A DNA stretch of 64,000 bases from an uncultured Pelagibacteraceae bacterium. Lineage in GTDB: Bacteria; Pseudomonadota; Alphaproteobacteria; Pelagibacterales; Pelagibacteraceae. Shown here piece after piece: positions 1 to 64,000 of the stretch. The stretch is taken from assembly GCA_902596975.1 (NCBI GenBank), contig CACJWS010000004.1:45288-109287 (forward strand), in the 5' to 3' direction. The notes under the pieces were generated by a model that was not told the origin of the DNA, searched no databases, and saw nothing but the letters and a program-made list of their open reading frames with translations. The position numbers and the translations under genes are program-made. Each line of letters starts with the position of its first letter. The stretch's first letter is position 1.

Positions 1-1
1 T

Positions 2-238
2 TATAGAGACGGTAAGATGATATTTTTTTATGGTGTAACATTATCATATGCTAGTTATGCCTTGGCTGTATGGGCATTTACAAAAGCTCCAATACCCGTT
101 GTTACATCTTTAAGAGAAACAAGTATTTTATTATCAATATTTATTGGATATTTTTTATTAAAAGAAAGTATCAATTTAAAAAAAATCATATCAATTTTAT
201 TTATTTTAATAGGTGTGATTGGGATTAAATTATTTTAA
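2..238 (+). CDS. EamA/DMT-family membrane transporter, C-terminal end (cut by window)
   Basis: The frame is open to the window edge, so the gene begins upstream; 78 residues are visible. The sequence holds about two and a half hydrophobic segments and the pattern GYFLLKESINLKKIISI, followed by a final hydrophobic helix with a run of Ile/Val/Gly. This matches the end of EamA (drug/metabolite transporter) proteins, in which a conserved Glu follows a helix and one last helix closes the repeat. Such proteins are inner-membrane exporters of small metabolites. The substrate cannot be told from this fragment. The internal ATG at 17 is in frame but is not a believable start because it would lie inside the second EamA repeat. 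Confidence 0.75.
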   Translation, partial: YRDGKMIFFYGVTLSYASYALAVWAFTKAPIPVVTSLRETSILLSIFIGYFLLKESINLKKIISILFILIGVIGIKLF

Positions 239-357
239 TTAAATTGTAACAATCTATAAATATTTTTGTCATTAAAGTTTATTAGAATAATTAACAAAAA
301 TTTTAAATAATAAAACATCTTCATTTCCTCTTTGTTTAAAATTTTGTTGATTAACTA

Positions 358-389
358 CCTTCCCTTTTTTGTTATAAAAAAAGGGAGGG
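358..389. terminator. Hairpin, likely shared terminator
   Basis: A 13-bp stem (358-370 paired with 377-389, one G-T pair) with a 6-nt loop. The T-run and A-run are inside the stem, so it can act in both directions. It lies just past the stop codon of the small minus-strand gene at 404 and downstream of the EamA gene end at 238. No long U-tract follows outside the stem. Confidence 0.6.
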
Positions 390-403
390 ACAATTTTTAT
401 ACA

Positions 404-613
404 TTAATTATTTACAGACGCAGGACTCTCACTGGTTTTCTTTTTAGCTAATTTTTTTGCTTTTTTTTCGGCAACTTTTTTTTCAATACCTGCAATTTTT
501 ATATTAATTTTAGCTAGTTTTTTTTCCTTTAAATTAATCTTATTTTTAAGTTTATCTATTGATTTGATAAACTTTTTTTTTCTTCTTTCATTTTTCTTTA
601 ACATCTTACCCAT
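404..613 (-). CDS. Small lysine-rich protein of unknown function
   Basis: About 69 residues, extremely rich in Lys, with almost no aromatic residues and a heptad-like spacing of Ile/Leu that suggests one long charged helix or coiled coil (residues about 10-55). The tail is Ser/Pro/Ala/Asn. A strong Shine-Dalgarno sequence (AGGAGG, 624-619) lies 5 nt before the ATG at 613; a GTG at 619 overlaps that site and is rejected, and ATG codons at 616 and 604 are less well spaced. Lys-rich basic peptides may bind nucleic acid, but no known family is recognised. It is isolated, with a terminator hairpin directly downstream. Confidence 0.6.
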   Translation of the reverse strand: MGKMLKKNERRKKKFIKSIDKLKNKINLKEKKLAKINIKIAGIEKKVAEKKAKKLAKKKTSESPASVNN

Positions 614-697
614 CATCACCTCCTATGAAAATTTAAATTATTATATTTAATTTAAATTTCTAAGTAAAATAATTTGTCTAAAATTTTGTTATTAAAA

Positions 698-1582
698 TTA
701 TAGTAAAAAATTTACTTTTTTTTGTGAAAATTCAATATCAATCTTATTGTGACATCCAAAATTATCTCCATCAACCTGAACGGGAATTTCAAAATTATTG
801 CAATTAATTTGGATACTTTTTGAATAGGTGGTTATAACAGATTTGTTTCTTGATAAATCTCCATAAATAATTATCAAAATAATATAATACATTAATTTTA
901 GCCTACTTAAATCTTTAAAAACATAAGTTATTAATCTATCATCAAAAATGTTTGACTTATTTATCTTATGATGACCAGCATAATATTTGGTATTAGAACT
1001 TAATACCCAATCAGCTTGATATTTTTGACCATCAAAGAAAACATCAAGTTTATTATTTTTCATAAATAAAAAATGCTGAAACCCTTTTAAACCAAATATT
1101 ATCTTACCAAGTATTTTTTTTATACGTGTATCAATAGAGTGAACAATTTTAGCATCCCAACCAATACCAGCCATTAAAAAAAAATAATTTTTATTTATTT
1201 TTATAAGATTAGATTGTTTATAATTATTTGATGTTAAAATATTACATATATCGTCTACTTTTTTATTTATCGATAACTCTGCTTGAAGTAAATTGGCTGT
1301 TCCAGCCGGTATGTACCCAATTGCAAATTTATCATTAAAATCATAGTCATTTTTTATCAATTCATTGATAGCAAATGATACTGATCCATCTCCACCAGCA
1401 ACTATCAATCTATCATAATTTTTATTTTTAAATTCCAAAAATATTTCTTTCGCCTCTTTTTCAGATTTGGTTTTGAAATAATCTACAGAGTTGTTAATTT
1501 TTAATTTTTCATAAATCTTATTTACAAATTTTATTTTTTTCCCTGTTGAAGAATTAAGGTTATAAATCAAACAATAATGCAT
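698..1582 (-). CDS. Diacylglycerol kinase-family lipid kinase (YegS/DgkB type)
   Basis: 294 residues. The nucleotide-binding motif GGDGS is at about 63-67, preceded by the N-terminal NLNSSTGK element, and PAGTANLL follows near 92; all three are hallmarks of the DAGK catalytic domain shared by diacylglycerol, sphingoid-base and YegS kinases. No signal peptide. The expected reaction is ATP-dependent phosphorylation of diacylglycerol or a similar lipid alcohol at the inner face of the membrane. It is divergent from plcP with 99 bp between them, and a Pho-box-like repeat on its own strand lies in that gap. This suggests phosphate control and a role in handling the diacylglycerol that PlcP makes. 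The lipid substrate is inferred. Confidence 0.8.
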   Translation of the reverse strand: MHYCLIYNLNSSTGKKIKFVNKIYEKLKINNSVDYFKTKSEKEAKEIFLEFKNKNYDRLIVAGGDGSVSFAINELIKNDYDFNDKFAIGYIPAGTANLLQAELSINKKVDDICNILTSNNYKQSNLIKINKNYFFLMAGIGWDAKIVHSIDTRIKKILGKIIFGLKGFQHFLFMKNNKLDVFFDGQKYQADWVLSSNTKYYAGHHKINKSNIFDDRLITYVFKDLSRLKLMYYIILIIIYGDLSRNKSVITTYSKSIQINCNNFEIPVQVDGDNFGCHNKIDIEFSQKKVNFLL

Positions 1583-1649
1583 AATTTTTTCGTAACTAAT
1601 TTTTAATAAATCTTTAACATTTCAATGACATAAGAATTAAATGATTCGA

Positions 1650-1667
1650 GTTACAGTTGTGTTACAA
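1650..1667 (-). promoter_or_regulatory. Pho-box-like direct repeat in the dgk/plcP divergent region
   Basis: Read on the minus strand it is TTGTAAC, ACAA, CTGTAAC: two 7-bp half-sites 11 bp apart, as in the PhoB-binding consensus CTGTCAT-N4-CTGTCAT. It points toward the lipid kinase gene and ends 14 bp from the plcP start codon, so it could also affect plcP. No footprint data are available; the call rests on the match and on the phosphate context. Confidence 0.55.
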
Positions 1668-1681
1668 AATAGGTTTTTTTA

Positions 1682-2488
1682 ATGCCTCCGTTATTAAAAT
1701 ATAGGAGTATATTTATATCTGATGTGCATCTTGGCACCAAAGGTTGTCAAGCTAACAAGCTTTTAGAATTTTTTAAGAATTCAAGATCTGAGAACCTTTA
1801 TTTAGTTGGAGATATAATCGATGTTTGGGCAATGCAAAAGAGTTTCTATTGGCCTCAAGAGCATAATGATGTCATACAAAAAATATTGAGAAAAGCCAGG
1901 CACGGGACAAAAGTATTTTACATAATTGGAAATCATGATGAGGTATTTAGAAAATTTATTCCAATGCATTTAGGTGATATTAAAATAGTAAATAGAGTTA
2001 TTCATGAAACGCAGTTAGGAAAAAAATATTTAGTTGTTCATGGTGATGCTTGGGACGGAGTAATGAAATATGCTAAATGGCTTTCTAAATTAGGAGCTAT
2101 TGCCTATGAATTATTACTTAAAATTAATGTTATTATAAATTTTTTTAGAAAATTGAGAGGTAAAGACTATTGGTCATTGGCAAAATTTTTAAAATATAAG
2201 GTAAAAAATGCTGTAAAATTTATAGGTGAATATGAAAACACACTTTCTTCATATGCAAAAAGGAAAAAATTTGATGGAATAATTTGTGGACACATACATC
2301 ATGCTGAAAATTTAAATCTTGATGGTGTTAATTATTTAAATTGTGGCGATTGGGTTGAGTCATGTACAGCCTTGGCAGAAAAATATGATGGAACTTTTGA
2401 GATAATTTATTGGGATAAAAAAAGAAACGAATATATTTCAGAAAATATTGATAATAACAGGATCGGTTCATTCAAAAAAGCATCTTAA
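1682..2488 (+). CDS. plcP: PlcP-like metallophosphoesterase (phospholipase C type; LpxH-related)
   Basis: 268 residues with every calcineurin-type metal motif: D14-x-H16 (SDVHLG), GDIID 43-47, GNHDE 83-87, HGDAWD 120-125 and GHIHH 203-207. The fold is shared with LpxH (UDP-diacylglucosamine pyrophosphatase). What favours PlcP is the next gene, an Agt-like glycosyltransferase, and the phoR-pst locus beyond it: in marine bacteria the PlcP/Agt pair is known to strip phosphate head groups from phospholipids and replace them with sugars under phosphate limitation. The agt start follows the stop by 3 nt, so the two are translated from one message. The predicted product is diacylglycerol plus a phosphorylated head group. 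LpxH activity cannot be excluded from sequence alone. Confidence 0.75.
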   Translation: MPPLLKYRSIFISDVHLGTKGCQANKLLEFFKNSRSENLYLVGDIIDVWAMQKSFYWPQEHNDVIQKILRKARHGTKVFYIIGNHDEVFRKFIPMHLGDIKIVNRVIHETQLGKKYLVVHGDAWDGVMKYAKWLSKLGAIAYELLLKINVIINFFRKLRGKDYWSLAKFLKYKVKNAVKFIGEYENTLSSYAKRKKFDGIICGHIHHAENLNLDGVNYLNCGDWVESCTALAEKYDGTFEIIYWDKKRNEYISENIDNNRIGSFKKAS

Positions 2489-2491
2489 AGA

Positions 2492-3499
2492 ATGAAAATA
2501 TTAATTGTTACCGATGCTTATTACCCTCAAGTTAATGGTGTTGTAAGAACTCTCCACGAAACTGGTGAAATTCTTAAATCACAAGGTCAAACTATTGAAT
2601 ATATTACTCCTCAACAATTTCTTACCATGCCCATGCCAAAATATAATGAAATTAGATTGTCCTTAAATGTTTGGCCCCGTGTAAGTAACTTAATTAAATC
2701 AATTAAACCTGATGCAATACATATTGCAACAGAAGGACCCTTAGGGTTTATGGCACGAAGACATTGCATTAAAAATGGCTTAAAATTTACCACAAGTTTT
2801 CACACAAGATTTGATAAATACATGAAACTTTATATGCCTATCATTCCAGCTAAATGGTCAGAAAAATTTTTATGCAATTTTCATAATAAAGCTGAAAAAA
2901 TTTTAGTAACAACAGAATCTATGCGTGAAGAATTAATTTCTTTAGGTATTGATAACAATAAAATGGTTACATGGACCAGAGGAGGTAATCATGGTGCATT
3001 TAAAAACCCCATTAAGAAAGACTTACCTTATAAAAGACCTATATGGATATATGTTGGAAGAATTGCTGTTGAAAAAAATATCAAAGCATTTTTAGATTTA
3101 GATCTTGAAGGTACTAAAATTATAATTGGTAAAGGTCCTGATTTAAACAATTTAAAAAAAAAGTTTCCAAAAGACATTTTTTTAGGTGAGAAAACAAATG
3201 GAGAATTAGCTTCTCATTTTGCATCATCTGATGTTTTTGTATTTCCAAGTAAAACAGATACGTTTGGTATAGTTGTCTTAGAGTCTTTAAATTGTGGCAC
3301 ACCAGTCGCAGCTTACCCTGTACCGGGACCTAAAGATATATTAGGGGGTACTAATATTGATACTTTAGATAATGATTTGAAAACCTCTGCTTTAAAAGCT
3401 TTGAAGGTAAGTCGTCAAGATTGTCTTGATTTTGCAAAAAAATATTCTTGGGAGGAAACGGCAAAAATATTTTTTGAAAATATTTCACCTAATAATTAA
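2492..3499 (+). CDS. agt: Agt-like glycosyltransferase family 4, membrane glycolipid synthesis
   Basis: 335 residues with a GT-B fold. The N-terminal acceptor domain opens with DAYYPQVNGVVRT (8-20), typical of PimA/SqdX-like lipid glycosyltransferases. The C-terminal donor domain has YVGRIAVEKN (187-196) and the E-x7-E region with FGIVVLE (258-264) followed by GTP. No transmembrane segment; it is likely a peripheral inner-membrane enzyme. Directly after plcP, it would transfer glucose, galactose or glucuronate from a nucleotide sugar to diacylglycerol, producing phosphorus-free lipid. The sugar donor cannot be read from the sequence. phoR begins 35 bp downstream. Confidence 0.78.
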   Translation: MKILIVTDAYYPQVNGVVRTLHETGEILKSQGQTIEYITPQQFLTMPMPKYNEIRLSLNVWPRVSNLIKSIKPDAIHIATEGPLGFMARRHCIKNGLKFTTSFHTRFDKYMKLYMPIIPAKWSEKFLCNFHNKAEKILVTTESMREELISLGIDNNKMVTWTRGGNHGAFKNPIKKDLPYKRPIWIYVGRIAVEKNIKAFLDLDLEGTKIIIGKGPDLNNLKKKFPKDIFLGEKTNGELASHFASSDVFVFPSKTDTFGIVVLESLNCGTPVAAYPVPGPKDILGGTNIDTLDNDLKTSALKALKVSRQDCLDFAKKYSWEETAKIFFENISPNN

Positions 3500-3533
3500 A
3501 GACAATATACATTACATTTGTTAAAACATATCC

Positions 3534-4682
3534 ATGTTTTGGGCAGAGTTGATACTTATAGTTATAATAATCATTTTATTATATTTTTTATTTAAAAAAA
3601 ATATTAAGCCAGAAAACACAGCACCAGTTGTAAACAAGACTAATAAGGATGATTTAGGAAAAAGAGTAATTATTGAAGAATTAGAAGATCAATTCTTTGC
3701 TTTAGATAAATATAATTTAATCAAATATCTAAACAAAAGTGCAAAACAACGTTTTGGAGAAAACTTAATTGATAAAAATATTTCAAGTGTAATAAGAGAT
3801 ACAAAATTATTAGAAACGATTGAAGAGGCTATCAAAGATCAAACTACAAAAAATGTCAATGTAGAAATAAATTTACCATCTTATCAACTTTACAAAATCT
3901 ATGTTATTCCTGGTCCGACCTATTTGTTTCCAGAAATAAACTCTGTCGTATTGTTTCTAAAAGATTTTACAGAAATAACAAAAGCACAAAAACTAAAAAC
4001 TGATTTTGTTGCAAATGTGAGTCATGAATTAAGAACACCTTTAGTTTCGATTAAAGGTTCTTTAGAAACTATTCTTGGACCAGCTTCAAAAGACCAAGAG
4101 GCGCAAAAAAAATTTATGTCTATCATGTCTGATCAAGTATTAAGAATGGAAAACCTAATCAATGATTTATTGATTTTAAGTAGAATAGAATTGGAAGAAC
4201 ATATCAAGCCTAATAAAATTGTGAGCTTAAATGATCTTTTTACAAATATTAAAAGTAACTTTGAATTAATTCTTAAAAAAAAGAAAATCAATTTACATAT
4301 TGAACTTATGGAACCAACCTTAGTTTTTGGTGATAATGATAAATTGTTAACTGTATTTTCAAATTTAATTGATAATTCAATTAAATATTCACAAGATGGA
4401 AAAAATATATACGTAAAAAGTCAAAATAGTGAAGGTAAATTAATTGATAAAAATATTGCCATTAGCATTAAAGATGAAGGTGTCGGAATACCTCACCAGC
4501 TAATTCCAAGAATAACTGAGAGATTTTTTAGAGTAGATACAGAAAAAAGTAAAAAGGTTGGTGGTACAGGTTTAGGTTTAGCTATAATGAAACATATTAT
4601 ATCTCAACACAGAGGTGACTATGAGATTCTCAGTAAAGTTAATGAAGGTACTGAAATTAAGATATATCTTCCAACAAAATAA
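3534..4682 (+). CDS. phoR: PhoR-like sensor histidine kinase
   Basis: 382 residues. One N-terminal membrane helix (about 5-20), a cytoplasmic PAS-like region (about 45-145), then the phosphoacceptor motif SHELRTP with His164, and a C-terminal ATPase domain with the N box (NLIDNSIKYS), DEGVGIP and GGTGLGLAI. A single N-terminal anchor with no periplasmic sensing domain fits PhoR, which reads phosphate through PstSCAB-PhoU. Its partner phoB lies about 6 kb downstream, after pstSCAB-phoU, so kinase and regulator are separated, unlike the usual phoB-phoR pair. Autophosphorylation and transfer to PhoB follow from the family. Confidence 0.88.
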   Translation: MFWAELILIVIIIILLYFLFKKNIKPENTAPVVNKTNKDDLGKRVIIEELEDQFFALDKYNLIKYLNKSAKQRFGENLIDKNISSVIRDTKLLETIEEAIKDQTTKNVNVEINLPSYQLYKIYVIPGPTYLFPEINSVVLFLKDFTEITKAQKLKTDFVANVSHELRTPLVSIKGSLETILGPASKDQEAQKKFMSIMSDQVLRMENLINDLLILSRIELEEHIKPNKIVSLNDLFTNIKSNFELILKKKKINLHIELMEPTLVFGDNDKLLTVFSNLIDNSIKYSQDGKNIYVKSQNSEGKLIDKNIAISIKDEGVGIPHQLIPRITERFFRVDTEKSKKVGGTGLGLAIMKHIISQHRGDYEILSKVNEGTEIKIYLPTK

Positions 4683-4776
4683 TTAATTTAAAAAATTGTT
4701 TAAAATTAACTCTTATTCAACCAAGATTTAACAAATCTTTTGTTGATTCGTAACTTAGTTTATTTAAAATTAGTTT

Positions 4777-5385
4777 ATGATTAAGATATTACATAGTATT
4801 TTAATTATTATTTTTTTTTTAATGTCGATCATTACTAAAAGTAATGCATCTGATATTTCTACAATTTTAAGAAACCAGCAATTAACTGTTTTTGATATTG
4901 GTATCTTTAGATTACAGGAAGACTTAAAAAGTGCATATCCTGAAATAAAAAAACATAAAGATGTACCATACGAAGATATATATATAGATGTTCTCAGTTC
5001 CTATTGGAGAAATACAGTAGATTTAATTGTTTCAATTCCAGTAAATGAAAATTTAAAAAAAGAGAACTACATGTCAGATTCATTGAGATGTCGAAACATA
5101 TTTAATTCTGTTAGAGATCATTTACTGAGAAATGAAAATATGAGTAATTATAGGTTTACTATGGCGACAAGCTATTTAACATCTATTTTTTCTACTCCTA
5201 CTAGTTGGCCAAAATGGCGTTATGACCAAAGTGTTCTTGAGGAATTAGTTAATTTGGTAAAACTGGAAGTTGTCTTAAGACCAACCCCAGATCTTGCTTT
5301 TAAGGATAACGTAAATCCAGTTTCATGCAAAGGTGGTCTAGAAACTGAAAATAGTGAGATTATTGTCTCAATGAAATACAACTAA
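4777..5385 (+). CDS. Exported protein of unknown function within the phosphate locus
   Basis: 202 residues. Residues 1-24 form a signal peptide (hydrophobic core then SNAS), so the mature protein is probably periplasmic. The mature part has two widely spaced Cys residues (in LRCRNIF and VSCKGG) that could form a disulfide, and a Trp/Tyr-containing middle (TSWPKWRYDQS). I recognise no family. It sits between phoR and pstS, 94 bp after phoR, and ends just before the pstS Pho box, so its transcription is probably separate from pstS. Position alone suggests a part in phosphate acquisition; no function is claimed. Confidence 0.7.
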   Translation: MIKILHSILIIIFFLMSIITKSNASDISTILRNQQLTVFDIGIFRLQEDLKSAYPEIKKHKDVPYEDIYIDVLSSYWRNTVDLIVSIPVNENLKKENYMSDSLRCRNIFNSVRDHLLRNENMSNYRFTMATSYLTSIFSTPTSWPKWRYDQSVLEELVNLVKLEVVLRPTPDLAFKDNVNPVSCKGGLETENSEIIVSMKYN

Positions 5386-5406
5386 AAAGTTAGGTTTTTA
5401 ACAAAA

Positions 5407-5424
5407 CTGTAATAATTCTGTAAT
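5407..5424 (+). promoter_or_regulatory. Pho box upstream of pstS
   Basis: A perfect direct repeat CTGTAAT-AATT-CTGTAAT with 11-bp spacing, matching the PhoB consensus CTGTCAT-N4-CTGTCAT in all positions but one per half-site. A weaker half-site (TTTTAAC) sits 11 bp further upstream. An A/T-rich -10 candidate (TTTATAC) follows around 5442-5448 and the pstS start is 71 bp downstream of the box. This is the clearest Pho box in the window. Confidence 0.75.
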
Positions 5425-5494
5425 ATTAAAGATTCAATAAATTTATACGAGTCAGGCATCTTTTAATTAATAAATAACGAAAGGATTAAAGATA

Positions 5495-6526
5495 ATGAAA
5501 AATCTAACTATAGTGATTGCTTCTTTAGTTGCTCTATCAATAGCAACTGTTGCTCAAGCAAGAGATCAAATTAAGATAGTTGGTTCGTCTACAGTATTCC
5601 CTTACGCGACTGTTGTTGCTGAAAGATTTGGTGGTTCAGGATTCAAAACTCCTGTAATCGAGTCGACTGGTACTGGTGGAGGAGCTAAACTATTCTGTGC
5701 TGGTGTTGGTGAGCAACATCCAGATATTACAAATGCATCAAGAGCTATGAAAGACAAAGAGAAAGCCCTATGTAAGAAAAATGGTGTAAATGATATTGTT
5801 GAGATCGTAATTGGTAACGATGGTATTACATTAGCTTACAGCAAAGATGCAAAACCAGTAAACTTTACTAAAGAACAATTATATTTAGCATTAGCTGCTC
5901 ATACAGTAGTTGATGGTAAGTTAGTTCCAAATATTTATAAAACTTGGGACCAAATTGACCCTAGCTTACCAAAACAAAAAATTTCAGTAATGATCCCACC
6001 AGGAACATCAGGAACTAGAGATGCTTGGAATTCTTTAGTAATGAAAAAAGGTATGACTAAAGAAGCTAAAGCTCTTTATAAAGCAGGCTTTGAAGCTGGA
6101 AATAAAAAATACAAAAAACCACAAAAACTTTACAGAGAAGATGGAGCTGCTATTGAAGTAGGAGAAAACGATAGTTTAATCATCCAAAAGTTAACTCAAG
6201 ATAAAGATATGTTTGGTTTCTTTGGTTTCAGCTATTTCTTAGCTGCTAAAGATAAATTACAAGCTGCTAGCATAGATGGTGGACAACCCTCTCTAGCGAG
6301 TATTCAAGACTACAGTTATGCAGTTGCAAGACCATTATTTTTCTATGTGAAAAAAGCTCACGTTGGAGTAATCCCAGGATTACATGAGTTTGTGAAAGAA
6401 TTCACAACTAAGAAAGCTATTGGAAAAGGTGGTTACTTAGCAGATATTGGTTTAGTTCCATTAGACTCTAAGTTGTATAAAACAACTAGAACTAATGCTA
6501 CGAAGCTAGTTGCTATGGGTAATTAA
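5495..6526 (+). CDS. pstS: Phosphate ABC transporter, periplasmic phosphate-binding protein
   Basis: 343 residues with a signal peptide (1-22, ending VAQA). The mature protein starts with the phosphate-loop motif KIVGSSTVFPY and has ESTGTGGGAK and PPGTSGTRDAW, the loops that hold phosphate in PstS. A good Shine-Dalgarno (GAAAGGA) precedes the ATG. It carries phosphate to the PstC/PstA permease. A strong hairpin terminator follows the stop by about 30 bp, which should make pstS the most abundant message of the operon. Codon use seems richer in G/C-ending codons than the neighbours, as expected for a highly expressed gene. Confidence 0.96.
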   Translation: MKNLTIVIASLVALSIATVAQARDQIKIVGSSTVFPYATVVAERFGGSGFKTPVIESTGTGGGAKLFCAGVGEQHPDITNASRAMKDKEKALCKKNGVNDIVEIVIGNDGITLAYSKDAKPVNFTKEQLYLALAAHTVVDGKLVPNIYKTWDQIDPSLPKQKISVMIPPGTSGTRDAWNSLVMKKGMTKEAKALYKAGFEAGNKKYKKPQKLYREDGAAIEVGENDSLIIQKLTQDKDMFGFFGFSYFLAAKDKLQAASIDGGQPSLASIQDYSYAVARPLFFYVKKAHVGVIPGLHEFVKEFTTKKAIGKGGYLADIGLVPLDSKLYKTTRTNATKLVAMGN

Positions 6527-6556
6527 TTATTACTCTGTTAACAAATAATTAAAAAA

Positions 6557-6582
6557 GGGGTCTTTTTAGACCCCTTTTTTTT
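6557..6582 (+). terminator. Intrinsic terminator between pstS and pstC
   Basis: The stem GGGGTCT/AGACCCC (6557-6563 with 6568-6574) has a TTTT loop and is followed by eight T. It is the strongest intrinsic terminator in the window. Its place inside the pst operon suggests partial read-through, giving much more pstS than pstCAB transcript. Confidence 0.9.
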
Positions 6583-6617
6583 GAAATAAGAGTAAAGTTC
6601 TCAATAAAGGAGATTCT

Positions 6618-8003
6618 TTGAACTTAATATTGTTTACATTTATTGTTCTTCTGGGTTTCACAAGTTATTATTTTGGACGTAGAAAAGCATATACAATTCA
6701 ATCTACAAATAAAAGATTAACTGCATTACCACAATTTTATGGTTATTATCTTGCAATTTGGTGTGCAATACCAGCTTTTATAATTTTTTCTTTATGGGCA
6801 ATTTTTGAGCCCACAATTGTAAAATTATTAATCTTAAGTGATTATTCAAATCAAGGCTATCTTGATGATGAATTAAATTTAATTTACGAAAAAACAAAAG
6901 CATTGTCTCGAGGACAATTTACCGGAGAAATTACACCTTTTATTGAGGCTTCAGCTGAAAAATATTTAAGTCTTCGATCAATAGCTCAAAGTTCAAAAGC
7001 TGTTATAGTATTATCTATAATTATTGCCTCTGTTGCTTACGCTTATAAAAAAATTTCATCTAATTCTAGAACAAGAGAACCAGTTGAAAAATTTTTGAAA
7101 GTAGTTTTATTTACAGCTTCTTTAGCTGCAATATTAACTACTGTTGGAATAGTATTTTCACTTATATTTCAAACTATAGATTTTTTTAAAGTAATTCCAT
7201 TATTTGATTTTGTCTTTGGAACTCATTGGTATCCTGCAAAAGCTTTTGTTAGAGATTCTTCAGAGGCTTTAGATCCGACAATGTACTCCGATACTTTTGG
7301 AGCAGTCCCTATTTTTGCTGGTACTTTTTTTATTGCTTTCATAGCTATGTGTGTTGCTATTCCTATTGGACTAATGAGTGGAATTTATTTGGCTGAGTAT
7401 GCATCAGTTAAAGTTAGACAATACGCAAAACCTTTAATTGAAATTTTAGCTGGTATACCAACAGTTGTTTATGGATTTTTTGCTGCTCTAACAGTTGGAC
7501 CTTTTTTAAAGGAAATAGGTAATAGCATGGGTTTAGACGTTTCAGCTGAAAGCGCTTTAGCGGCAGGCGGAGTAATGGGCATTATGATTATACCATTCAT
7601 TTCAAGTTTAAGTGACGATGTGATTACAAGTGTACCTCAAAGTTTAAGAGATGGAAGTTACGCTATGGGAGCAACTAAATCAGAAACGATAAAAAAAGTT
7701 ATTTTTCCTGCAGCATTACCAGGTATTGTTGGTTCTATTTTATTAGGTGTTTCAAGAGCAATTGGAGAAACAATGATAGTTGTTATGGCCTCTGGTTTAG
7801 CTGCTAATTTAACTTTAAATCCATTAGAATCTACTTCAACAATTACAGCGCAAATTGTTGTAATATTAATTGGAGATCAAGCTTTTGGCGACCCAAAAAC
7901 GCAAGCTGCATTTGCTTTAGGTATGTCATTATTTTTAGTAACGCTCTGTTTGAATATTGTGGCCTTAAGAGTAGTTAAAAAATATAGAGAAAAATATGAA
8001 TAA
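6618..8003 (+). CDS. pstC: Phosphate ABC transporter permease PstC
   Basis: 461 residues, longer than the roughly 320 of the E. coli protein because of an N-terminal extension with its own membrane helices and a loop (about 60-120). The C-terminal half is the classic permease domain with the EAA-type loop (YAMGATKSETIKKVIFPAALPGI). The start is TTG at 6618, set by a Shine-Dalgarno AAAGGAG at 6606-6612; no ATG fits. The TTG start and the upstream terminator both favour low expression relative to pstS. It pairs with PstA to form the channel. Confidence 0.94.
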   Translation: MNLILFTFIVLLGFTSYYFGRRKAYTIQSTNKRLTALPQFYGYYLAIWCAIPAFIIFSLWAIFEPTIVKLLILSDYSNQGYLDDELNLIYEKTKALSRGQFTGEITPFIEASAEKYLSLRSIAQSSKAVIVLSIIIASVAYAYKKISSNSRTREPVEKFLKVVLFTASLAAILTTVGIVFSLIFQTIDFFKVIPLFDFVFGTHWYPAKAFVRDSSEALDPTMYSDTFGAVPIFAGTFFIAFIAMCVAIPIGLMSGIYLAEYASVKVRQYAKPLIEILAGIPTVVYGFFAALTVGPFLKEIGNSMGLDVSAESALAAGGVMGIMIIPFISSLSDDVITSVPQSLRDGSYAMGATKSETIKKVIFPAALPGIVGSILLGVSRAIGETMIVVMASGLAANLTLNPLESTSTITAQIVVILIGDQAFGDPKTQAAFALGMSLFLVTLCLNIVALRVVKKYREKYE

Positions 8004-9264
8004 AAATAAAGAACAATTATTAAATAAAAGATATAAAGCTGAAAAGAGATTTCGATTATACGGTCAAAGTGCAATTTTTATGGCACTTTTATTTTTAACA
8101 ATCTTTATTTTTAAAATTTTTTCGACAGGCTATTCAGCCTTTCAAAAAACTTGGCTTATTGTTCCAGTTACTTTTGATGCTGAATTAATGATGTTAGAGC
8201 AAAATCCTTCTAAAGAGGATTTAAAAGATGCTGATTATTACGATATAGCATTAAAATCAATGGCTGATTTGGATCCAAATGCTAATGAGGATCAAGAAAA
8301 TGAGCTGAAGAGAATGGTCTCTTACTTTTTCGAAAGAGAGATTAAAAGGGAACTTTTAAACGACCCTTCATTAATTGGAAAAACTAAAGATGTTTATTTA
8401 ACTGCCTCAGATGATTTAGATCAAGTGTTCAAAGGCAATTATCCAAGGGATTTACCTGAAGATCAAAGAAGAGTTACGGATTATCAATTAAAGATTTTTG
8501 ATCAACTTGTAGAACAGGGAAGAGTTGAAAGTAAATTCAATTTAAGTTTTTTTACATATCCTGATTCAAGAGAAGCTGAATTAGCTGGTATAGCAAGTTC
8601 ATTTATGGGATCAATATTTTCTATACTTGTTTGTTTAATGATAGCTTTTCCTGTTGCAGTGCTAGCAGCTATTTATTTAGAGGAATTTGCTCCTAAAAAC
8701 AGATTTACTGATTTTATTGAGGTAAATATAAATAATTTAGCAGCAGTACCTTCAATTGTTTTTGGTCTTTTAGGACTGGGTATTTTACTTGCTGTATTTC
8801 AATTACCTAGGTCAACACCTCTAGTCGGTGGAATAACTTTATCGTTGATGACATTGCCAACAATTATTATTGCTTGTAGAGCATCTTTAAAAGCAGTTCC
8901 TCCAAGTATAAGAGAGGCAGCACTTGCAATGGGTGCTAGTAAAATGCAAACTACAATGCATCATACAGTTCCGTTATCTATGCCAGGGACTTTATCCGGT
9001 ACAATAATTGGTTTGGCCCAAGCTTTAGGCGAAACCGCACCTTTGATATTGATTGGCATGGTGGCTTTTGTAAATACAATACCAGGATCTCCTTTAGATC
9101 CAGCTGCAAGTTTGCCAGTGCAAATTTATATTTGGGCAGAGAGCGCTGAAAGAGGTTTTGTCGAGAAAGTTTCTGCCTGTATTATGGTTCTATTAGGATT
9201 TTTAATTATAATGAACTTATTTGCACAAATAATTAGACATAAATTTGAAAAAAAATGGAGTTAA
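7996..9264 (+). CDS. pstA: Phosphate ABC transporter permease PstA (long form)
   Basis: 422 residues. The start overlaps the pstC end by 8 nt. One N-terminal helix (about 28-48) is followed by a large acidic, probably periplasmic, region (about 60-185) and then the permease domain with the EAA loop ([24 protein letters not shown]). Long PstA proteins with such an N-terminal domain occur in many alphaproteobacteria. It forms the phosphate channel with PstC. The function of the acidic insert is unknown. Confidence 0.93.
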
Positions 9265-10021
9265 GATGATAAAGATAAATTCAAAAAATGTAGATGTTTT
9301 CTATGGAAAAAAACAAGCTCTATTCAATATAAATTTAGATATTGAAGAAAATCAAGTTACAGCACTGATTGGGCCTTCAGGTTGTGGTAAATCTACTTTT
9401 TTAAGATGTCTAAACCGAATGAATGACGTTATTGATATATGTAGAGTAAAAGGGCAGATTATAATTAATGATTTTGATATCAATGATAAAAGTTGTGATG
9501 TTGTTAGATTAAGAGAAAAAATTGGTATGGTTTTTCAAAAACCAAATCCTTTTCCTAAAACTATTTATGAAAATATTTCTTATGGTCCAACAATTCATGG
9601 TATGGCTCAATCAAAGAATGAAATGGATGAAATAGTTGAAACTAGCTTAAAAAAGGCAGCATTATGGGAAGAGGTGAAAGATAGACTTCATGAACCAGGT
9701 ACTGGTTTGTCTGGTGGTCAACAACAAAGATTATGTATAGCAAGGGCAATTTCAGTTAAACCTGAAGTTATTCTAATGGACGAGCCTTGTTCTGCTTTAG
9801 ATCCTATTGCTACAGCTCAAATAGAAGAACTAATTGATGAGTTAAAAAAAGACCATACTATTATAATAGTCACTCACTCAATGGCACAAGCTGCAAGAGT
9901 TTCTCAAAATACAGGTTTTTTTCATCTTGGAGAATTGATAGAACATGGTTCTACTGATAAAATATTTAAGAATCCAGAAAACAAAAAAACTCAGGATTAT
10001 ATCACAGGGAGGTTTGGATAA
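9245..10021 (+). CDS. pstB: Phosphate ABC transporter ATPase PstB
   Basis: 258 residues. Walker [10 protein letters not shown], signature [14 protein letters not shown], Walker [14 protein letters not shown] and the switch His in IIIVTHSM are all present. It opens inside the pstA end, and an ATG at 9266 ([16 protein letters not shown]), just after the pstA stop, is a more likely start than the GTG-type start at 9245. The stop overlaps the phoU ATG by one base. It drives phosphate import and, with PhoU, signals to PhoR. Confidence 0.95.
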
Positions 10022-10728
10022 TGACCGAAGCACCACATACAGTAAAGTCTTACGAAGAAGAACTTAAAAATTTAAATAGCAATATAATTAAAATGGGTGG
10101 ATTTTGCGAAGAAGCTTTGGGTAAAGCTATTCAAGCAATTACTACAAGAAATAGTGATAATGCTGAGGCAGTAATTAAAGATGATGAAAAAATTGATAAA
10201 TTTGAGACTTTAATTGAACAGCAAGTAGTAAATTTAATTGCTTTAAGACAACCTATGGCCATAGATCTTAGAGAAACAGTCACTGCTTTAAAGATATCTT
10301 CTGACCTTGAGAGAATAGGTGATTTAGCAAAAAATATTTCTAAAAGAACTCTTTTGTTAAATGAAAATTTACCAAAAAATTTAGTAGATGCTATTATAAG
10401 AGTATCTTCGGATGCTCAAAAACAATTGAAATCAATATTAGATGCATATTTAGAAAGATCTTCGAGTATGGCAATTAATGTATGGGAAAGCGACGAACAA
10501 ATTGATGATTTAACAAATTTATGCATGCAAGAAGTGATTAGATATTTAAAAGATAACGAAAATAACTTAAGTGATGGAACCCACTTATTATTTGTAACTA
10601 AAAATATAGAGAGAATAGGTGATCATACAACCAACATTGCTGAGCAAGTATATTATTTAGTTAAGGGAGAATATCTAGAGGGTGATCGACCAAAAGGCAC
10701 AGAACCTATTGTTACTGGAGAAAAGTAA
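10021..10728 (+). CDS. phoU: Phosphate-signalling protein PhoU
   Basis: 235 residues with the duplicated three-helix PhoU repeat, each copy carrying the metal-binding pattern (DLERIGDLAKNISKR in the first, NIERIGDHTTNIAEQ in the second). It couples Pst activity to the PhoR kinase and restrains the regulon when phosphate is plentiful. It overlaps pstB by one base and is followed by phoB after 3 nt. Confidence 0.96.
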   Translation: MTEAPHTVKSYEEELKNLNSNIIKMGGFCEEALGKAIQAITTRNSDNAEAVIKDDEKIDKFETLIEQQVVNLIALRQPMAIDLRETVTALKISSDLERIGDLAKNISKRTLLLNENLPKNLVDAIIRVSSDAQKQLKSILDAYLERSSSMAINVWESDEQIDDLTNLCMQEVIRYLKDNENNLSDGTHLLFVTKNIERIGDHTTNIAEQVYYLVKGEYLEGDRPKGTEPIVTGEK

Positions 10729-10731
10729 AAT

Positions 10732-11415
10732 ATGTCGGCTCACATTTTTATAGCTGAGGACGAGGCTGCTATAATAACTCTACTAAAGTATAACCTTGAA
10801 AAAGAAGGTTACAAAGTAAGTTTCTGTGAAAATGGTGAAGATGCGCTTAAACAAATTAAAGATAAGCTTCCTGACTTAATATTAATGGATTGGATGTTGC
10901 CCGATTTGTCAGGCGTTGAAATATGTAAAAATTTAAAAAAAGACAAAAAGCATAATGACATACCAGTAATAATGTTAACAGCAAAAGGCGAGGAGGAGGA
11001 CAAATTAAGAGCTTTTGATACAGGTGCAGATGATTATGTAACAAAACCATTTAGTCAAAAAGAACTTAATGCAAGAATTAAATCTTTACTCAGAAGATCA
11101 AAACCACAATCCACCGTTGATGTTGTTGAGTTTACAGATCTAAAAATAGATAGAATAACAAAAAGAGTTTATAGAAATAACATTGAAATATCTCTAGGAC
11201 CTACAGAATTTAAATTATTAGATTTTTTTATCAAAAATCCAAAAAGGGTATATTCAAGAGAACAACTCTTAAACAATGTTTGGGGAGAAAATATTTACGT
11301 TGAAACTAGAACTGTCGATGTGCATATTAGAAGATTAAGACAGGCTATTAATATAGATAATACTAAGCCTTTAATTAGAACTGTAAGATCAGCAGGTTAT
11401 TCTTTAGAATCTTGA
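10732..11415 (+). CDS. phoB: Phosphate regulon response regulator PhoB
   Basis: 227 residues. Receiver domain with acidic pocket (AEDEAA), phosphoacceptor Asp in LILMDWMLPD (about 53), TAK and the Lys in YVTKPF; the C-terminal winged helix (about 130-226) is of the OmpR/PhoB type with ETRTVDVHIRRLRQ as recognition helix. It binds Pho boxes such as that before pstS. It is last in pstS-pstC-pstA-pstB-phoU-phoB. Its end overlaps the convergent sixA-like gene by 19 nt. Confidence 0.95.
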   Translation: MSAHIFIAEDEAAIITLLKYNLEKEGYKVSFCENGEDALKQIKDKLPDLILMDWMLPDLSGVEICKNLKKDKKHNDIPVIMLTAKGEEEDKLRAFDTGADDYVTKPFSQKELNARIKSLLRRSKPQSTVDVVEFTDLKIDRITKRVYRNNIEISLGPTEFKLLDFFIKNPKRVYSREQLLNNVWGENIYVETRTVDVHIRRLRQAINIDNTKPLIRTVRSAGYSLES

Positions 11416-11921
11416 AGGTCTTTAGGTCTAGTAAATTCTTTAATTAAACCATTTCCATCTAATTTGTTCCATTCATTAAAATCAAAATAAATTTTTGCAA
11501 ATGCCGATGTCGGAAATTTGTAGTTTAATAATTTAAAATGGTTGTTGTTGTGATTTTTTGTCAGTGATCGTATTAGATTTCTAACAGTAGGTTCATGGTT
11601 AATTAAAAGCACTGATTTATATTTTTTTGGTATTTTTTTTATTATATCTATAATTTTATCTTCACTTGATAAGTATAATTTTTTTGAAGAAATAATTTTT
11701 TTTGGTTTATCTATTTTTTTTAATAAAATTTTTAGGGTTTTCTTTGTTCTTTTTGATGATGAAAGTAATATGTAATCAAACTTATAATTTTTTTTAACAA
11801 AAAATTCACAAATCTTTTTTGCATTTTTCTCGCCACGCTTACTTAATGGTCTTTCATGATCATCAAGATTTGGGTGGTCCCAGCTAGATTTTGCATGACG
11901 CATAACGTATAATTTAAGCAT
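11397..11921 (-). CDS. sixA: SixA-like phosphohistidine phosphatase (histidine phosphatase family)
   Basis: 174 residues starting at ATG 11921 (MLKLYVMRHAKSSW). A longer reading frame to 12014 would run through the ppk start and is not needed. The RHA triad (residues 7-9), the SSSKRTKKTL segment and the second His in NHEPTVRNLI define the histidine phosphatase (phosphoglycerate-mutase-like) fold; the short size and RHAKSSW opening fit SixA. SixA removes phosphate from histidines in signalling proteins. Here it is squeezed between phoB (19-nt convergent overlap) and ppk (13 bp between divergent starts). A link to PhoR signalling or to the PPK phosphohistidine is possible but inferred. Confidence 0.8.
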   Translation of the reverse strand: MLKLYVMRHAKSSWDHPNLDDHERPLSKRGEKNAKKICEFFVKKNYKFDYILLSSSKRTKKTLKILLKKIDKPKKIISSKKLYLSSEDKIIDIIKKIPKKYKSVLLINHEPTVRNLIRSLTKNHNNNHFKLLNYKFPTSAFAKIYFDFNEWNKLDGNGLIKEFTRPKDLQDSKE

Positions 11922-11934
11922 AAATTTTAAATAT

Positions 11935-14085
11935 ATGACTGCATTAAAAAAACAAGATAAAGAAACACTAAAATCTAAATACATAAATAGAGAGCTGTCT
12001 TGGCTAAAATTCAACGACAGAGTTCTTCTTGAGGCCCAAAATTTTGAAAATCCTCTTTATGAAAGAATTAAATTTTTATCTATAGCTGGATCAAATTTAG
12101 ATGAATTTTTCATGGTTCGTGTTGCAGGTTTATATAGTCAAATCAAACAAGATGTAGATTCACTTAGTTCTGATGGTCTTACTCCTGATGAACAAATGAG
12201 TGAAGTTATTTTGGAAACAAATAATCTTCTTAATAAACAAAATAAAATATATAGAGATTTAATTCTTCAATTAAAAAAAGCAAATATAAGTATAGTTAAA
12301 CCTGAAAATTTAAGTAAACCTGAACAAAAAAGATTATTTAAAATTTTTAATGAAGAAATTTACCCTCTGCTAACCCCATCAGCAATAGACCCAGCTCATC
12401 CCTTTCCATTTATTGCAAATCAAGGAAGAGCATTAGTTATGAGATTAAATAAGAAAAATAAAAAAAGGACTTTAAATACAATAATAGTAATTCCAAAAGC
12501 TTTATCAAGATTTATTGAAATAGATGGAAATAAAAGTTTTAAAAAATTTTTAATTATAGATGATGTTATAAGTTTTTTTGCCTCTGAAATATTTCCTGAT
12601 CATGATTTAGATAAAAAAATGTTATTTAGAGTTATAAGAGATAGTGATGTAGAAATTCAAGAGGAGGCCGAAGATTTAGTAAGATCTTTTGAATTGGCTT
12701 TAAAAAGAAGAAGAACAGGTGACATAGTACGTTTAGAAATTTTAAAAAATAGTAATAATGACTTAATTAAGTTTATAACCAATAAGTTAAACGTAAAATC
12801 TGAATACATCTATGAAATTGAAGGCATTGTTGGAATTCAAGATATAGACCAAGTTTGTAAAATTAAAAATTCTAAATTAAGATTTAAAAATTTTAATCCC
12901 AGGGAGGTTGAGAGATTAAAGGAGTTTAATAATAATTTTTTTGATACTATAAAAAAAAAAGATTTAATAGTTCATCACCCTTTTGAAACATTTGATGCTG
13001 TCGTTGAGTTTTTAAATCAAGCTGCATATGATAAAAAAGTTATAGCAATTAAACAAACTCTATACAGAACAACGCTAGATTCTCCAATTGTTAAAGCCTT
13101 AATAACAGCAGCTGAAAATGGAAAGACAGTAACCGCTTTAATAGAGATCAAAGCAAGATTTGATGAAGAAGCAAACATTCAACTTTCAAGAAGTTTAGAA
13201 AAAGCAGGAATTCAAATAGTTTATGGTTTTGCAAAATATAAAACACATGCAAAATCATCTTTAATATTAAGAAAAGAGCAGGGAAAAATTCAAACTTATA
13301 TACATCTGGGAACTGGCAATTATCACCCAGTTAATGCAAAAATTTATACTGACTTATCTTTATTTAGTTCTGATAAAAAATTAGCAACTGATGTGGAAAA
13401 ATTTTTTAATTATGTAACTGGTTATTCAAAACCACGAAATCTTAGTAAAATATCTATATCACCAATTAATCTTAGGGAAACCTTGATCAAATGTATTGCT
13501 AACGAGATAACAAATGTCAAAAAAGGTAAAAAAGGTGAAATATGGGCCAAAATGAATTCCTTAGTAGATCCAGCGATAATTGATAAATTTTACGAAGCTT
13601 CAAATGCTGGAGTAAAGATATTTTTATTTGTAAGAGGTGTCTGTTGTTTAAGACCTGGAGTTAAAGATAAATCTGAAAATATAATAGTTAAAAGCATGAT
13701 TGGAAGATTTTTGGAACACTCAAGAATTTATTGTTTTGCAAATGGAAAAACAATGCCTAGTAGAGATGCAAAAGTTTTTATTTCATCAGCAGATTTAATG
13801 CCAAGAAATTTAAATCGAAGAGTAGAACTTCTAGTTCCAATTGAAAACCAAACAGTCCACGAACAAGTTCTTGATCAAATTATGTTAGCTAATTATTTAG
13901 ATAAAAAACAAAGTTGGGAACTTGATGCTAGTGGAAATTATAAAAAAATTAAATATAGTGAAAATGATTCTTTTTCAGCCCATGATTATTTTATGAATAA
14001 TCCTAGTTTATCTGGAAGAGGTAAAGCTAAATTAAAAATGAAACCAAAAAAATTAAATTTAAGATTAATTAAAAGTGGAAATTAA
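11935..14085 (+). CDS. ppk: Polyphosphate kinase 1
   Basis: 716 residues with the four PPK1 domains: the N-terminal helical domain (NRELSWLKFNDRVL), head domain, and two phospholipase D-like C domains. The catalytic His lies in KTHAKSSL and the conserved HLGTGNYHPVNAKIY follows it; the second C domain has HSRIYCF. It reversibly makes polyphosphate from ATP. It is divergent from sixA and overlaps ppx by 11 nt, giving a store-and-release pair next to the Pst/Pho genes. Confidence 0.96.
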   Translation: MTALKKQDKETLKSKYINRELSWLKFNDRVLLEAQNFENPLYERIKFLSIAGSNLDEFFMVRVAGLYSQIKQDVDSLSSDGLTPDEQMSEVILETNNLLNKQNKIYRDLILQLKKANISIVKPENLSKPEQKRLFKIFNEEIYPLLTPSAIDPAHPFPFIANQGRALVMRLNKKNKKRTLNTIIVIPKALSRFIEIDGNKSFKKFLIIDDVISFFASEIFPDHDLDKKMLFRVIRDSDVEIQEEAEDLVRSFELALKRRRTGDIVRLEILKNSNNDLIKFITNKLNVKSEYIYEIEGIVGIQDIDQVCKIKNSKLRFKNFNPREVERLKEFNNNFFDTIKKKDLIVHHPFETFDAVVEFLNQAAYDKKVIAIKQTLYRTTLDSPIVKALITAAENGKTVTALIEIKARFDEEANIQLSRSLEKAGIQIVYGFAKYKTHAKSSLILRKEQGKIQTYIHLGTGNYHPVNAKIYTDLSLFSSDKKLATDVEKFFNYVTGYSKPRNLSKISISPINLRETLIKCIANEITNVKKGKKGEIWAKMNSLVDPAIIDKFYEASNAGVKIFLFVRGVCCLRPGVKDKSENIIVKSMIGRFLEHSRIYCFANGKTMPSRDAKVFISSADLMPRNLNRRVELLVPIENQTVHEQVLDQIMLANYLDKKQSWELDASGNYKKIKYSENDSFSAHDYFMNNPSLSGRGKAKLKMKPKKLNLRLIKSGN

Positions 14086-15586
14086 AGTTTTAAAAAATAA
14101 TCAAAATTTGAAATTAAAACCTGCTAAATTAGCAGTAATTGATATAGGTTCCAATTCTATCAGGATGTTAATCTATGAAGATTTTAACTCATCTCGTGTG
14201 CCTTTTTTCAATGAAAAAGCCGTTTGTGAACTTGGTAAAAATTTAGATAAGTCAAGAAAACTTCATAAATCTGGTGTGGATTATGCCCAAAAAGTATTGA
14301 AGAGATTTTCAGAAATTTTAAATGTTTCCAAAATTGTTAATTTAAAAATAATAGCAACTGCTGTTTTAAGAGAAGCAACAGATGCAAAACCCTTTGTTGA
14401 ATACGTAGAAAACCTTTTTAAAAAAAAAATAGAAATCTTAAGTGGAGAGGAAGAAGCAATTTGTTCAGCAGAGGGTGTAAAAATTGGATTTGATAATGTA
14501 GATGGGTTAGTTGCTGATCTTGGTGGAGGTAGTTTAGAATTAGCTCGAGTTGAAAATGGTTTGATTACTAATAAAACATCTTTACCCTTAGGTGTTTTAA
14601 GACTACTTAATAATCCAATTGTAAAAAAGAGAAACCTTTCTAAATATATAAAACAACTTTTGAGAGATGAGAAATGGTTATCTAAAAAAAAATTTGAAAA
14701 TTTGTATTTAGTTGGAGGAACATGGAGAGCTTTATTTAAACTTCATCTGTTTCAAAATAAACATCCTGTCCATATAATTCATCAGTATTCAGTAAATTAT
14801 GAAACTATATCATCATTTGTAGAAAAAATAGCATCGTTTAATAAAGCAAAACTAAAAACAGTTGAATATATATCTAAATCTAGAACACCTTATCTACCAT
14901 ATAGCTCTATTATTTTAGATGAAATCATGAAAGTCACAAATCCAAAAAACATAATTTGTTCTATAAGCGGTATTAGAGAGGGATCTCTAGCAAAAGATTA
15001 CTTTAAAAATATTGATAACTCTCAAGTTTTTGAAAAATCATTAGAATATATTTCTAAGAAGAGAGGTGATTTGGGATTAACCTACAAAAAGTATCATGAA
15101 TTTATCAAACCTGTATTTGATGGTAATGAACATTTTGATGAAAAATTGCTTAATTTAGCTTGTGTTTTAAGTCATATGGATTGGGGACTAGGTGCTTTTC
15201 AAAAGGCAGAATTAGTTTTTCAAGAAACATTAAATACCCCTTTATTGAGACTTTCACATAAAGAAAGAATTCAAATAGCTCTTTCATGTTATTGGAGGTA
15301 CTGCAGTATTAAATACAATCCAAAAATAGAATATTTAACTTTTTTAAATAATAATGAAATTTTTTCTAGCAAACAAGTTGGTGCAGCCTTAAGATTTGCT
15401 CACTCACTAACATCTATTTCAACTATCTTTTTAGAAGAATTTAAATTGTATAAAAGAGGCAACTCTGTATTTTTAAAAATTCCAGCACAACATCAAGAAA
15501 TAATTTCTAAACAAGCCACAAAAAGATTTAAAGCTCTGGCGAGAGAATTATTTTTAGAACCAAGAGTAATTTATTCAAATAATTAA
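14075..15586 (+). CDS. ppx: Exopolyphosphatase / Ppx-GppA family phosphatase
   Basis: 503 residues in the ASKHA fold: phosphate-1 motif VIDIGSNSIRMLIYE (about 21-35), DLGGGSLELA near 150, and a C-terminal HD-like helical domain. The GTG at 14075 lies in the ppk end; the next good initiation option is a TTG near 14108, still before the first motif, so the exact start is uncertain. It degrades polyphosphate, or possibly pppGpp. A hairpin terminator lies about 130 bp downstream. Confidence 0.92.
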   Translation: MEIKVLKNNQNLKLKPAKLAVIDIGSNSIRMLIYEDFNSSRVPFFNEKAVCELGKNLDKSRKLHKSGVDYAQKVLKRFSEILNVSKIVNLKIIATAVLREATDAKPFVEYVENLFKKKIEILSGEEEAICSAEGVKIGFDNVDGLVADLGGGSLELARVENGLITNKTSLPLGVLRLLNNPIVKKRNLSKYIKQLLRDEKWLSKKKFENLYLVGGTWRALFKLHLFQNKHPVHIIHQYSVNYETISSFVEKIASFNKAKLKTVEYISKSRTPYLPYSSIILDEIMKVTNPKNIICSISGIREGSLAKDYFKNIDNSQVFEKSLEYISKKRGDLGLTYKKYHEFIKPVFDGNEHFDEKLLNLACVLSHMDWGLGAFQKAELVFQETLNTPLLRLSHKERIQIALSCYWRYCSIKYNPKIEYLTFLNNNEIFSSKQVGAALRFAHSLTSISTIFLEEFKLYKRGNSVFLKIPAQHQEIISKQATKRFKALARELFLEPRVIYSNN

Positions 15587-15718
15587 TATATAATTTAATT
15601 TATTACAACTTACAGGTTAGTGATTTTTCTTCTTTAATATATTTTTAATTTTATTGAAACATATCTTTAATCCAAATGTAATATTCTTCTGTGATTAAAT
15701 TGTAAACATTAAACCCCT

Positions 15719-15757
15719 GAAATACGCTCGGTATTATTATTGAGCGTATTTCTTTTT
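15719..15757 (+). terminator. Terminator after ppx, overlapping the Nudix gene 3' end
   Basis: An 11-bp perfect stem (GAAATACGCTC 15719-15729 with 15742-15752) with a 12-nt loop and five T directly after it on the plus strand. The last Nudix codons (minus strand) lie in the loop and 3' arm, so one sequence both codes and terminates. Confidence 0.8.
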
Positions 15758-16222
15758 ATAAAACAAATACATTCCTATATGAGATGCATTGTTAAATTTA
15801 CCATTCTCAATTAATTTAATTATTTGATGATCTGAAACTATGTGGATTTTAATTCCTTTTTCAGGCTTTGAAATTTTAATAAGATTACTACAAAAAAAAC
15901 CAGTAATTTTAGTGGTGAGTCGACCTGGTTCAGAATAAAATGAAGTAATTTTTCTTAATTTATTTCTTGATTTATATCCTGTTTCTTCAATTAATTCTTT
16001 TTTAGCAGATATTAAAGCTGTTTCATGTTTTTCAATTATACCAGATGGAAACTCAAAATTAATTTGATTTATAGGAATTCTTTTTTGTGAAACCAAAATA
16101 TACTTGTTCTTAATTTTGGGTATTACTATTGAAAGGTTTGAGGTTTTTAAAAAATGATAAAATTCTTTTTTAAATTTTTTATTAATTAATTTAATATTGT
16201 TTGTTAGTTTTAAATTTTTCAA
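15737..16222 (-). CDS. Nudix hydrolase (ADP-ribose pyrophosphatase-like)
   Basis: About 161 residues from a TTG at 16222 that overlaps the aquaporin TGA in a TTGA junction. A longer in-frame extension would lie wholly inside the aquaporin gene. The Nudix box is present (E-x5-E-x7-R/K-E-L-x-E-E-x-G as in SAKKELIEETGY), preceded by FEFPSGIIE, the pattern of ADP-ribose/nucleotide-sugar pyrophosphatases. Substrate unknown. It is last in a minus-strand operon with arsC and the aquaporin. Confidence 0.8.
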   Translation of the reverse strand: MKNLKLTNNIKLINKKFKKEFYHFLKTSNLSIVIPKIKNKYILVSQKRIPINQINFEFPSGIIEKHETALISAKKELIEETGYKSRNKLRKITSFYSEPGRLTTKITGFFCSNLIKISKPEKGIKIHIVSDHQIIKLIENGKFNNASHIGMYLFYKKKYAQ

Positions 16223-16878
16223 TCTTTTCCTAAGAATAATTTTTTTGCGATATAAACAGCAATTAACATACCAATTAATTCTGCAATTATATAAAAAGGA
16301 GTGTTTAAATAACTTATACCAGTAAACGACTCTGTGAATGTTCTTGCTATTGTTACAGCAGGATTTGCAAAAGAAGTTGAAGAGGTAAACCAATAACCAG
16401 CAGTGATATATAAACCTACTGATCCAGCAACAGCTATTTTACCTGATCTCATTGAACCAAAAATTATCAAAATAAGACCCAACGTAGCAACTATTTCAGA
16501 AGTAAAAATATAAATCCCACTCCTTGACTTTGTTGATAATTCAAAAACCTGATGTTCAAAAAAGAAATTAGCTAATGCTACACCTAGCAAACATCCAAGT
16601 ATCTGAGCAGAAATATAAAAGGGTAGAAGGTTTTTTTTTAACTTTCCTGTAATTGTCATAGCAATACTTACAAATGGATTGAAATGAGCCCCAGATACAT
16701 CAGCAAATACTGTTATTAGCACAAACAATCCAGCTCCGGTTGCCAATGTGTTTGCTATTAGCATTACTGCTATATCATTAGTTAGATTTTCTGCCATTAA
16801 ACCTGATCCAACTATGATCATGACCAGAAAGCAACTTCCAATGAACTCTGAAAGAAAATATCTATTTTTATTTTTCAT
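16219..16878 (-). CDS. aqpS: AqpS-like aquaglyceroporin (likely arsenite channel)
   Basis: 219 residues, six membrane helices and two half-helices. The first NPA box reads NPF (67-69), the second NPA (172-174). The position right after the second NPA, Arg in water and glycerol channels, is Val175. This departure from the selectivity filter is what I recall for Sinorhizobium AqpS, an arsenite channel. It directly follows arsC with an 11-nt overlap, the same pairing as in that species: ArsC makes arsenite and the channel lets it out downhill. Family membership is firm; the arsenite role is inferred from context and filter residue. Confidence 0.85.
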   Translation of the reverse strand: MKNKNRYFLSEFIGSCFLVMIIVGSGLMAENLTNDIAVMLIANTLATGAGLFVLITVFADVSGAHFNPFVSIAMTITGKLKKNLLPFYISAQILGCLLGVALANFFFEHQVFELSTKSRSGIYIFTSEIVATLGLILIIFGSMRSGKIAVAGSVGLYITAGYWFTSSTSFANPAVTIARTFTESFTGISYLNTPFYIIAELIGMLIAVYIAKKLFLGKD

Positions 16879-17299
16879 CTATCCAATCTTTAATTTTATT
16901 ACTTATAATATTGAAAGTTTTTCTAATGATTATTTGCTTTTCTTCGTCATTTGCATTTTGAAGTTTAGCTACCGGATCTTCTATATCCCAATGTATAATT
17001 TGGTTTTTATCAGGCCAAATAGGACATACCTCATTATTTGCGTTGTTGCATACTGTTATTACATGATCCAATTTTAATTCTTTATTGATAAATTCTTCAA
17101 AGTTTTTAGAACTATAATTAGTTAGATCATAACTTTTATTTTTTTCTAAAAAACTTTTAACATCTTCATTGATTTTTCCAGATGGATTACTACCAGCACT
17201 AAAGGCATTAAATTTATTTGAGTATTCGTTATTAATAATACTCTCAGCGATAATGCTTCTCGCTGAATTTCCTGTGCATACAAATAAAATATTTTTCAT
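16868..17299 (-). CDS. arsC: Arsenate reductase, thioredoxin-coupled (low-molecular-weight phosphatase fold)
   Basis: 143 residues. P-loop C8-TGNSAR-S at the N terminus, then Cys84 and Cys92 (VCNNANNEVCPIW) and the acid in HWDIEDP. These three cysteines are the relay of thioredoxin-type ArsC enzymes (Cys10/82/89 in the Staphylococcus enzyme). It reduces arsenate to arsenite. Its start overlaps the stop of the upstream 73-residue gene (TAATG). Placed after the pst/pho/ppk block, it fits detoxification of arsenate imported through phosphate systems. Confidence 0.93.
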   Translation of the reverse strand: MKNILFVCTGNSARSIIAESIINNEYSNKFNAFSAGSNPSGKINEDVKSFLEKNKSYDLTNYSSKNFEEFINKELKLDHVITVCNNANNEVCPIWPDKNQIIHWDIEDPVAKLQNANDEEKQIIIRKTFNIISNKIKDWIDEK

Positions 17300-17520
17300 T
17301 AAAAAATAATTTTATAAATACCAATTACAAACAAAGGAATTTGTAATCCAAAATTTGTTAAAATTGCCTTATCTTTTGAGATGAAACCTGCAATCGTCCA
17401 ACCGACTACACCAAGACCATGAAAATATATATTAATTGGATATATATTTAAATTTGTAAGCAATATTCCTGTTAAGACTAAAAATGTGCTTATCCATTTA
17501 AGATATTTTTTTAAAAACAT
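17299..17520 (-). CDS. Small membrane protein, first gene of the arsenate operon
   Basis: 73 residues with two or three hydrophobic segments (about 8-24, 30-48, 55-72) and a Gly-rich GLGVVGWTIAGFISKD loop. A clear Shine-Dalgarno (AAAGGAG) lies 6 nt before the ATG. It overlaps arsC by one base and lies 22 bp downstream of a Pho-box-like repeat. It resembles uncharacterised short alphaproteobacterial membrane proteins; no function is known to me. Confidence 0.7.
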   Translation of the reverse strand: MFLKKYLKWISTFLVLTGILLTNLNIYPINIYFHGLGVVGWTIAGFISKDKAILTNFGLQIPLFVIGIYKIIF

Positions 17521-17541
17521 AAAACTCCTTTCTTCATACTT

Positions 17542-17559
17542 ATGACAGTTATGTTAAAG
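17542..17559 (-). promoter_or_regulatory. Pho-box-like repeat before the arsenate operon
   Basis: On the minus strand CTTTAAC-ATAA-CTGTCAT: the second half-site is a perfect match to the PhoB consensus and the first matches at four of seven positions. Spacing is the expected 11 bp. It is only 21 bp from the start codon, which leaves little room for a -10 element and leader, so the call is tentative. Confidence 0.4.
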
Positions 17560-17578
17560 ATTTATTAAAATTATTATT

Positions 17579-17917
17579 TTATATTAAATTGATTATGTAT
17601 CTATGGATAAAATATCCTCCGATTAGCAATATTAAACCTGCAATATAAATTATGAAAAAATTCATATTCAATGATTTTGCAAAAAAGAAGGGTACAAAAA
17701 ATAAATAACTTGCTGGTACTGCAATAAATATACTTTTTGTAAACATTACTGTTTTCTCTGTATCATTATGCTCATAATACGAAAACAGTATCGCTATTAG
17801 TGATACCAAAGGTAAAGCAATAATAAATCCAGCGAGCTTAGGATTTTGACCAGCCAACCAACTTGAAAAAGCAACAATTAAACCTGCTGCTACAACTTTA
17901 AAAATAAAAAATAACAT
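17579..17917 (-). CDS. Small integral membrane protein (possibly DUF3147/GlpM-like)
   Basis: 112 residues, four hydrophobic segments (about 3-17, 28-46, 60-80, 86-106). The opening pattern (VVAAGLIVAFSSWLAGQNPKLAGFI) recalls the DUF3147/GlpM group. It begins 6 nt after the peroxiredoxin-like gene and is the last gene of the znuC-znuB-zur operon. Function unknown. Confidence 0.65.
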   Translation of the reverse strand: MLFFIFKVVAAGLIVAFSSWLAGQNPKLAGFIIALPLVSLIAILFSYYEHNDTEKTVMFTKSIFIAVPASYLFFVPFFFAKSLNMNFFIIYIAGLILLIGGYFIHRYIINLI

Positions 17918-17923
17918 CTGTTT

Positions 17924-18463
17924 TTAGCTTGTTGCAAATTCTTTAATTTTCTCAAAACTGAAGTGATCGGCTATATCTTTCTTGGCGTAGTATACTTCAT
18001 CAACTGTGCCTTGTTCGTTTATCAAAACATCTGTAACAGCTATATCAAAATGACCTTTAATTTTTAAAGGAATATATCCCTTTAACATTGCAGGTATTAT
18101 TTTATGAGATTTAAATAGCATTGCAGATAATGTTTTCATCATTGATCTTTCAATTTCATATTTTTGAAAATATTTAAAATCTTCATCGGCCAGTACAGTA
18201 AAAGGTAAATTGTTATGTTTTTTCATATATGACCTTAAATTATCAACCGGCGAGTGAAATATTGCAACATGTGTAAAATTATTTCCTAACTCATTAAATC
18301 TTTTATTAATTTCGTTTAATCTAAGATTGCAAAAACTACATCCAGCTATTCTGTAAAAAGTTAAAAGAACTTTCTTTCCATGTGTTTCTGATAAATTAAA
18401 TGTAGACCCGTCATCTCTTGGAAGTGTAATTTCTTCTATTTTATCTCCTTTGGAGATCTTCAT
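17924..18463 (-). CDS. Peroxiredoxin-like thioredoxin-fold protein (AhpC/TSA family)
   Basis: About 179 residues from the ATG at 18463, which overlaps the zur stop as ATGA; an ATG 12 nt further upstream would extend into zur and is less likely. The thioredoxin fold carries FYRIAGCSFCNLRL near residue 50, a CxxC active site rather than the single peroxidatic Cys-Pro motif of classic peroxiredoxins. Probably cytosolic, thiol-based peroxide or disulfide reduction. Co-transcription with zur suggests a response to zinc status or to redox stress linked to it. Confidence 0.75.
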   Translation of the reverse strand: MKISKGDKIEEITLPRDDGSTFNLSETHGKKVLLTFYRIAGCSFCNLRLNEINKRFNELGNNFTHVAIFHSPVDNLRSYMKKHNNLPFTVLADEDFKYFQKYEIERSMMKTLSAMLFKSHKIIPAMLKGYIPLKIKGHFDIAVTDVLINEQGTVDEVYYAKKDIADHFSFEKIKEFATS

Positions 18464-18858
18464 TTGATAGAGCATTTTTTACAAAGCCCAAAGAATTCAA
18501 GATTATATTTATTGAATTTCATACCCGCTTTGTCTTGAAAATTTTTTAAATATTTTGAAAGTTTGCTGTCACTAATTTCACTTACTTCTTCACAGCTTTC
18601 ACATATTGAAAATGCTGTTGCCTTTGAGATCTGACAATTTGAATTTTTACATGCAACGAAAGCATTTCTACTTTCAATTTTGTGAATTTTTCCAATTTCA
18701 ACCAATTTATCAAGCGCTCTATAAACTTGAAGAGGGGCTTTAATACCTTTTTTTTGCACATTATGTAAAATTGAATAAGCTTTTATGGGCTCATTTACTT
18801 TTTCAATGAAATCAAGAACTATTTGTTGATTTTTTGATAGTGTTTCCTGTTTAAGCAT
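18460..18858 (-). CDS. zur: Zinc uptake regulator, Fur family
   Basis: 132 residues: winged helix (about 1-80), then a dimerisation domain with structural Cys pairs C-E-S-C and C-K-K-C at the end and other ligands nearby (ACKNSNCQ). The gene is in the znuCB operon and two Zur-type palindromes lie in the znuC/znuA divergent promoter, so it is Zur rather than Fur and is probably autoregulated. With bound zinc it represses uptake genes. Confidence 0.9.
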   Translation of the reverse strand: MLKQETLSKNQQIVLDFIEKVNEPIKAYSILHNVQKKGIKAPLQVYRALDKLVEIGKIHKIESRNAFVACKNSNCQISKATAFSICESCEEVSEISDSKLSKYLKNFQDKAGMKFNKYNLEFFGLCKKCSIK

Positions 18859-18882
18859 AGTTTTTCTTTTATCAATTTCCCA

Positions 18883-19686
18883 TTAGTTTTTCAATTGTAT
18901 CGTCTGTTTAATTTTAAATAGAGATATTACAAATAATAATAACGCTGCAGCAATGATAGATGGACCCGAAGGAGTATTGAATTGCAATGAAGAAAATAAA
19001 CCCATGATTACTGATAATAATCCTCCACATATAGAAAAAATTACCATCTTTTTGGGAGTATCTGATATGTTACGAGCCATAGCCGTTGGTATAATTAACA
19101 TCCCAGTTATTAATAAAAGTCCTACAATTTTTATAGAAATTGCAATTATTGCTGCCATTAAAATAGTAAATATTGCTTTTGCTCTATCAGGATTTAATCC
19201 TTCTGCTTCTGCAAGTTCATAATTTACTGTTGAAGCAAATAAAGGTTTCCAAATTATTTTTAATACAATTAAAATTATTGCTCCTCCTCCCCATATAATT
19301 ATCAAATCATCAACATTAACAGCTAATATGTCTCCAAATAATAGTCCCATGACATCAAATCTTATAAATGAGAGAAAACCAATTACCACTAAGCCAACTG
19401 CTAATGCTGAGTGAGCTAAAAGACCAAGTAAAGCATCACCGGGCAAATTAGTATTTTTTTCAAGTTTAACTAATATGATTGCTATTACTGATGAAATGAT
19501 AAATATCGAAATTGCTATATTAATTTCGAATGCCAATGCCATTGTAACACCAAGTAATGCTGAATGTGCTAATGTATCTCCGAAATAAGATAATCTTCTC
19601 CAAACTACAAAGCAGCCCAAAGGACCTGTTACAAAAGCAACACCTATACCAGCAATTAAAGCTCTTATAAAAAAATCATCAAACAT
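18883..19686 (-). CDS. znuB: Zinc ABC transporter permease
   Basis: 267 residues, about seven to eight membrane helices, typical of the ABC-3 metal permease family (GPLGCFVVWRRLSYFGDTLAHSAL near the N terminus). It starts immediately after the znuC stop with no gap. It forms the zinc channel with ZnuC as motor and ZnuA as binding protein. Confidence 0.93.
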   Translation of the reverse strand: MFDDFFIRALIAGIGVAFVTGPLGCFVVWRRLSYFGDTLAHSALLGVTMALAFEINIAISIFIISSVIAIILVKLEKNTNLPGDALLGLLAHSALAVGLVVIGFLSFIRFDVMGLLFGDILAVNVDDLIIIWGGGAIILIVLKIIWKPLFASTVNYELAEAEGLNPDRAKAIFTILMAAIIAISIKIVGLLLITGMLIIPTAMARNISDTPKKMVIFSICGGLLSVIMGLFSSLQFNTPSGPSIIAAALLLFVISLFKIKQTIQLKN

Positions 19687-20433
19687 TTAATTTTTTTTTA
19701 TATCTCCATCATTTGAATGAACATGATCATGCTTATGTTCATATATAGAAAGAGTTTGTGAAGCTTGTTCGCCAAATAACAGTTTATACTCATTATTCAT
19801 TGCAACGTCTTTTGGTGTTCCTGAACAACACACGTGGCCATTTAAACAAATAACATGATCTGTTGCTGTCATAACAGTATGCAAATCATGAGAAATTAAT
19901 AAAATTCCACAATTTAATTTATCTGCTATTTCTTTTATTAATTTATACAATGCAATCTCCCCAGTAAAATCAACTCCTTGAACCGGCTCATCCAATACTA
20001 AAAGATCAGGTTTTTTTGAAACTGCTCTTGCAAGAAGCACTCTTTGAAATTCTCCACCAGATAAATTTCCTAAATTCTGGTTTTTAAGATGATCTGCACC
20101 CGTTAATTTTAAAGCTTCATTTATTTTTTCTTCATCGAGTTCATCTGTTAAAACCATAAAATCACTCACTTTAAGTGGCAATGTCCAGTCAATTGAAATC
20201 TTTTGAGGAACATATCCAATTTTATCAGTAAATTTTTCTACATTGCCTTCTATATTCTTATGAAGTCCTATCGCAATTTTTGCAGTTGTGCTTTTGCCAG
20301 AACCATTTGGCCCAATTAATGTTACTATCTTTCTTCTTTCAACAATTAAAGAAACGCCTTTTACAAGCCATTTATTCCGTTGTTTTAATCCAACTTCAGT
20401 TAATTTTACTAATACATTGTTCTCAATTGTCAT
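19687..20433 (-). CDS. znuC: Zinc ABC transporter ATPase
   Basis: 248 residues with Walker A GPNGSGKST, signature LSGGEFQRVLLARA, Walker B LLVLDEP and switch His in LLISHDLH. The tail has a His-rich end (YEHKHDHVHSNDGD), seen in some ZnuC proteins. First gene of the minus-strand operon, 72 bp from the divergent znuA. Confidence 0.94.
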   Translation of the reverse strand: MTIENNVLVKLTEVGLKQRNKWLVKGVSLIVERRKIVTLIGPNGSGKSTTAKIAIGLHKNIEGNVEKFTDKIGYVPQKISIDWTLPLKVSDFMVLTDELDEEKINEALKLTGADHLKNQNLGNLSGGEFQRVLLARAVSKKPDLLVLDEPVQGVDFTGEIALYKLIKEIADKLNCGILLISHDLHTVMTATDHVICLNGHVCCSGTPKDVAMNNEYKLLFGEQASQTLSIYEHKHDHVHSNDGDIKKN

Positions 20434-20453
20434 TTATTACCTTGACTTATTAA

Positions 20454-20486
20454 TGTTATATTATTACACAATGTTATATTATAACA
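20454..20486. promoter_or_regulatory. Tandem Zur boxes between znuC and znuA
   Basis: Two 15-bp sites with centres 18 bp apart. The right one (20472-20486) is a perfect palindrome, TGTTATA-T-TATAACA; the left one (20454-20468) differs in a single base. The core matches the known enterobacterial Zur box TGTTATANTATAACA. They can control both divergent transcripts. Confidence 0.88.
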
Positions 20487-20505
20487 ATTAACACTAAATT
20501 AAATT

Positions 20506-21648
20506 ATGAAAAACTTAAAAAAATCAACATTAATAATTACAATATTATCTTTTTTAGCTCTTTTTACATCAGCAAAAGCAGAAATAAAAGTTGTAGCTTC
20601 AATTAAGCCTATACACTCTTTAGCTAGCTATCTGATGGATGGAGTTGCTAAACCAGACCTAATAGTCGATGGATATTCTTCACCACATGGATTTCCGTTA
20701 AAACCATCTCATGCAAAGATGTTACAAGAAGCTGATCTTATTTTTTGGGTAGGTGAAGATCTAGAAAACTTCATGGAAAAACCATTAGATTCAATTGCAA
20801 AAAAAGCTGAAAAAATTGAATTAATGGAAATTAAAGGTCTTAATAAATTAAAATTCAGAGAACGAAATATTTTTGGTGATCATGATGATCATGACGATCA
20901 CGGACATAAAGAAGATGGCCATAAAGAAGATGATCACGATGATCATGACCATAAAAAGAAAGATGGACATGACGACCACGATGATCACGACCACAAAAAA
21001 AAAGACGGTCATAAAGAAGACGACCACGATGATCATGACCATAAAAAGAAAGATGGGCATGACGATCATGATGACCATGGACATAAAAAGAAAGATGACC
21101 ATGATGACCACGATGATCATGCAGGACATGAAGGTCACCACCACGGTGAGCATGACCCACATATTTGGTTAGATCCAATGAATGCTAAAGTTATATTAAA
21201 TGAAATGGCAGAGCATTTAATTGAAAATGATGCTAAGAACGCATCAAAATATAAAAGCAATTTAAAGAAAGCACTAAAAGATATTGATAAACTTGTTAGT
21301 GACGTCTCTTCTGAATTAAATCAGAGTGTTGCATCAATTGTTTTCCATGATGCTTACCAATATTTTGAGAAAAGATTTAATGTTAATATATTGGGTGCTT
21401 TTACAGTTAATACAGATGTAATGCCAGGAGCAGAACAATTGGCTGAAATCAGAGAAATAATTGAGCATGATAAAGTAGCTTGTGTATTTTCTGAACCACA
21501 GTTTAATCCAAATATCATTAAAGCTGTAGCAAAAGATATGAATATTAAAACTGGTGTTGTAGACCCATTAGGAGCTACTTTGGATCCTGGAAAAGACTTA
21601 TATTTTGATTTAATCAGAAATATGTCTAAATCTTTTAAAGGTTGTTAA
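20506..21648 (+). CDS. znuA: Zinc-binding periplasmic protein with a giant His/Asp-rich loop
   Basis: 380 residues with a signal peptide (1-25, ending AKA). Cluster A-I metal-binding fold: zinc ligands His61 (SSPHGF), His in DPHIWLD (about 219) and His in FHDAY, plus a late Asp/Glu. Between the first two ligands lies a loop of about 93 residues (126-218) made almost only of His, Asp, Lys and Gly, with 29 His counted to 219. ZnuA loops are normally a few dozen residues. The loop is thought to gather zinc for the binding site. Expression is under the two Zur boxes upstream. Confidence 0.95.
   Translation: MKNLKKSTLIITILSFLALFTSAKAEIKVVASIKPIHSLASYLMDGVAKPDLIVDGYSSPHGFPLKPSHAKMLQEADLIFWVGEDLENFMEKPLDSIAKKAEKIELMEIKGLNKLKFRERNIFGDHDDHDDHGHKEDGHKEDDHDDHDHKKKDGHDDHDDHDHKKKDGHKEDDHDDHDHKKKDGHDDHDDHGHKKKDDHDDHDDHAGHEGHHHGEHDPHIWLDPMNAKVILNEMAEHLIENDAKNASKYKSNLKKALKDIDKLVSDVSSELNQSVASIVFHDAYQYFEKRFNVNILGAFTVNTDVMPGAEQLAEIREIIEHDKVACVFSEPQFNPNIIKAVAKDMNIKTGVVDPLGATLDPGKDLYFDLIRNMSKSFKGC
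20923..21102 (+). repeat. 90-bp tandem duplication inside the znuA loop
   Basis: Two 90-bp units (20923-21012 and 21013-21102) encode 30-residue blocks that are 28/30 identical. Each block itself contains two shorter repeats of the type HDDHDHKKKDGH. Synonymous differences between the copies show that the duplication is not brand new. Confidence 0.9.
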
Positions 21649-21691
21649 TTAAAAATTGAACTTTTGCCGTAAATAATATCTAATATTATTT

Positions 21692-22690
21692 ATGGCAACC
21701 GTTCCTTTAAGTTTAGAAGAAATTTTTCATTTAGCTAAAAAAACATTAATAGCTAACGGATGCGATGAAGAAACAGCAGATACTTTATCTACTTTAATCA
21801 AAAATGCTGAAAGAGATGGATCATTATCTCATGGTCTATTTAGATTACCCGCTTATGTATCTGGTTTAAAAAGTGGAAAAATTAATGGTAAGGCTAGACC
21901 AGTGATTTCAAAATTAACCCCAAGTGTTGTTAAAGCAGATGGGAAAAATAGTCTTGCCCCAATGGTTTTAAAATATGGAATACCAGAACTCGTAAAAGCT
22001 GCAAAAGAAAATGGAGTTGCAGTTTTAGCAATCACTAATTCTCATCATATGGCTGCTATGTGGCCTGAGACTGAAGCAATAGCAGAGCAAGGACTTGTTG
22101 CTTTTGCCTGCACATCATACAAGCCAGCAGTTGCACCAGCAGGAGCAATTAAACCTTTATTTGGAACAAACCCAATTTCATTTGCTTGGCCAAGAAAAAA
22201 TAAACCACCTGTAGTTTATGATATGGCTACTGCATCGATGGCCATGGGAGAGGTTCAAGTTGCAAAAAGAGAAGGGCACAAGGTCCCAATAGGAACTGGT
22301 TTAACTAAAGATGGAAAAGAAACAACAGATCCTGGTGAAATAGCAGATGGTGGAGTTTTGTTGCCATTTGGCGGCTATAAAGGCTCAGGAATAGCAATGA
22401 TGGTCGAATTACTTGCTGGAGCCTTAGTTGGAGATAATTTTAGTTATGAGACGGCTGAGAAGGATACAGATGATGGTGGACCACCAAGTGGTGGAGAGTT
22501 TATTTTAGCTATATCTCCTGACAAATTAACAAATTCTGATTGGGATAGTCATTCAAATAAATTCTTTGAGAAAATGAAATCAATGGGAGAGGTTAGGTTG
22601 CCTGGTGAAAGACGTCACAAAAACAGATTAGATACTGGACCTAGAAATATTAATGAGGAACTTGTTAATAAAATAAAATCATTAAGTTAA
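21692..22690 (+). CDS. Ldh family oxidoreductase (malate/L-lactate dehydrogenase, YlbC/YiaK type)
   Basis: 332 residues of the NAD(P)-dependent family unrelated to classic malate dehydrogenase. Seen: the catalytic-region NSHHMAAM (about 115-122), GTNPISFAWP near 165 and the glycine-rich GGYKGSGIAMMVELL near 232. Members reduce or oxidise 2-hydroxy acids such as malate, lactate, ureidoglycolate or 2,3-diketogulonate; the substrate cannot be chosen from this sequence. It ends in a 9-nt convergent overlap with xthA. Confidence 0.85.
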   Translation: MATVPLSLEEIFHLAKKTLIANGCDEETADTLSTLIKNAERDGSLSHGLFRLPAYVSGLKSGKINGKARPVISKLTPSVVKADGKNSLAPMVLKYGIPELVKAAKENGVAVLAITNSHHMAAMWPETEAIAEQGLVAFACTSYKPAVAPAGAIKPLFGTNPISFAWPRKNKPPVVYDMATASMAMGEVQVAKREGHKVPIGTGLTKDGKETTDPGEIADGGVLLPFGGYKGSGIAMMVELLAGALVGDNFSYETAEKDTDDGGPPSGGEFILAISPDKLTNSDWDSHSNKFFEKMKSMGEVRLPGERRHKNRLDTGPRNINEELVNKIKSLS

Positions 22691-23458
22691 TTCAATTTCA
22701 ATTGGTGTGTGATCTGAAGGTTTTTGTCTTCCACGAGGAAATTTGTTAATTTTAACATCTTTCACAAGATTTATAATTGAGTTTGAAACTAAGAAATGAT
22801 CAATTCTCATGCCATTATTTTTTTGCCATGCACCGCTTGTATAATCCCAAAATGTATATCCCTCTTTGTCAGGATGAATATATCTATATGCATCATGAAA
22901 ACCTAAACTTAATAATTCTCTTAATTTTTTTCTTATCTCAAGTCTAAATAATGCATCATTTTCATATCCTTTAGGATTATGAACATCTTCTGCAGATGGA
23001 ATTATATTAAAATCACCACCAATAATTATATTTTCTTTTTTTTTTAAATAACCTTTTAACTTCTTAATTAAACTTTCTAGCCAATATAATTTGTAAGTAT
23101 ATTTTTCTGTATCAACAGGATTTCCATTGGGTGTGTATATGTTTATTAATTTAATAGTTTTTGATTTATGTTTTAGATCTGCAGTAATAATTCTAGATTG
23201 TTTATTTTTGTCTTTAAAAATATCTTTTTCAATTTTGTCTAATTTTTTTTTAGAAATTATCGCAACTCCATTATATGATTTTTGACCAAATACATAATTC
23301 TGGTAATTTGATTTTTCAAAGTCTTCGTAAGGATAGTTTTCATCTTGAGCTTTGATCTCTTGCATCATTAAAATATCTGGTGAATATTTTTTTAGATACT
23401 CTTTAATATTTTCAATTCTTGCTCTTACAGAGTTAACATTCCAGGAACTAATTATCAT
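22682..23458 (-). CDS. xthA: Exodeoxyribonuclease III (AP endonuclease)
   Basis: 258 residues from the ATG at 23458, whose A is shared with the erpA TAA; a longer frame would run into erpA. ISSWNVNSVRAR at the N terminus, LMMQEIKA, GGDFNIIP and SDHTPIEIEL at the end are the metal- and phosphate-binding signatures of the exonuclease III family. It cuts DNA at abasic sites in base-excision repair. Confidence 0.94.
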   Translation of the reverse strand: MIISSWNVNSVRARIENIKEYLKKYSPDILMMQEIKAQDENYPYEDFEKSNYQNYVFGQKSYNGVAIISKKKLDKIEKDIFKDKNKQSRIITADLKHKSKTIKLINIYTPNGNPVDTEKYTYKLYWLESLIKKLKGYLKKKENIIIGGDFNIIPSAEDVHNPKGYENDALFRLEIRKKLRELLSLGFHDAYRYIHPDKEGYTFWDYTSGAWQKNNGMRIDHFLVSNSIINLVKDVKINKFPRGRQKPSDHTPIEIELT

Positions 23459-23775
23459 TAAAGCGAGAAAGATACGCCACAACCACAAGAAGATTTACTT
23501 TGTGGGTTGTTTATTTTAAAAGAATCTCCGATCAATTCTTTTACAAAATCAACTTCAGATCCTTTTAGTAAATCAGCCGATGTTTTGTCGATAAGAATAT
23601 TGTCTTGTTGTAGATCATCATCATTAGCAGAGTTATCAAATGAGAAATCATATTGAAATCCAGAGCATCCACCACCTTTAATAGCGATTCTAAAAAATGA
23701 CCCTTTATCTTTTGATGATAGAAGATGGTTTATCTGCTTTATAGCATTATCTGTAAATTTAATTTCTTTAATCAT
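23458..23775 (-). CDS. erpA: Iron-sulfur cluster insertion protein (ErpA/IscA family)
   Basis: 105 residues from ATG 23775 (MIKEIKFTDNAI). The A-type carrier motif is complete: GGGCSGFQYDF and, near the C terminus, SCGCGVSFSL, giving the three cluster ligands. It delivers [Fe-S] clusters to apoproteins. Co-transcribed with xthA and divergent from dgt. Confidence 0.92.
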   Translation of the reverse strand: MIKEIKFTDNAIKQINHLLSSKDKGSFFRIAIKGGGCSGFQYDFSFDNSANDDDLQQDNILIDKTSADLLKGSEVDFVKELIGDSFKINNPQSKSSCGCGVSFSL

Positions 23776-23825
23776 AATTAAACATTGATAAAAACAATAT
23801 AATAATATTTTGCCATTTTTAAAGA

Positions 23826-24944
23826 ATGAAAAATTACTCAAAATTAGGAACATTTGCATCAAAAGGTAGACTGTTCAAAGAAGCGAGCAATCCTTTCAGA
23901 TCACCTTTTCAAAGAGATAGAGATAGAATTATTCATTCTACCTCTTTTAGAAGATTGAAGCACAAAACTCAGGTATTTGTGAATACTGAAGGAGATCATT
24001 ATAGAACCAGAATCACGCATTCCATTGAAGTTTCACAAATTGCTAGAACAATTGCTAAATACTTAGGTTTAAATGATGATTTAGCTGAAACATTAAGTTT
24101 AGCTCATGATTTAGGTCATACCCCTTTTGGTCATGCGGGAGAAGAGTCCCTAAATGAATGTATGTATGAATATGGGGGATTTGACCACAACCTTCAAACA
24201 CTTAGGATAGTAATGTTCATTGAAAATAAATATTTTAAATTTGAAGGTCTTAATTTAACATTAGAAACATTAGATGGACTTATTAAACATAATGGTCCGG
24301 TAACAAAGCTAGTCAAAATAAATAATTTAATTGGTTTGAAAAATTTAAAAAATAAAATTAATTTTTCAAAAAACTCATCTTTGGAGGCCCAAATTGCATC
24401 TATATCCGATGACGTTGCATACAATAACCATGATATTCAAGATGGAATAAAAGCAAAATTATTTAAGTTAAACGATCTTAAACAAATCTCTTTTTTTGAT
24501 GAAATTTTAAAATCGTATAAAAATAAATTAAAAAGTGAAAATAATGATATTCTTGTATATCAAACTATAAGAGACTCTATAAATTTAATGGTTCAAGACT
24601 TAATAAAAACTACGACAAGAAATATTTTAATGAATAAAATATCTACAAAAAAAGATGTATCAAATAAAAAAAATCAAATTGTTGATTTTTCCAACAAATT
24701 AAAAATAACTATAAATGAGATTAGAGATTTCCTTAGAATAACTATGTATAATAATAAAGATGTATTAAAAAAAAATAACGAAGGAAAAAAGATAATTAAA
24801 AAGCTTTTTAGTGTAATTAACAAAAATCCAAAAAAGTATATTAAAACCAAATATTTAAAAACTAACAAAGAAAGAGCTATATCTGATTATATTTCTGGCA
24901 TGACAGATAGGTACGCCATACAATTATATAGAGCATCAAAATGA
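23826..24944 (+). CDS. dgt: Deoxyguanosinetriphosphate triphosphohydrolase-like protein
   Basis: 372 residues of the HD superfamily: HSTSFRRLKHKTQVF, then THSIEVSQIA, AHDLGHTPFGHAGE, the metal site of dGTPase-like enzymes. It hydrolyses dNTPs to nucleoside and tripolyphosphate. The stop overlaps the argS start by 4 nt, a pairing common in alphaproteobacteria. Confidence 0.92.
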   Translation: MKNYSKLGTFASKGRLFKEASNPFRSPFQRDRDRIIHSTSFRRLKHKTQVFVNTEGDHYRTRITHSIEVSQIARTIAKYLGLNDDLAETLSLAHDLGHTPFGHAGEESLNECMYEYGGFDHNLQTLRIVMFIENKYFKFEGLNLTLETLDGLIKHNGPVTKLVKINNLIGLKNLKNKINFSKNSSLEAQIASISDDVAYNNHDIQDGIKAKLFKLNDLKQISFFDEILKSYKNKLKSENNDILVYQTIRDSINLMVQDLIKTTTRNILMNKISTKKDVSNKKNQIVDFSNKLKITINEIRDFLRITMYNNKDVLKKNNEGKKIIKKLFSVINKNPKKYIKTKYLKTNKERAISDYISGMTDRYAIQLYRASK

Positions 24945-26671
24945 ATATATTTGAGGAATACTTAAATAAAATTTTAAATAAAATTAAATTAGCAAGTGAA
25001 GAAAAGCTGATTTTATTACCTGAAAGTTTATCTGGTATAAATGTAGATATACCTCCTAAAAAATTTAAGTGCGATCTGTCAACTAATGTTGCAATGGTTT
25101 TATCTAAAACAAATAATGAACCACCAATTAAAATTGCTGAAAAATTAAAAGATATTATTTTTAAAGACGATACTAATATTGAGAAGATAGAAATAGCAAA
25201 GCCTGGATTTATAAATATTATTTTAAAAAAAGAGTTTTGGACTTCATTTCTCTTAAATATAAATAATCTTAGTAATTTTGGTGCAGCACTTAATGGCTCT
25301 AAAAAGAAACATCTTATTGAATTCGTCTCTGCAAATCCCACTGGACCATTACATGTCGGCCATTGTAGAGGTGCTATTTTGGGGGATGTTATCTCTAATT
25401 TGTTAAAATTTAACAATCAAGAAGTTGTAAAAGAATATTATGTAAATGATCATGGTAATCAAATTTTACATTTTACTAGATCTGTATATTTGAGAATAAA
25501 AGAAAAATTAGATAATCAAACGTTTCCAGTAAATGAGGATGATTTATATCCAGGAGAATACATCAAGGATATAGCCCAACATATTATAGATAATAATAAA
25601 GATTTACAATTTGATGATTATGAAAAAATAAAATTAACACTTACTAAATTAGCAATCACAGAGTCACTTAAACTCATTAAGACTAATTTAAATAATTTGG
25701 GAATTTTTCATGATAATTTTGCGAGTGAGACTGAAATAGTTGAAAATAAAGAGGTTGATAAGGTTATTGAGAAACTTAAAAAAGATAAATTTGTATATAT
25801 AGGAAAAATCAAAGCTCCCGAAGGAGAAGACAAAACTAATTGGGTAGAAAGAGATCAGTTACTTTTTAGATCAACAGATTTTGGGGATGATAAAGATAGG
25901 GCATTACAAAAATCTGACAACACATGGACTTATTTTGCTGGAGATGTTGCGTATCATAATACAAAACTAAACAGAAAATTTGATAAATTAATAAATATTT
26001 TAGGAGCGGATCATGCGGGTTATATAAAAAGAATTACATCTGTTGTTGAAGCATTATCTGGGGAAAAAAATAAATTAATTTGTAAAGTAAGCCAACTTGT
26101 TAAGTTAATAAAAGATGGCAAACCTTTTAAAATGTCTAAAAGAAAAGGTGATTACATTACCGTTGAAGATTTAATTTCTGAAGTTGGAAAAGATGCAACA
26201 AGATTTATTATGCTAAGTAGAAGCAATGATGCTGAATTAGATTTTGATTTTACAAAAGTAAAAGAAAAATCTAAAGACAATCCGCTTTATTATGTTCAAT
26301 ATTGTTATGCTAGAATTTCATCGGTTTTTAGAAATATAAATAAAAATATTGATGACAAGATTGATAATGAAAATAATAATATGCAATTTAATAATGAAGA
26401 AATTGAAATTTTTAAAAAAATATCTGAATGGCCTAAATGTGTAGAAATTTCCACTAAAAAACTAGAACCTCATAGAATCCCTGTATATTTATATGAGTTA
26501 TCATCTCAGTTTCATTCCTATTGGAATATGGGAAAAGATGATGTTGAAAAAAGATTTATCAATGATGATAAAACAATAAATATAGAAAAACTAATATTTT
26601 TAAAATCTATTGCCAAAACAATTAAAACTGGAATGGATATTATAGGTGTTGATACACCTGAAAAAATGTAA
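24941..26671 (+). CDS. argS: Arginyl-tRNA synthetase
   Basis: 576 residues, class I synthetase with HIGH-type motif GPLHVGHCRGA (about 132-142) and KMSKRKGDY (about 398), the Arg-type N-terminal domain and a C-terminal DALR anticodon-binding domain. The stop shares a base with the next start. It opens the run argS-nagZ-scpAB-tatABC-serS. Confidence 0.96.
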   Translation: MNIFEEYLNKILNKIKLASEEKLILLPESLSGINVDIPPKKFKCDLSTNVAMVLSKTNNEPPIKIAEKLKDIIFKDDTNIEKIEIAKPGFINIILKKEFWTSFLLNINNLSNFGAALNGSKKKHLIEFVSANPTGPLHVGHCRGAILGDVISNLLKFNNQEVVKEYYVNDHGNQILHFTRSVYLRIKEKLDNQTFPVNEDDLYPGEYIKDIAQHIIDNNKDLQFDDYEKIKLTLTKLAITESLKLIKTNLNNLGIFHDNFASETEIVENKEVDKVIEKLKKDKFVYIGKIKAPEGEDKTNWVERDQLLFRSTDFGDDKDRALQKSDNTWTYFAGDVAYHNTKLNRKFDKLINILGADHAGYIKRITSVVEALSGEKNKLICKVSQLVKLIKDGKPFKMSKRKGDYITVEDLISEVGKDATRFIMLSRSNDAELDFDFTKVKEKSKDNPLYYVQYCYARISSVFRNINKNIDDKIDNENNNMQFNNEEIEIFKKISEWPKCVEISTKKLEPHRIPVYLYELSSQFHSYWNMGKDDVEKRFINDDKTINIEKLIFLKSIAKTIKTGMDIIGVDTPEKM

Positions 26672-26928
26672 TGCTAAAAGAGCTAAAATATCTATTTTAT
26701 TTAATAATTATATTTTTCTTTCTATTTTTTACTCTAAGATATTATTTTTCAGACGATAATTACAAGAAATCATATAGAGCGGTTTCAAGTATTGATGAAA
26801 AAATCTCATCTAACGAAAATAATTTATTTATTCTTAAAAATGACACGGACAACATTATTGAATATGTAGAATACAAAAATAAAAACACAAAAAAATATTC
26901 ATTTTGGGAATTGTTATATAATGATTAA
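26671..26928 (+). CDS. Small single-helix membrane protein in the SPOR-protein slot
   Basis: 85 residues: one membrane helix (about 8-26) then a charged, Asn/Lys-rich tail. In related alphaproteobacteria the gene between argS and nagZ usually encodes a longer membrane protein ending in a peptidoglycan-binding SPOR domain. No SPOR domain is visible here, so it may be a reduced remnant that keeps only the anchor. Overlaps argS by one base and nagZ by 8. Confidence 0.65.
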   Translation: MLKELKYLFYLIIIFFFLFFTLRYYFSDDNYKKSYRAVSSIDEKISSNENNLFILKNDTDNIIEYVEYKNKNTKKYSFWELLYND

Positions 26929-27871
26929 AAAAACTAGAGCTTTTATATGTGGCATTAGTGGACATAATTTAAAAAAAAGTGAAGTAAGTTTTTTAAAAAA
27001 ATATAAGCCATGGGGAATAATCCTTTTTTCAAGAAATATAAAATCAATCAATCAAGTTCAAAAATTAACTGGTTCGATTAAAAAAATATTTAAAAACTCT
27101 AATTATCCAATTCTAATTGATGAAGAAGGTGGAAGAGTAAGTAGATTAAGAAAATTCATAGATAATTCCATTTTTAGTGCAAAATATTTTGGTGATTTAT
27201 ATTCAAAAGATAGAAAAAAATTTGATATTTATTTCAATGTTTATGTTAAGCAAATATCCTATTTGTTAAGACTTATTGGTATTAATATTAATACAGTTCC
27301 CGTATTGGATTTAAGACGAAATAAGTCTCATAAAATTATAGGTGATCGATCCTATTCAAATGATAAAAAAACTCTGTCTAAAATTGGCGATATATCTATC
27401 GAAAAATTTCACGAAAATAGGGTTGGTACAGTAATTAAACATCTTCCAGGTCATGGTTTAGCTAAAGTTGATAGTCATTATAAATTACCAGTTATAGACA
27501 AAGATCTAAAGTATCTTAAAAAATATGATTTTTTTCCATTTACCAAAAAAAAATCTGTTTTAGGTATGACCGGTCACTTGTTGTTTAAGAAACTTGATCC
27601 GATAAATAACGTTTCACATTCTAAAAAAATCATAAAAATGATTAGAAGAGAAATATCATTCAAGGGAATATTAATGTCAGATGATATTTCTATGGGTGCT
27701 CTTAAAGGTAATTTAAAAAATAACGTTATTAAATCTTTTCGTGCAGGTTGTAATTTGGTGCTTCATTGCAATGGAAAAATGAGAGAAATGAATGTGGTAG
27801 GTCAAAATTCACCTTATATTAATGATTTTATTGTAAAAAAAACTTCTAAATTAATTCAAATAATAAGTTAA
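26921..27871 (+). CDS. nagZ: Beta-N-acetylhexosaminidase, peptidoglycan recycling
   Basis: 316 residues, glycoside hydrolase family 3. Seen: LIDEEGGRVSRL, GDRSYSND, VIKHLPGHGLAKVDSH (the His/Asp catalytic loop of NagZ) and the nucleophile Asp in GILMSDDISMGAL. It removes N-acetylglucosamine from cell-wall fragments in the cytoplasm. Confidence 0.93.
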   Translation: MIKKTRAFICGISGHNLKKSEVSFLKKYKPWGIILFSRNIKSINQVQKLTGSIKKIFKNSNYPILIDEEGGRVSRLRKFIDNSIFSAKYFGDLYSKDRKKFDIYFNVYVKQISYLLRLIGININTVPVLDLRRNKSHKIIGDRSYSNDKKTLSKIGDISIEKFHENRVGTVIKHLPGHGLAKVDSHYKLPVIDKDLKYLKKYDFFPFTKKKSVLGMTGHLLFKKLDPINNVSHSKKIIKMIRREISFKGILMSDDISMGALKGNLKNNVIKSFRAGCNLVLHCNGKMREMNVVGQNSPYINDFIVKKTSKLIQIIS

Positions 27872-27881
27872 ATTTAAATCC

Positions 27882-28613
27882 ATGAGTGATTCTTTAGAAT
27901 TTAATGTTGATCTTAGTAATTACTCTGGATCATTAGAAATACTTTTAGATTTAGCAAAATCACAAAAAGTTGATTTGGAAAATATATCAATCACCAAATT
28001 AGCAGATCAATTTCATGATTTTATTACAAAAACTGAAAATTTAAATTTAGAATTAGCCTCAGAATATTTGCTAATGGCTACTTGGTTAACTTATCTTAAA
28101 TCTAAACTACTATTACCAGAAACAGAAGAAGAGGAATTTAAAGCTCTTGAAGTAGCAGAGAAATTAAAGCTCCAACTTAAAAAACTAGAATTAATAAGAT
28201 TATTGTCTTCTCAGATGTTGAGCAGAAAAAGATTAGGTAAAGATATTTTTATGAGAGGTTCAAAAAGTGGAATGAGATCAATTTATAATTCTCAATATTC
28301 ATTAACATTGTTTGAATTATTAAAAACGTATTCAAGTATCGTAATGACAAAAGATTTTCAGAGAATGAATATTCCGAAACTCCCAGTATTTACTACTGAA
28401 GAAGGTATTAAAGTTATAAAAGAGTTTTACAATAATTTAAATGATTGGAAAAATATGACTGATCTAATACCAAAAAATTTTAGAAATTCTAAAACTTTAA
28501 GTAAGACAGGTAATGCAGGAATTTTTGCTGGATCTTTAGAGCTTGCAAAAGAAGGCAATATATCTATTAAACAAGATAATTTATTTGAGGATATATATAT
28601 TAAAAAAATCTAA
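27882..28613 (+). CDS. scpA: Segregation and condensation protein A
   Basis: 243 residues, kleisin family: NYSGSLEILLDLAKSQKVDLENISI at the N terminus and a helical middle (YLLMATWLTYLKSKLLLPE). It bridges the SMC heads with ScpB. The stop shares a base with the scpB start, as in most genomes. Confidence 0.92.
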   Translation: MSDSLEFNVDLSNYSGSLEILLDLAKSQKVDLENISITKLADQFHDFITKTENLNLELASEYLLMATWLTYLKSKLLLPETEEEEFKALEVAEKLKLQLKKLELIRLLSSQMLSRKRLGKDIFMRGSKSGMRSIYNSQYSLTLFELLKTYSSIVMTKDFQRMNIPKLPVFTTEEGIKVIKEFYNNLNDWKNMTDLIPKNFRNSKTLSKTGNAGIFAGSLELAKEGNISIKQDNLFEDIYIKKI

Positions 28614-29305
28614 TGAATAAATTAAAAAAAAATAATGTTGTATCATTTCCATCTAAATTAAGTGATGTTGATAAAGAAATAGAAGCTATTGTTTTTGCAG
28701 CAGCAGAGCCTTTAAATATTGAAACTATTGAAAATAAAATTTCAAAAAAGACAGATGTTGAAAAATCTTTACTAAAACTTCAGAATTTTTATTCTGATCG
28801 TGGAATAAATTTAGTCTGTATATCCAATAAGTGGTCTTTTAGAACTTCACCAAATTTATCCTCATTAATGTCTCAACAAAAAACTGTTGAAAAAAAATTA
28901 TCAAAGGCTGCGATAGAAACACTTGCAATTATTGTTTATCATCAACCAGTCACTAGAGCTGAAATAGAAGAAATTCGTGGAGTTGCGTTTGGAAATAATA
29001 CACTTGAGATATTGATGGAATTGAACTGGGTTAGACCTCAAGGTCGAAAAGATGCCCCTGGTAAACCTATTCAATATGGAACAACAGATGACTTTTTAAG
29101 TCATTTCAATCTCCAAAAATTGTCAGATCTTCCAACCGTTGATGAATTAGGAACTGCAGGTCTTATTGATACATCTAGTGTAGATGCATCTATATTTGGA
29201 ACAGGCAAATTCTATAAAGAAAAACAAGAGGATAAAAAGGAAAATATATACTCCGATATAGATGAGATGCTTAATAGCACTCTTAATACCGATAACGATA
29301 AATAA
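28613..29305 (+). CDS. scpB: Segregation and condensation protein B
   Basis: 230 residues with tandem winged helices (IEAIVFAAAEPLNIETIE; AIETLAIIVYHQPVTRAEIEEIRG; GRKDAPGKPIQYGTT). The C-terminal 50 residues are a charged tail of low complexity. Partner of ScpA. Confidence 0.92.
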   Translation: MNKLKKNNVVSFPSKLSDVDKEIEAIVFAAAEPLNIETIENKISKKTDVEKSLLKLQNFYSDRGINLVCISNKWSFRTSPNLSSLMSQQKTVEKKLSKAAIETLAIIVYHQPVTRAEIEEIRGVAFGNNTLEILMELNWVRPQGRKDAPGKPIQYGTTDDFLSHFNLQKLSDLPTVDELGTAGLIDTSSVDASIFGTGKFYKEKQEDKKENIYSDIDEMLNSTLNTDNDK

Positions 29306-29347
29306 AAAAATAGTTTTAAAACTAAAATTATAAGGTTATAAGTAATT

Positions 29348-29545
29348 ATGAGTATAGGATTTTGGCAAATTGCAATTGTAGTAATTTTAGTAGTATTACT
29401 TTTTGGTAGAGGTAAAATCTCTAGTCTAATGGGTGATGTTGCTAAAGGAATTAAAAGTTTTAAAAAAGGTATGGCTACAGATGCTACAGAAGATAGCCAA
29501 CCAAAAAATATATCTGAAAATCAAGACTCAGACAAAAAAGAGTAA
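29348..29545 (+). CDS. tatA: Twin-arginine translocase subunit TatA
   Basis: 65 residues: short membrane helix (about 4-20), the FGRGKI hinge, amphipathic helix and a Ser/Asp/Lys-rich tail. Forms the translocation pore for folded proteins. Followed 3 nt later by tatB. Confidence 0.92.
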
Positions 29546-29548
29546 TCA

Positions 29549-29785
29549 ATGCCACAGATCGGCTGGTTTGAAATATTAATAATAGTATCTATTGCAATAA
29601 TAGTTGTAGGACCAAAAGACTTTCCTGTAATGTTAAAAAAAGTTGGATCATGGATAGGTTCAGCCAAAAGATATTTTTCAGATGTTCAAAATCAAGTTAC
29701 AGAAATAACTGATGTTTCAATTAAAGAAGAATTAAAAAAAAATACTGAAATTATGAAAGAGGATAAACCTAAAGATGACAGCTAA
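29549..29785 (+). CDS. tatB: Twin-arginine translocase subunit TatB
   Basis: 78 residues: helix with IGWFEILIIVSIAIIVVGPKDFP (Glu near position 8 and the GP hinge typical of TatB), then an amphipathic helix. Shorter than the usual 100-170 residues because the C-terminal tail is reduced. Overlaps tatC by 11 nt. Confidence 0.9.
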   Translation: MPQIGWFEILIIVSIAIIVVGPKDFPVMLKKVGSWIGSAKRYFSDVQNQVTEITDVSIKEELKKNTEIMKEDKPKDDS

Positions 29786-30548
29786 AAAAAAAGAAACAGG
29801 TTTTATAAGTCATCTTACTGAATTAAGACAAAGACTAATAAATTCATTTATCTTCTTGGCAGTATTATTTGTGGTTTGTTACTATTTTTCTGAATACATA
29901 TATGGATTTTTAGTTGAACCTTACGCTAATGCTGTAAAGGATGATAATGTTGATAGAAGATTAATCTTTACCGCTCTTCAAGAAACATTTTTAACATATC
30001 TTAAAGTTTCTTTTTTTGCTGCTTTCTTTGTGACCAGTCCATATATCCTTATTCAAATTTGGAAATTTATTGCACCAGGATTATACACCCATGAAAAGAA
30101 AGCAATTATGCCTTACTTAGTAATTACACCAATACTTTTTTTACTAGGAGGTATGCTTGTTTATTATCTAATTATGCCACTAGCATTTAAATTCTTTTTA
30201 TCATTTGAAAGTGCTGGACTTGGGACTAGCTTACCGATTCAATTAGAAGCTAAAGTAAATGAATACTTATCTCTTGTGATGAAGTTAATTTTTGCATTTG
30301 GATTAAGTTTTCAGCTACCAGTTGTATTAAGTTTGCTTGCAAGAATAGGAGTTGTAAATTCAACTTATTTAAGAGAAAGAAGAAAATATTTTGTTGTAAT
30401 AATATTTGCTGCTGCTGCAATATTAACTCCACCAGATCCAATTACGCAAATAGGTTTAGCAATACCTTTGTTAATTTTATATGAATTATCAATTTTTTCT
30501 GTAAATATTATCGAAAAGAAAGCTCAAGAGAGAAATGCACAATATTAA
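29775..30548 (+). CDS. tatC: Twin-arginine translocase subunit TatC
   Basis: 257 residues, six membrane helices. FISHLTELRQRLI at the N terminus and the Glu in the second membrane region (LQETFLTYLKVS) are the signal-peptide-binding features. Receptor for twin-arginine substrates. Overlaps serS by 14 nt. Confidence 0.95.
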   Translation: MTAKKKETGFISHLTELRQRLINSFIFLAVLFVVCYYFSEYIYGFLVEPYANAVKDDNVDRRLIFTALQETFLTYLKVSFFAAFFVTSPYILIQIWKFIAPGLYTHEKKAIMPYLVITPILFLLGGMLVYYLIMPLAFKFFLSFESAGLGTSLPIQLEAKVNEYLSLVMKLIFAFGLSFQLPVVLSLLARIGVVNSTYLRERRKYFVVIIFAAAAILTPPDPITQIGLAIPLLILYELSIFSVNIIEKKAQERNAQY

Positions 30549-31794
30549 GGATATTAGAAAAGATATCGATAATTTTAAAAATACAATTAAAAATCGAAAC
30601 GTTGATGTAGACTTTGATCAAATATTAAATCTTGATGAGGAAAATAGAAAATTAATTCAAGAAAAAGAAAAATTAGAAATGGAAAAAAAATCTATTTCTA
30701 AATCTAAAGATGAAACCCTTTTTGAAAAGTCTAAAGAAATTTCAAATAAAATAGATGATTTAAGTAAAAATCAAAAGAATGTTAAAGATCAGCTTGATCA
30801 GATATTAAGCAATATTCCTAATTTACCATTGAATGATGTTCCCGTAGGTAAGGATGAAAATAGCAATAAAGAGGTTGTAAAATCTGGTGAAATTAAAGAG
30901 ATGAGTTTTAAACCAAAATCTCATTATGAAATTGGTGAAAAGCTGAATATGTTAGATTTTGATTTAGCAACAAAAACAACTGGATCAAGATTTGTTTTTG
31001 TTAAAGACAAATTAGCATCATTAGAAAGAGCAATTTCTAATTTTATGATTGATACACATGTCAATAATAATGGTTACACTGAAATCTCTCCACCTTTAAT
31101 GGCAACAGACAACACTATGTTTGGAACTGGCCAATTGCCCAAATTTGAAAATGATCAATTCGAAATTAAGTTTGATGATAAAAATGATAGAAAGTTTTTA
31201 ATCCCTACTGCTGAAGTAATCTTAACTAATATGGTTAAAAATCAGATATTAAACCTAAAATCTTTGCCAATGAGATTAGTTGCATCAACACCTTGTTTTA
31301 GAAAAGAAGCAGGAAGTTATGGTAAAGATACAAAGGGTATGATTAGACAACATCAATTTTATAAAGTTGAATTAGTCAGTATTGTAGAAAATAATAAATG
31401 CATTGAAGAACTAGAGAGAATGACTAATTGTGCTTCTAAAATTTTAGATGATTTACAATTACCTTACAGAAAAATTATTTTAAGCACTGGTGATATGGGT
31501 TTTAGTGCAGAAAAAACTTATGACATAGAGGTTTGGCTTCCATCTGAAAATAAATATAGAGAAATATCAAGCTGTTCTTCATGTGGAACATTTCAGGCTA
31601 AAAGAATGAAAGCTAGATATAAAAATAATAATAACGAAAATGAATTTGTTGGTACTTTAAATGGGAGTGGACTTGCTGTTGGTAGAACTTTAATTGCAAT
31701 ATTAGAAAATTATCAAACTGAGGATGGTTCAATAATTATCCCTGAAAAACTAAGACCATATATGAACAATATGGAGAAAATAGGTATCAATTAA
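30535..31794 (+). CDS. serS: Seryl-tRNA synthetase
   Basis: 419 residues. A long N-terminal coiled coil (about 30-105) that grips the tRNA-Ser variable arm, then a class II core with motif 2 (TPCFRKEAGSYG) and motif 3 (GSGLAVGRTLIAILENYQ). Last gene of the argS operon. Confidence 0.96.
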   Translation: MHNIKDIRKDIDNFKNTIKNRNVDVDFDQILNLDEENRKLIQEKEKLEMEKKSISKSKDETLFEKSKEISNKIDDLSKNQKNVKDQLDQILSNIPNLPLNDVPVGKDENSNKEVVKSGEIKEMSFKPKSHYEIGEKLNMLDFDLATKTTGSRFVFVKDKLASLERAISNFMIDTHVNNNGYTEISPPLMATDNTMFGTGQLPKFENDQFEIKFDDKNDRKFLIPTAEVILTNMVKNQILNLKSLPMRLVASTPCFRKEAGSYGKDTKGMIRQHQFYKVELVSIVENNKCIEELERMTNCASKILDDLQLPYRKIILSTGDMGFSAEKTYDIEVWLPSENKYREISSCSSCGTFQAKRMKARYKNNNNENEFVGTLNGSGLAVGRTLIAILENYQTEDGSIIIPEKLRPYMNNMEKIGIN

Positions 31795-31851
31795 GAGTTG
31801 TCTTCTAAAAGTATATAGTATAAATAATCGTTAACTTTTTAAGGACTTAAC

Positions 31852-32136
31852 ATGGACGCAGGAATTGGACAATTTATACCCCTAATTTTAATATTCGTAA
31901 TATTTTACTTTTTCTTAATTAGACCCCAGCAAAAGAAAGTTAAAGAACATAAGGCTATGGTTGAAGCTTTAAAGCGTGGAGATAAGGTTATTACTTCTGG
32001 TGGTATCGTTGGTACTGTTGAACGAGTTATCGATAATGAAAAAGTAGAAGTTATGATAGCTGATAATGTTAAAGTTGAAATTGTTCGAGCTACAGGAATA
32101 CAAGGACTAGTTACTAAAGCTGAACCAAAAAAATAA
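31852..32136 (+). CDS. yajC: Preprotein translocase accessory subunit YajC
   Basis: 94 residues: one membrane helix (about 7-25) followed by RPQQKKVKEHKAM and a small beta domain (GDKVITSGGIVGTV). Directly before secD-secF. Confidence 0.93.
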   Translation: MDAGIGQFIPLILIFVIFYFFLIRPQQKKVKEHKAMVEALKRGDKVITSGGIVGTVERVIDNEKVEVMIADNVKVEIVRATGIQGLVTKAEPKK

Positions 32137-32148
32137 TAACTTCCTAAA

Positions 32149-33702
32149 GTGTTATATTTTTCTAAATTAAGAGTTTTTAGTGTTTTAATTTTTACACTTA
32201 TTATTTCATATTTTACTATTTCCAACTTTACAAAAGTTGATGATGAATTTTTTTCAAAAAATATAAAATTAGGATTAGATTTACAAGGTGGCTCTTATTT
32301 ATTGTTAGAGATAGATAACGAACCAGTCATTACTCAAAGATTGCAAAGTAAAGTATTAGAGTTTAAAAAATTTTTTAAAGATAAAGATATTAAGGTTAGA
32401 AATTTTGTGATTGAGGATAAGTCAATTATATTCGATGTTGAAAATTCTAAGATTGAAGATGTTAAATCTCTTTTAGATGATGATAAAAGTGAGATAAATC
32501 CTTATTTTCAACAATATAAATCCCATCAATTTAACTTTGAAAACATGGATACCTCATTCAAGTTAGAATTTTCTGACTATGGATTAGTATTGTTAAAAAA
32601 TTCCTCATTAGATCAAGCAATTGAAATTGTAAGAAGAAGAGTTGATGAAGTAGGAACTAATGAGCCAAATATTTTAAAAAGAGGTAATGATAGAATTCTT
32701 GTTGAGTTGCCAGGTTTAGACGATCCTGGTAGAATTAAATCTTTATTAGGTAAAACAGCAAACCTAACATTCCAATTTATATCCAGTAGTTCTGAAGAAT
32801 CATTTGGAACAGAAAAACTTTCTTTTGAGGATGGCACTAGTGAAGCGATTGTTAGTAAACGAATTGTTTTAAGTGGTGATAATCTTATGGATGCTAAGCC
32901 CACTATGAATAATCAAACTAATGAGACAGTTGTTTCATTTAGTTTGGATAGGGTAGGAGCAAAAAAGTTTGGTAAGGCGACTTCAAATGGTGTTGGAAAA
33001 AGGTTGGCAATTGTTTTGGATGGAAAAATTATTAGCGCTCCTGAAGTCAGAGAACCAATTATTGGAGGAAATGGACAGATATCTGGTAATTTCACCTTTC
33101 AATCAGCAACAGATTTAGCTTTACTATTAAGATCAGGTGCTTTGCCGGCTCCACTTAATATTATTGAAGAAAGAACTGTAGGTCCCGACCTTGGAAAAGA
33201 TTCAATTAATGCAGGAATTATGTCATTGATAATAGGATTTATCTTAGTCGTTGCCTTTATGTTTTATAAATATAGATTTTTCGGCTTAATTGCTAATTTA
33301 GCCTTAATTTCTAATTTATTTTTATTGGTTGGTATTTTAACTTTATTTGAAGCAACTCTTACACTCCCTGGAATTGCAGGTATTATTTTAACAGTAGGTA
33401 TGGCTGTTGATGCCAATGTTTTAATTTTTGAGAGAATTAAAGAAGAATTAAAAAATGAAAATAATTCAATTGTAGCTTTTGATTCTGGTTATACAAAATC
33501 ACGAACAACAATTTTAGATGCCAATATTACAACTTTAATCGCTGCAGTAATCCTTTTTTTCATGGGTTCAGGTCCAATTAAAGGATTTTCTATAACACTT
33601 GGAGTTGGAATACTTACAACACTATTTTCAGTATATTTCATTGCCCGTTTGATTACTGCATACTATGTCATCAAAAATAAACATAAGGAAAAACTTATAT
33701 AA
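32149..33702 (+). CDS. secD: Protein translocase subunit SecD
   Basis: 517 residues with a GTG start (32149). First helix, then LGLDLQGGSYLLLEID, the periplasmic domains, and a five-helix RND-type block with GMAVDANVLIFERIKEE. Uses the proton gradient to help pull proteins through SecYEG. Overlaps secF by one base. Confidence 0.95.
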   Translation: MLYFSKLRVFSVLIFTLIISYFTISNFTKVDDEFFSKNIKLGLDLQGGSYLLLEIDNEPVITQRLQSKVLEFKKFFKDKDIKVRNFVIEDKSIIFDVENSKIEDVKSLLDDDKSEINPYFQQYKSHQFNFENMDTSFKLEFSDYGLVLLKNSSLDQAIEIVRRRVDEVGTNEPNILKRGNDRILVELPGLDDPGRIKSLLGKTANLTFQFISSSSEESFGTEKLSFEDGTSEAIVSKRIVLSGDNLMDAKPTMNNQTNETVVSFSLDRVGAKKFGKATSNGVGKRLAIVLDGKIISAPEVREPIIGGNGQISGNFTFQSATDLALLLRSGALPAPLNIIEERTVGPDLGKDSINAGIMSLIIGFILVVAFMFYKYRFFGLIANLALISNLFLLVGILTLFEATLTLPGIAGIILTVGMAVDANVLIFERIKEELKNENNSIVAFDSGYTKSRTTILDANITTLIAAVILFFMGSGPIKGFSITLGVGILTTLFSVYFIARLITAYYVIKNKHKEKLI

Positions 33703-34595
33703 TGAAAACAATCTATTTTAATAAGTTTTATAAAAGTTTTAATATACTTTCAGGTATATTAATCATAGCTTCCTTAGTTTTCTTAGTTTTTAAAGGATTG
33801 AATTTTGGTGTTGATTTTAAAGGGGGTACTCTAATAGAGCTTAGGACTGACAAATCTTCTGCTAATATCACAAAAATAAGAGATAGTTTTAATCAAATGA
33901 ATCTTGGTGATGTTTCAGTGAAAAATTTTGGTAATGAAACAGATTTTGTAGTTAAATTTGAAAAACAAAACTCAAATGATCCAAAGTTTATAGAAGAGAT
34001 AAAATCTAAGCTATCAAATTCTATAGGCACGGTTGATTTTAGAAGAGTAGAAAATGTTGGGCCAAAGGTTAGTGCTGAACTTTTAAGGTCAGGTGTAATA
34101 GCGATAGCTTTATCTTTGGCGGCTATGCTTTTATATATATGGATCAGATTTGAGTGGCAATTTAGTCTTGGAGCTATTTTAGCTTTATTTCATGACGTTA
34201 TAATTACATTAGGAGTATTTTCTGTATTTTCATTAGAAATCAATCTTTCAATCGTTGCAGCTGTTTTAACAATAGTTGGATATTCAATGAATGATACAGT
34301 TGTAATATTTGATAGAGTTAGAGAAAATTTGCGTAAATATGCAGATATTAAAATATTCGAACTAACAAATATCTCAATAAATGAAACTTTATCACGAACA
34401 ATAATAACTTCAGTTACTACATTGTTGGCACTTTTATCTATATTTATTTTTGGTGGAGAAATATTAAAAGGATTTTCATTGGCAATGATATTAGGAGTAA
34501 TTTTTGGAACTTATTCATCTATTTATATTGCAAACCCAGTGTTGGTTTCTTTAAAAGTTAGCCAAAGAACGATTGTTAAGGAAGAAAAAGAATAA
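33702..34595 (+). CDS. secF: Protein translocase subunit SecF
   Basis: 297 residues. LNFGVDFKGGTLIEL near the N terminus and YSMNDTVVIFDRVRENLRK in the fourth helix are the SecF signatures. The stop abuts the end of the convergent gene on the other strand. Confidence 0.95.
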   Translation: MKTIYFNKFYKSFNILSGILIIASLVFLVFKGLNFGVDFKGGTLIELRTDKSSANITKIRDSFNQMNLGDVSVKNFGNETDFVVKFEKQNSNDPKFIEEIKSKLSNSIGTVDFRRVENVGPKVSAELLRSGVIAIALSLAAMLLYIWIRFEWQFSLGAILALFHDVIITLGVFSVFSLEINLSIVAAVLTIVGYSMNDTVVIFDRVRENLRKYADIKIFELTNISINETLSRTIITSVTTLLALLSIFIFGGEILKGFSLAMILGVIFGTYSSIYIANPVLVSLKVSQRTIVKEEKE

Positions 34596-35198
34596 TTAAT
34601 AAAGATTTTGTGCCGCTACCATTGTTAATAACATTGGTAATGATAAAAGTGTGTTTGTTCTAGAAAACAGCATTGCAGTCCTTGCTGATTTAGCTTTAAC
34701 TTCAGGTTCACACTCTACCATACCTAAAGCTCTTTTTTGATTTGGCCAGATAACAAACCAAACATTGAATGCCATTATTAATCCTAACCACATTCCAATT
34801 CCTATTGCAGTATTTTTTCCTCCACCCGATCCAATTCCTAATGTCATCGCTTGATGAACGTAACCATTAAAATAGGCTAATAATAATCCTGATATGATTG
34901 TAAATAGCGCTGCCCATCTAAACCAAAATAATGCTGCTGGAGCTATAACTTTGCCTATTGCTGGTTTTTGTTCGTCTGGAATTTTAGCCATGTTAGGAAT
35001 TTGAACAAAATTGAAATACCAAAGTAAACCAATCCACATAATACTTACAGTTACATGTACATATCTTAATAACCAGCTCCAAAATAAAACATCAAAATCA
35101 AATCCACCATTACCGATGTAAAGACCAATGAATAGTAATATTGCAATAGCCAATGATAAATGAACAGTTTTTGATAATGATTGTAATATCGAAGTCAT
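34596..35198 (-). CDS. PuuD-like membrane protein (urate oxidase N-terminal-type domain)
   Basis: 200 residues, about five membrane helices, with conserved His in RYVHVTVSIMWIGLLWYFNFVQIP and a WPNQKRALG loop. This matches the membrane domain of PuuD-type urate oxidases. Full PuuD has a cytochrome c domain after it (about 400 residues); no CxxCH motif exists here, so it is the membrane part alone and urate oxidation is doubtful. It may carry haem through its His residues. Confidence 0.7.
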   Translation of the reverse strand: MTSILQSLSKTVHLSLAIAILLFIGLYIGNGGFDFDVLFWSWLLRYVHVTVSIMWIGLLWYFNFVQIPNMAKIPDEQKPAIGKVIAPAALFWFRWAALFTIISGLLLAYFNGYVHQAMTLGIGSGGGKNTAIGIGMWLGLIMAFNVWFVIWPNQKRALGMVECEPEVKAKSARTAMLFSRTNTLLSLPMLLTMVAAQNLY

Positions 35199-35233
35199 CT
35201 ATAAGATGATTTTATATTATTTTTCTATAAAGA

Positions 35234-38110
35234 TTAAGCGGTTTTTTTAAATTTTGTATCTAATAAAGGCTTTAAAAATTTACCTGTATAGCTATCTTTC
35301 ACTTTTGCAACTTCCTCGGGTTTGCCTTCGGCAATAATATTTCCGCCTTTAACACCACCCTCGGGTCCCATATCTACAATATAATCGGCAGTTTTAATAA
35401 CATCTAAATTATGCTCAATAACTACAACTGAATTACCCGTTGCAACAAAGGTGTGCAATATTTCCAAAAGTTTTTTTATATCATGTTGATGTAATCCAGT
35501 AGTTGGTTCATCTAATATATACATTGTTCTTCCTGTAGATCTTTTAGATAATTCTTTAGCAAGCTTAATACGCTGAGCCTCTCCACCAGAAAGAGTTGTA
35601 GCTTGCTGTCCAATTTTTATGTAGCCAAGACCAACTTTCTTTAACGTTAGAAGTTTAGTTTTGATGTTTGAAATATTTTCAAAATACTCACATCCTTCAT
35701 CAACAGTCATATTTAAAACATCTGCAATACTCTTATCTTTGAATTTAATCTCTAATGTTTCTCTGTTGTATCTAGTGCCTTTGCATTCATCGCATGTTAT
35801 ATAAACATCAGGAAGAAAGTGCATTTCGTAAGTAATTACACCATCTCCTTCACATGCTTCACATCTTCCGCCCTTTACATTGAAAGAAAATCTTCCAGGT
35901 TTATAACCTCTACTTTTTGCTTCAGGTAAATTGGTAAACCAGTCTCTGATAGGCCCAAAAGCTCCAGTATATGTAGCAGGATTTGATCTAGGAGTTCTAC
36001 CAATAGGTGATTGATCAATATCTATAACTTTATCAATTAATTCTATTCCTTTAAATCCTCTAAATGGCTGAGGAATTTTTCTAGACTTATTATTATTCAA
36101 CGTAAGATTTAATGCATTGTATAAAGTTTGAAGTATCAAAGTAGATTTACCACTTCCAGATACACCAGTAACACAAGTGAAACTACCTAAAGGTATTTTT
36201 AAATTTACGTTATTTAAATTATTTCCAGATGCACCATTGATTTCTAAAAATCTACCATTTTTTGCAAGTCTTCTATTTTTTGGAATAGGTATGAAACTCT
36301 TATTTGATAAATATCTTCCAGTAATACTTTTATCATTTTTTAAAATTTGCTCATATGTACCTTCAGCAACAATTTCTCCACCTTTATTTCCAGCTTCAGG
36401 TCCTAAATCTATTATATGATCTGCATTCTCCATTGTTTCTGTATCATGCTCAACAACAATAACAGTATTACCTAGGTCTCTTAATCTTTTTAATGCATCT
36501 ATAAGCTTAACATTATCTTTTTGATGTAAACCAATTGATGGTTCATCTAAAACGTATAGAACTCCAGTTAAACCTGATCCTATTTGTGAAGCTAATCTAA
36601 TCCTTTGTGCTTCACCACCAGATAATGTTCCAGACTCTCTAGATAAAGTTAAATAATCAAGACCAACATTTAAAAGAAAATCTAAACGTTCATTAATTTC
36701 TTTTAATATATGTTGAGCAATTTTAATTTGTCTTTTGTCTAATTTAACTTCTAAAGATTTAAACCATTCTTTAGCATCAAAAATTGATTTTTCTGTAACT
36801 TGGCTTATATTTAATTCATTTATTTTAACACACAGAGCTTCATCTTTTAATCGATAACCATTGCATCTTTCACATTTTGTATCAGATTGATATTGAGCAA
36901 TTTCTTCTCTTTTCCAATCGCTATCTGTTTCTAAATATCTTCTCTCTAGATTATTGACTACACCTTCAAAGGTTTTTTTGTGCGAATATTTTTCATAACC
37001 ATCGTCATAAGTAAATTTAATTTCTTCATCATCAGATCCATACAAAATTACATCCTTAATTTTTTTTGGTAGTTTTGACCATTTATCATCTAATGAAAAA
37101 CCATAATGTTTAGATAAAGATGCTAATGTTTGGGCGTAATACATTGATGTAGATTTTGCCCAAGGTTCAATAGCACCATCTGCTATAGATTTTTTTTCAT
37201 TTGGAACAACTAAATTTGGATCAACATTTAATTTCATTCCAATACCCTCACATTCTTCACAGGCTCCATAAGGACTGTTAAATGAAAAGAGTCTTGGTTC
37301 AATTTCTTCAATAGTAAAACCACTTTCAGGACAAGCAAATTTGGTTGAGAAAATTAATTTTTCAATTTTTCTGTATTTTTTTGGAAGTGTTTCATTTTCA
37401 TATTCAACGAAAAGTAATCCATTTGCTAAATTAACAGCTGTTTCAACACTTTCAGCTAATCTGTTTCCTAATGAGGAATTTATTACAATTCTATCAACTA
37501 AAATTGAAATATCGTGTTTAAGTTTTTTATTTAACTCTGGAACACTTTCAATATCATACAATTGGTCATCAACTTTAATTTTTCTAAATCCTCTTTTTTT
37601 ATATCCTAATATATCTTTTTTATATTCACCCTTACGTCCTCTTACGACTGGAGCGTATAAATATATGGTTGATTTTTTTGGTAATTCTTTAATCTTATCA
37701 ACAATTTGACTAATAGTTTGAGAAGTAATTGGTTTACCTGTAAATGGAGAATAGGGAATTCCTGCTCTTGCATAAAGTACCCTCATGTAGTCATATATCT
37801 CAGTAACGGTTGCAACTGTTGATCTTGGATTTTTAGAAGTATTTTTTTGTTCTATTGAAATTGCTGGACTCAAACCTTCGATTAAATCCACATTTGGTTT
37901 TTTCATTTTGTCTAAAAACTGTCTTGCATATGCAGATAAACTTTCAACATATCGTCTTTGTCCTTCTGCATAGACAGTATCAAATGCTAATGATGATTTT
38001 CCCGATCCAGATAGACCTGTTATTACAACAAATTTGTCTTTAGGAATCTCTAGTGAAATATTCTTTAAATTGTGCTCTTTTGCGCCCTTAATAAGTATCT
38101 TTTTAAGCAT
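35234..38110 (-). CDS. uvrA: Excinuclease ABC subunit A
   Basis: 958 residues, two ABC cassettes: Walker [11 protein letters not shown] (about 33) and [10 protein letters not shown] (about 645), signatures [12 protein letters not shown] and [12 protein letters not shown]. The zinc-finger region of the first half has CPES instead of CxxC before the ACEEC pair, while the second ([16 protein letters not shown]) is complete. Damage sensor of nucleotide-excision repair. Divergent from ssb across an 80-bp region with a palindrome. Confidence 0.97.
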
Positions 38111-38155
38111 AATTTTAGTTGCTTTAGATTAATAAAATTAATATTCAAGCCTATT

Positions 38156-38173
38156 AATGTTATAAATAACATT
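38156..38173. promoter_or_regulatory. Palindrome in the uvrA/ssb divergent promoter
   Basis: AATGTTAT-AA-ATAACATT, a perfect inverted repeat of 8-bp arms. It sits 17 bp before the ssb ATG and 45 bp before the uvrA start, where E. coli has its SOS box. It is not the GTTC-N7-GTTC direct repeat bound by alphaproteobacterial LexA. Probably an operator; the regulator is unknown. Confidence 0.5.
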
Positions 38174-38190
38174 TCAAATATATAAATATT

Positions 38191-38637
38191 ATGGCAGGAA
38201 GCTTAAATAAAGTACTTTTAATCGGTCGATTAGGCGCAGATCCAGAAGTTAAACAAATGGTTAACGGTAAAAGTGTAGCAAGATTAAGTTTAGCTACTAG
38301 TCAATCCTGGAAAGATAAAAATACAGGTGAAAAAAAGGAAAAAACTGAATGGCATAGAGTAGTTGTTTTCAATGAAGGACTGGTAAATGTAGTTCAACAA
38401 TACTTAAAAAAAGGAGCACAAGTATACGTTGAAGGACAATTGACTACTAGAAAATGGAAAGATGAACAATCAGGTCAGGATAAATATTCTACTGAAATTT
38501 TAATTCAAGGATACAATTCATCATTAACAATGTTAGGTGGAGGAAATCAAAATTCAATTCAGTCTCAAGACAACAAACAAAGTTTTGATGACAGTTCTAT
38601 GGCTCAAAACGAGTTAGACGACGATATCCCTTTCTAA
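38191..38637 (+). CDS. ssb: Single-stranded DNA-binding protein
   Basis: 148 residues: OB fold ([18 protein letters not shown] ... TEWHRVVVF) and a short disordered linker ending in the acidic tip DDDIPF that recruits repair and replication partners. gyrA starts 4 nt later. Confidence 0.96.
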
Positions 38638-38641
38638 ATAA

Positions 38642-41215
38642 ATGCAAAAAAACGAAGTAACTAAAGATTTAAATATTAAACCAATTTCGATGTATGATGA
38701 AATGAGTTCATCATATTTATCTTACGCAATGAGCGTAATAATTAGCAGGGCATTACCCGATATAAGAGATGGACTTAAACCTGTTCACAGAAGAATTTTA
38801 TATGCAATGCACAAAGGTGGTTTCGATTGGTCAAAACAATTTAGAAAATCTGCAAGAATTGTTGGAGACGTAATTGGTAAATACCATCCACATGGTGATC
38901 AAGCAGTATATGATGCTTTAGTTAGAATGGTTCAAGATTTTTCAATGAGTGTTCCGTTAATTGATGGTCAGGGCAATTTTGGTTCTATCGATGGTGATCC
39001 ACCAGCAGCAATGAGGTATACGGAAACCAAACTTGCAAAAATTTCTCAATTTTTGATTGATGATATAGAAAAAAATACCGTTTCATTTAAAAGTAATTAC
39101 GACGAAACTGAGCAAGAGCCTACAGTATTGCCAGCTCAATATCCTAATCTTTTGGTAAATGGAGCTGGAGGTATCGCTGTTGGTATGGCTACTAGTATAC
39201 CACCACATAATCTTGGTGAAATTATTGATGGAACTTTAGCACTTATAAAAAATAAAGATATTAAAGTTAAAGAGTTAATGAAGCATATTCCTGGACCTGA
39301 TTTTCCAACTGGTGGAGTTATTATTGGTAAAGATATTATTAGAGAAGGATACAAAACAGGAAGAGGCTCTTTTAAAATTAGGGGTGAAATAAATGTTGAA
39401 AATCTTAAAAATGGTAAAGATAGATTGGTAATTACCTCAATACCTTATCAAGTGAACAAATCTAATTTAAATGAAAAAATTGCAGAATTAGTTAGAGATA
39501 AAAAAATTGAGGGTATTAGTGACATAAGAGATGAATCTAACAGAGAAGGTATAAGAGTTGCTATCGATCTAAGAAGAAGTGTTGAGCCCGAGACAATAAA
39601 AAGACAACTTTATAAATATACTTCCATTGAAACTTCATTTGGATTTAATTCATTAGCAATTGTTGATAACAAACCTAAAACATGTTCATTAAAAAATTTC
39701 TTAGAGAACTTTTTAAAATTTAGAGAAGATGTAGTCATTAAAAAAACTAAATATGATTTAAAAAAAGCTGAAGATCGTGTTCATGTCTTACTTGGATTAT
39801 CTGTTAGTGTAGAAAATATTGATAAAGTAATAAAAATTATTAGATCTTCAAAAAATCCAGAAGAAGCAAAAAATACTCTTATAAAAACTAAATGGAAAAT
39901 AACAAAATCTGCAAAATTAATTAAATTAGTTGATAGTAAAAATTATAAAGGATCATATAATTTATCTGAAACTCAAGTTACATCAATACTAGAACTTAGA
40001 TTACAAAAATTAACTGCCCTTGGAATTAATGAAATTGAAGAAGAAATAAAAAAATTATCTGATTTGATCACAAAGTATAAAAAAATAATAAATTCTAAAA
40101 CTGAACTATTAAAAGTAATTAGTAATGAGTTATCTCAAATTAAAGAGAAATTCTCATCTCCGAGAAGAACGCAGATTATAGATGCTGTTTTAAACTATAA
40201 TATTGAAGAAACTATTCAAAAAGAGTCTGTAATAATTACAATTACTTTACAAGGATATATTAAAAGAGGTGCCTTAAGTAATGTTAAACAACAGAAAAGA
40301 GGTGGAAAGGGTAAAACAGGGATTAAGACAAGAGATGAAGATTCTGTAGTGCAAACATTATCAGTAAATACTCACACATCTGTTCTATTTTTCTCTACAG
40401 AAGGATTAGCATATAAAGTTAAAGCTTGGAAAATTCCGGAAGGATCAGCTGCATCAAAAGGTAAATCTTTATTCAATATTCTTCCTCTAAAAAATCATCA
40501 ATCAATCAGTTCAATTATGCCATTTCCAGATAGTGACGTTGATACAAAAGACATGCATATTATTTTTGCAACAAGTAAAGGAAAAATTAGAAAGAATAAT
40601 CTTGAAGATTTTACCTCAATTAATGCTTCAGGCAAAATTGCAATGAAACTTGACGGTAATGATAAGATTATTGGTGTTAAAATTTGTAGAGATGATCAGG
40701 ATATAATTTTAAGTACTAAATTAGGAAAATGTATAAGGTTTGAGTCTAAAAAACTTAGAGTTTTCAAAGGTAGATCATCAAAAGGTATAAGAGGTATCAA
40801 TTTAGCAGAAAATGATACTATTGTATCTCTGTCTATTATTGATCATGATTCAAATAAGAAAGCAAAAACTAAAGACCAAAAATCAGAAATTAAAGCTAAA
40901 GAAAAATTCATATTATCAATCACAGAAAATGGTTACGGTAAAAGAACATCTCATTATGATTATAGAGTTACAAATAGAGGAGGAAAAGGAATTATTGGTA
41001 TTGTCAATTCACAAAGAAACGGGAATGTTTCTTCATCCTTTCCTGTTTTTGAAGGAGATCAAATATTAATTTCAACAAATAAAGGTAGAGTAATAAGAAC
41101 AGCTGTTAAAGAAATAAGAATAGCTGGTCGTAATACGCAAGGTGTTAGAATAATTAAACTTACTGGTGATGAAAAAGTAGTTTCTGCTATTAAATTAGAT
41201 GATAATCTTATTTAA
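38642..41215 (+). CDS. gyrA: DNA gyrase subunit A
   Basis: 857 residues. Catalytic Tyr in [10 protein letters not shown] (about 124-ish), the winged helix with [16 protein letters not shown], and a C-terminal beta-pinwheel with the GyrA box QQKRGGKGK, which marks it as gyrase rather than topoisomerase IV. Between two pinwheel blades is a Lys-rich insert (about 738-758). Stop and coaD start share one base. Confidence 0.96.
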
Positions 41216-41709
41216 TGAAAAATATAGCTATCTATCCAGGAACTTTTGATCCAATTACTTTTGGCCATATAGATGTCATTAAAAAATCACTTAAGATAGT
41301 AGATAAAGTAATTGTAGGTATTTCAGATGGAAATCAGAAAAACTTCCTATTTTCATTAGATGAAAGAATAGAAATTGTTAAAAGAGCTCTTTATAAAGAT
41401 CTGAAATTTAAAAAGAATAAGGTTGATGTTATAAAATTTAATACTTTGACAACAGACCTTTGTAAAAAATATAAATCAAATATAATCTTAAGAGGCTTAA
41501 GAGCAGTTTCTGATTTTGAGTACGAATTCCAACTTGCTGGAATGAATAGAAAACTTAATAATCAAGTTGAGACAATTTTTTTAATGTCAGATGTTGAAAA
41601 TCAAATAATATCATCTAGGTTTGTTAAAGAAATCGCTCAACATAATGGTGATTTGAAAAAATTTACGACCAAAAGTACAATTAAATCATTGAAAGAGGTT
41701 TATGAATAA
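41215..41709 (+). CDS. coaD: Phosphopantetheine adenylyltransferase
   Basis: 164 residues. YPGTFDPITFGHIDVI with the TxGH nucleotidyl-transferase motif and ISSRFVKEIA near the C terminus. Penultimate step of coenzyme A synthesis. Overlaps the next gene by 8 nt. Confidence 0.95.
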   Translation: MKNIAIYPGTFDPITFGHIDVIKKSLKIVDKVIVGISDGNQKNFLFSLDERIEIVKRALYKDLKFKKNKVDVIKFNTLTTDLCKKYKSNIILRGLRAVSDFEYEFQLAGMNRKLNNQVETIFLMSDVENQIISSRFVKEIAQHNGDLKKFTTKSTIKSLKEVYE

Positions 41710-42259
41710 ATTTTTAAATATTTTAATTATTTTTTTTATTTTTTTATCAACAAATTTAATAGCAAAGGAGAATATAATGATTTTAAAATTAAAAGATGGT
41801 GATGTAAAAATTGAAATGTATCCTGATGTTGCACCAAATCATGTTAAAAGAATTCAAGAATTAGCTGATTCTGGACAATATGATAATGTTGTTTTTCATA
41901 GAGTAATTGATGGGTTTATGGCACAAACAGGTGATGTAAAATTTGGAAATTCATCTTCAAAAGATTTCGATTTAAGAAGAGCGGGTATTGGTGGATCTGA
42001 TTTACCAGATTTAAATCAAGAATTTAATGACCTTCCACATGATAGAGGAACCGTTTCTATGGCAAGATCGTCAGATCCTAATAGTGCTAATAGTCAATTT
42101 TTTATATGTTTTAAACCAGCACCTTTCCTAGATAGACAATATACTGTTTTTGGAAAAGTAATAGAAGGAATGGAATTTGTTGATATGATTACAAAAGGTG
42201 ATGGCGATAACGGAGCAGTTTCAAATCCAGATAAAATTATTAGTTTTAAATCTCAATAA
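41702..42259 (+). CDS. Exported cyclophilin-type peptidyl-prolyl isomerase
   Basis: 185 residues: signal peptide (1-21, ending LIAKE) and a cyclophilin domain with FHRVIDGFMAQTGD, SMARSSDPNSANSQFFI and FGKVIEGM. The Arg and Phe of the active site are present. It helps fold periplasmic proteins. Confidence 0.9.
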   Translation: MNKFLNILIIFFIFLSTNLIAKENIMILKLKDGDVKIEMYPDVAPNHVKRIQELADSGQYDNVVFHRVIDGFMAQTGDVKFGNSSSKDFDLRRAGIGGSDLPDLNQEFNDLPHDRGTVSMARSSDPNSANSQFFICFKPAPFLDRQYTVFGKVIEGMEFVDMITKGDGDNGAVSNPDKIISFKSQ

Positions 42260-42270
42260 ATAAATAATGA

Positions 42271-43383
42271 ATGTCATTAAAAGATTTCAATTTTAATGTT
42301 CATCATACTCAAAATTATGCAAGAGTAGGAATTATAGAGACCCATAGAGGCAATATAAACACTCCTGCATTTATGCCAGTTGGTACTCAAGCAACTGTTA
42401 AAGGTGTTTTTTTAGAAGATATAAAAAAAACAGGTAGTGAGATAATTTTATCAAATACATATCATTTAATGATAAGACCTGGTGTTGAAAGAATCGAAAG
42501 TGTTGGAGGACTTCATGAATTCATGAATTGTGATTTACCAATTTTAACTGACTCAGGTGGTTTTCAAGTTATGTCTCTGTCAAAATTAAATAAAATCGAT
42601 AGAGATAAGGGTGCAATTTTTCAATCACATATAGATGGTAAAACTTTTATTTTAAGCCCTGAGGAAAGTATAAGAATTCAAAAAGGTTTGAACTCAGACA
42701 TAGTAATGGTTATGGATGAATGCCCTAAAAACACTAAAGACTATGATAAAATTAAAAAATCAATGGAATTATCATCAGAGTGGGCAAAAAGATCGAAAGA
42801 TGCATTTGGATTAAATGACCACAAAGGTTTATTTGGAATAGTGCAGGGTGGATTATTTAATGATCTAAGAATCAAATCTTTAAACAATCTTACCGATATT
42901 GGATTTAATGGATATGCTCTAGGAGGTTTGGCAGTGGGGGAAACACAAGATGAAATGTTTGATGTTCTTGATGGAATAAAAGATCATATGCCCAAAGATA
43001 AACCAAGATATTTAATGGGTGTTGGCACTCCATCTGATATACTAGGAGCAGTTAAGAGAGGTGTAGATATGTTTGACTGTGTAATGCCCACAAGATCTGG
43101 CAGAACTGGTTTAGCTTTTACTTGGGGTGGTCAAATACAAATCAGAAATTCAAAATATAAAAATGATAATACACCTCTGGACAAAAATGTCACAAAGTTC
43201 AATTTAAATAAATATTCTAAGAATTATTTAAATCATTTATTTAACACTAATGAAATGTTAGCTTCAATGATTCTGACCCTTAATAACATCAATTTTTATC
43301 AAGATTTAATGAGAAACATAAGAGACAATATAAAACAAGGTACTTTTAATGAATTTCACGATAAGTACATCAATAAATTGTAA
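42271..43383 (+). CDS. tgt: Queuine tRNA-ribosyltransferase lacking the zinc site
   Basis: 370 residues, TIM barrel with the base-binding Asp in TDSGGFQ (Asp94) and nucleophile Asp in MFDCVMPTRSGRTG (Asp269). In bacterial Tgt a structural zinc is held by C-x-C-x2-C and a His near the C terminus. Here the aligned positions are Val307, Lys309, Leu312 and Asn338, though the surrounding PLD and KYSKNYLNHL are kept, so all four ligands are missing. The enzyme exchanges guanine for preQ1 in tRNAs with GUN anticodons. Active site intact, so a zinc-free active form is likely. Confidence 0.93.
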   Translation: MSLKDFNFNVHHTQNYARVGIIETHRGNINTPAFMPVGTQATVKGVFLEDIKKTGSEIILSNTYHLMIRPGVERIESVGGLHEFMNCDLPILTDSGGFQVMSLSKLNKIDRDKGAIFQSHIDGKTFILSPEESIRIQKGLNSDIVMVMDECPKNTKDYDKIKKSMELSSEWAKRSKDAFGLNDHKGLFGIVQGGLFNDLRIKSLNNLTDIGFNGYALGGLAVGETQDEMFDVLDGIKDHMPKDKPRYLMGVGTPSDILGAVKRGVDMFDCVMPTRSGRTGLAFTWGGQIQIRNSKYKNDNTPLDKNVTKFNLNKYSKNYLNHLFNTNEMLASMILTLNNINFYQDLMRNIRDNIKQGTFNEFHDKYINKL

Positions 43384-43433
43384 ATTTTTAACATTGATTA
43401 ATAAAAAAAAATCAATATAAAAACGCCTCTTGG

Positions 43434-43509
<76 letters not shown>

Positions 43510-43510
43510 C

Positions 43511-44332
43511 TTATGCAATTGGCGGATATTTAATAATAATTTCATTTATCCAATTTGTAATATTATTAATTCTATTTGTTGATGATGGGTGAGTAGACAT
43601 AAATTCTGGCGGTTCTTTCCCCTTTTTAGCTTCCTTCATTCTTTCCCAAACTTTTATTGTTTCCCTAATGTCATAACCAGATAGTGATGCAAATATCAAA
43701 CCAAGATAATCAGCTTCACTCTCTTGTTTTCTATTGAAAGGATTCATAATTCCTATCTGTGATAATAAACCGACAGCATTCATCCCTGTGGTTCTATTTA
43801 TCTGGGATACTTTACCTTTAGTGGCTATATCTAAAATTGCTGTACCAGTATTTAACAAAACACCTCTACTTGCTCTTTCTACTGAATGTTTTGCAACAGC
43901 ATGCGCAATTTCATGACCCATTACAGCTGCTAATCCATCTTCATTTTTAGTTATATCTAATAGACCTGTATAAACAGCTATTTTACCTCCAGGCATACAC
44001 CAAGCATTTTTAACTTTTTTTTTATCAATAAGTATATATTCCCATTCAAAATTTATAGTTGGGTCAGGTATATTATTGAGGTCAAAATATTCTGATATTG
44101 AATATTCAATTTTTGATCCAATTTCTTTTATTTGATTTAATGTTTTAGTATCATCACTTAAAGTTTCTTTCTCTTTAACTTTTTCGTATAATTGTGCAGC
44201 TTTTGCGTTAAGGTTAGATTCGGGAATTAATTTTAGTTGTTTTCGATCTGTTATGGGTGCACTACCACATGCAGATAGGCCAAAAGATAAGCAACTACAA
44301 CCAAATAAATGTATGAAATTTCTTCTATTCAC
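43511..44332 (-). CDS. M48-family metalloprotease, lipoprotein
   Basis: 273 residues. A lipobox LSAC at 19-22 gives lipid attachment at Cys22, with an RR pair near the N terminus. The zinc motif HEIAHAVAKH (HExxH) and the downstream Glu in ESEADYLG are intact. Related to the LoiP/YcaL and BepA group that handles outer-membrane proteins. The stop is 2 nt from the tRNA-Lys end. Confidence 0.9.
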   Translation of the reverse strand: MNRRNFIHLFGCSCLSFGLSACGSAPITDRKQLKLIPESNLNAKAAQLYEKVKEKETLSDDTKTLNQIKEIGSKIEYSISEYFDLNNIPDPTINFEWEYILIDKKKVKNAWCMPGGKIAVYTGLLDITKNEDGLAAVMGHEIAHAVAKHSVERASRGVLLNTGTAILDIATKGKVSQINRTTGMNAVGLLSQIGIMNPFNRKQESEADYLGLIFASLSGYDIRETIKVWERMKEAKKGKEPPEFMSTHPSSTNRINNITNWINEIIIKYPPIA

Positions 44333-44374
44333 TTTTTTTACTTAATATATTACACCTTTTTTATAATAATTTAT

Positions 44375-44452
44375 ATGATACTTAATAACAAAATTTTAAT
44401 AGTACTATTTGTGCTGGCAGTCGTATTTGTTTTATATGCAAGTTACAGTTAA
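44375..44452 (+). CDS. Possible 25-residue membrane peptide
   Basis: ATG to TAA encodes MILNNK, then a continuous hydrophobic stretch (about 7-22) and a YASYS tail: one membrane helix. It ends 3 nt before the ATG of the DUF502 gene, a spacing seen with translated leader genes. There is no clear Shine-Dalgarno. Could be a small membrane protein, a leader peptide or chance. Confidence 0.3.
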   Translation: MILNNKILIVLFVLAVVFVLYASYS

Positions 44453-44455
44453 TTT

Positions 44456-45079
44456 ATGGCAAAATTAAAGAGAAGAGGCATTTCAATCCTTGGAAGACTT
44501 AGAAACTATTTTATAGCAGGAATAGTTGTTCTTGTTCCAATAGGTATAACATTATATTTAACTAGATTTTTTATATCTGTATCGTCAAAATTAATACCAA
44601 ACGAATTAAATCCAAATAGTTATTTACCTTTTGCAATACCAGGTTTGGAAATATTATTAGCTATAATTTTTATTACAATAATTGGAAGTTTATCTCTTTC
44701 ATTTATTGGAAAAAAAATACTTAAAATATTTAATGATATATTAAAAAGAATACCAATTCTTAGAACAATTTATTCAGCAATTGGCCAAATGACTGAAACA
44801 TTAGCACCAAAAAAAGGATCAAAGAAAAGTGTAGTCTTAGTTGAGTATCCGAGAAAAGGTAGTTGGGCAGTAGGGTTTGCGACCAGAGAAAACGATGGTG
44901 AAATATCAAAAAAAACAAATACAAATCTTATTAATGTATTTGTTCCAACAACACCAAATCCTACAAGTGGATTTTTATTAATGTTCCCTAAAGAAGAAGT
45001 TATTTATTTAGATATGACTTTTGAAGAAGCATCTAAATTTATTGTTTCTGCTGGTACTTCAGATCCAAAAAAAATTTAA
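44456..45079 (+). CDS. DUF502 family membrane protein
   Basis: 207 residues with two membrane helices (about 16-36 and 60-85) and a cytoplasmic or periplasmic domain with IPILRTIYSAIGQMTE and FVPTTPNPTSGFLLM, signatures of DUF502. Often next to recG in alphaproteobacteria, as here. Function unknown. Confidence 0.85.
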   Translation: MAKLKRRGISILGRLRNYFIAGIVVLVPIGITLYLTRFFISVSSKLIPNELNPNSYLPFAIPGLEILLAIIFITIIGSLSLSFIGKKILKIFNDILKRIPILRTIYSAIGQMTETLAPKKGSKKSVVLVEYPRKGSWAVGFATRENDGEISKKTNTNLINVFVPTTPNPTSGFLLMFPKEEVIYLDMTFEEASKFIVSAGTSDPKKI

Positions 45080-47115
45080 GAAATTTCATTAATTATTGAG
45101 GCTCGATCGTATAATTTTAATAATTTATTATATTTACTGAAATTATCACCTTTCATCTCTAATTTTTTTACTTCTGCCTCAGCAAGTAAGAATAAATCTT
45201 CATTTAATATGGGATCAGCTAATCTAAAATTTTTAATTCCACTTTGCTTAAATCCTAGTAAGTCCCCATATCCTCGTAATTTCATATCTTCCTCAGAAAT
45301 TACAAAACCGTCATCTGAACTTTTTAGAATGTTAATTCTTTTTTTTGCATTTTCACCTAGTGAGGATTTAAACATTAATATACAGTAAGATTGTTTGCTA
45401 CCACGTCCAACACGACCTCGTAACTGATGTAATTGGGATAAACCATACTTATCAGCATTTTCAATAACAATTACGTTAGCATTAGGAAAATCAATTCCAA
45501 CCTCAATAACAGTGGTTGAAACCAATATATCCAACTTTCTATCTAAGAAATTATTTAAAATTTTGTTCCTTTCATCCTTATCAAGTGAACCATGAATTAA
45601 CCCAATTCTATTCTTAAAATATTTTTCTAAATACTTAAATTTATTTACAACAGATTGTTGTTCAACTTTTTTCGACTCTTCTATCAAAGGACAAACCCAG
45701 AAAATTTGATTTTTATTAGAAATTTCTTTTTTAACAAATCTAATTATTTCAGAAATTTTATCTTCTAACTTGCTATATGTTACTATTTTTTTTCTATTTT
45801 TTGGTTTTTCTTTAATTAAGGTTAAGTCCATATCTCCATAAACCGTCATCATCATTGTTCTTGGTATTGGAGTTGCAGACATGACTAGAACATCACAGTT
45901 ATTTCCACCTTTTTCTGATAACTCTTTACGTTGACGAACACCAAACTTATGTTGTTCATCAATTATTATTAAACCCAGTTTATTATATTCAACTTTTTTT
46001 TGGAATAACGCATGTGTTCCTATCAAAAAGTCTATTTTACCTAGTTTAAGATTTTCTAAAATTTTCTTTCTATCGGCATATTTTGACTTACCTGTTAACA
46101 TTTCAATTTTTACATTTTTAGGTAGATATTTTTTAGCAAAAGAAAAATGTTGCTTTGCTAGAATTTCAGTAGGCACCATAAAGCTTGTTTGATATCCAGC
46201 ATTTATACAATTTAAAGCTGCTATCATTGATACAATTGTTTTACCAGATCCGACATCTCCTTGTAATAGTCTAAACATTCTACTTTTTGATTTAAGATCT
46301 TCGTTTATAATTTTTATTGCTGCTTCTTGATCATTTGTTAATTTAAAATTTAAATCCTGTATCAATTTTTCCTTACAATCCTTAAAAATTTTTTGTGATT
46401 TCTTTATTTTTTTTATTTTAGTTCTTATTTTTGAGGATAATAAAAAATGAGCAAACAATTCGTCAAAAACTAACCGTTTATAATACTTAGATTTTAAAAT
46501 TTCTTTAGTATCAAGACTGTGAATTTTTAAGATTGCGTCTTTCCACTTAATATTATTAAATTTTTTCTTTATATCATCATTTAGCCACTCATCTAAATCT
46601 GGTAATTCCTTTAAGACTTCATTAATTATATTATTGTATTTATTGATTGTAAGACCATCTGTAAGACTATATTTATTTTGAGTCTCTAAGATATTTTCAT
46701 TACTTTCTTTAACCTGAGTAGGATTAGTGATTTGATATTTATTTCTAAAAAAATTAATTTTACCACTTATTACTATTTCAGTATTTAATGGTAAGATTTT
46801 TTTTATATATCCTTCATATGAATTAAAAAAAACGCAATCTATTTTTATATCATTACTTTGACACACAACTCTATTGGGCAATCTTCTTATTCTAGGAAAA
46901 TTATATTTTAGGGGTGTTAATTTAATTGTTTGTAACTTACCTATTTGTATATCACCAATATTCGTTACTTTGGAATTTTCAATTTTACTCGTAGGTAGAT
47001 GCCACAATAAATCAAAAATTGTATTTATATTTTTTCTTTTAAATAATTGGCTTGTTTTTTTCCCTATACCTTTAATATTCTGAATATTTGACAATAAATA
47101 GTCGTGATCATTCAT
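45076..47115 (-). CDS. recG: ATP-dependent DNA helicase RecG
   Basis: 679 residues: N-terminal wedge/OB domain, then helicase motifs I (GDVGSGKT), II (DEQHKFG, DExH type), III (SATPIPRT) and VI (QLRGRVGRG). It reverses stalled forks. The end overlaps the DUF502 gene by 4 nt (convergent). Confidence 0.96.
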   Translation of the reverse strand: MNDHDYLLSNIQNIKGIGKKTSQLFKRKNINTIFDLLWHLPTSKIENSKVTNIGDIQIGKLQTIKLTPLKYNFPRIRRLPNRVVCQSNDIKIDCVFFNSYEGYIKKILPLNTEIVISGKINFFRNKYQITNPTQVKESNENILETQNKYSLTDGLTINKYNNIINEVLKELPDLDEWLNDDIKKKFNNIKWKDAILKIHSLDTKEILKSKYYKRLVFDELFAHFLLSSKIRTKIKKIKKSQKIFKDCKEKLIQDLNFKLTNDQEAAIKIINEDLKSKSRMFRLLQGDVGSGKTIVSMIAALNCINAGYQTSFMVPTEILAKQHFSFAKKYLPKNVKIEMLTGKSKYADRKKILENLKLGKIDFLIGTHALFQKKVEYNKLGLIIIDEQHKFGVRQRKELSEKGGNNCDVLVMSATPIPRTMMMTVYGDMDLTLIKEKPKNRKKIVTYSKLEDKISEIIRFVKKEISNKNQIFWVCPLIEESKKVEQQSVVNKFKYLEKYFKNRIGLIHGSLDKDERNKILNNFLDRKLDILVSTTVIEVGIDFPNANVIVIENADKYGLSQLHQLRGRVGRGSKQSYCILMFKSSLGENAKKRINILKSSDDGFVISEEDMKLRGYGDLLGFKQSGIKNFRLADPILNEDLFLLAEAEVKKLEMKGDNFSKYNKLLKLYDRASIINEIS

Positions 47116-47141
47116 GATTTATATATATAAAGATTTAATTA

Positions 47142-47402
47142 ATGGATTCAAATAAACAAAATTTAATTAATAAAATTTTATACAGAGCTCAATATCGTGG
47201 AACTAAAGAAATGGATATCTTTGTTTCTAAATTTGTTAATTCAATTATTGACAATCTCGATCATAAAGAATTAGTTTCTTTAGATAAGTTAATTAATTTT
47301 GATGACGAAACCTTAGTCAACTTAAGTTTAGGTAAAAATTCAAAAGATTTTGAAGATAAAATCATCTTAGAAAAACTTATAGAATTTAAAAATAAATATT
47401 AG
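47142..47402 (+). CDS. sdhE: FAD assembly factor SdhE (DUF339)
   Basis: 86 residues, five-helix fold with the signature RGTKEMD (about 20-26), which covers the RGxxE motif needed for flavinylation of succinate dehydrogenase. Divergent from recG across 26 bp. The stop abuts the tRNA-Ser end with no spacer. Confidence 0.9.
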   Translation: MDSNKQNLINKILYRAQYRGTKEMDIFVSKFVNSIIDNLDHKELVSLDKLINFDDETLVNLSLGKNSKDFEDKIILEKLIEFKNKY

Positions 47403-47492
47403 TGGCGGAGAGACTGGGATTCGAACCCAGGAAAGAGTTGCCCCTTTGCCGGTTTTCAAGACCGGTGCTTTCAACCGCTCAGCCATCTCTCC
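47403..47492 (-). tRNA. tRNA-Ser (TGA)
   Basis: On the minus strand: acceptor GGAGAGA/TCTCTCC, anticodon loop CTTGAAA (TGA) on CCGGT/ACCGG, a long variable arm (AGGGGCAACTCTTT) as in class II tRNAs, T arm CTGGG-TTCGAAT-CCCAG, discriminator G and encoded CCA. Confidence 0.97.
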
Positions 47493-47552
47493 TAATTTGT
47501 AATAATTAAAATTCTATATTTCATAAACAAAATAGTTTAATTGATCAATATA

Positions 47553-48437
47553 ATGTTAAGCAAAAATCAATTTAATAAAGGTATAATTTTAACGGCATTT
47601 GGTTCTTTCTGGTGGGGTTTTATTGGAGTTATATATTTTAAATATATTGCTTTTGCTGGTCACATTGAAGTTGTCCTACATCGAAGTGCATGGACAACTG
47701 TTATACTAATTTTAACAACAATTATTTTATCAAAGTGGAAAAAATTTAGCTCAGTTTTTAAAGATAAAAAAAAAATTATGATGCTGTTTTTATCTGGATT
47801 ATTAATTTTTACGAATTGGGCTGTTTGGATTTATGCAATAGGGAATGATCAAGTTATAGATGCTAGTTTTGGATATTTTATAATGCCTATAATAAGTGTT
47901 TTTTTAGGTTATTTTTTTTTAAAAGAGGAATTAAGTTTCAAAACTAAAATTTCACTTTTAATCGTAACTATATCAATTTTGTATTTAGTAATATCTAGTT
48001 TCCAATCAATACCATGGGTTGGATTAATAGTAGCTTTAAGTTGGAGTTTTTATAATTTAGTAAGAAAAAAAATTGATGTAGACACAGATATTGGTTTATT
48101 AGTTGAAAGTTTATTTATTTTTCCAGCGGTAATATTTGCATTTTATTTAATTGTACAAAATGATTTAAATGATTTTGATATATCGAATGTTAAATTAATG
48201 TTCATATTCATGCTGGCAGGCCCTATGACCGTGATTCCTTTATATTTATATGTTAGAGGTGTTGAATTATGTGGTTTAGGTCCAACTGGTATGGTTTTTT
48301 ATATAACTCCAACTTTGCAGTTCTTGTTGGGTTATTTCTTATATAATGAGGAATTAGATATACATAAATTAATCAGCTTTATTTTGATATGGATTGCTGT
48401 ATCGATATACCTAAAAGATTTGTATGAAAAAAATTAA
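47553..48437 (+). CDS. rarD: RarD-type EamA-family transporter
   Basis: 294 residues from ATG 47553 (MLSKNQFNKG); a TTG 12 nt upstream is also in frame. Ten membrane helices in two EamA repeats, with GSFWWGFIGVIYFK and the late GPTGMVFYITPTLQFLLGYFLYNEE typical of RarD. Named for chloramphenicol sensitivity in other species; the substrate is unknown. Confidence 0.87.
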   Translation: MLSKNQFNKGIILTAFGSFWWGFIGVIYFKYIAFAGHIEVVLHRSAWTTVILILTTIILSKWKKFSSVFKDKKKIMMLFLSGLLIFTNWAVWIYAIGNDQVIDASFGYFIMPIISVFLGYFFLKEELSFKTKISLLIVTISILYLVISSFQSIPWVGLIVALSWSFYNLVRKKIDVDTDIGLLVESLFIFPAVIFAFYLIVQNDLNDFDISNVKLMFIFMLAGPMTVIPLYLYVRGVELCGLGPTGMVFYITPTLQFLLGYFLYNEELDIHKLISFILIWIAVSIYLKDLYEKN

Positions 48438-49419
48438 ATTATTTATCGTATCAATATTAATTATATTAAATTCTGCAACTCTGATTGCTGATGATTTCAA
48501 TGATTGGAAAGTTAAATTTAAAAAAAGAGCAATTAAAGAAGGTGTTAGTAAGGACACGGTCGATAAATTAATAGACAGATCAAAATTTTTATCTGATGTA
48601 ATTAAATATGATAGATATCAACCAGAATTTTATGAAGACACAAAGACTTATATTTCTAAAAGAACCTCATCAAAAAAAGTAAAATTAGGAAAAATTATAT
48701 TAAATAAAGAAAATAATATTATTAATAAAGTATCTTCCGAATACAAAGTAGATAAAAATTTACTATTAGCACTAATGGGTATTGAAACTAACTTTGGAAA
48801 CTATTTAGGTAAAATGGATATAGTTTCTTCACTTGCAACATTAAGCTACGATCAAAGAAGAAGTGAATTTTTTACTAAAGAATTAATCACCCTTTTAAAA
48901 TTAGTAGATGCAAAAATTATAGATCCAAGTACATTATTTGGATCTTGGGCAGGTGCATTTGGTAATTTTCAATTTATGCCATCCACAATTAAAAATCATG
49001 CAATTGACTATAATAAAGATGGATCAATTGATCTAAAAAATATTGAGGATTCTTTTGCATCTGCAGCTAACTATTTAAGTAATCTTGGATGGAATGATAA
49101 TACTCCGTGTTTTTATAGAATTAATCTAAATGAAAATATTCCAGATAAATATTTAAATACATCAGCAAAAAAAATTAAACATGAGAGAAAAGTAAAATAT
49201 TTAAAAAATTATATAAAAAATTCATCTTTTTTGGACAAATATGACAATTTGACAGCAGCAATAGTTACTCCTGATGCTGAAATAGTAGAAAATGCAAATA
49301 AACTTAAACCAGCATATATTATTTTTAATAATTATAAGCTAATCTTAAAGTGGAACAGGTCATTAAGATTTAGTTTGGCCGTATGCACATTAAAAAATAG
49401 TTTTGAAAATGAAACTTAA
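48424..49419 (+). CDS. Lytic murein transglycosylase (MltB type)
   Basis: 331 residues. Signal peptide (1-22, ending LIADD). The catalytic Glu is in LALMGIETNFGNYLG and the MltB-specific GAFGNFQFMPST follows. It cleaves peptidoglycan glycan strands. Overlaps rarD by 14 nt and heads a cell-wall cluster with the SPOR lipoprotein and the carboxypeptidase. Confidence 0.92.
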   Translation: MKKIKLFIVSILIILNSATLIADDFNDWKVKFKKRAIKEGVSKDTVDKLIDRSKFLSDVIKYDRYQPEFYEDTKTYISKRTSSKKVKLGKIILNKENNIINKVSSEYKVDKNLLLALMGIETNFGNYLGKMDIVSSLATLSYDQRRSEFFTKELITLLKLVDAKIIDPSTLFGSWAGAFGNFQFMPSTIKNHAIDYNKDGSIDLKNIEDSFASAANYLSNLGWNDNTPCFYRINLNENIPDKYLNTSAKKIKHERKVKYLKNYIKNSSFLDKYDNLTAAIVTPDAEIVENANKLKPAYIIFNNYKLILKWNRSLRFSLAVCTLKNSFENET

Positions 49420-50161
49420 GATAATAATTTTTTTAGCAATAATTTTAACATCATGTGAAACTACTAATAAAAAAGTAATCACGAATAAAGATTTCAAAAA
49501 TTATTCAAATGATGGATTTGCTCTCATATATAATAATGATATTTTCAAAAAAAAAATAGTTTCAAAAAAAATAGATCAAAGATCATTAATTATTTTCAAT
49601 AATAAACTTGAAAAAGATACAGATATAAAAATAACAAATTTGTTAAATGAAAAGTATTTGATTGCTAAAGTAGGAAAAAAATCGAAATATCCAATTTTTT
49701 ATAATTCAGTAATTTCTGAAAGGATTGCTACTGAACTTGATATTGATCCTGATCAACCCTATGTACGTGTAGAAACAATAAATTCTAGTAATACTTTTGT
49801 TGCAAATAAAGCTAAAACCTTTGATGAGGAAAAAAAAGTAGCTAATAAAGCTCCAGTAGACAGCATTTCAATCCAAAATATATCAATTGAAAAAGATAAT
49901 AATTCAAAAGTTGAAAAGATGAAAAATACAAAATTTGAATTTATAATTAAATTTGCTGATTTATTTTTTGAAGAATCTGCAATTACATTGAAAAAAAGAC
50001 TTGAGGATGAATACAATTTAAAAGACATAAATATCAAAAAAATGTCTAAAAATTTATATAGAGTTTACAAGGGTCCTTTTTATAATTTAGGATCAATTAA
50101 AAATGTATATAATGAGATTGCTGATATAAATTTTGAAAATATTGAATTAATAAAATTATGA
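49409..50161 (+). CDS. RlpA-like lipoprotein with C-terminal SPOR domain
   Basis: 250 residues from ATG 49409. Lipobox LTSC gives a lipoprotein anchor near residue 16. The middle (about 40-120) is a small beta-rich domain (KDTDIKITNLLNEKYLIAKV ... ISERIATELDID) in the position of the RlpA double-psi barrel but very divergent. The last 75 residues match a SPOR domain (YRVYKGPFYN). Its place between transglycosylase and carboxypeptidase is that of rlpA in alphaproteobacteria. Likely a septal cell-wall protein; lytic activity is uncertain. Confidence 0.75.
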   Translation: MKLKIIIFLAIILTSCETTNKKVITNKDFKNYSNDGFALIYNNDIFKKKIVSKKIDQRSLIIFNNKLEKDTDIKITNLLNEKYLIAKVGKKSKYPIFYNSVISERIATELDIDPDQPYVRVETINSSNTFVANKAKTFDEEKKVANKAPVDSISIQNISIEKDNNSKVEKMKNTKFEFIIKFADLFFEESAITLKKRLEDEYNLKDINIKKMSKNLYRVYKGPFYNLGSIKNVYNEIADINFENIELIKL

Positions 50162-51312
50162 AAATAAAAGCACTATTAACTTTTGTCCTATCATTTTTAG
50201 TTATAACTAATATTTCTTACGCAAAATTTAACATAAATGCACGAACTGCAATTTTACAAGACTATTTATCTGGTGAAATTTTATATGAAAAAAATTCTGA
50301 TGAGAGAATTTTTCCTGCCTCTATGACAAAAATAATGACCTCAATCATTGCTTTTGATTTATTGAAAAGTGGAGAAATTACTTTAGATGAAAAATTTATC
50401 GTTTCTGAAAATGCCTGGAGATTATCCTCATCTGGTTATTCATCAATGTTTATAATGGTTGGTGATGAAGTTTCGGTAGAAGATTTATTATTAGGTATAA
50501 TTGTTGCTTCAGGTAATGATGCTTGTGTAGCTTTGGCTGAAGGTATTGCAGGAACTGAGGACGAGTTTGCTTTACTAATGACTGAGAAAGCTCAAGAAAT
50601 TGGGATGGAAAATACTAATTTTTCAAATTCGTCAGGGATTAATGATGATAATAACTATTCAACCGTTAGAGATATTTTAATTATGTCTAATTATTTAATA
50701 AAAGAACATCCTAAATATTATGAGTATTTTAAAATTAAAGAATTTACTTGGAGTAGGACGGGCGGAGATCCAATTACACAAGGAAATAGAAATCCATTAT
50801 TATATAAAAATATGGGTGTAGATGGAATTAAAACAGGCTATCTTGGTTCAGAAAAATATTCACTTGCATCTTCTATATTAAGAAAAGAAAGAAGATTAAT
50901 TGCTGTTGCAAGTGGTTTTGAAACTAAAAATTCTAGATCAAAGCAATCACAAAAATTGCTAACGTGGGGAATTACAAATTTCGATACGATAAAAATAAGT
51001 AATGATAACGAATATCTTTATGAACTAGATGTTTGGCAGGGAAATAAGAAAAAAGTAAAAGTTAATACTAAAGACATAATTTATAAGACCATTCCAAAAG
51101 CTAAAAAAAAATATATGAAAGTGAAGATTATTTATGACGGTCCTATACAAGCACCTATTAAAAAGGGAGAAAAATTAGCAGAAATAAAAGTATTATATAA
51201 AGATGAAGTTATATCTAATCATGACTTATTTTCTACAGAAAATATCAAACAGCAAAATGCAATATCAAGATTGATAACTTCTATCAATTTTTTGATATGG
51301 GGTGATGTCTAA
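50158..51312 (+). CDS. dacC: D-alanyl-D-alanine carboxypeptidase (PBP5/6 family)
   Basis: 384 residues with a signal peptide (1-22). Active-site triads SMTK (about 62-65), SGN (in VASGNDAC) and KTG (GIKTGYLG), then the C-terminal PBP5 beta domain and an amphipathic tail. Trims the terminal D-Ala of peptidoglycan stem peptides. Confidence 0.93.
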   Translation: MKIKALLTFVLSFLVITNISYAKFNINARTAILQDYLSGEILYEKNSDERIFPASMTKIMTSIIAFDLLKSGEITLDEKFIVSENAWRLSSSGYSSMFIMVGDEVSVEDLLLGIIVASGNDACVALAEGIAGTEDEFALLMTEKAQEIGMENTNFSNSSGINDDNNYSTVRDILIMSNYLIKEHPKYYEYFKIKEFTWSRTGGDPITQGNRNPLLYKNMGVDGIKTGYLGSEKYSLASSILRKERRLIAVASGFETKNSRSKQSQKLLTWGITNFDTIKISNDNEYLYELDVWQGNKKKVKVNTKDIIYKTIPKAKKKYMKVKIIYDGPIQAPIKKGEKLAEIKVLYKDEVISNHDLFSTENIKQQNAISRLITSINFLIWGDV

Positions 51313-51919
51313 ATATCCAATTATTATATTTGAAGGCATTGAGGCCTCGGGAAAAACTACAAATTTTAAAATTGCTGCAAATTATTTAAAAAAGCGAAGA
51401 AAAAATTTTATAAAATTAAGAGAGCCTGGTGGTTCAATTTTTTCAGAAAAAATAAGAAAATTGATTTTAAATAAGAAACTAAATTTAAATAATAAAACTG
51501 ATCTATTACTATTTTATGCTGGAAGATCAGAAAATTTTGAGAAAATTATTAAAAAAAATTATAAAAAAAAAATAATATTAATTGATCGTTTTACAGATTC
51601 TACTATTGCATATCAACATTATGGAATGAAAATTGATTTAAGGGTAATCAAAATGCTTAATAAGTTTATAATTGGAAATTTTAATCCAGATATAGTTTTT
51701 TTAAGTACAGTAAATTCAAAAAATTTACAAAAAAGGCTTAGAAATAGATCTAACTTAAATAGATATGATAAATTTAAACTTAAATTTTACAACAAAGTTC
51801 AGAACGGGTATGAAAAAATATCAAGAAATAAGAGCAAATATATTAAAATTAATTCAAACACTAATACAATTAATGAAGTAAAAAAAATCATAATAAATGA
51901 ACTCGAGAAATTAATATAA
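51305..51919 (+). CDS. tmk: Thymidylate kinase
   Basis: 204 residues from ATG 51305; a GTG 3 nt upstream is also possible. P-loop FEGIEASGKTT, DR in IDRFTDSTIAYQ. Phosphorylates dTMP. holB begins 3 nt after the last sense codon. Confidence 0.94.
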   Translation: MSKYPIIIFEGIEASGKTTNFKIAANYLKKRRKNFIKLREPGGSIFSEKIRKLILNKKLNLNNKTDLLLFYAGRSENFEKIIKKNYKKKIILIDRFTDSTIAYQHYGMKIDLRVIKMLNKFIIGNFNPDIVFLSTVNSKNLQKRLRNRSNLNRYDKFKLKFYNKVQNGYEKISRNKSKYIKINSNTNTINEVKKIIINELEKLI

Positions 51920-52789
51920 ATGTCTGAATATAAATTAATTGGACACGAAACATATTTAGAAAAATTTGTTACACTTTACGAAAATAATGAACTTCCAAAT
52001 AAAATTTTATTATCCGGTAAAAAAGGTATTGGAAAATCATTACTTACAGAAAAATTTTTATATAAAATTTTTAATTCTAATAACGATAATGAGCTAATAA
52101 AAAACAAATCCCATCCTAATGTTTTAAATATAAAAAAAAATAATGATAAAAAAAATATAGAAATTGATCAAATTAGAGAAATCATAAAGTTTACAAATCA
52201 ATCTTCCTTTAATAATAAATCAAGATTTATAATCCTCGACGATGTCGAATTTTTAAATATCAATTCATCAAATGCTTTATTAAAAAATTTAGAAGAACCA
52301 AATGAAAATGTTTTTTTTATTTTAATTTTTAATTCTGAGAAGTTTTTAATAGATACAATAAAATCCCGATGTATAGAATTTAAATTGAGTCTATCTAATG
52401 AGAATACCAGATTGATTGTCAATAATTACTTTAATGAAAATATTTATGAACAAATAAATTCAAATTTGATAAATTATTACTCAACACCTTTTTTTTTAAT
52501 ATCCCTAATAAACTATATGAATGAATTTGAATTATCAGTATCCGAATCCACTGTTGATGATTTATTAGTTAATTTAATTAATAATAAGCACTATATTAAA
52601 CAAGATTTTATAAAAGATAATTTAAATATGATTATTGAATTATTTTTTTATAAACATATAAACATAACAAAAAAGTTATCATTTAAAGTTAAAGAATATT
52701 ATTATTCAAAATTATCTAATGTAAAAAAATTTAATCTTGATTATGAAACTTTTTTTTTAGAATTTAAGGATAAATTATTAAGTGAATAA
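51920..52789 (+). CDS. holB: DNA polymerase III subunit delta'
   Basis: 289 residues. Degenerate clamp-loader AAA+ fold with GKKGIGKSLLTEKFL and NALLKNLEEPNENVFFILI, which identify delta'. The zinc-binding Cys residues of some homologues are absent. The operon tmk-holB-metG-tatD is conserved in alphaproteobacteria. Confidence 0.9.
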   Translation: MSEYKLIGHETYLEKFVTLYENNELPNKILLSGKKGIGKSLLTEKFLYKIFNSNNDNELIKNKSHPNVLNIKKNNDKKNIEIDQIREIIKFTNQSSFNNKSRFIILDDVEFLNINSSNALLKNLEEPNENVFFILIFNSEKFLIDTIKSRCIEFKLSLSNENTRLIVNNYFNENIYEQINSNLINYYSTPFFLISLINYMNEFELSVSESTVDDLLVNLINNKHYIKQDFIKDNLNMIIELFFYKHINITKKLSFKVKEYYYSKLSNVKKFNLDYETFFLEFKDKLLSE

Positions 52790-54308
52790 AAATTATTATA
52801 TAACAACACCAATTTACTATCCTTCTGCTAAACCTCATATGGGACATGCATATTCAAGTATAATTGCTGATTTTTTTGCACGTTTCAAAAAAATTGATGG
52901 TTTTAATGTCTATTTTTTAACAGGAACAGACGAACATGGTTTAAAAATACAAAGATCCGCTGAAAAGTTAAATAAGGATCCAAAATCTTTTTGTGATGAA
53001 ATAAGCAAAACATTTGAGGATTTAACTAAAACATTAAACTTATCAAATACTGATTTTATAAGAACTACAGAGGAAAGACATAAAGTATCTGTGCAAAATT
53101 TATGGAATATACTTGAAAAAAATAACCAAATTTTTTTGTCTAAATATTCAGGTTGGTATTCTGTATCTGATGAGGCTTTTTATAATGAAGATGAGGTTGA
53201 GGAAAAAGACGGTTTAAAAATTTCTAAATCGTCAGGATCTACTGTTGAGTGGGTTGAAGAAGAATCTTTTTTTTTTAAACTTTCAAAATGGGAAAAACCG
53301 TTATTAGAATTTTATGAAAAAAATAAAAATTTTATTTTACCTGAAAGTAGAAGAAATGAGGTAATCAGCTTTGTCAAAAGTGGCTTAAAAGATTTATCTG
53401 TCAGTAGAAAAACATTTTCTTGGGGTGTAAAAGTACCGAGTGATGAAAATCATGTAGTTTATGTATGGTTAGATGCATTAACAAATTATTTAAGTTCTTT
53501 AAAATATCCAGATGAAAATAATGAATTATATAAAAATTTTTGGCCAGCAGATTTACATATTATTGGTAAAGACATATTAAGGTTTCATGCTATTTATTGG
53601 CCAGCATTCTTGTTGGCTGCAAAAATAGAACCTCCCAAAAGGGTTTATGGACATGGATGGATACTTTCTGGTGATGAAAAAATGTCAAAATCAAAAGGAA
53701 ATATTTTAGATCCATTAGAAATCATAAATGCTTATGGTCTAGATCCATTAAGATATTATCTACTAAAAGAAGTCTCTTTTGGTAATGATGGAAATATTTC
53801 TGAGGAAAAATTAGAAAATTGTATTAATAGCGATTTGGCAAATAATTTTGGAAATCTCTGTCAAAGAGTACTTTCTTTTGCAGAAAAAAATTGTTCTTCT
53901 CTAATACCTGATCATAAATTTAATGATGAAGATTTAGAAATTTTAAAACCAATAAATAATTTAGATAAAATAAGATCATTTATAAATAATCAAGACATAA
54001 ACCAGTATATGAATTTTATTGTAGATAGATTGTTTGCCGCAAATAAATATTTTAATGATCAGGAACCTTGGAAGAAGAAAGATGATAGATTAAGGTTGAA
54101 TACAATTGTTTATACAGCATTAGAATTAATTAGAAAAATTACTATTTTGCTTTATCCAGTAATGCCAGAAACATCAGTAAAAGTGCTAAATGTTTTTAAT
54201 GAAACAGAAAATTCTATTGATTTTACGTCAATTGATAATAATGAAATTTTAAAAAAAGATTTAAAAATAAATAAATTAGATATTTTGTTTAAAAAAATTG
54301 AAAAATGA
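52782..54308 (+). CDS. metG: Methionyl-tRNA synthetase
   Basis: 508 residues, GTG start inside the holB end. HIGH-type motif AKPHMGHAYS (about 16-25) and KMSKSKGN (about 301). The knuckle region has no Cys pairs, so it is the zinc-free class. No C-terminal dimerisation domain. Confidence 0.95.
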   Translation: MNKNYYITTPIYYPSAKPHMGHAYSSIIADFFARFKKIDGFNVYFLTGTDEHGLKIQRSAEKLNKDPKSFCDEISKTFEDLTKTLNLSNTDFIRTTEERHKVSVQNLWNILEKNNQIFLSKYSGWYSVSDEAFYNEDEVEEKDGLKISKSSGSTVEWVEEESFFFKLSKWEKPLLEFYEKNKNFILPESRRNEVISFVKSGLKDLSVSRKTFSWGVKVPSDENHVVYVWLDALTNYLSSLKYPDENNELYKNFWPADLHIIGKDILRFHAIYWPAFLLAAKIEPPKRVYGHGWILSGDEKMSKSKGNILDPLEIINAYGLDPLRYYLLKEVSFGNDGNISEEKLENCINSDLANNFGNLCQRVLSFAEKNCSSLIPDHKFNDEDLEILKPINNLDKIRSFINNQDINQYMNFIVDRLFAANKYFNDQEPWKKKDDRLRLNTIVYTALELIRKITILLYPVMPETSVKVLNVFNETENSIDFTSIDNNEILKKDLKINKLDILFKKIEK

Positions 54309-55066
54309 TAGACTCTCATTGCCATCTTGATCACGAACCTCTTTATTCAAATATTAGTGATGTTATCAAACGTTCCAAGGAAAATGGATTAAAGAAAATT
54401 TTAACTATTTCAACCAATTCAAAAAGCTTTGAAAATATTAAAGAGATTATAAATCTTGATGAGATGATCTATGGGAGTATTGGGATTCATCCTCATGAGT
54501 CTAGCAATGATAATATGAATAAAAAATTCATTGTTGAAAATGCTAATAAATTTAAAAAGATAATTGGAGTAGGAGAGACAGGATTAGATTTCTATTATGA
54601 AAATAGTCATAAAGATTATCAAATTAAAAGTTTTGAGACACATATAGAAGCCTCTATTGAACTTAAATATCCTTTGATAGTTCATTCTAGAAGTGCCGAA
54701 AGAGAAACATTTGATATTTTAAATAAATATAAAAATAGCGATATTAAAATACTCATGCACTGTTTTACAGGTTCAAAAGAGTTTGCTAAAAAAATGATGA
54801 CATTAAATGCGTATTTTTCTGCTAGTGGAATAATAACTTTTAAAAATAGTAATGATCTTCAAGAAACTTTTAAAATGATTGAAAATGATAAAATTTTAAT
54901 TGAAACAGACAGTCCTTTCTTAGCACCTATACCAATGAGAGGTAAAAAAAACGAACCTTCTTTTATTAAATATACATTGGAAAAACTTTCAGAATTAAAA
55001 TCAAAAAACTTTGATGAATTAGAAACTATTACAAATAACAATTTTGAAAGATTATTTTTTCAATAA
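54305..55066 (+). CDS. tatD: TatD-family metal-dependent DNase
   Basis: 253 residues, TIM barrel: DSHCHLDH at the start, GVGETGLDFYY, HSR, MHCFTGS and ETDSPFLAP, the metal ligands of the family. A DNase or deacylase in DNA and tRNA quality control. The start overlaps metG by 4 nt. Confidence 0.92.
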   Translation: MIDSHCHLDHEPLYSNISDVIKRSKENGLKKILTISTNSKSFENIKEIINLDEMIYGSIGIHPHESSNDNMNKKFIVENANKFKKIIGVGETGLDFYYENSHKDYQIKSFETHIEASIELKYPLIVHSRSAERETFDILNKYKNSDIKILMHCFTGSKEFAKKMMTLNAYFSASGIITFKNSNDLQETFKMIENDKILIETDSPFLAPIPMRGKKNEPSFIKYTLEKLSELKSKNFDELETITNNNFERLFFQ

Positions 55067-55842
55067 TGGGTATTAAATTTATAATATTAGGTTGCGGAAG
55101 TTCAATGGGTGTACCAAGACCTGATGGATTTTTTGGAAATTGTGATCCCAAAAATAAGAAAAACTATAGAACAAGATGTTCTGCACTTATTAAAACAACT
55201 GATGAAAATATTTTAATTGATACATCTCCTGACTTAAGACAACAGTTACTGCGTCATAAAATTAAGAAAATTGATAAAGTATTCTACTCACATATGCATG
55301 CCGATCAAACCCACGGAATAAATGATTTGAGATCTTTTTTTATTAATAGTAGAAAACAAGTTAATGTTTATGCTGATAATGAAACATCTAAACTTTTAAA
55401 ACAAAGTTTTTCATATTGTTTTAAAAGTTTCTCTAGAGAATACCCTGCAACGTTAAAATTAAATAAATTAAAAAAAAATTCGTTTATTAAACATAAAAAT
55501 AAAAATTTAAAATTTAAATCGATTGTTGTTCAGCATGGTTCAGTCAAATCTAATTGTTTTATAATTGACAAAAAACTTGCATACATTACTGATGTAAGTG
55601 ATATTTACAAAAAAGATTATTTTTATTTTAAAAATCTTAAGTATTTGATAATTGATTGTCTTTGGTACAATTTTCATCCATCACACTTTAATTTAGAAAA
55701 ATCTTTATACTTCATCAAAAAATTTAAACCAAAAAATGCTATTCTTTCAAATCTATCACCAGTCTTAGATTATAACCAGTTAAAGAAAGTTATACCAAAA
55801 AATGTCATACCAGCACATGATGGTTTAACTGTTGAACTATAG
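55066..55842 (+). CDS. MBL-fold hydrolase, PhnP-like
   Basis: 258 residues. GCGSSMGVPRPD at the N terminus and HMHADQTHGINDLR, the metal motif HxHxDxxHG, then HGS, TDVSDI and a late HDG. The opening matches PhnP-like phosphodiesterases and follows tatD in many alphaproteobacteria. No C-P lyase genes are nearby, so a phosphonate role is not supported. It ends in a 6-nt convergent overlap with gpx. Confidence 0.85.
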   Translation: MGIKFIILGCGSSMGVPRPDGFFGNCDPKNKKNYRTRCSALIKTTDENILIDTSPDLRQQLLRHKIKKIDKVFYSHMHADQTHGINDLRSFFINSRKQVNVYADNETSKLLKQSFSYCFKSFSREYPATLKLNKLKKNSFIKHKNKNLKFKSIVVQHGSVKSNCFIIDKKLAYITDVSDIYKKDYFYFKNLKYLIIDCLWYNFHPSHFNLEKSLYFIKKFKPKNAILSNLSPVLDYNQLKKVIPKNVIPAHDGLTVEL

Positions 55843-56382
55843 TATTTCTTCAATTTTATTTATAATTTTATTTGATGTGGGTTTTGTAAAAGAGGCATAA
55901 GTTTCTTCTACATTTCCCAGTTTATTGATTAATATTTTATGAAAATTCCACTTAGGAATTGCAGATTTGCCAAAATTATTTTCTGCCCACTTAAAAATCT
56001 TATGAGCATTCCTTCCTTTTACCTCTGTAATAGCTGTTAATGGAAAATTTATTTCAAAATTAACTTCACAAAATTCTTTTACTTCACTATTGGTTTTTTT
56101 TTCTTGATTAAAAGAGTCTGAGGGCACTCCAAGTACAATAAGACCCTTAGATTTATATTTATCCCATAACTCTTGGAGATCCTCATATTGTTTTGTGAAA
56201 CCACAATAGCTGGCTGTGTTAACTAAAAGTATAACTTTATCTCGATAATCTTTTAATTTAATGATTTCTCCATTAATACTCTCTATTTCTAGATCGTAAA
56301 AACTTTCCTGATTATTGCTCATTGCTGAATTTTTAAAAAAAAACATTATTATTGTTAAACTTATTATTATTAATTTTTTCAT
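55837..56382 (-). CDS. Glutathione peroxidase-like protein, Cys type, exported
   Basis: 181 residues, signal peptide (1-22, ending SAMS). NTASYCGFTKQYEDLQ carries the peroxidatic Cys, and WNFHKILINKLG the Trp/Asn partners. Reduces peroxides in the periplasm, probably with thioredoxin-like partners. Follows nhaA after 7 nt. Confidence 0.88.
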   Translation of the reverse strand: MKKLIIISLTIIMFFFKNSAMSNNQESFYDLEIESINGEIIKLKDYRDKVILLVNTASYCGFTKQYEDLQELWDKYKSKGLIVLGVPSDSFNQEKKTNSEVKEFCEVNFEINFPLTAITEVKGRNAHKIFKWAENNFGKSAIPKWNFHKILINKLGNVEETYASFTKPTSNKIINKIEEIL

Positions 56383-56389
56383 AAACTAC

Positions 56390-57562
56390 TTACTTATTTG
56401 GTGTAAGTAGTATTAAGAAGTACCCAAATAAAGTGGATAATAATGACCCAGTTAAAACTCCTATTTTAACTCCATCCATGTATTGCATATTTTCAACGAA
56501 TGCCAAATTTCCAACAAACAAGCTCATTGTAAAACCAATACCCGTTAAAACACCAACGCCATAAAAATTAAACCAGTTAGAATTATTAGGCATCTGGGCT
56601 ATTTTCATTTTTATTGAAACATAAGAAAATACAAATACTCCTAATTGTTTACCAACAAACAATCCTAATAAAATTCCTAATGGGACTTTATCAAGTAAAG
56701 ATGCAAAAGATAAACCTTCTAATGAAACACCAGCATTTGCAAAAGCAAATAAAGGCATAATACCAAATGCAACATACGGGCTAATCGCGTGTTCTATTTT
56801 TATTAAAAGTGAAAAGTCTTTATCTTTTTTTCTATGAGGTATAGTCATTGCCAGTAATACACCAGCAATTGTTGCATGAATTCCAGAATTGTGAGTAAAG
56901 TCCCAAAGAAATATTCCAACAATTAAATAAGGTAAAAATTTCTTTATATTGAATTTATTTATTACTAGAAGAACAATAAAGGCTAATAGCATTAAGCTTA
57001 AATATTTAATACTTAAATCGCCCGAATAAAATAAAGCAATAATTACTATTGCTCCTAGGTCATCTATAATAGCTAATGCGGTTAAAAAAACTTTTAAAGA
57101 TAATGGAACTCTTTTTCCTAATAATGAAAGTACTCCTAAAGAAAATGCAATATCAGTTGCAGATGGAATAGCCCAACCATTCATTGTTTCACTATCTCCA
57201 AAATTAATAAAGACATAAAATAATGCAGGAACTAACATTCCTCCAACTGCAGCGATAATTGGAAGAAGGGCTTGTTTTATATTTGAAAGTTCACCTTGTA
57301 AAAATTCTCTTTTAATTTCTAATGTTACAAAGAAAAAAAATATTGCCATTAAAGCATCATTTATCCAATGCAAAACTGATAATTTTAATCCAAAATTATT
57401 TATTCCTAAAAATAAATATTTATTCAACGTAGAAAAATATAATTCAGATAAATTAGAATTACTTACAATCAAAGCTATTATGGCTGCAAAAAGTAAAACG
57501 AGACCACTAGCAGCTTCTAATTTGAAAAACCATCTAAATGGTTTTGTAATTATCTGAATCAT
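56390..57562 (-). CDS. nhaA: Na+/H+ antiporter NhaA
   Basis: 390 residues, about 12 helices. The ion site ALAIIDDLGAI (two adjacent Asp) and the PSATDIAFSLGVL discontinuous helix are intact. Exports Na+ in exchange for protons, which suits a marine cell. Confidence 0.95.
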   Translation of the reverse strand: MIQIITKPFRWFFKLEAASGLVLLFAAIIALIVSNSNLSELYFSTLNKYLFLGINNFGLKLSVLHWINDALMAIFFFFVTLEIKREFLQGELSNIKQALLPIIAAVGGMLVPALFYVFINFGDSETMNGWAIPSATDIAFSLGVLSLLGKRVPLSLKVFLTALAIIDDLGAIVIIALFYSGDLSIKYLSLMLLAFIVLLVINKFNIKKFLPYLIVGIFLWDFTHNSGIHATIAGVLLAMTIPHRKKDKDFSLLIKIEHAISPYVAFGIMPLFAFANAGVSLEGLSFASLLDKVPLGILLGLFVGKQLGVFVFSYVSIKMKIAQMPNNSNWFNFYGVGVLTGIGFTMSLFVGNLAFVENMQYMDGVKIGVLTGSLLSTLFGYFLILLTPNK

Positions 57563-57564
57563 TT

Positions 57565-58059
57565 TTACCTGACTAAATCTTTAATAAATAATTTCAAGTC
57601 ATTTATTACTAGATAAAAACTGTCTGACATTTGCACTATGCCAGGGAATATAACAGATATCTGATTTTTAAATGTGTCTATAAGCAAAATAAATGCAATA
57701 ATTGATATAATTATTAAAAATGTTTTTTTAATAATATTGTTTTCTCTTGAAACTGAACTTTTATCAATAGACACTAATTCTTTTGATGTACTATCTTTTG
57801 TTGAAGATTTTTTTGAAATTTTTTTCTTTATTTTATTCTTTTGTTTTATAGGTTCTTCAACTGGTTCAATATTAATCTCTTGTTTGTTTTCCTTAATTTC
57901 ATTTAGTTTAGTAGTTTCAGCCTCTAATTTTATATTTTCCTCCTTTTTAAAAAACCATGTATGATCGCAATTGCCGCACTTTAAAAGTCTACCTTCATCT
58001 GGAATTAATTTTTCATCAATATTGAACTTCTTAGAACAAGCAGGACATTCAATGATCAT
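57565..58059 (-). CDS. Zinc-ribbon membrane protein (MJ0042 family)
   Basis: 164 residues: an N-terminal zinc ribbon with C-x2-C (CPAC) and C-x2-C (CGNC), a Lys/Glu-rich linker (about 42-105), and one membrane helix (about 112-130). Of the MJ0042/TIGR02098 type. Function unknown. First gene of an operon with nhaA and gpx. Confidence 0.82.
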   Translation of the reverse strand: MIIECPACSKKFNIDEKLIPDEGRLLKCGNCDHTWFFKKEENIKLEAETTKLNEIKENKQEINIEPVEEPIKQKNKIKKKISKKSSTKDSTSKELVSIDKSSVSRENNIIKKTFLIIISIIAFILLIDTFKNQISVIFPGIVQMSDSFYLVINDLKLFIKDLVR

Positions 58060-58154
58060 ATATACTTATATACAGTAAATTTTATAAAATTTCCTTTTAA
58101 ATAGTGATTAATATACTTTGAAATTTTTTTTATCTACTGTATTAGTACTCAATT

Positions 58155-58231
58155 CGGGGTGTAGCGCAGCCTGGTAGCGCACTTGGTTTGGGACCAAGGG
58201 GCCGTAGGTTCAAATCCTACCACCCCGACCA
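58155..58231 (+). tRNA. tRNA-Pro (TGG)
   Basis: Acceptor CGGGGTG/CACCCCG, anticodon loop TTTGGGA (TGG) on CTTGG/CCAAG, T arm GTAGG-TTCAAAT-CCTAC, discriminator A, encoded CCA. Confidence 0.97.
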
Positions 58232-58235
58232 TTTT

Positions 58236-58517
58236 ATGAAAAAAGCAAAGATTTATAAACCTTCTAAAACTGCTATGCAGTCAGGATTAAAGAAATTTGA
58301 TAAATGGATTATTGAATATGTTACAGATGATCCAGGAACTAATCCTTTAATGGGTTGGGAGAGCTCTACAGATATGTATGGTGAATTAAAATTAGAATTT
58401 TCCACAAAAGAATTAGCAATTGAATATGCAAAAAAAAATAAAATTGATTTTGAAGTGATTGAGCCGAATAAAAGAAAAATTACTATAAAATCTTACGCTG
58501 ATAATTTTACAAAATAA
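58236..58517 (+). CDS. NADH dehydrogenase accessory subunit, NDUFS4-like
   Basis: 93 residues from ATG 58236; a longer frame would begin inside tRNA-Pro. AKIYKPSKTAMQSG and NPLMGWESSTDM are the pattern of the ETC complex I subunit region (NDUFS4 type). A peripheral subunit of alphaproteobacterial complex I. Overlaps the next gene by one base. Confidence 0.88.
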   Translation: MKKAKIYKPSKTAMQSGLKKFDKWIIEYVTDDPGTNPLMGWESSTDMYGELKLEFSTKELAIEYAKKNKIDFEVIEPNKRKITIKSYADNFTK

Positions 58518-59515
58518 TGTTTAAATTTTTTACAGAAAGAAAATGGTATGGTTGGAGTATATTTGGATCAATCTTCATATTAGTTTCAACTTGGTATCAA
58601 GTACAATTAGATGTAAAAATTAATGAATGGTTTGGTGAATTTTACGATACTCTTCAAAAAGCTTTAACAGAACCTGGTTCAGTCACAGAAACTGAATTTA
58701 TTGGATATTTGTTTACATTTGCAAAAGTTGCAGGACTTTGGATTATAATTGCAATTGTAACTGGATTTTTTGTATCTCATTGGGTGTTTAGGTGGAGAAC
58801 TTCAATGGCTGAATATTATCACTCTCAATGGTTAAAAGCTCGTTTAACTGAAGGGGCTTCGCAGAGAGTTCAAGAAGATACTTTAAAATTTGCAAGAATA
58901 ATGGAGGGTCTTGGTGTTGGACTTTTAGATAGTATAATGACTCTAGTAGCCTTCCTGCCAATTTTATGGGGATTATCTAAACAAGTCGATGTGCTACCAT
59001 GGATTGGTGAAGTTGATCATGCATTAGTTTGGGTTGCAATAATATCTGCACTTGGTGGAACAGTTTTATTAGCGGCTGTAGGTATTAAATTGCCTGGTAT
59101 AGAATATGATATTCAAAAAGAAGAAGCTGGTTATAGAAAAGAATTAGTTCATGGAGAAGACAATCCTATAAGGGCAGCTCCACCAACTATAGGTCAATTA
59201 TATGATAGAGTTAGAGGTATTCACTATAAATCATATTTTCACTATCTATATTTTAATGCAGTTAAGTGGAGTTATTTTCAAGGTATGGTAATAGTTCCAT
59301 ATCTGGCACTAGCACCAACTATAGTATCAGGTGCAATTACGTTAGGTTTTGTTCAACAAATAACTAGAGCATTTGGAAGAGTTGAAAATTCATTACAATA
59401 TTTAGTTAGAAGCTGGTCTACAATAGTAGAATTGATTTCTGTTTGGAAAAGATTAAGTGAATTTGAGGCTAGATTGAAATATAATTCAGAAGAATCGAGT
59501 GCTGAAAATATTTAA
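58517..59515 (+). CDS. SbmA/BacA-like peptide transporter
   Basis: 332 residues, about six or seven membrane helices, starting FFTERKWYGWSIFGSIFILVSTWYQV. FRWRTSMAEYYHSQW and RVQEDTLKFARIMEGLG match the SbmA/BacA family, which is ABC-permease-like in fold but has no ATPase domain and is driven by the proton gradient. Members import peptides (microcins, modified peptides) and related compounds. Substrate here unknown. Confidence 0.85.
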   Translation: MFKFFTERKWYGWSIFGSIFILVSTWYQVQLDVKINEWFGEFYDTLQKALTEPGSVTETEFIGYLFTFAKVAGLWIIIAIVTGFFVSHWVFRWRTSMAEYYHSQWLKARLTEGASQRVQEDTLKFARIMEGLGVGLLDSIMTLVAFLPILWGLSKQVDVLPWIGEVDHALVWVAIISALGGTVLLAAVGIKLPGIEYDIQKEEAGYRKELVHGEDNPIRAAPPTIGQLYDRVRGIHYKSYFHYLYFNAVKWSYFQGMVIVPYLALAPTIVSGAITLGFVQQITRAFGRVENSLQYLVRSWSTIVELISVWKRLSEFEARLKYNSEESSAENI

Positions 59516-60459
59516 TGTCTTTAGATAAAGATCTGATTAACAAACTAGTAAAAGTTACTTCTAGAGCTGCAATTAATTGTTATCAATTTCTTGGTAAAGG
59601 AAATAAAAATGTAGCAGACAAAGCGGCAACTGACTCAATGAGAAATGATTTGAATAATCTGAAAATTAATGGAGAAGTAGTGATAGGCGAGGGTGAACTT
59701 GATGAAGCGCCAATGTTATATATTGGAGAAAGATTGGGAAAGGGAAATGGTCCAATTCTAGATATAGCTGTTGACCCTCTAGAGGGTACAAATTTTGCAG
59801 CAAAAAATATTCCAGGAGCAATATCAGTTATAGCAATTTCAGAAAAAGGGAATTTATTTAATGCTCCAGAGACTTATATGAATAAAATTGCAGTAGGTAA
59901 AGATATCCCATTTGATGCTACCGACTTAGATTATCCTATAAAAAAAAATATTTCTAATATTGCAGAAGCAAAAAATAAAAATATTAATGAGCTTACAGTG
60001 TGTATTCTTGATAGACCAAGACATAAAGAAATTATTGATGAATTAAAATTATTAAAAGTAAATTTAAAATTAATTTCTGATGGTGATATTTGTGGTGCTC
60101 TCTTAGTTACTGATAATAAATATAATATAGACTTATTTTTAGGCATCGGCGGAGGTCCTGAGGGAGTTATTTCAGCTACAGCTTTAGATGCGTATGGATG
60201 TAAATTTCAGGGAAGATTTATATTTGCAACTGATCAAGATAAGGCTCGAGCAAAAAAAATGGGCATAACAGAATTAAATAAAAAATATGAATTAAATGAG
60301 ATAGTAAAAGGAGATAGTATTTTTTGTGCGACAGGTATTACCAATACTGAAATAGTTTCCGGTATTAAAAAAGAAAATACAAAATTTATTACAGAAACTC
60401 TTGTCACACACAAAGAAACTATAAAAGAAATTATAAAAAGTGAGGAACCTATAGCTTGA
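59515..60459 (+). CDS. glpX: Class II fructose-1,6-bisphosphatase
   Basis: 314 residues. GEGELDEAPMLYIGE and DPLEGTNFAAK carry the metal site; GGGPEGVISATALDAYG follows. Gluconeogenic phosphatase; no class I enzyme is seen in the window. Confidence 0.94.
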   Translation: MSLDKDLINKLVKVTSRAAINCYQFLGKGNKNVADKAATDSMRNDLNNLKINGEVVIGEGELDEAPMLYIGERLGKGNGPILDIAVDPLEGTNFAAKNIPGAISVIAISEKGNLFNAPETYMNKIAVGKDIPFDATDLDYPIKKNISNIAEAKNKNINELTVCILDRPRHKEIIDELKLLKVNLKLISDGDICGALLVTDNKYNIDLFLGIGGGPEGVISATALDAYGCKFQGRFIFATDQDKARAKKMGITELNKKYELNEIVKGDSIFCATGITNTEIVSGIKKENTKFITETLVTHKETIKEIIKSEEPIA

Positions 60460-60494
60460 TTATTTTTAATAATTGCAATAGAAACTCCATCTCT

Positions 60495-60569
60495 GGTCCC
60501 TTCGTCTATCGGTTAGGACACATGGTTTTCATCCATGAAAGAGGGGTTCGATTCCCCTAGGGACCGCCA
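60495..60569 (+). tRNA. tRNA-Glu (TTC)
   Basis: Acceptor GGTCCCT/AGGGACC, anticodon loop TTTTCAT (TTC) on CATGG/CCATG, T arm GGGG-TTCGATT-CCCC, discriminator G, encoded CCA. Confidence 0.97.
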
Positions 60570-60570
60570 A

Positions 60571-60825
60571 ATGTTATATTCAGTATATCTTATTATTAAC
60601 TTTAATGCCCGAAATTGTATCAGTTATGTTGGTTATACAAATAATTTAAAAAAAAGAATTAAAGAACATAATTCTTCAAAAGGAGCTAAATTTACAAGAG
60701 GAAGAAAATGGAAATTAGCCTATAGTAAGTGCTATATTTCAAAATCGATTGCTATGAGGGAGGAATACAAATTAAAAAAAAATAGAAAATTAAGAAATAA
60801 AATTAAGTTAAAATTTATAAAATGA
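60571..60825 (+). CDS. GIY-YIG domain protein
   Basis: 84 residues from ATG 60571, 1 nt after the tRNA-Glu CCA; a longer frame would start inside the tRNA. Tyr3-x-Tyr (YSVYLI), SYVGYTNNLKKRIKEHN and a late Glu are the UvrC/homing-nuclease GIY-YIG motifs. The C-terminal third is Lys/Arg-rich. Stand-alone GIY-YIG proteins of this size (YhbQ/UPF0213 type) are suspected nucleases; target unknown. Confidence 0.85.
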   Translation: MLYSVYLIINFNARNCISYVGYTNNLKKRIKEHNSSKGAKFTRGRKWKLAYSKCYISKSIAMREEYKLKKNRKLRNKIKLKFIK

Positions 60826-61859
60826 AGATTTCTATATTGCTACCATATAAAGAAAATTTTTCACCTAGTTATCCTGGTGCAGTGTCATTATTTCTTAAAG
60901 ATACTATTCTATTAAGTAGATTTAAAAAAAATATATTAGTTTACGGAAATACTAACTTTCAAAAAAAATTATTAAAAAATTATATAAATTTAGATTTTAA
61001 GAAATATTTTTTTAGGAGTTCATCGAAATCCTATGTGGACAAATTTATAGAGAATGAGAATTTCAATAAATCAAATTTAATTGAAATACATAATAGACCA
61101 AATTATATAAATAGAATTTATAAGATTAATAAAAATATAGTTTTATATTTTCATAACGATCCATTGAAAATGAAAAATTCAATTTCTTTAAAAGAAAGAA
61201 AGGAAATTTTAAAAAAAACTATTTTAGTTATATTTAATAGTAGATGGACTCGTAACCAATTTATTAAAGGACTAAAAAAAAAGGATTATAAAAATAAATT
61301 AAAAATTATTTATCAATCTACTAATATAAAAACTGTAAATTTTAATTACAAAAAAAAAATAATTATTTTTGTAGGTAGATTAAATAAATCAAAAGGGTAC
61401 GATTTGTTCGGCAATGCTGTAATAAATATTTTAAATAAATATTCTGATTGGAAAGCTGTAGCCATTGGTGATGAACCAAGAGAAAAGATAGTTTTTAATC
61501 ATAAACGTTTTAAAGTTTTAGGTTTCCAAAGCAACAATAAAGTAATTAATTGGTTAAAAAAATCTGATATTTCTATTGTTTGCTCTAGAATAGAAGAACC
61601 TTTTGGTCGTACTGCCCTTGAAGCATCAAGCTCTGGCTGTGCAGTCATTATATCAAATAAAGGTGGTCTACCCGAAGCATGTCCTAAAGGTTTAAAAATT
61701 AACAATTTAACACAAGGAAATATTGAAAAGACTATTGAAAAATTAATTAAAAATCAGACTTTTAAAAAGTCAATACAAAAAAAAATTTATAAGCATTTTT
61801 ACCTTACTAATGATTATATCTCAAAAAAAATTGATAGTTACAGAGGTAAGTTGGTTTGA
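60822..61859 (+). CDS. Glycosyltransferase family 4
   Basis: 345 residues, GT-B fold. IIFVGRLNKSKGYDLF (about 184-199) and EEPFGRTALEASSSGCAVI (E-x7-E) define the donor domain; the N-terminal domain is Lys/Asn-rich. Overlaps the GIY-YIG gene by 4 nt. Perhaps cell-surface polysaccharide; such genes often sit in variable regions. Confidence 0.85.
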   Translation: MKISILLPYKENFSPSYPGAVSLFLKDTILLSRFKKNILVYGNTNFQKKLLKNYINLDFKKYFFRSSSKSYVDKFIENENFNKSNLIEIHNRPNYINRIYKINKNIVLYFHNDPLKMKNSISLKERKEILKKTILVIFNSRWTRNQFIKGLKKKDYKNKLKIIYQSTNIKTVNFNYKKKIIIFVGRLNKSKGYDLFGNAVINILNKYSDWKAVAIGDEPREKIVFNHKRFKVLGFQSNNKVINWLKKSDISIVCSRIEEPFGRTALEASSSGCAVIISNKGGLPEACPKGLKINNLTQGNIEKTIEKLIKNQTFKKSIQKKIYKHFYLTNDYISKKIDSYRGKLV

Positions 61860-61865
61860 GATTTG

Positions 61866-62819
61866 TTATAGTTTTATTTTATTTAAAGCATTGTTTTTAA
61901 AGATATTTGCTTCTTTAATATATCTTCTAACCATTTGTGTTGATTTATGACCCGTCATAGCCATTATGCTTCGCTCATCAGCGCCGGATTCAGCTGCAAC
62001 TGTAGCAAAACCTGACCTCAAACTATGGCCAGCAAAATTTTTATTTTCTATTCCTGCTAATTTTAAATATTGCTTCATTAATAAAACTACAGATTGGTCA
62101 GTTAATCTTTTATCTGTTAATGATAAACCTTTAGAAAATCTTCTAAAAATAGGTCCAGACTTAATTTTAGAATTTTCTAACCATTTTTTTAGATTTTTAA
62201 CAGGACAGTAAATTTCATTATCGAAGTAGGGTAGTCCTTTAGTCATTCCTTCTCCAAATTGGTCTGTTTTTGATCTTTTAATAGTGATTTTTAGTCCCTC
62301 AGGAACAAATTCTAAATCCTCATGATCAATTGAAATTAGCTCAGTTCTTCTAAAACCACCTCCAAAGCCAATTAAGATTATTGACTTATCTCTTAACTTC
62401 TTAATTTCATCAATTTTTTGATTATCTATTACGTTAATAATTGATTTTAAATGATTGATTAATATAGGTTTTTTACCTTTTTGAATACTTCCTTTTACCC
62501 TTCTTATTCCCATTAAATTTTCAACGATGATTGGATGTTTTATATCTAGATAATGGCCTTTAAGCCTATGAACCATACTTATTGATACTAATCTTCGTCT
62601 TATAGTGCTTATTTTTGAGTTTTTAGAGAGATGGGTTAGGTACAAGGAAACTATTTTTGGCTCTGTTGGTAATGAATTCAATCCATGCTTTGAACAAAAA
62701 GTTCCAAAATCTTTAAAGTCAGACTTATAAGCTCTTAAAGTATTTTTTGCTTTTGAGCTTTTGAGATTATTTAAAGTTGCCTCATGAAGCGTTATTAGGT
62801 CTGTTGTCAGTTCATTCAT
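61866..62819 (-). CDS. Tyrosine recombinase (integrase, XerC/D-like)
   Basis: 317 residues. The N-terminal SAM-like core-binding domain covers about 1-110. The catalytic domain has Arg in GGFRRTEL, HSLRSG (H-x-x-R), His in TGHKS and the nucleophile Tyr in MVRRYI, so all residues are intact. Not the housekeeping XerC or XerD by its divergent N terminus. It ends 7 nt from the glycosyltransferase (convergent). A 35-bp interrupted palindrome lies 3 bp from its start. Confidence 0.9.
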   Translation of the reverse strand: MNELTTDLITLHEATLNNLKSSKAKNTLRAYKSDFKDFGTFCSKHGLNSLPTEPKIVSLYLTHLSKNSKISTIRRRLVSISMVHRLKGHYLDIKHPIIVENLMGIRRVKGSIQKGKKPILINHLKSIINVIDNQKIDEIKKLRDKSIILIGFGGGFRRTELISIDHEDLEFVPEGLKITIKRSKTDQFGEGMTKGLPYFDNEIYCPVKNLKKWLENSKIKSGPIFRRFSKGLSLTDKRLTDQSVVLLMKQYLKLAGIENKNFAGHSLRSGFATVAAESGADERSIMAMTGHKSTQMVRRYIKEANIFKNNALNKIKL

Positions 62820-62822
62820 ATA

Positions 62823-62857
62823 ATTACTATTGATAACAATTAATTATCACTAGTAAT
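62823..62857. repeat. Interrupted palindrome beside the recombinase start
   Basis: Arms of 14 bp (62823-62836 and 62844-62857; ATTACTA-T-TGATAA and its complement with one mismatch) around a 7-bp centre, CAATTAA. The inner ends GATAA ... TTATC resemble the core of Xer/dif-type sites, and a 7-bp spacer is usual for phage integrases. It may be a recombination core, an operator for the integrase gene, or both. Confidence 0.5.
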
Positions 62858-62902
62858 ATATTAAGTGATTTTAAATGTCAAATGAATTAAAATAAAAATT
62901 TC

Positions 62903-63082
62903 ATGACTATAGATGGTGAAATTCCTACAAGCTATTTTTTAATTATATCTTTAGGTTTAACTATACTGAGTTATTTGGTTTACAAAAAAAATGGAAAATC
63001 ATTAGAAGTATATTTCTTATCAGTTTTAACAATAATTTTCTATTTATCTTATTTTATTCTAATTTTCGTTGGACCTAGATAG
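62903..63082 (+). CDS. 59-residue membrane protein of unknown function
   Basis: Starts MTIDGEIPTSYFLI; two hydrophobic helices (about 10-24 and 36-55) separated by YKKNGKSLEVY, ending FVGPR. An orderly two-helix hairpin with a basic loop, so probably a real small membrane protein. No family recognised. Lies between the recombinase and the structured RNA. Confidence 0.5.
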   Translation: MTIDGEIPTSYFLIISLGLTILSYLVYKKNGKSLEVYFLSVLTIIFYLSYFILIFVGPR

Positions 63083-63176
63083 TTTTTTAACGCTATTCAC
63101 AGCTGTTAAAAACCCTTAATAATCAACTATAAAGTGATACTAATCATATATGCACTATGATAATCTCTTAAATGAA

Positions 63177-63365
63177 TTAAGAGGCAACTCTTAACTGACC
63201 ATCTGGGGAAAAATCGAGAGATTCAAGCCCAGAGGGCAGAAAACCACGCAGAGTAGCGCTAAAATTGCGGGGTGGAAGGCATGGCGGTAGCGCATACAAC
63301 GACGTGCCAAAAACTACTGATCTTTGTACCTGAAAAGGTGCAGAGATACAGGGTTTTTTCTGTAT
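63177..63365 (+). ncRNA. Candidate structured RNA or structured leader of the ogt-like gene
   Basis: G+C is about 52% over 63181-63300, against roughly 30% around it. Predicted plus-strand stems: 63177-63183/63188-63194 with GCAA loop; 63202-63207/63228-63233 enclosing AATC-GAGA-GATT (63212-63223); CCAC/GTGG (63244-63247/63272-63275); GGCATG/CGTGCC (63278-63283/63303-63308) enclosing GCG-GTAG-CGC; and a 14-bp stem 63318-63331/63336-63350 with GAAA loop. Three GNRA tetraloops on one strand fix the orientation. A competing stem ATACAG/CTGTAT (63346-63351/63360-63365) ends at the ogt ATG and excludes the base of the last hairpin. I do not recognise the class: not tRNA, tmRNA, RNase P, SRP or 6S by their conserved motifs. 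Confidence 0.6.
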
Positions 63366-63641
63366 ATGATTCTTAAAGGCACAAAGTTTCAAATTAAAGT
63401 CTGGAAATACTTGAAAACAATTAAAAAAGGTAGTGTTTTAAGCTATTCTGACGTAGCAAAGGGTATTAATAAGCCTAAAGCTGTTAGAGCTGTAGCTAAT
63501 GCTATTGGAAAAAACCCATATGCTCCTAAAATACCTTGCCATAGAGTAATCAGGTCTGATGGGTCTCTTGGAGGATATTCTGGTAAAGGCGGTATAAAAA
63601 CAAAGAAAAAACTGCTCAAATCAGAGGGTATTTTGCTCTAA
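63366..63641 (+). CDS. One-domain Ogt/MGMT-type alkyltransferase
   Basis: 91 residues from ATG 63366; upstream in-frame codons would read through the structured RNA. It is only the DNA-binding/catalytic domain: helix-turn-helix region VLSYSDVAKGINKPKAVRAVANAIGKNPYA, active site PCHRVI (Cys present) and GGYSGKGGIKTKKKLL. The N-terminal domain of Ada/Ogt is missing. Alkyltransferase-like (ATL) proteins are this size but have Trp for the Cys; here Cys is kept, so methyl transfer from O6-alkylguanine is expected. Confidence 0.87.
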   Translation: MILKGTKFQIKVWKYLKTIKKGSVLSYSDVAKGINKPKAVRAVANAIGKNPYAPKIPCHRVIRSDGSLGGYSGKGGIKTKKKLLKSEGILL

Positions 63642-64000
63642 AAGCTACTAATACCAACGTTTTTTTTAAATTTAACAACATTTAGTATTACAATTTTAAA
63701 TTCCCCTATTGGTTGAAGCTTATAAATTGAAATCGTTAAATTTGCCCTATATATGGGGCATTAAACGCTATATTCATAAAATGCATTACTTTGGAAATTA
63801 TTAGGAAAATTATTGTTTTTTATGTATATTTTTTCAATTAATATTAAGAAATTTCCATATCAAAATAAAACTAAGCTTTTATTATCAATAGATTTGAAAT
63901 AAAATTTCTTAATAACTGTTGATTATATTGAATTATTGTCCCCTATCTCATATTCTAATTTTATTATCTATTTTTATAATTCAAATAACTCTATATTTAT
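63642..64000. other. No gene supported
   Basis: Strongly A+T-rich, with stops in all frames. The only structure noted is a 6-bp hairpin GCCCTA/TGGGGC at 63744-63759 without a T-run. A 26-codon frame at 63821 has no ribosome site and no recognisable pattern. Confidence 0.6.

Follow-up and report, generated by a model that had tools for sequence, protein, structure and literature searches.

Background

A short G+C-rich stretch of DNA from a SAR11 bacterium, lying just before an alkyltransferase gene, raises the question of what such a folded sequence is for. The preliminary description of the locus, made from the letters alone, offered two answers: a free-standing RNA, or a cis-regulatory leader that controls DNA alkylation repair. 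These two answers make very different predictions about relatives. A leader should stay with its gene, and a free-standing RNA should bring its own start and stop signals wherever it is found. We compared the locus with its relatives across the order, and all positions below are those of the window, the whole stretch of 64,000 nucleotides that was analysed. The features discussed are collected in Table 1.

Identity of the folded interval

The covariance models settle the family. With cmscan, 63170-63310 on the plus strand matches Rfam RF02035 (IMES-2) over model positions 1-141 of 141, with all four hairpins, at 162.9 bits (E 5.8e-43) where the gathering score is 54.7 bits. The preliminary description had held that the stretch resembles no RNA family and had itself named a hit to a known class as grounds for refutation; the covariance model returned such a class, so that claim was wrong. 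We regard it as nearly certain, judging by sequence comparison, that the stretch is a copy of the already catalogued IMES-2 family. IMES-2 and four tRNAs are all the RNAs that reach the gathering threshold in an Rfam scan of the whole window, and a permissive scan of 63000-63420 (E up to 10) otherwise gave only eukaryotic microRNA and snoRNA families far below threshold. Rfam gives RF02035 the type 'Gene', and the varied neighbours and the terminator-like end described below agree with a separate gene.

We know of no function for IMES-2, an orphan RNA from marine metagenomes. The motif was reportedly described from such metagenomes by Weinberg et al. in 2009, and that description is said to have found it abundant as a transcript in seawater. 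The locus thus belongs, on good support, to a known family of orphan RNAs, and what we add is new anatomical detail.

The fold itself is real. The 189-nt interval first proposed, 63177..63365, folds to -71.2 kcal/mol, whereas 200 dinucleotide shuffles average -44.8 (z -6.9) and none of them goes as low. It is also the G+C peak of the window: only 19 of 63812 slices of 189 nt reach its G+C, and all of them cluster here. The value is 47.1%, against 28.0% for the whole window, and the first estimate of about 52% was too high. The start of the proposed interval does not stand, as the model begins at 63170; the RNA is predicted to end in the U-run at 63354-63359. An antisense open reading frame at 63177-63392 is a mechanical listing. 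The predicted 5' end of the RNA spells ATG AAT TAA at 63172-63180, a start, one sense codon and a stop, and several relatives have no ATG there.

Table 1. Features of the IMES-2 locus and its neighbours, in window positions
Feature	Positions	Strand	Basis or detail
Tyrosine recombinase (phage-integrase family), 317 aa	61866..62819	-	Pfam PF00589, E 6.7e-21
Small predicted membrane protein, 59 aa, upstream neighbour	62903..63082	+	No Pfam match; membrane nature is our reading
DnaA-box-like 9-mers	63084..63101	+	Proximal 63093-63101 (CTATTCACA), 1 mismatch; distal 63084-63092, degenerate
Promoter-like element CAACTATAAAGTGATAC, likely -35 region	63124..63140	+	Conserved in relatives
Putative -10-like TATGATAAT	63156..63164	+	Position relative to RNA start
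IMES-2 RNA core (RF02035)	63170..63310	+	cmscan match
Predicted whole RNA: core, terminator hairpin and U-run	63170..63359	+	Both transcript ends predicted
Hairpin 1, GCAA tetraloop 63184-63187	63177..63194	+	7 pairs, 4 of them changed on both sides; 98.8% of cells paired
Hairpin 2, interrupted stem, GAGA tetraloop 63216-63219	63195..63239	+	11 + 4 pairs
Hairpin 3, loop with GCGCUA	63243..63273	+	6 + 2 pairs, 8 of 8 with both-sided changes
Kissing strand A, GCGCUA	63256..63261	+	Pairs with 63288-63293
Hairpin 4, loop with UAGCGC	63278..63308	+	9 pairs, 5 with both-sided changes
Kissing strand B, UAGCGC	63288..63293	+	Duplex energy with strand A -8.0 kcal/mol
Intrinsic-terminator-like hairpin, then GGGUUUUUU	63311..63359	+	Fold; U-run 63354-63359
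Short alkyltransferase, DNA-binding/catalytic domain only, PCHR motif, 91 aa	63366..63641	+	Pfam PF01035, E 2.9e-32

Stems and loops

The alignment holds 73 nonredundant relatives, 44 taken from genomes that match the Rfam model (two of these loci came by way of the alkyltransferase search) and 29 found with a loop pattern. RNA sequences below 200 nt were excluded and the remainder was thinned at 96.5% identity to reach the 73. Five loci with a full or partial match (L040, L079, L204, L215, L220) are excluded from the counts; the expression used for the 5' hairpin missed them. The loop pattern behind the 29 sequences fixed the loop heptamers, so invariance at those positions is overstated.

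Compensatory changes in the stems, the check that had been proposed for this RNA, are plentiful. Taking the Rfam stems and the loop-loop helix described below together, standard pairs make up 93.9% of cells, and 32 of the 45 pairs show changes on both sides across the 73 relatives. None of 500 shuffles matches any of the five measures used, and slid versions of the same helices are only 32-41% paired. The two segments of hairpin 2 are paired in 93.5% and 91.4% of cells, with both-sided changes in 12 of their pairs. Hairpin 4 includes one Rfam column pair that is never standard in the 73 relatives; in the window's own sequence it is a G-A mismatch within the stem.

The loops are conserved as well. 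The six columns of loop 1 read GGCAAC in 69 relatives, GGCGAC in one, GCAAGU in two and GUAAGU in one. A GNRA loop is thus read directly in 70 of 73, and the remaining three, all g32 sequences, have it shifted or as GUAA. Loop 2 is GNRA in 69 of 73 as GAGA, GCAA or GAAA, the four exceptions being g32 and g38 sequences; this variation inside the GNRA class suggests that the shape of the loop matters. Three GNRA loops (GCAA, GAGA and GAAA) had been claimed for the stretch and all three are present. The third caps the terminator hairpin and varies among relatives, with UUCG in L272 as an example.

A likely contact between two loops

Beyond the stems, the alignment points to a pairing between the loops of hairpins 3 and 4. 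The alignment was built without this pairing as input. Over the six possible base pairs 96.8% of cells are paired, and three of the six pairs have changes on both sides. No shuffle among 500 reaches the covariation score, and both-sided cells number 12 against 1.2 in shuffles, with slid controls anywhere from 3 to 55% paired. Two of its five measures are reached by some shuffles: 14 of 500 attain the count of both-sided pairs and 144 of 500 that of further pair types. The helix is thus supported by the score and the cells and not by every measure.

The individual pairs make the pattern plain. The first is GC in 60 relatives, UA in 2, UG in 1 and something else in 8 (two further cells are gaps); the second is CG in 69, UA in 3 and other in 1. 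The third is GC in 67 and AU in 6, the fourth CG in all 73, the fifth UA in all 73, and the sixth AU in 59, GU in 9 and other in 5. The pair is therefore not formed at the first position in 8 of 71 scored sequences, at the second in 1 of 73 and at the last in 5 of 73. Compensated strands include GCACUA with UAGUGC in L248 and GUGCUA with UAGCAC in L259 (the gap in these two relatives is read as an effect of gap placement). In L265 the strands are GUACUA and UAGUAC, and L268 and L269 both have UCGCUG opposite UAGCGA. The changes fall in L265 (g35), L248 (g36), L259 (g39), L270, L271, L272 and L274 (g38 and g32), and L268 and L269 together with L197 (g1), and those on both sides in at least five lineages. 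As these belong to separate genera, or to one genus but far apart in it, the changes must have arisen several times independently.

The two loops change in step, and so they likely pair with each other. Their comparison across relatives makes a 6-bp kissing pair between hairpins 3 and 4 the likely arrangement. This pair is absent from the structure line given by cmscan, and the original 2009 drawing may already have it. We also considered a dimer held together by loop 3, which is palindromic here. Its self-complementarity is gone in L248 and L259 even though the match between loops 3 and 4 is retained, so we reject the dimer.

The predicted ends of the RNA and its upstream elements

A terminator-like hairpin with a U-run follows the core in 67 of the 73 relatives. 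The other six fall below the threshold, and by eye all of them have a hairpin with a shorter U-run. The sequence of the hairpin differs widely between genera.

Upstream, an element resembling CAAC..A...AGTGATA lies about 50 nt 5' of the first hairpin in 57 of 73 relatives. A stricter version of this pattern occurs once in the genome of the window, at the IMES-2 site. Across ten genomes it has six exact occurrences, in four of them, and two of these are at IMES-2 genes (G000 and G207). The stricter pattern fails at the IMES-2 site of five carriers (G200, G203, G219, G240 and G385), so it is too strict for counting carriers. Its occurrences elsewhere are two in G082, a genome without the RNA, and others in G207 and G200. 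The idea that the element marks a wider regulon was rejected: one hit in G082 lies 5' of a frame that we read as a LacI-type regulator, and a scan there gave only two eukaryotic matches, both below threshold, so the hit looks like chance.

Further upstream is a pair of 9-mers that we liken to the DnaA box, taking its consensus to be TTWTNCACA. At a fixed place before the 5' hairpin, -95 to -78, the 73 relatives have 16 perfect 9-mers, 52 with one mismatch and 5 with two; control windows of the same flanks have 0, 23 and 200 of 965 with zero, one and two mismatches. Put differently, 68 of 73 relatives have a 9-mer with at most one mismatch, against 3.7% of 22200 windows from 400 kb of G207, and a head-to-tail pair with at most two mismatches is found in 31 of 73 against 3 of 15980 windows from 400 kb of G207. 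The related sequences are not independent, so all these counts for upstream elements measure conservation and are not independent trials. Allowing up to three mismatches, the tandem pattern gives about as many hits in six genomes as its reversed control and is hence unspecific. The g32 tandem site, with two mismatches, is equalled at one other place in G200 and at three others in G203. The case for a DnaA box therefore rests on the fixed position. The promoter-like element and the 9-mers are also recognisable in g32 and g38, where the gene neighbourhoods differ. Site and position suggest a possible control of IMES-2 by DnaA.

Gene neighbourhood

The observation that the RNA adjoins the alkyltransferase start is correct. 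The ATG at 63366-63368 lies 6 nt past the U-run, so the alkyltransferase mRNA must either read through the RNA gene or start inside it. The short distance in this genome counts in favour of the leader idea. In its own genus the usual order is recombinase on the minus strand, small protein, RNA and short alkyltransferase. A frame with the PCHR motif is found within 450 nt downstream in 122 of 147 RNA loci, a count in which some loci are the same contig counted twice.

The remaining 25 of the 147 loci have no such frame, and 21 of these have at least 1 kb of downstream DNA in which to find one. Across genera IMES-2 sits in at least three gene contexts, and outside its own genus the neighbours examined are unrelated. 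As we read the proteins, g35, g36 and g39 have an mnmA-like gene and a membrane protein on the opposite strand, g32 has a nuclease and an SRAP-like gene on the opposite strand, and g38 has a SelO-like gene and an RmuC-like gene. The gene downstream of the RNA is on the opposite strand in g32, g35, g36 and g39. No fixed link to one class of downstream gene, the mark of a leader or riboswitch, was found.

The reverse case occurs as well. Five genomes of the same genus (G012, G019, G022, G024 and G038) keep the order and orientation of recombinase and alkyltransferase with no IMES-2 between them. The distance between the two genes is 260 to 745 nt in these five against 546 in the window. In two of them, G022 and G038 (L176 and L172), the stop of the small protein runs straight into the start of the alkyltransferase. 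IMES-2 was not found elsewhere in the five, in assemblies that are 72-100% complete. The matching regions of RNA-less genomes hold no Rfam family at gathering score apart from tRNA. The recombinase keeps its place with and without the RNA, so it behaves like a resident gene and not like part of a moving element.

A cis-regulatory leader for DNA alkylation repair thus fails as a general role: the gene is kept without the RNA in five genomes, at 25 loci no such frame follows the RNA within 450 nt, and the RNA closes with a terminator-like hairpin. The other answer holds up well. The terminator-like end, an upstream element that persists across contexts, the covariation of the stems and the change of gene context between genera, with three contexts at the least, all speak for a free-standing RNA, and we consider the free-standing nature of IMES-2 nearly certain. 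Having its own promoter-like and stop signals, it is likely an RNA in its own right and not a switch for the adjoining DNA-repair gene.

A side observation on the neighbours may be recorded here. In three contexts (L272, L271, L270 and L170) they read as DNA repair or recombination genes, namely SRAP-like, RmuC-like and alkyltransferase. The SRAP-like and RmuC-like names are protein readings, and the mnmA context does not fit the trend.

Distribution across genomes

The RNA is present as a single copy in its own genome. Among 200 relatives IMES-2 is matched in 62, all from the same genus; each has a single match, which in one case is truncated where its contig stops. Across the order, 200 of 397 genomes match, again with one per positive genome, in 6 of 13 genera that share one family label; restricted to high-quality genomes the figure is 75 of 151. 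Roughly every second genome sampled from the order therefore lacks it. A class-wide draw gave 3 matches in 385 genomes, all in the same family. The exact loop pattern occurs in at least 119 stretches of the genome collection, labelled Pelagibacteraceae or Pelagibacterales and mostly from single-cell genomes. An exact loop-loop pattern had no hits in viral_contigs, so we reject a phage-borne RNA as far as close copies go.

In a tree of the integrase and the alkyltransferase the five RNA-less genomes fall among carriers, in three places as drawn and in at least two when open forks are allowed. The bootstrap of this tree is not settled, and one row, L079, is wrongly labelled RNA-less (it is a loop-pattern hit) and is included in the tree's change counts. 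As it stands the tree favours repeated loss of IMES-2 within its own genus.

What the RNA may do

Comparison of sequences establishes the family identity, the covariation of the stems and of the loop-loop contact, and the terminator-like end. It likewise shows that the upstream region is conserved, that each positive genome has a single match and that the RNA does not depend on the genes beside it. The reading that we prefer, and which we think has somewhat better than an even chance of being right, is that this copy of IMES-2 is a single-copy gene for a small structured RNA whose two loops likely kiss, with a predicted promoter and terminator of its own, likely acting in trans, probably by binding a protein, and not a leader of the alkyltransferase. 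Transcription would start near 63170 and stop at 63354-63359. Hairpins 3 and 4 would then fold together through their 6-bp kissing contact, and the compact body would present the GNRA-capped hairpins 1 and 2. Conserved unpaired residues could then contact a protein, and DnaA at the upstream 9-mers could tie the amount of RNA to the state of replication.

The step to a protein partner is argued from anatomy. In our reading of the alignment the conserved residues are mostly taken up by stems and GNRA loops, by short linkers or by the loop-loop contact. Most of them are thus bound in the fold and little is left over as an antisense seed, which favours a protein contact. Taken alone, the idea of a compact, protein-contacting RNA has in our view slightly less than an even chance; the preferred reading as a whole stands higher, since its family identity and free-standing character are nearly certain.

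The main alternative is a base-pairing small RNA, with loops open for a target mRNA and a U-rich end that binds Hfq. Many Hfq-dependent RNAs are free-standing with a terminator hairpin and a U-run, as IMES-2 appears to be, and the heptamer GUAGCGC, repeated in two loops, could serve as a seed. However, these loop heptamers pair mutually and co-vary, so they are tied up in the fold, and the covariation of the stems runs along the whole length. We give an antisense role a modest chance, clearly on the unlikely side.

A bolder version of the protein-binding idea is that IMES-2 belongs to a regulatory ribonucleoprotein specific to SAR11: a kissing-folded RNA with a dedicated promoter driven by DnaA, reporting the state of replication, old in the family and repeatedly lost, in genomes with no recognisable 6S RNA. 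It is speculative as a whole and we allow it only a small chance.

Could IMES-2 be a stand-in for 6S RNA and bind RNA polymerase? The 6S model RF00013 finds nothing in 24 SAR11 genomes (13 with IMES-2 and 11 without, among them G000, G012, G200, G203 and G207), where a Caulobacter control was positive, and abundance was reportedly described for the IMES-2 class in 2009. But 6S RNA is one long rod with a central bubble, unlike the successive hairpins and kissing pair of IMES-2, and the 11 genomes that lack IMES-2 also have no 6S match. We find the idea quite improbable.

It is more improbable still that the conserved unit is a DNA element, a site for DnaA binding or replication of which the RNA is a by-product of transcription. 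The DnaA-box-like 9-mers at their fixed position would fit such an element, but compensating changes in the stems and in the loop-loop contact are not needed for a function at the level of DNA, and GC skew over 20 stretches of 20 kb from G207 was too weak to place a replication origin. Least credible of all, on the neighbourhoods set out above, is the alkyltransferase leader, to which we assign next to no weight, and we regard the lead into alkylation repair as closed.

The locus is worth pursuing for what it places within reach. Few cells in the sea outnumber those of SAR11, and their protein regulators are few. A structured RNA with DnaA-box-like sites upstream is therefore a reasonable candidate when asking how these cells link physiology to growth. 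IMES-2 is now placed in SAR11 contigs with predicted ends, a promoter-like element and a tertiary contact, all of which can be tested in cultures, and the list of genomes that carry the RNA and of those without it adds to this testability.

Comparison with known RNAs

Two well-known bacterial RNAs can be set aside. ARAGORN gives four tRNAs and no tmRNA in the window, and alpha_tmRNA (RF01849) is found separately in 23 of 24 genomes, including on another contig (C10) of the same genome, so IMES-2 is not the tmRNA. It is like 6S RNA (RF00013) in being small, free-standing and structured. The 6S model finds nothing in 63000-63420 even with E allowed up to 10, and this together with the different architecture rejects the identity. 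As for SAR11 itself, it is either without a 6S RNA or has one too diverged for RF00013.

IMES-1 (RF02034) shares the naming series of IMES-2, a series of marine environmental RNAs. The permissive scan of 63000-63420 did not bring it up; it also gave no match in 130 relatives, a search in which the controls were silent too, so that this count does not prove absence.

Closer in habitat is the fourth motif of Meyer et al. 2009 (PMC2704228), which the relevant passage of that paper presents as a likely separately transcribed RNA of Candidatus Pelagibacter ubique, a three-stem junction between SAR11_0635 and SAR11_0636. By that same passage a glycosyltransferase gene lies 5' of the motif, as one does upstream here. 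By its description, the three-stem junction differs from IMES-2. The passages searched of two further papers (PMC5069720 and PMC2864571) do not mention 'IMES'.

The nearest relation is the catalogued family itself. The locus matches IMES-2 (RF02035) over its full length and has the same stems as the model. It differs from the cmscan model in what surrounds and joins those stems: the terminator-like 3' hairpin, the upstream elements and the loop-loop pair seen here.
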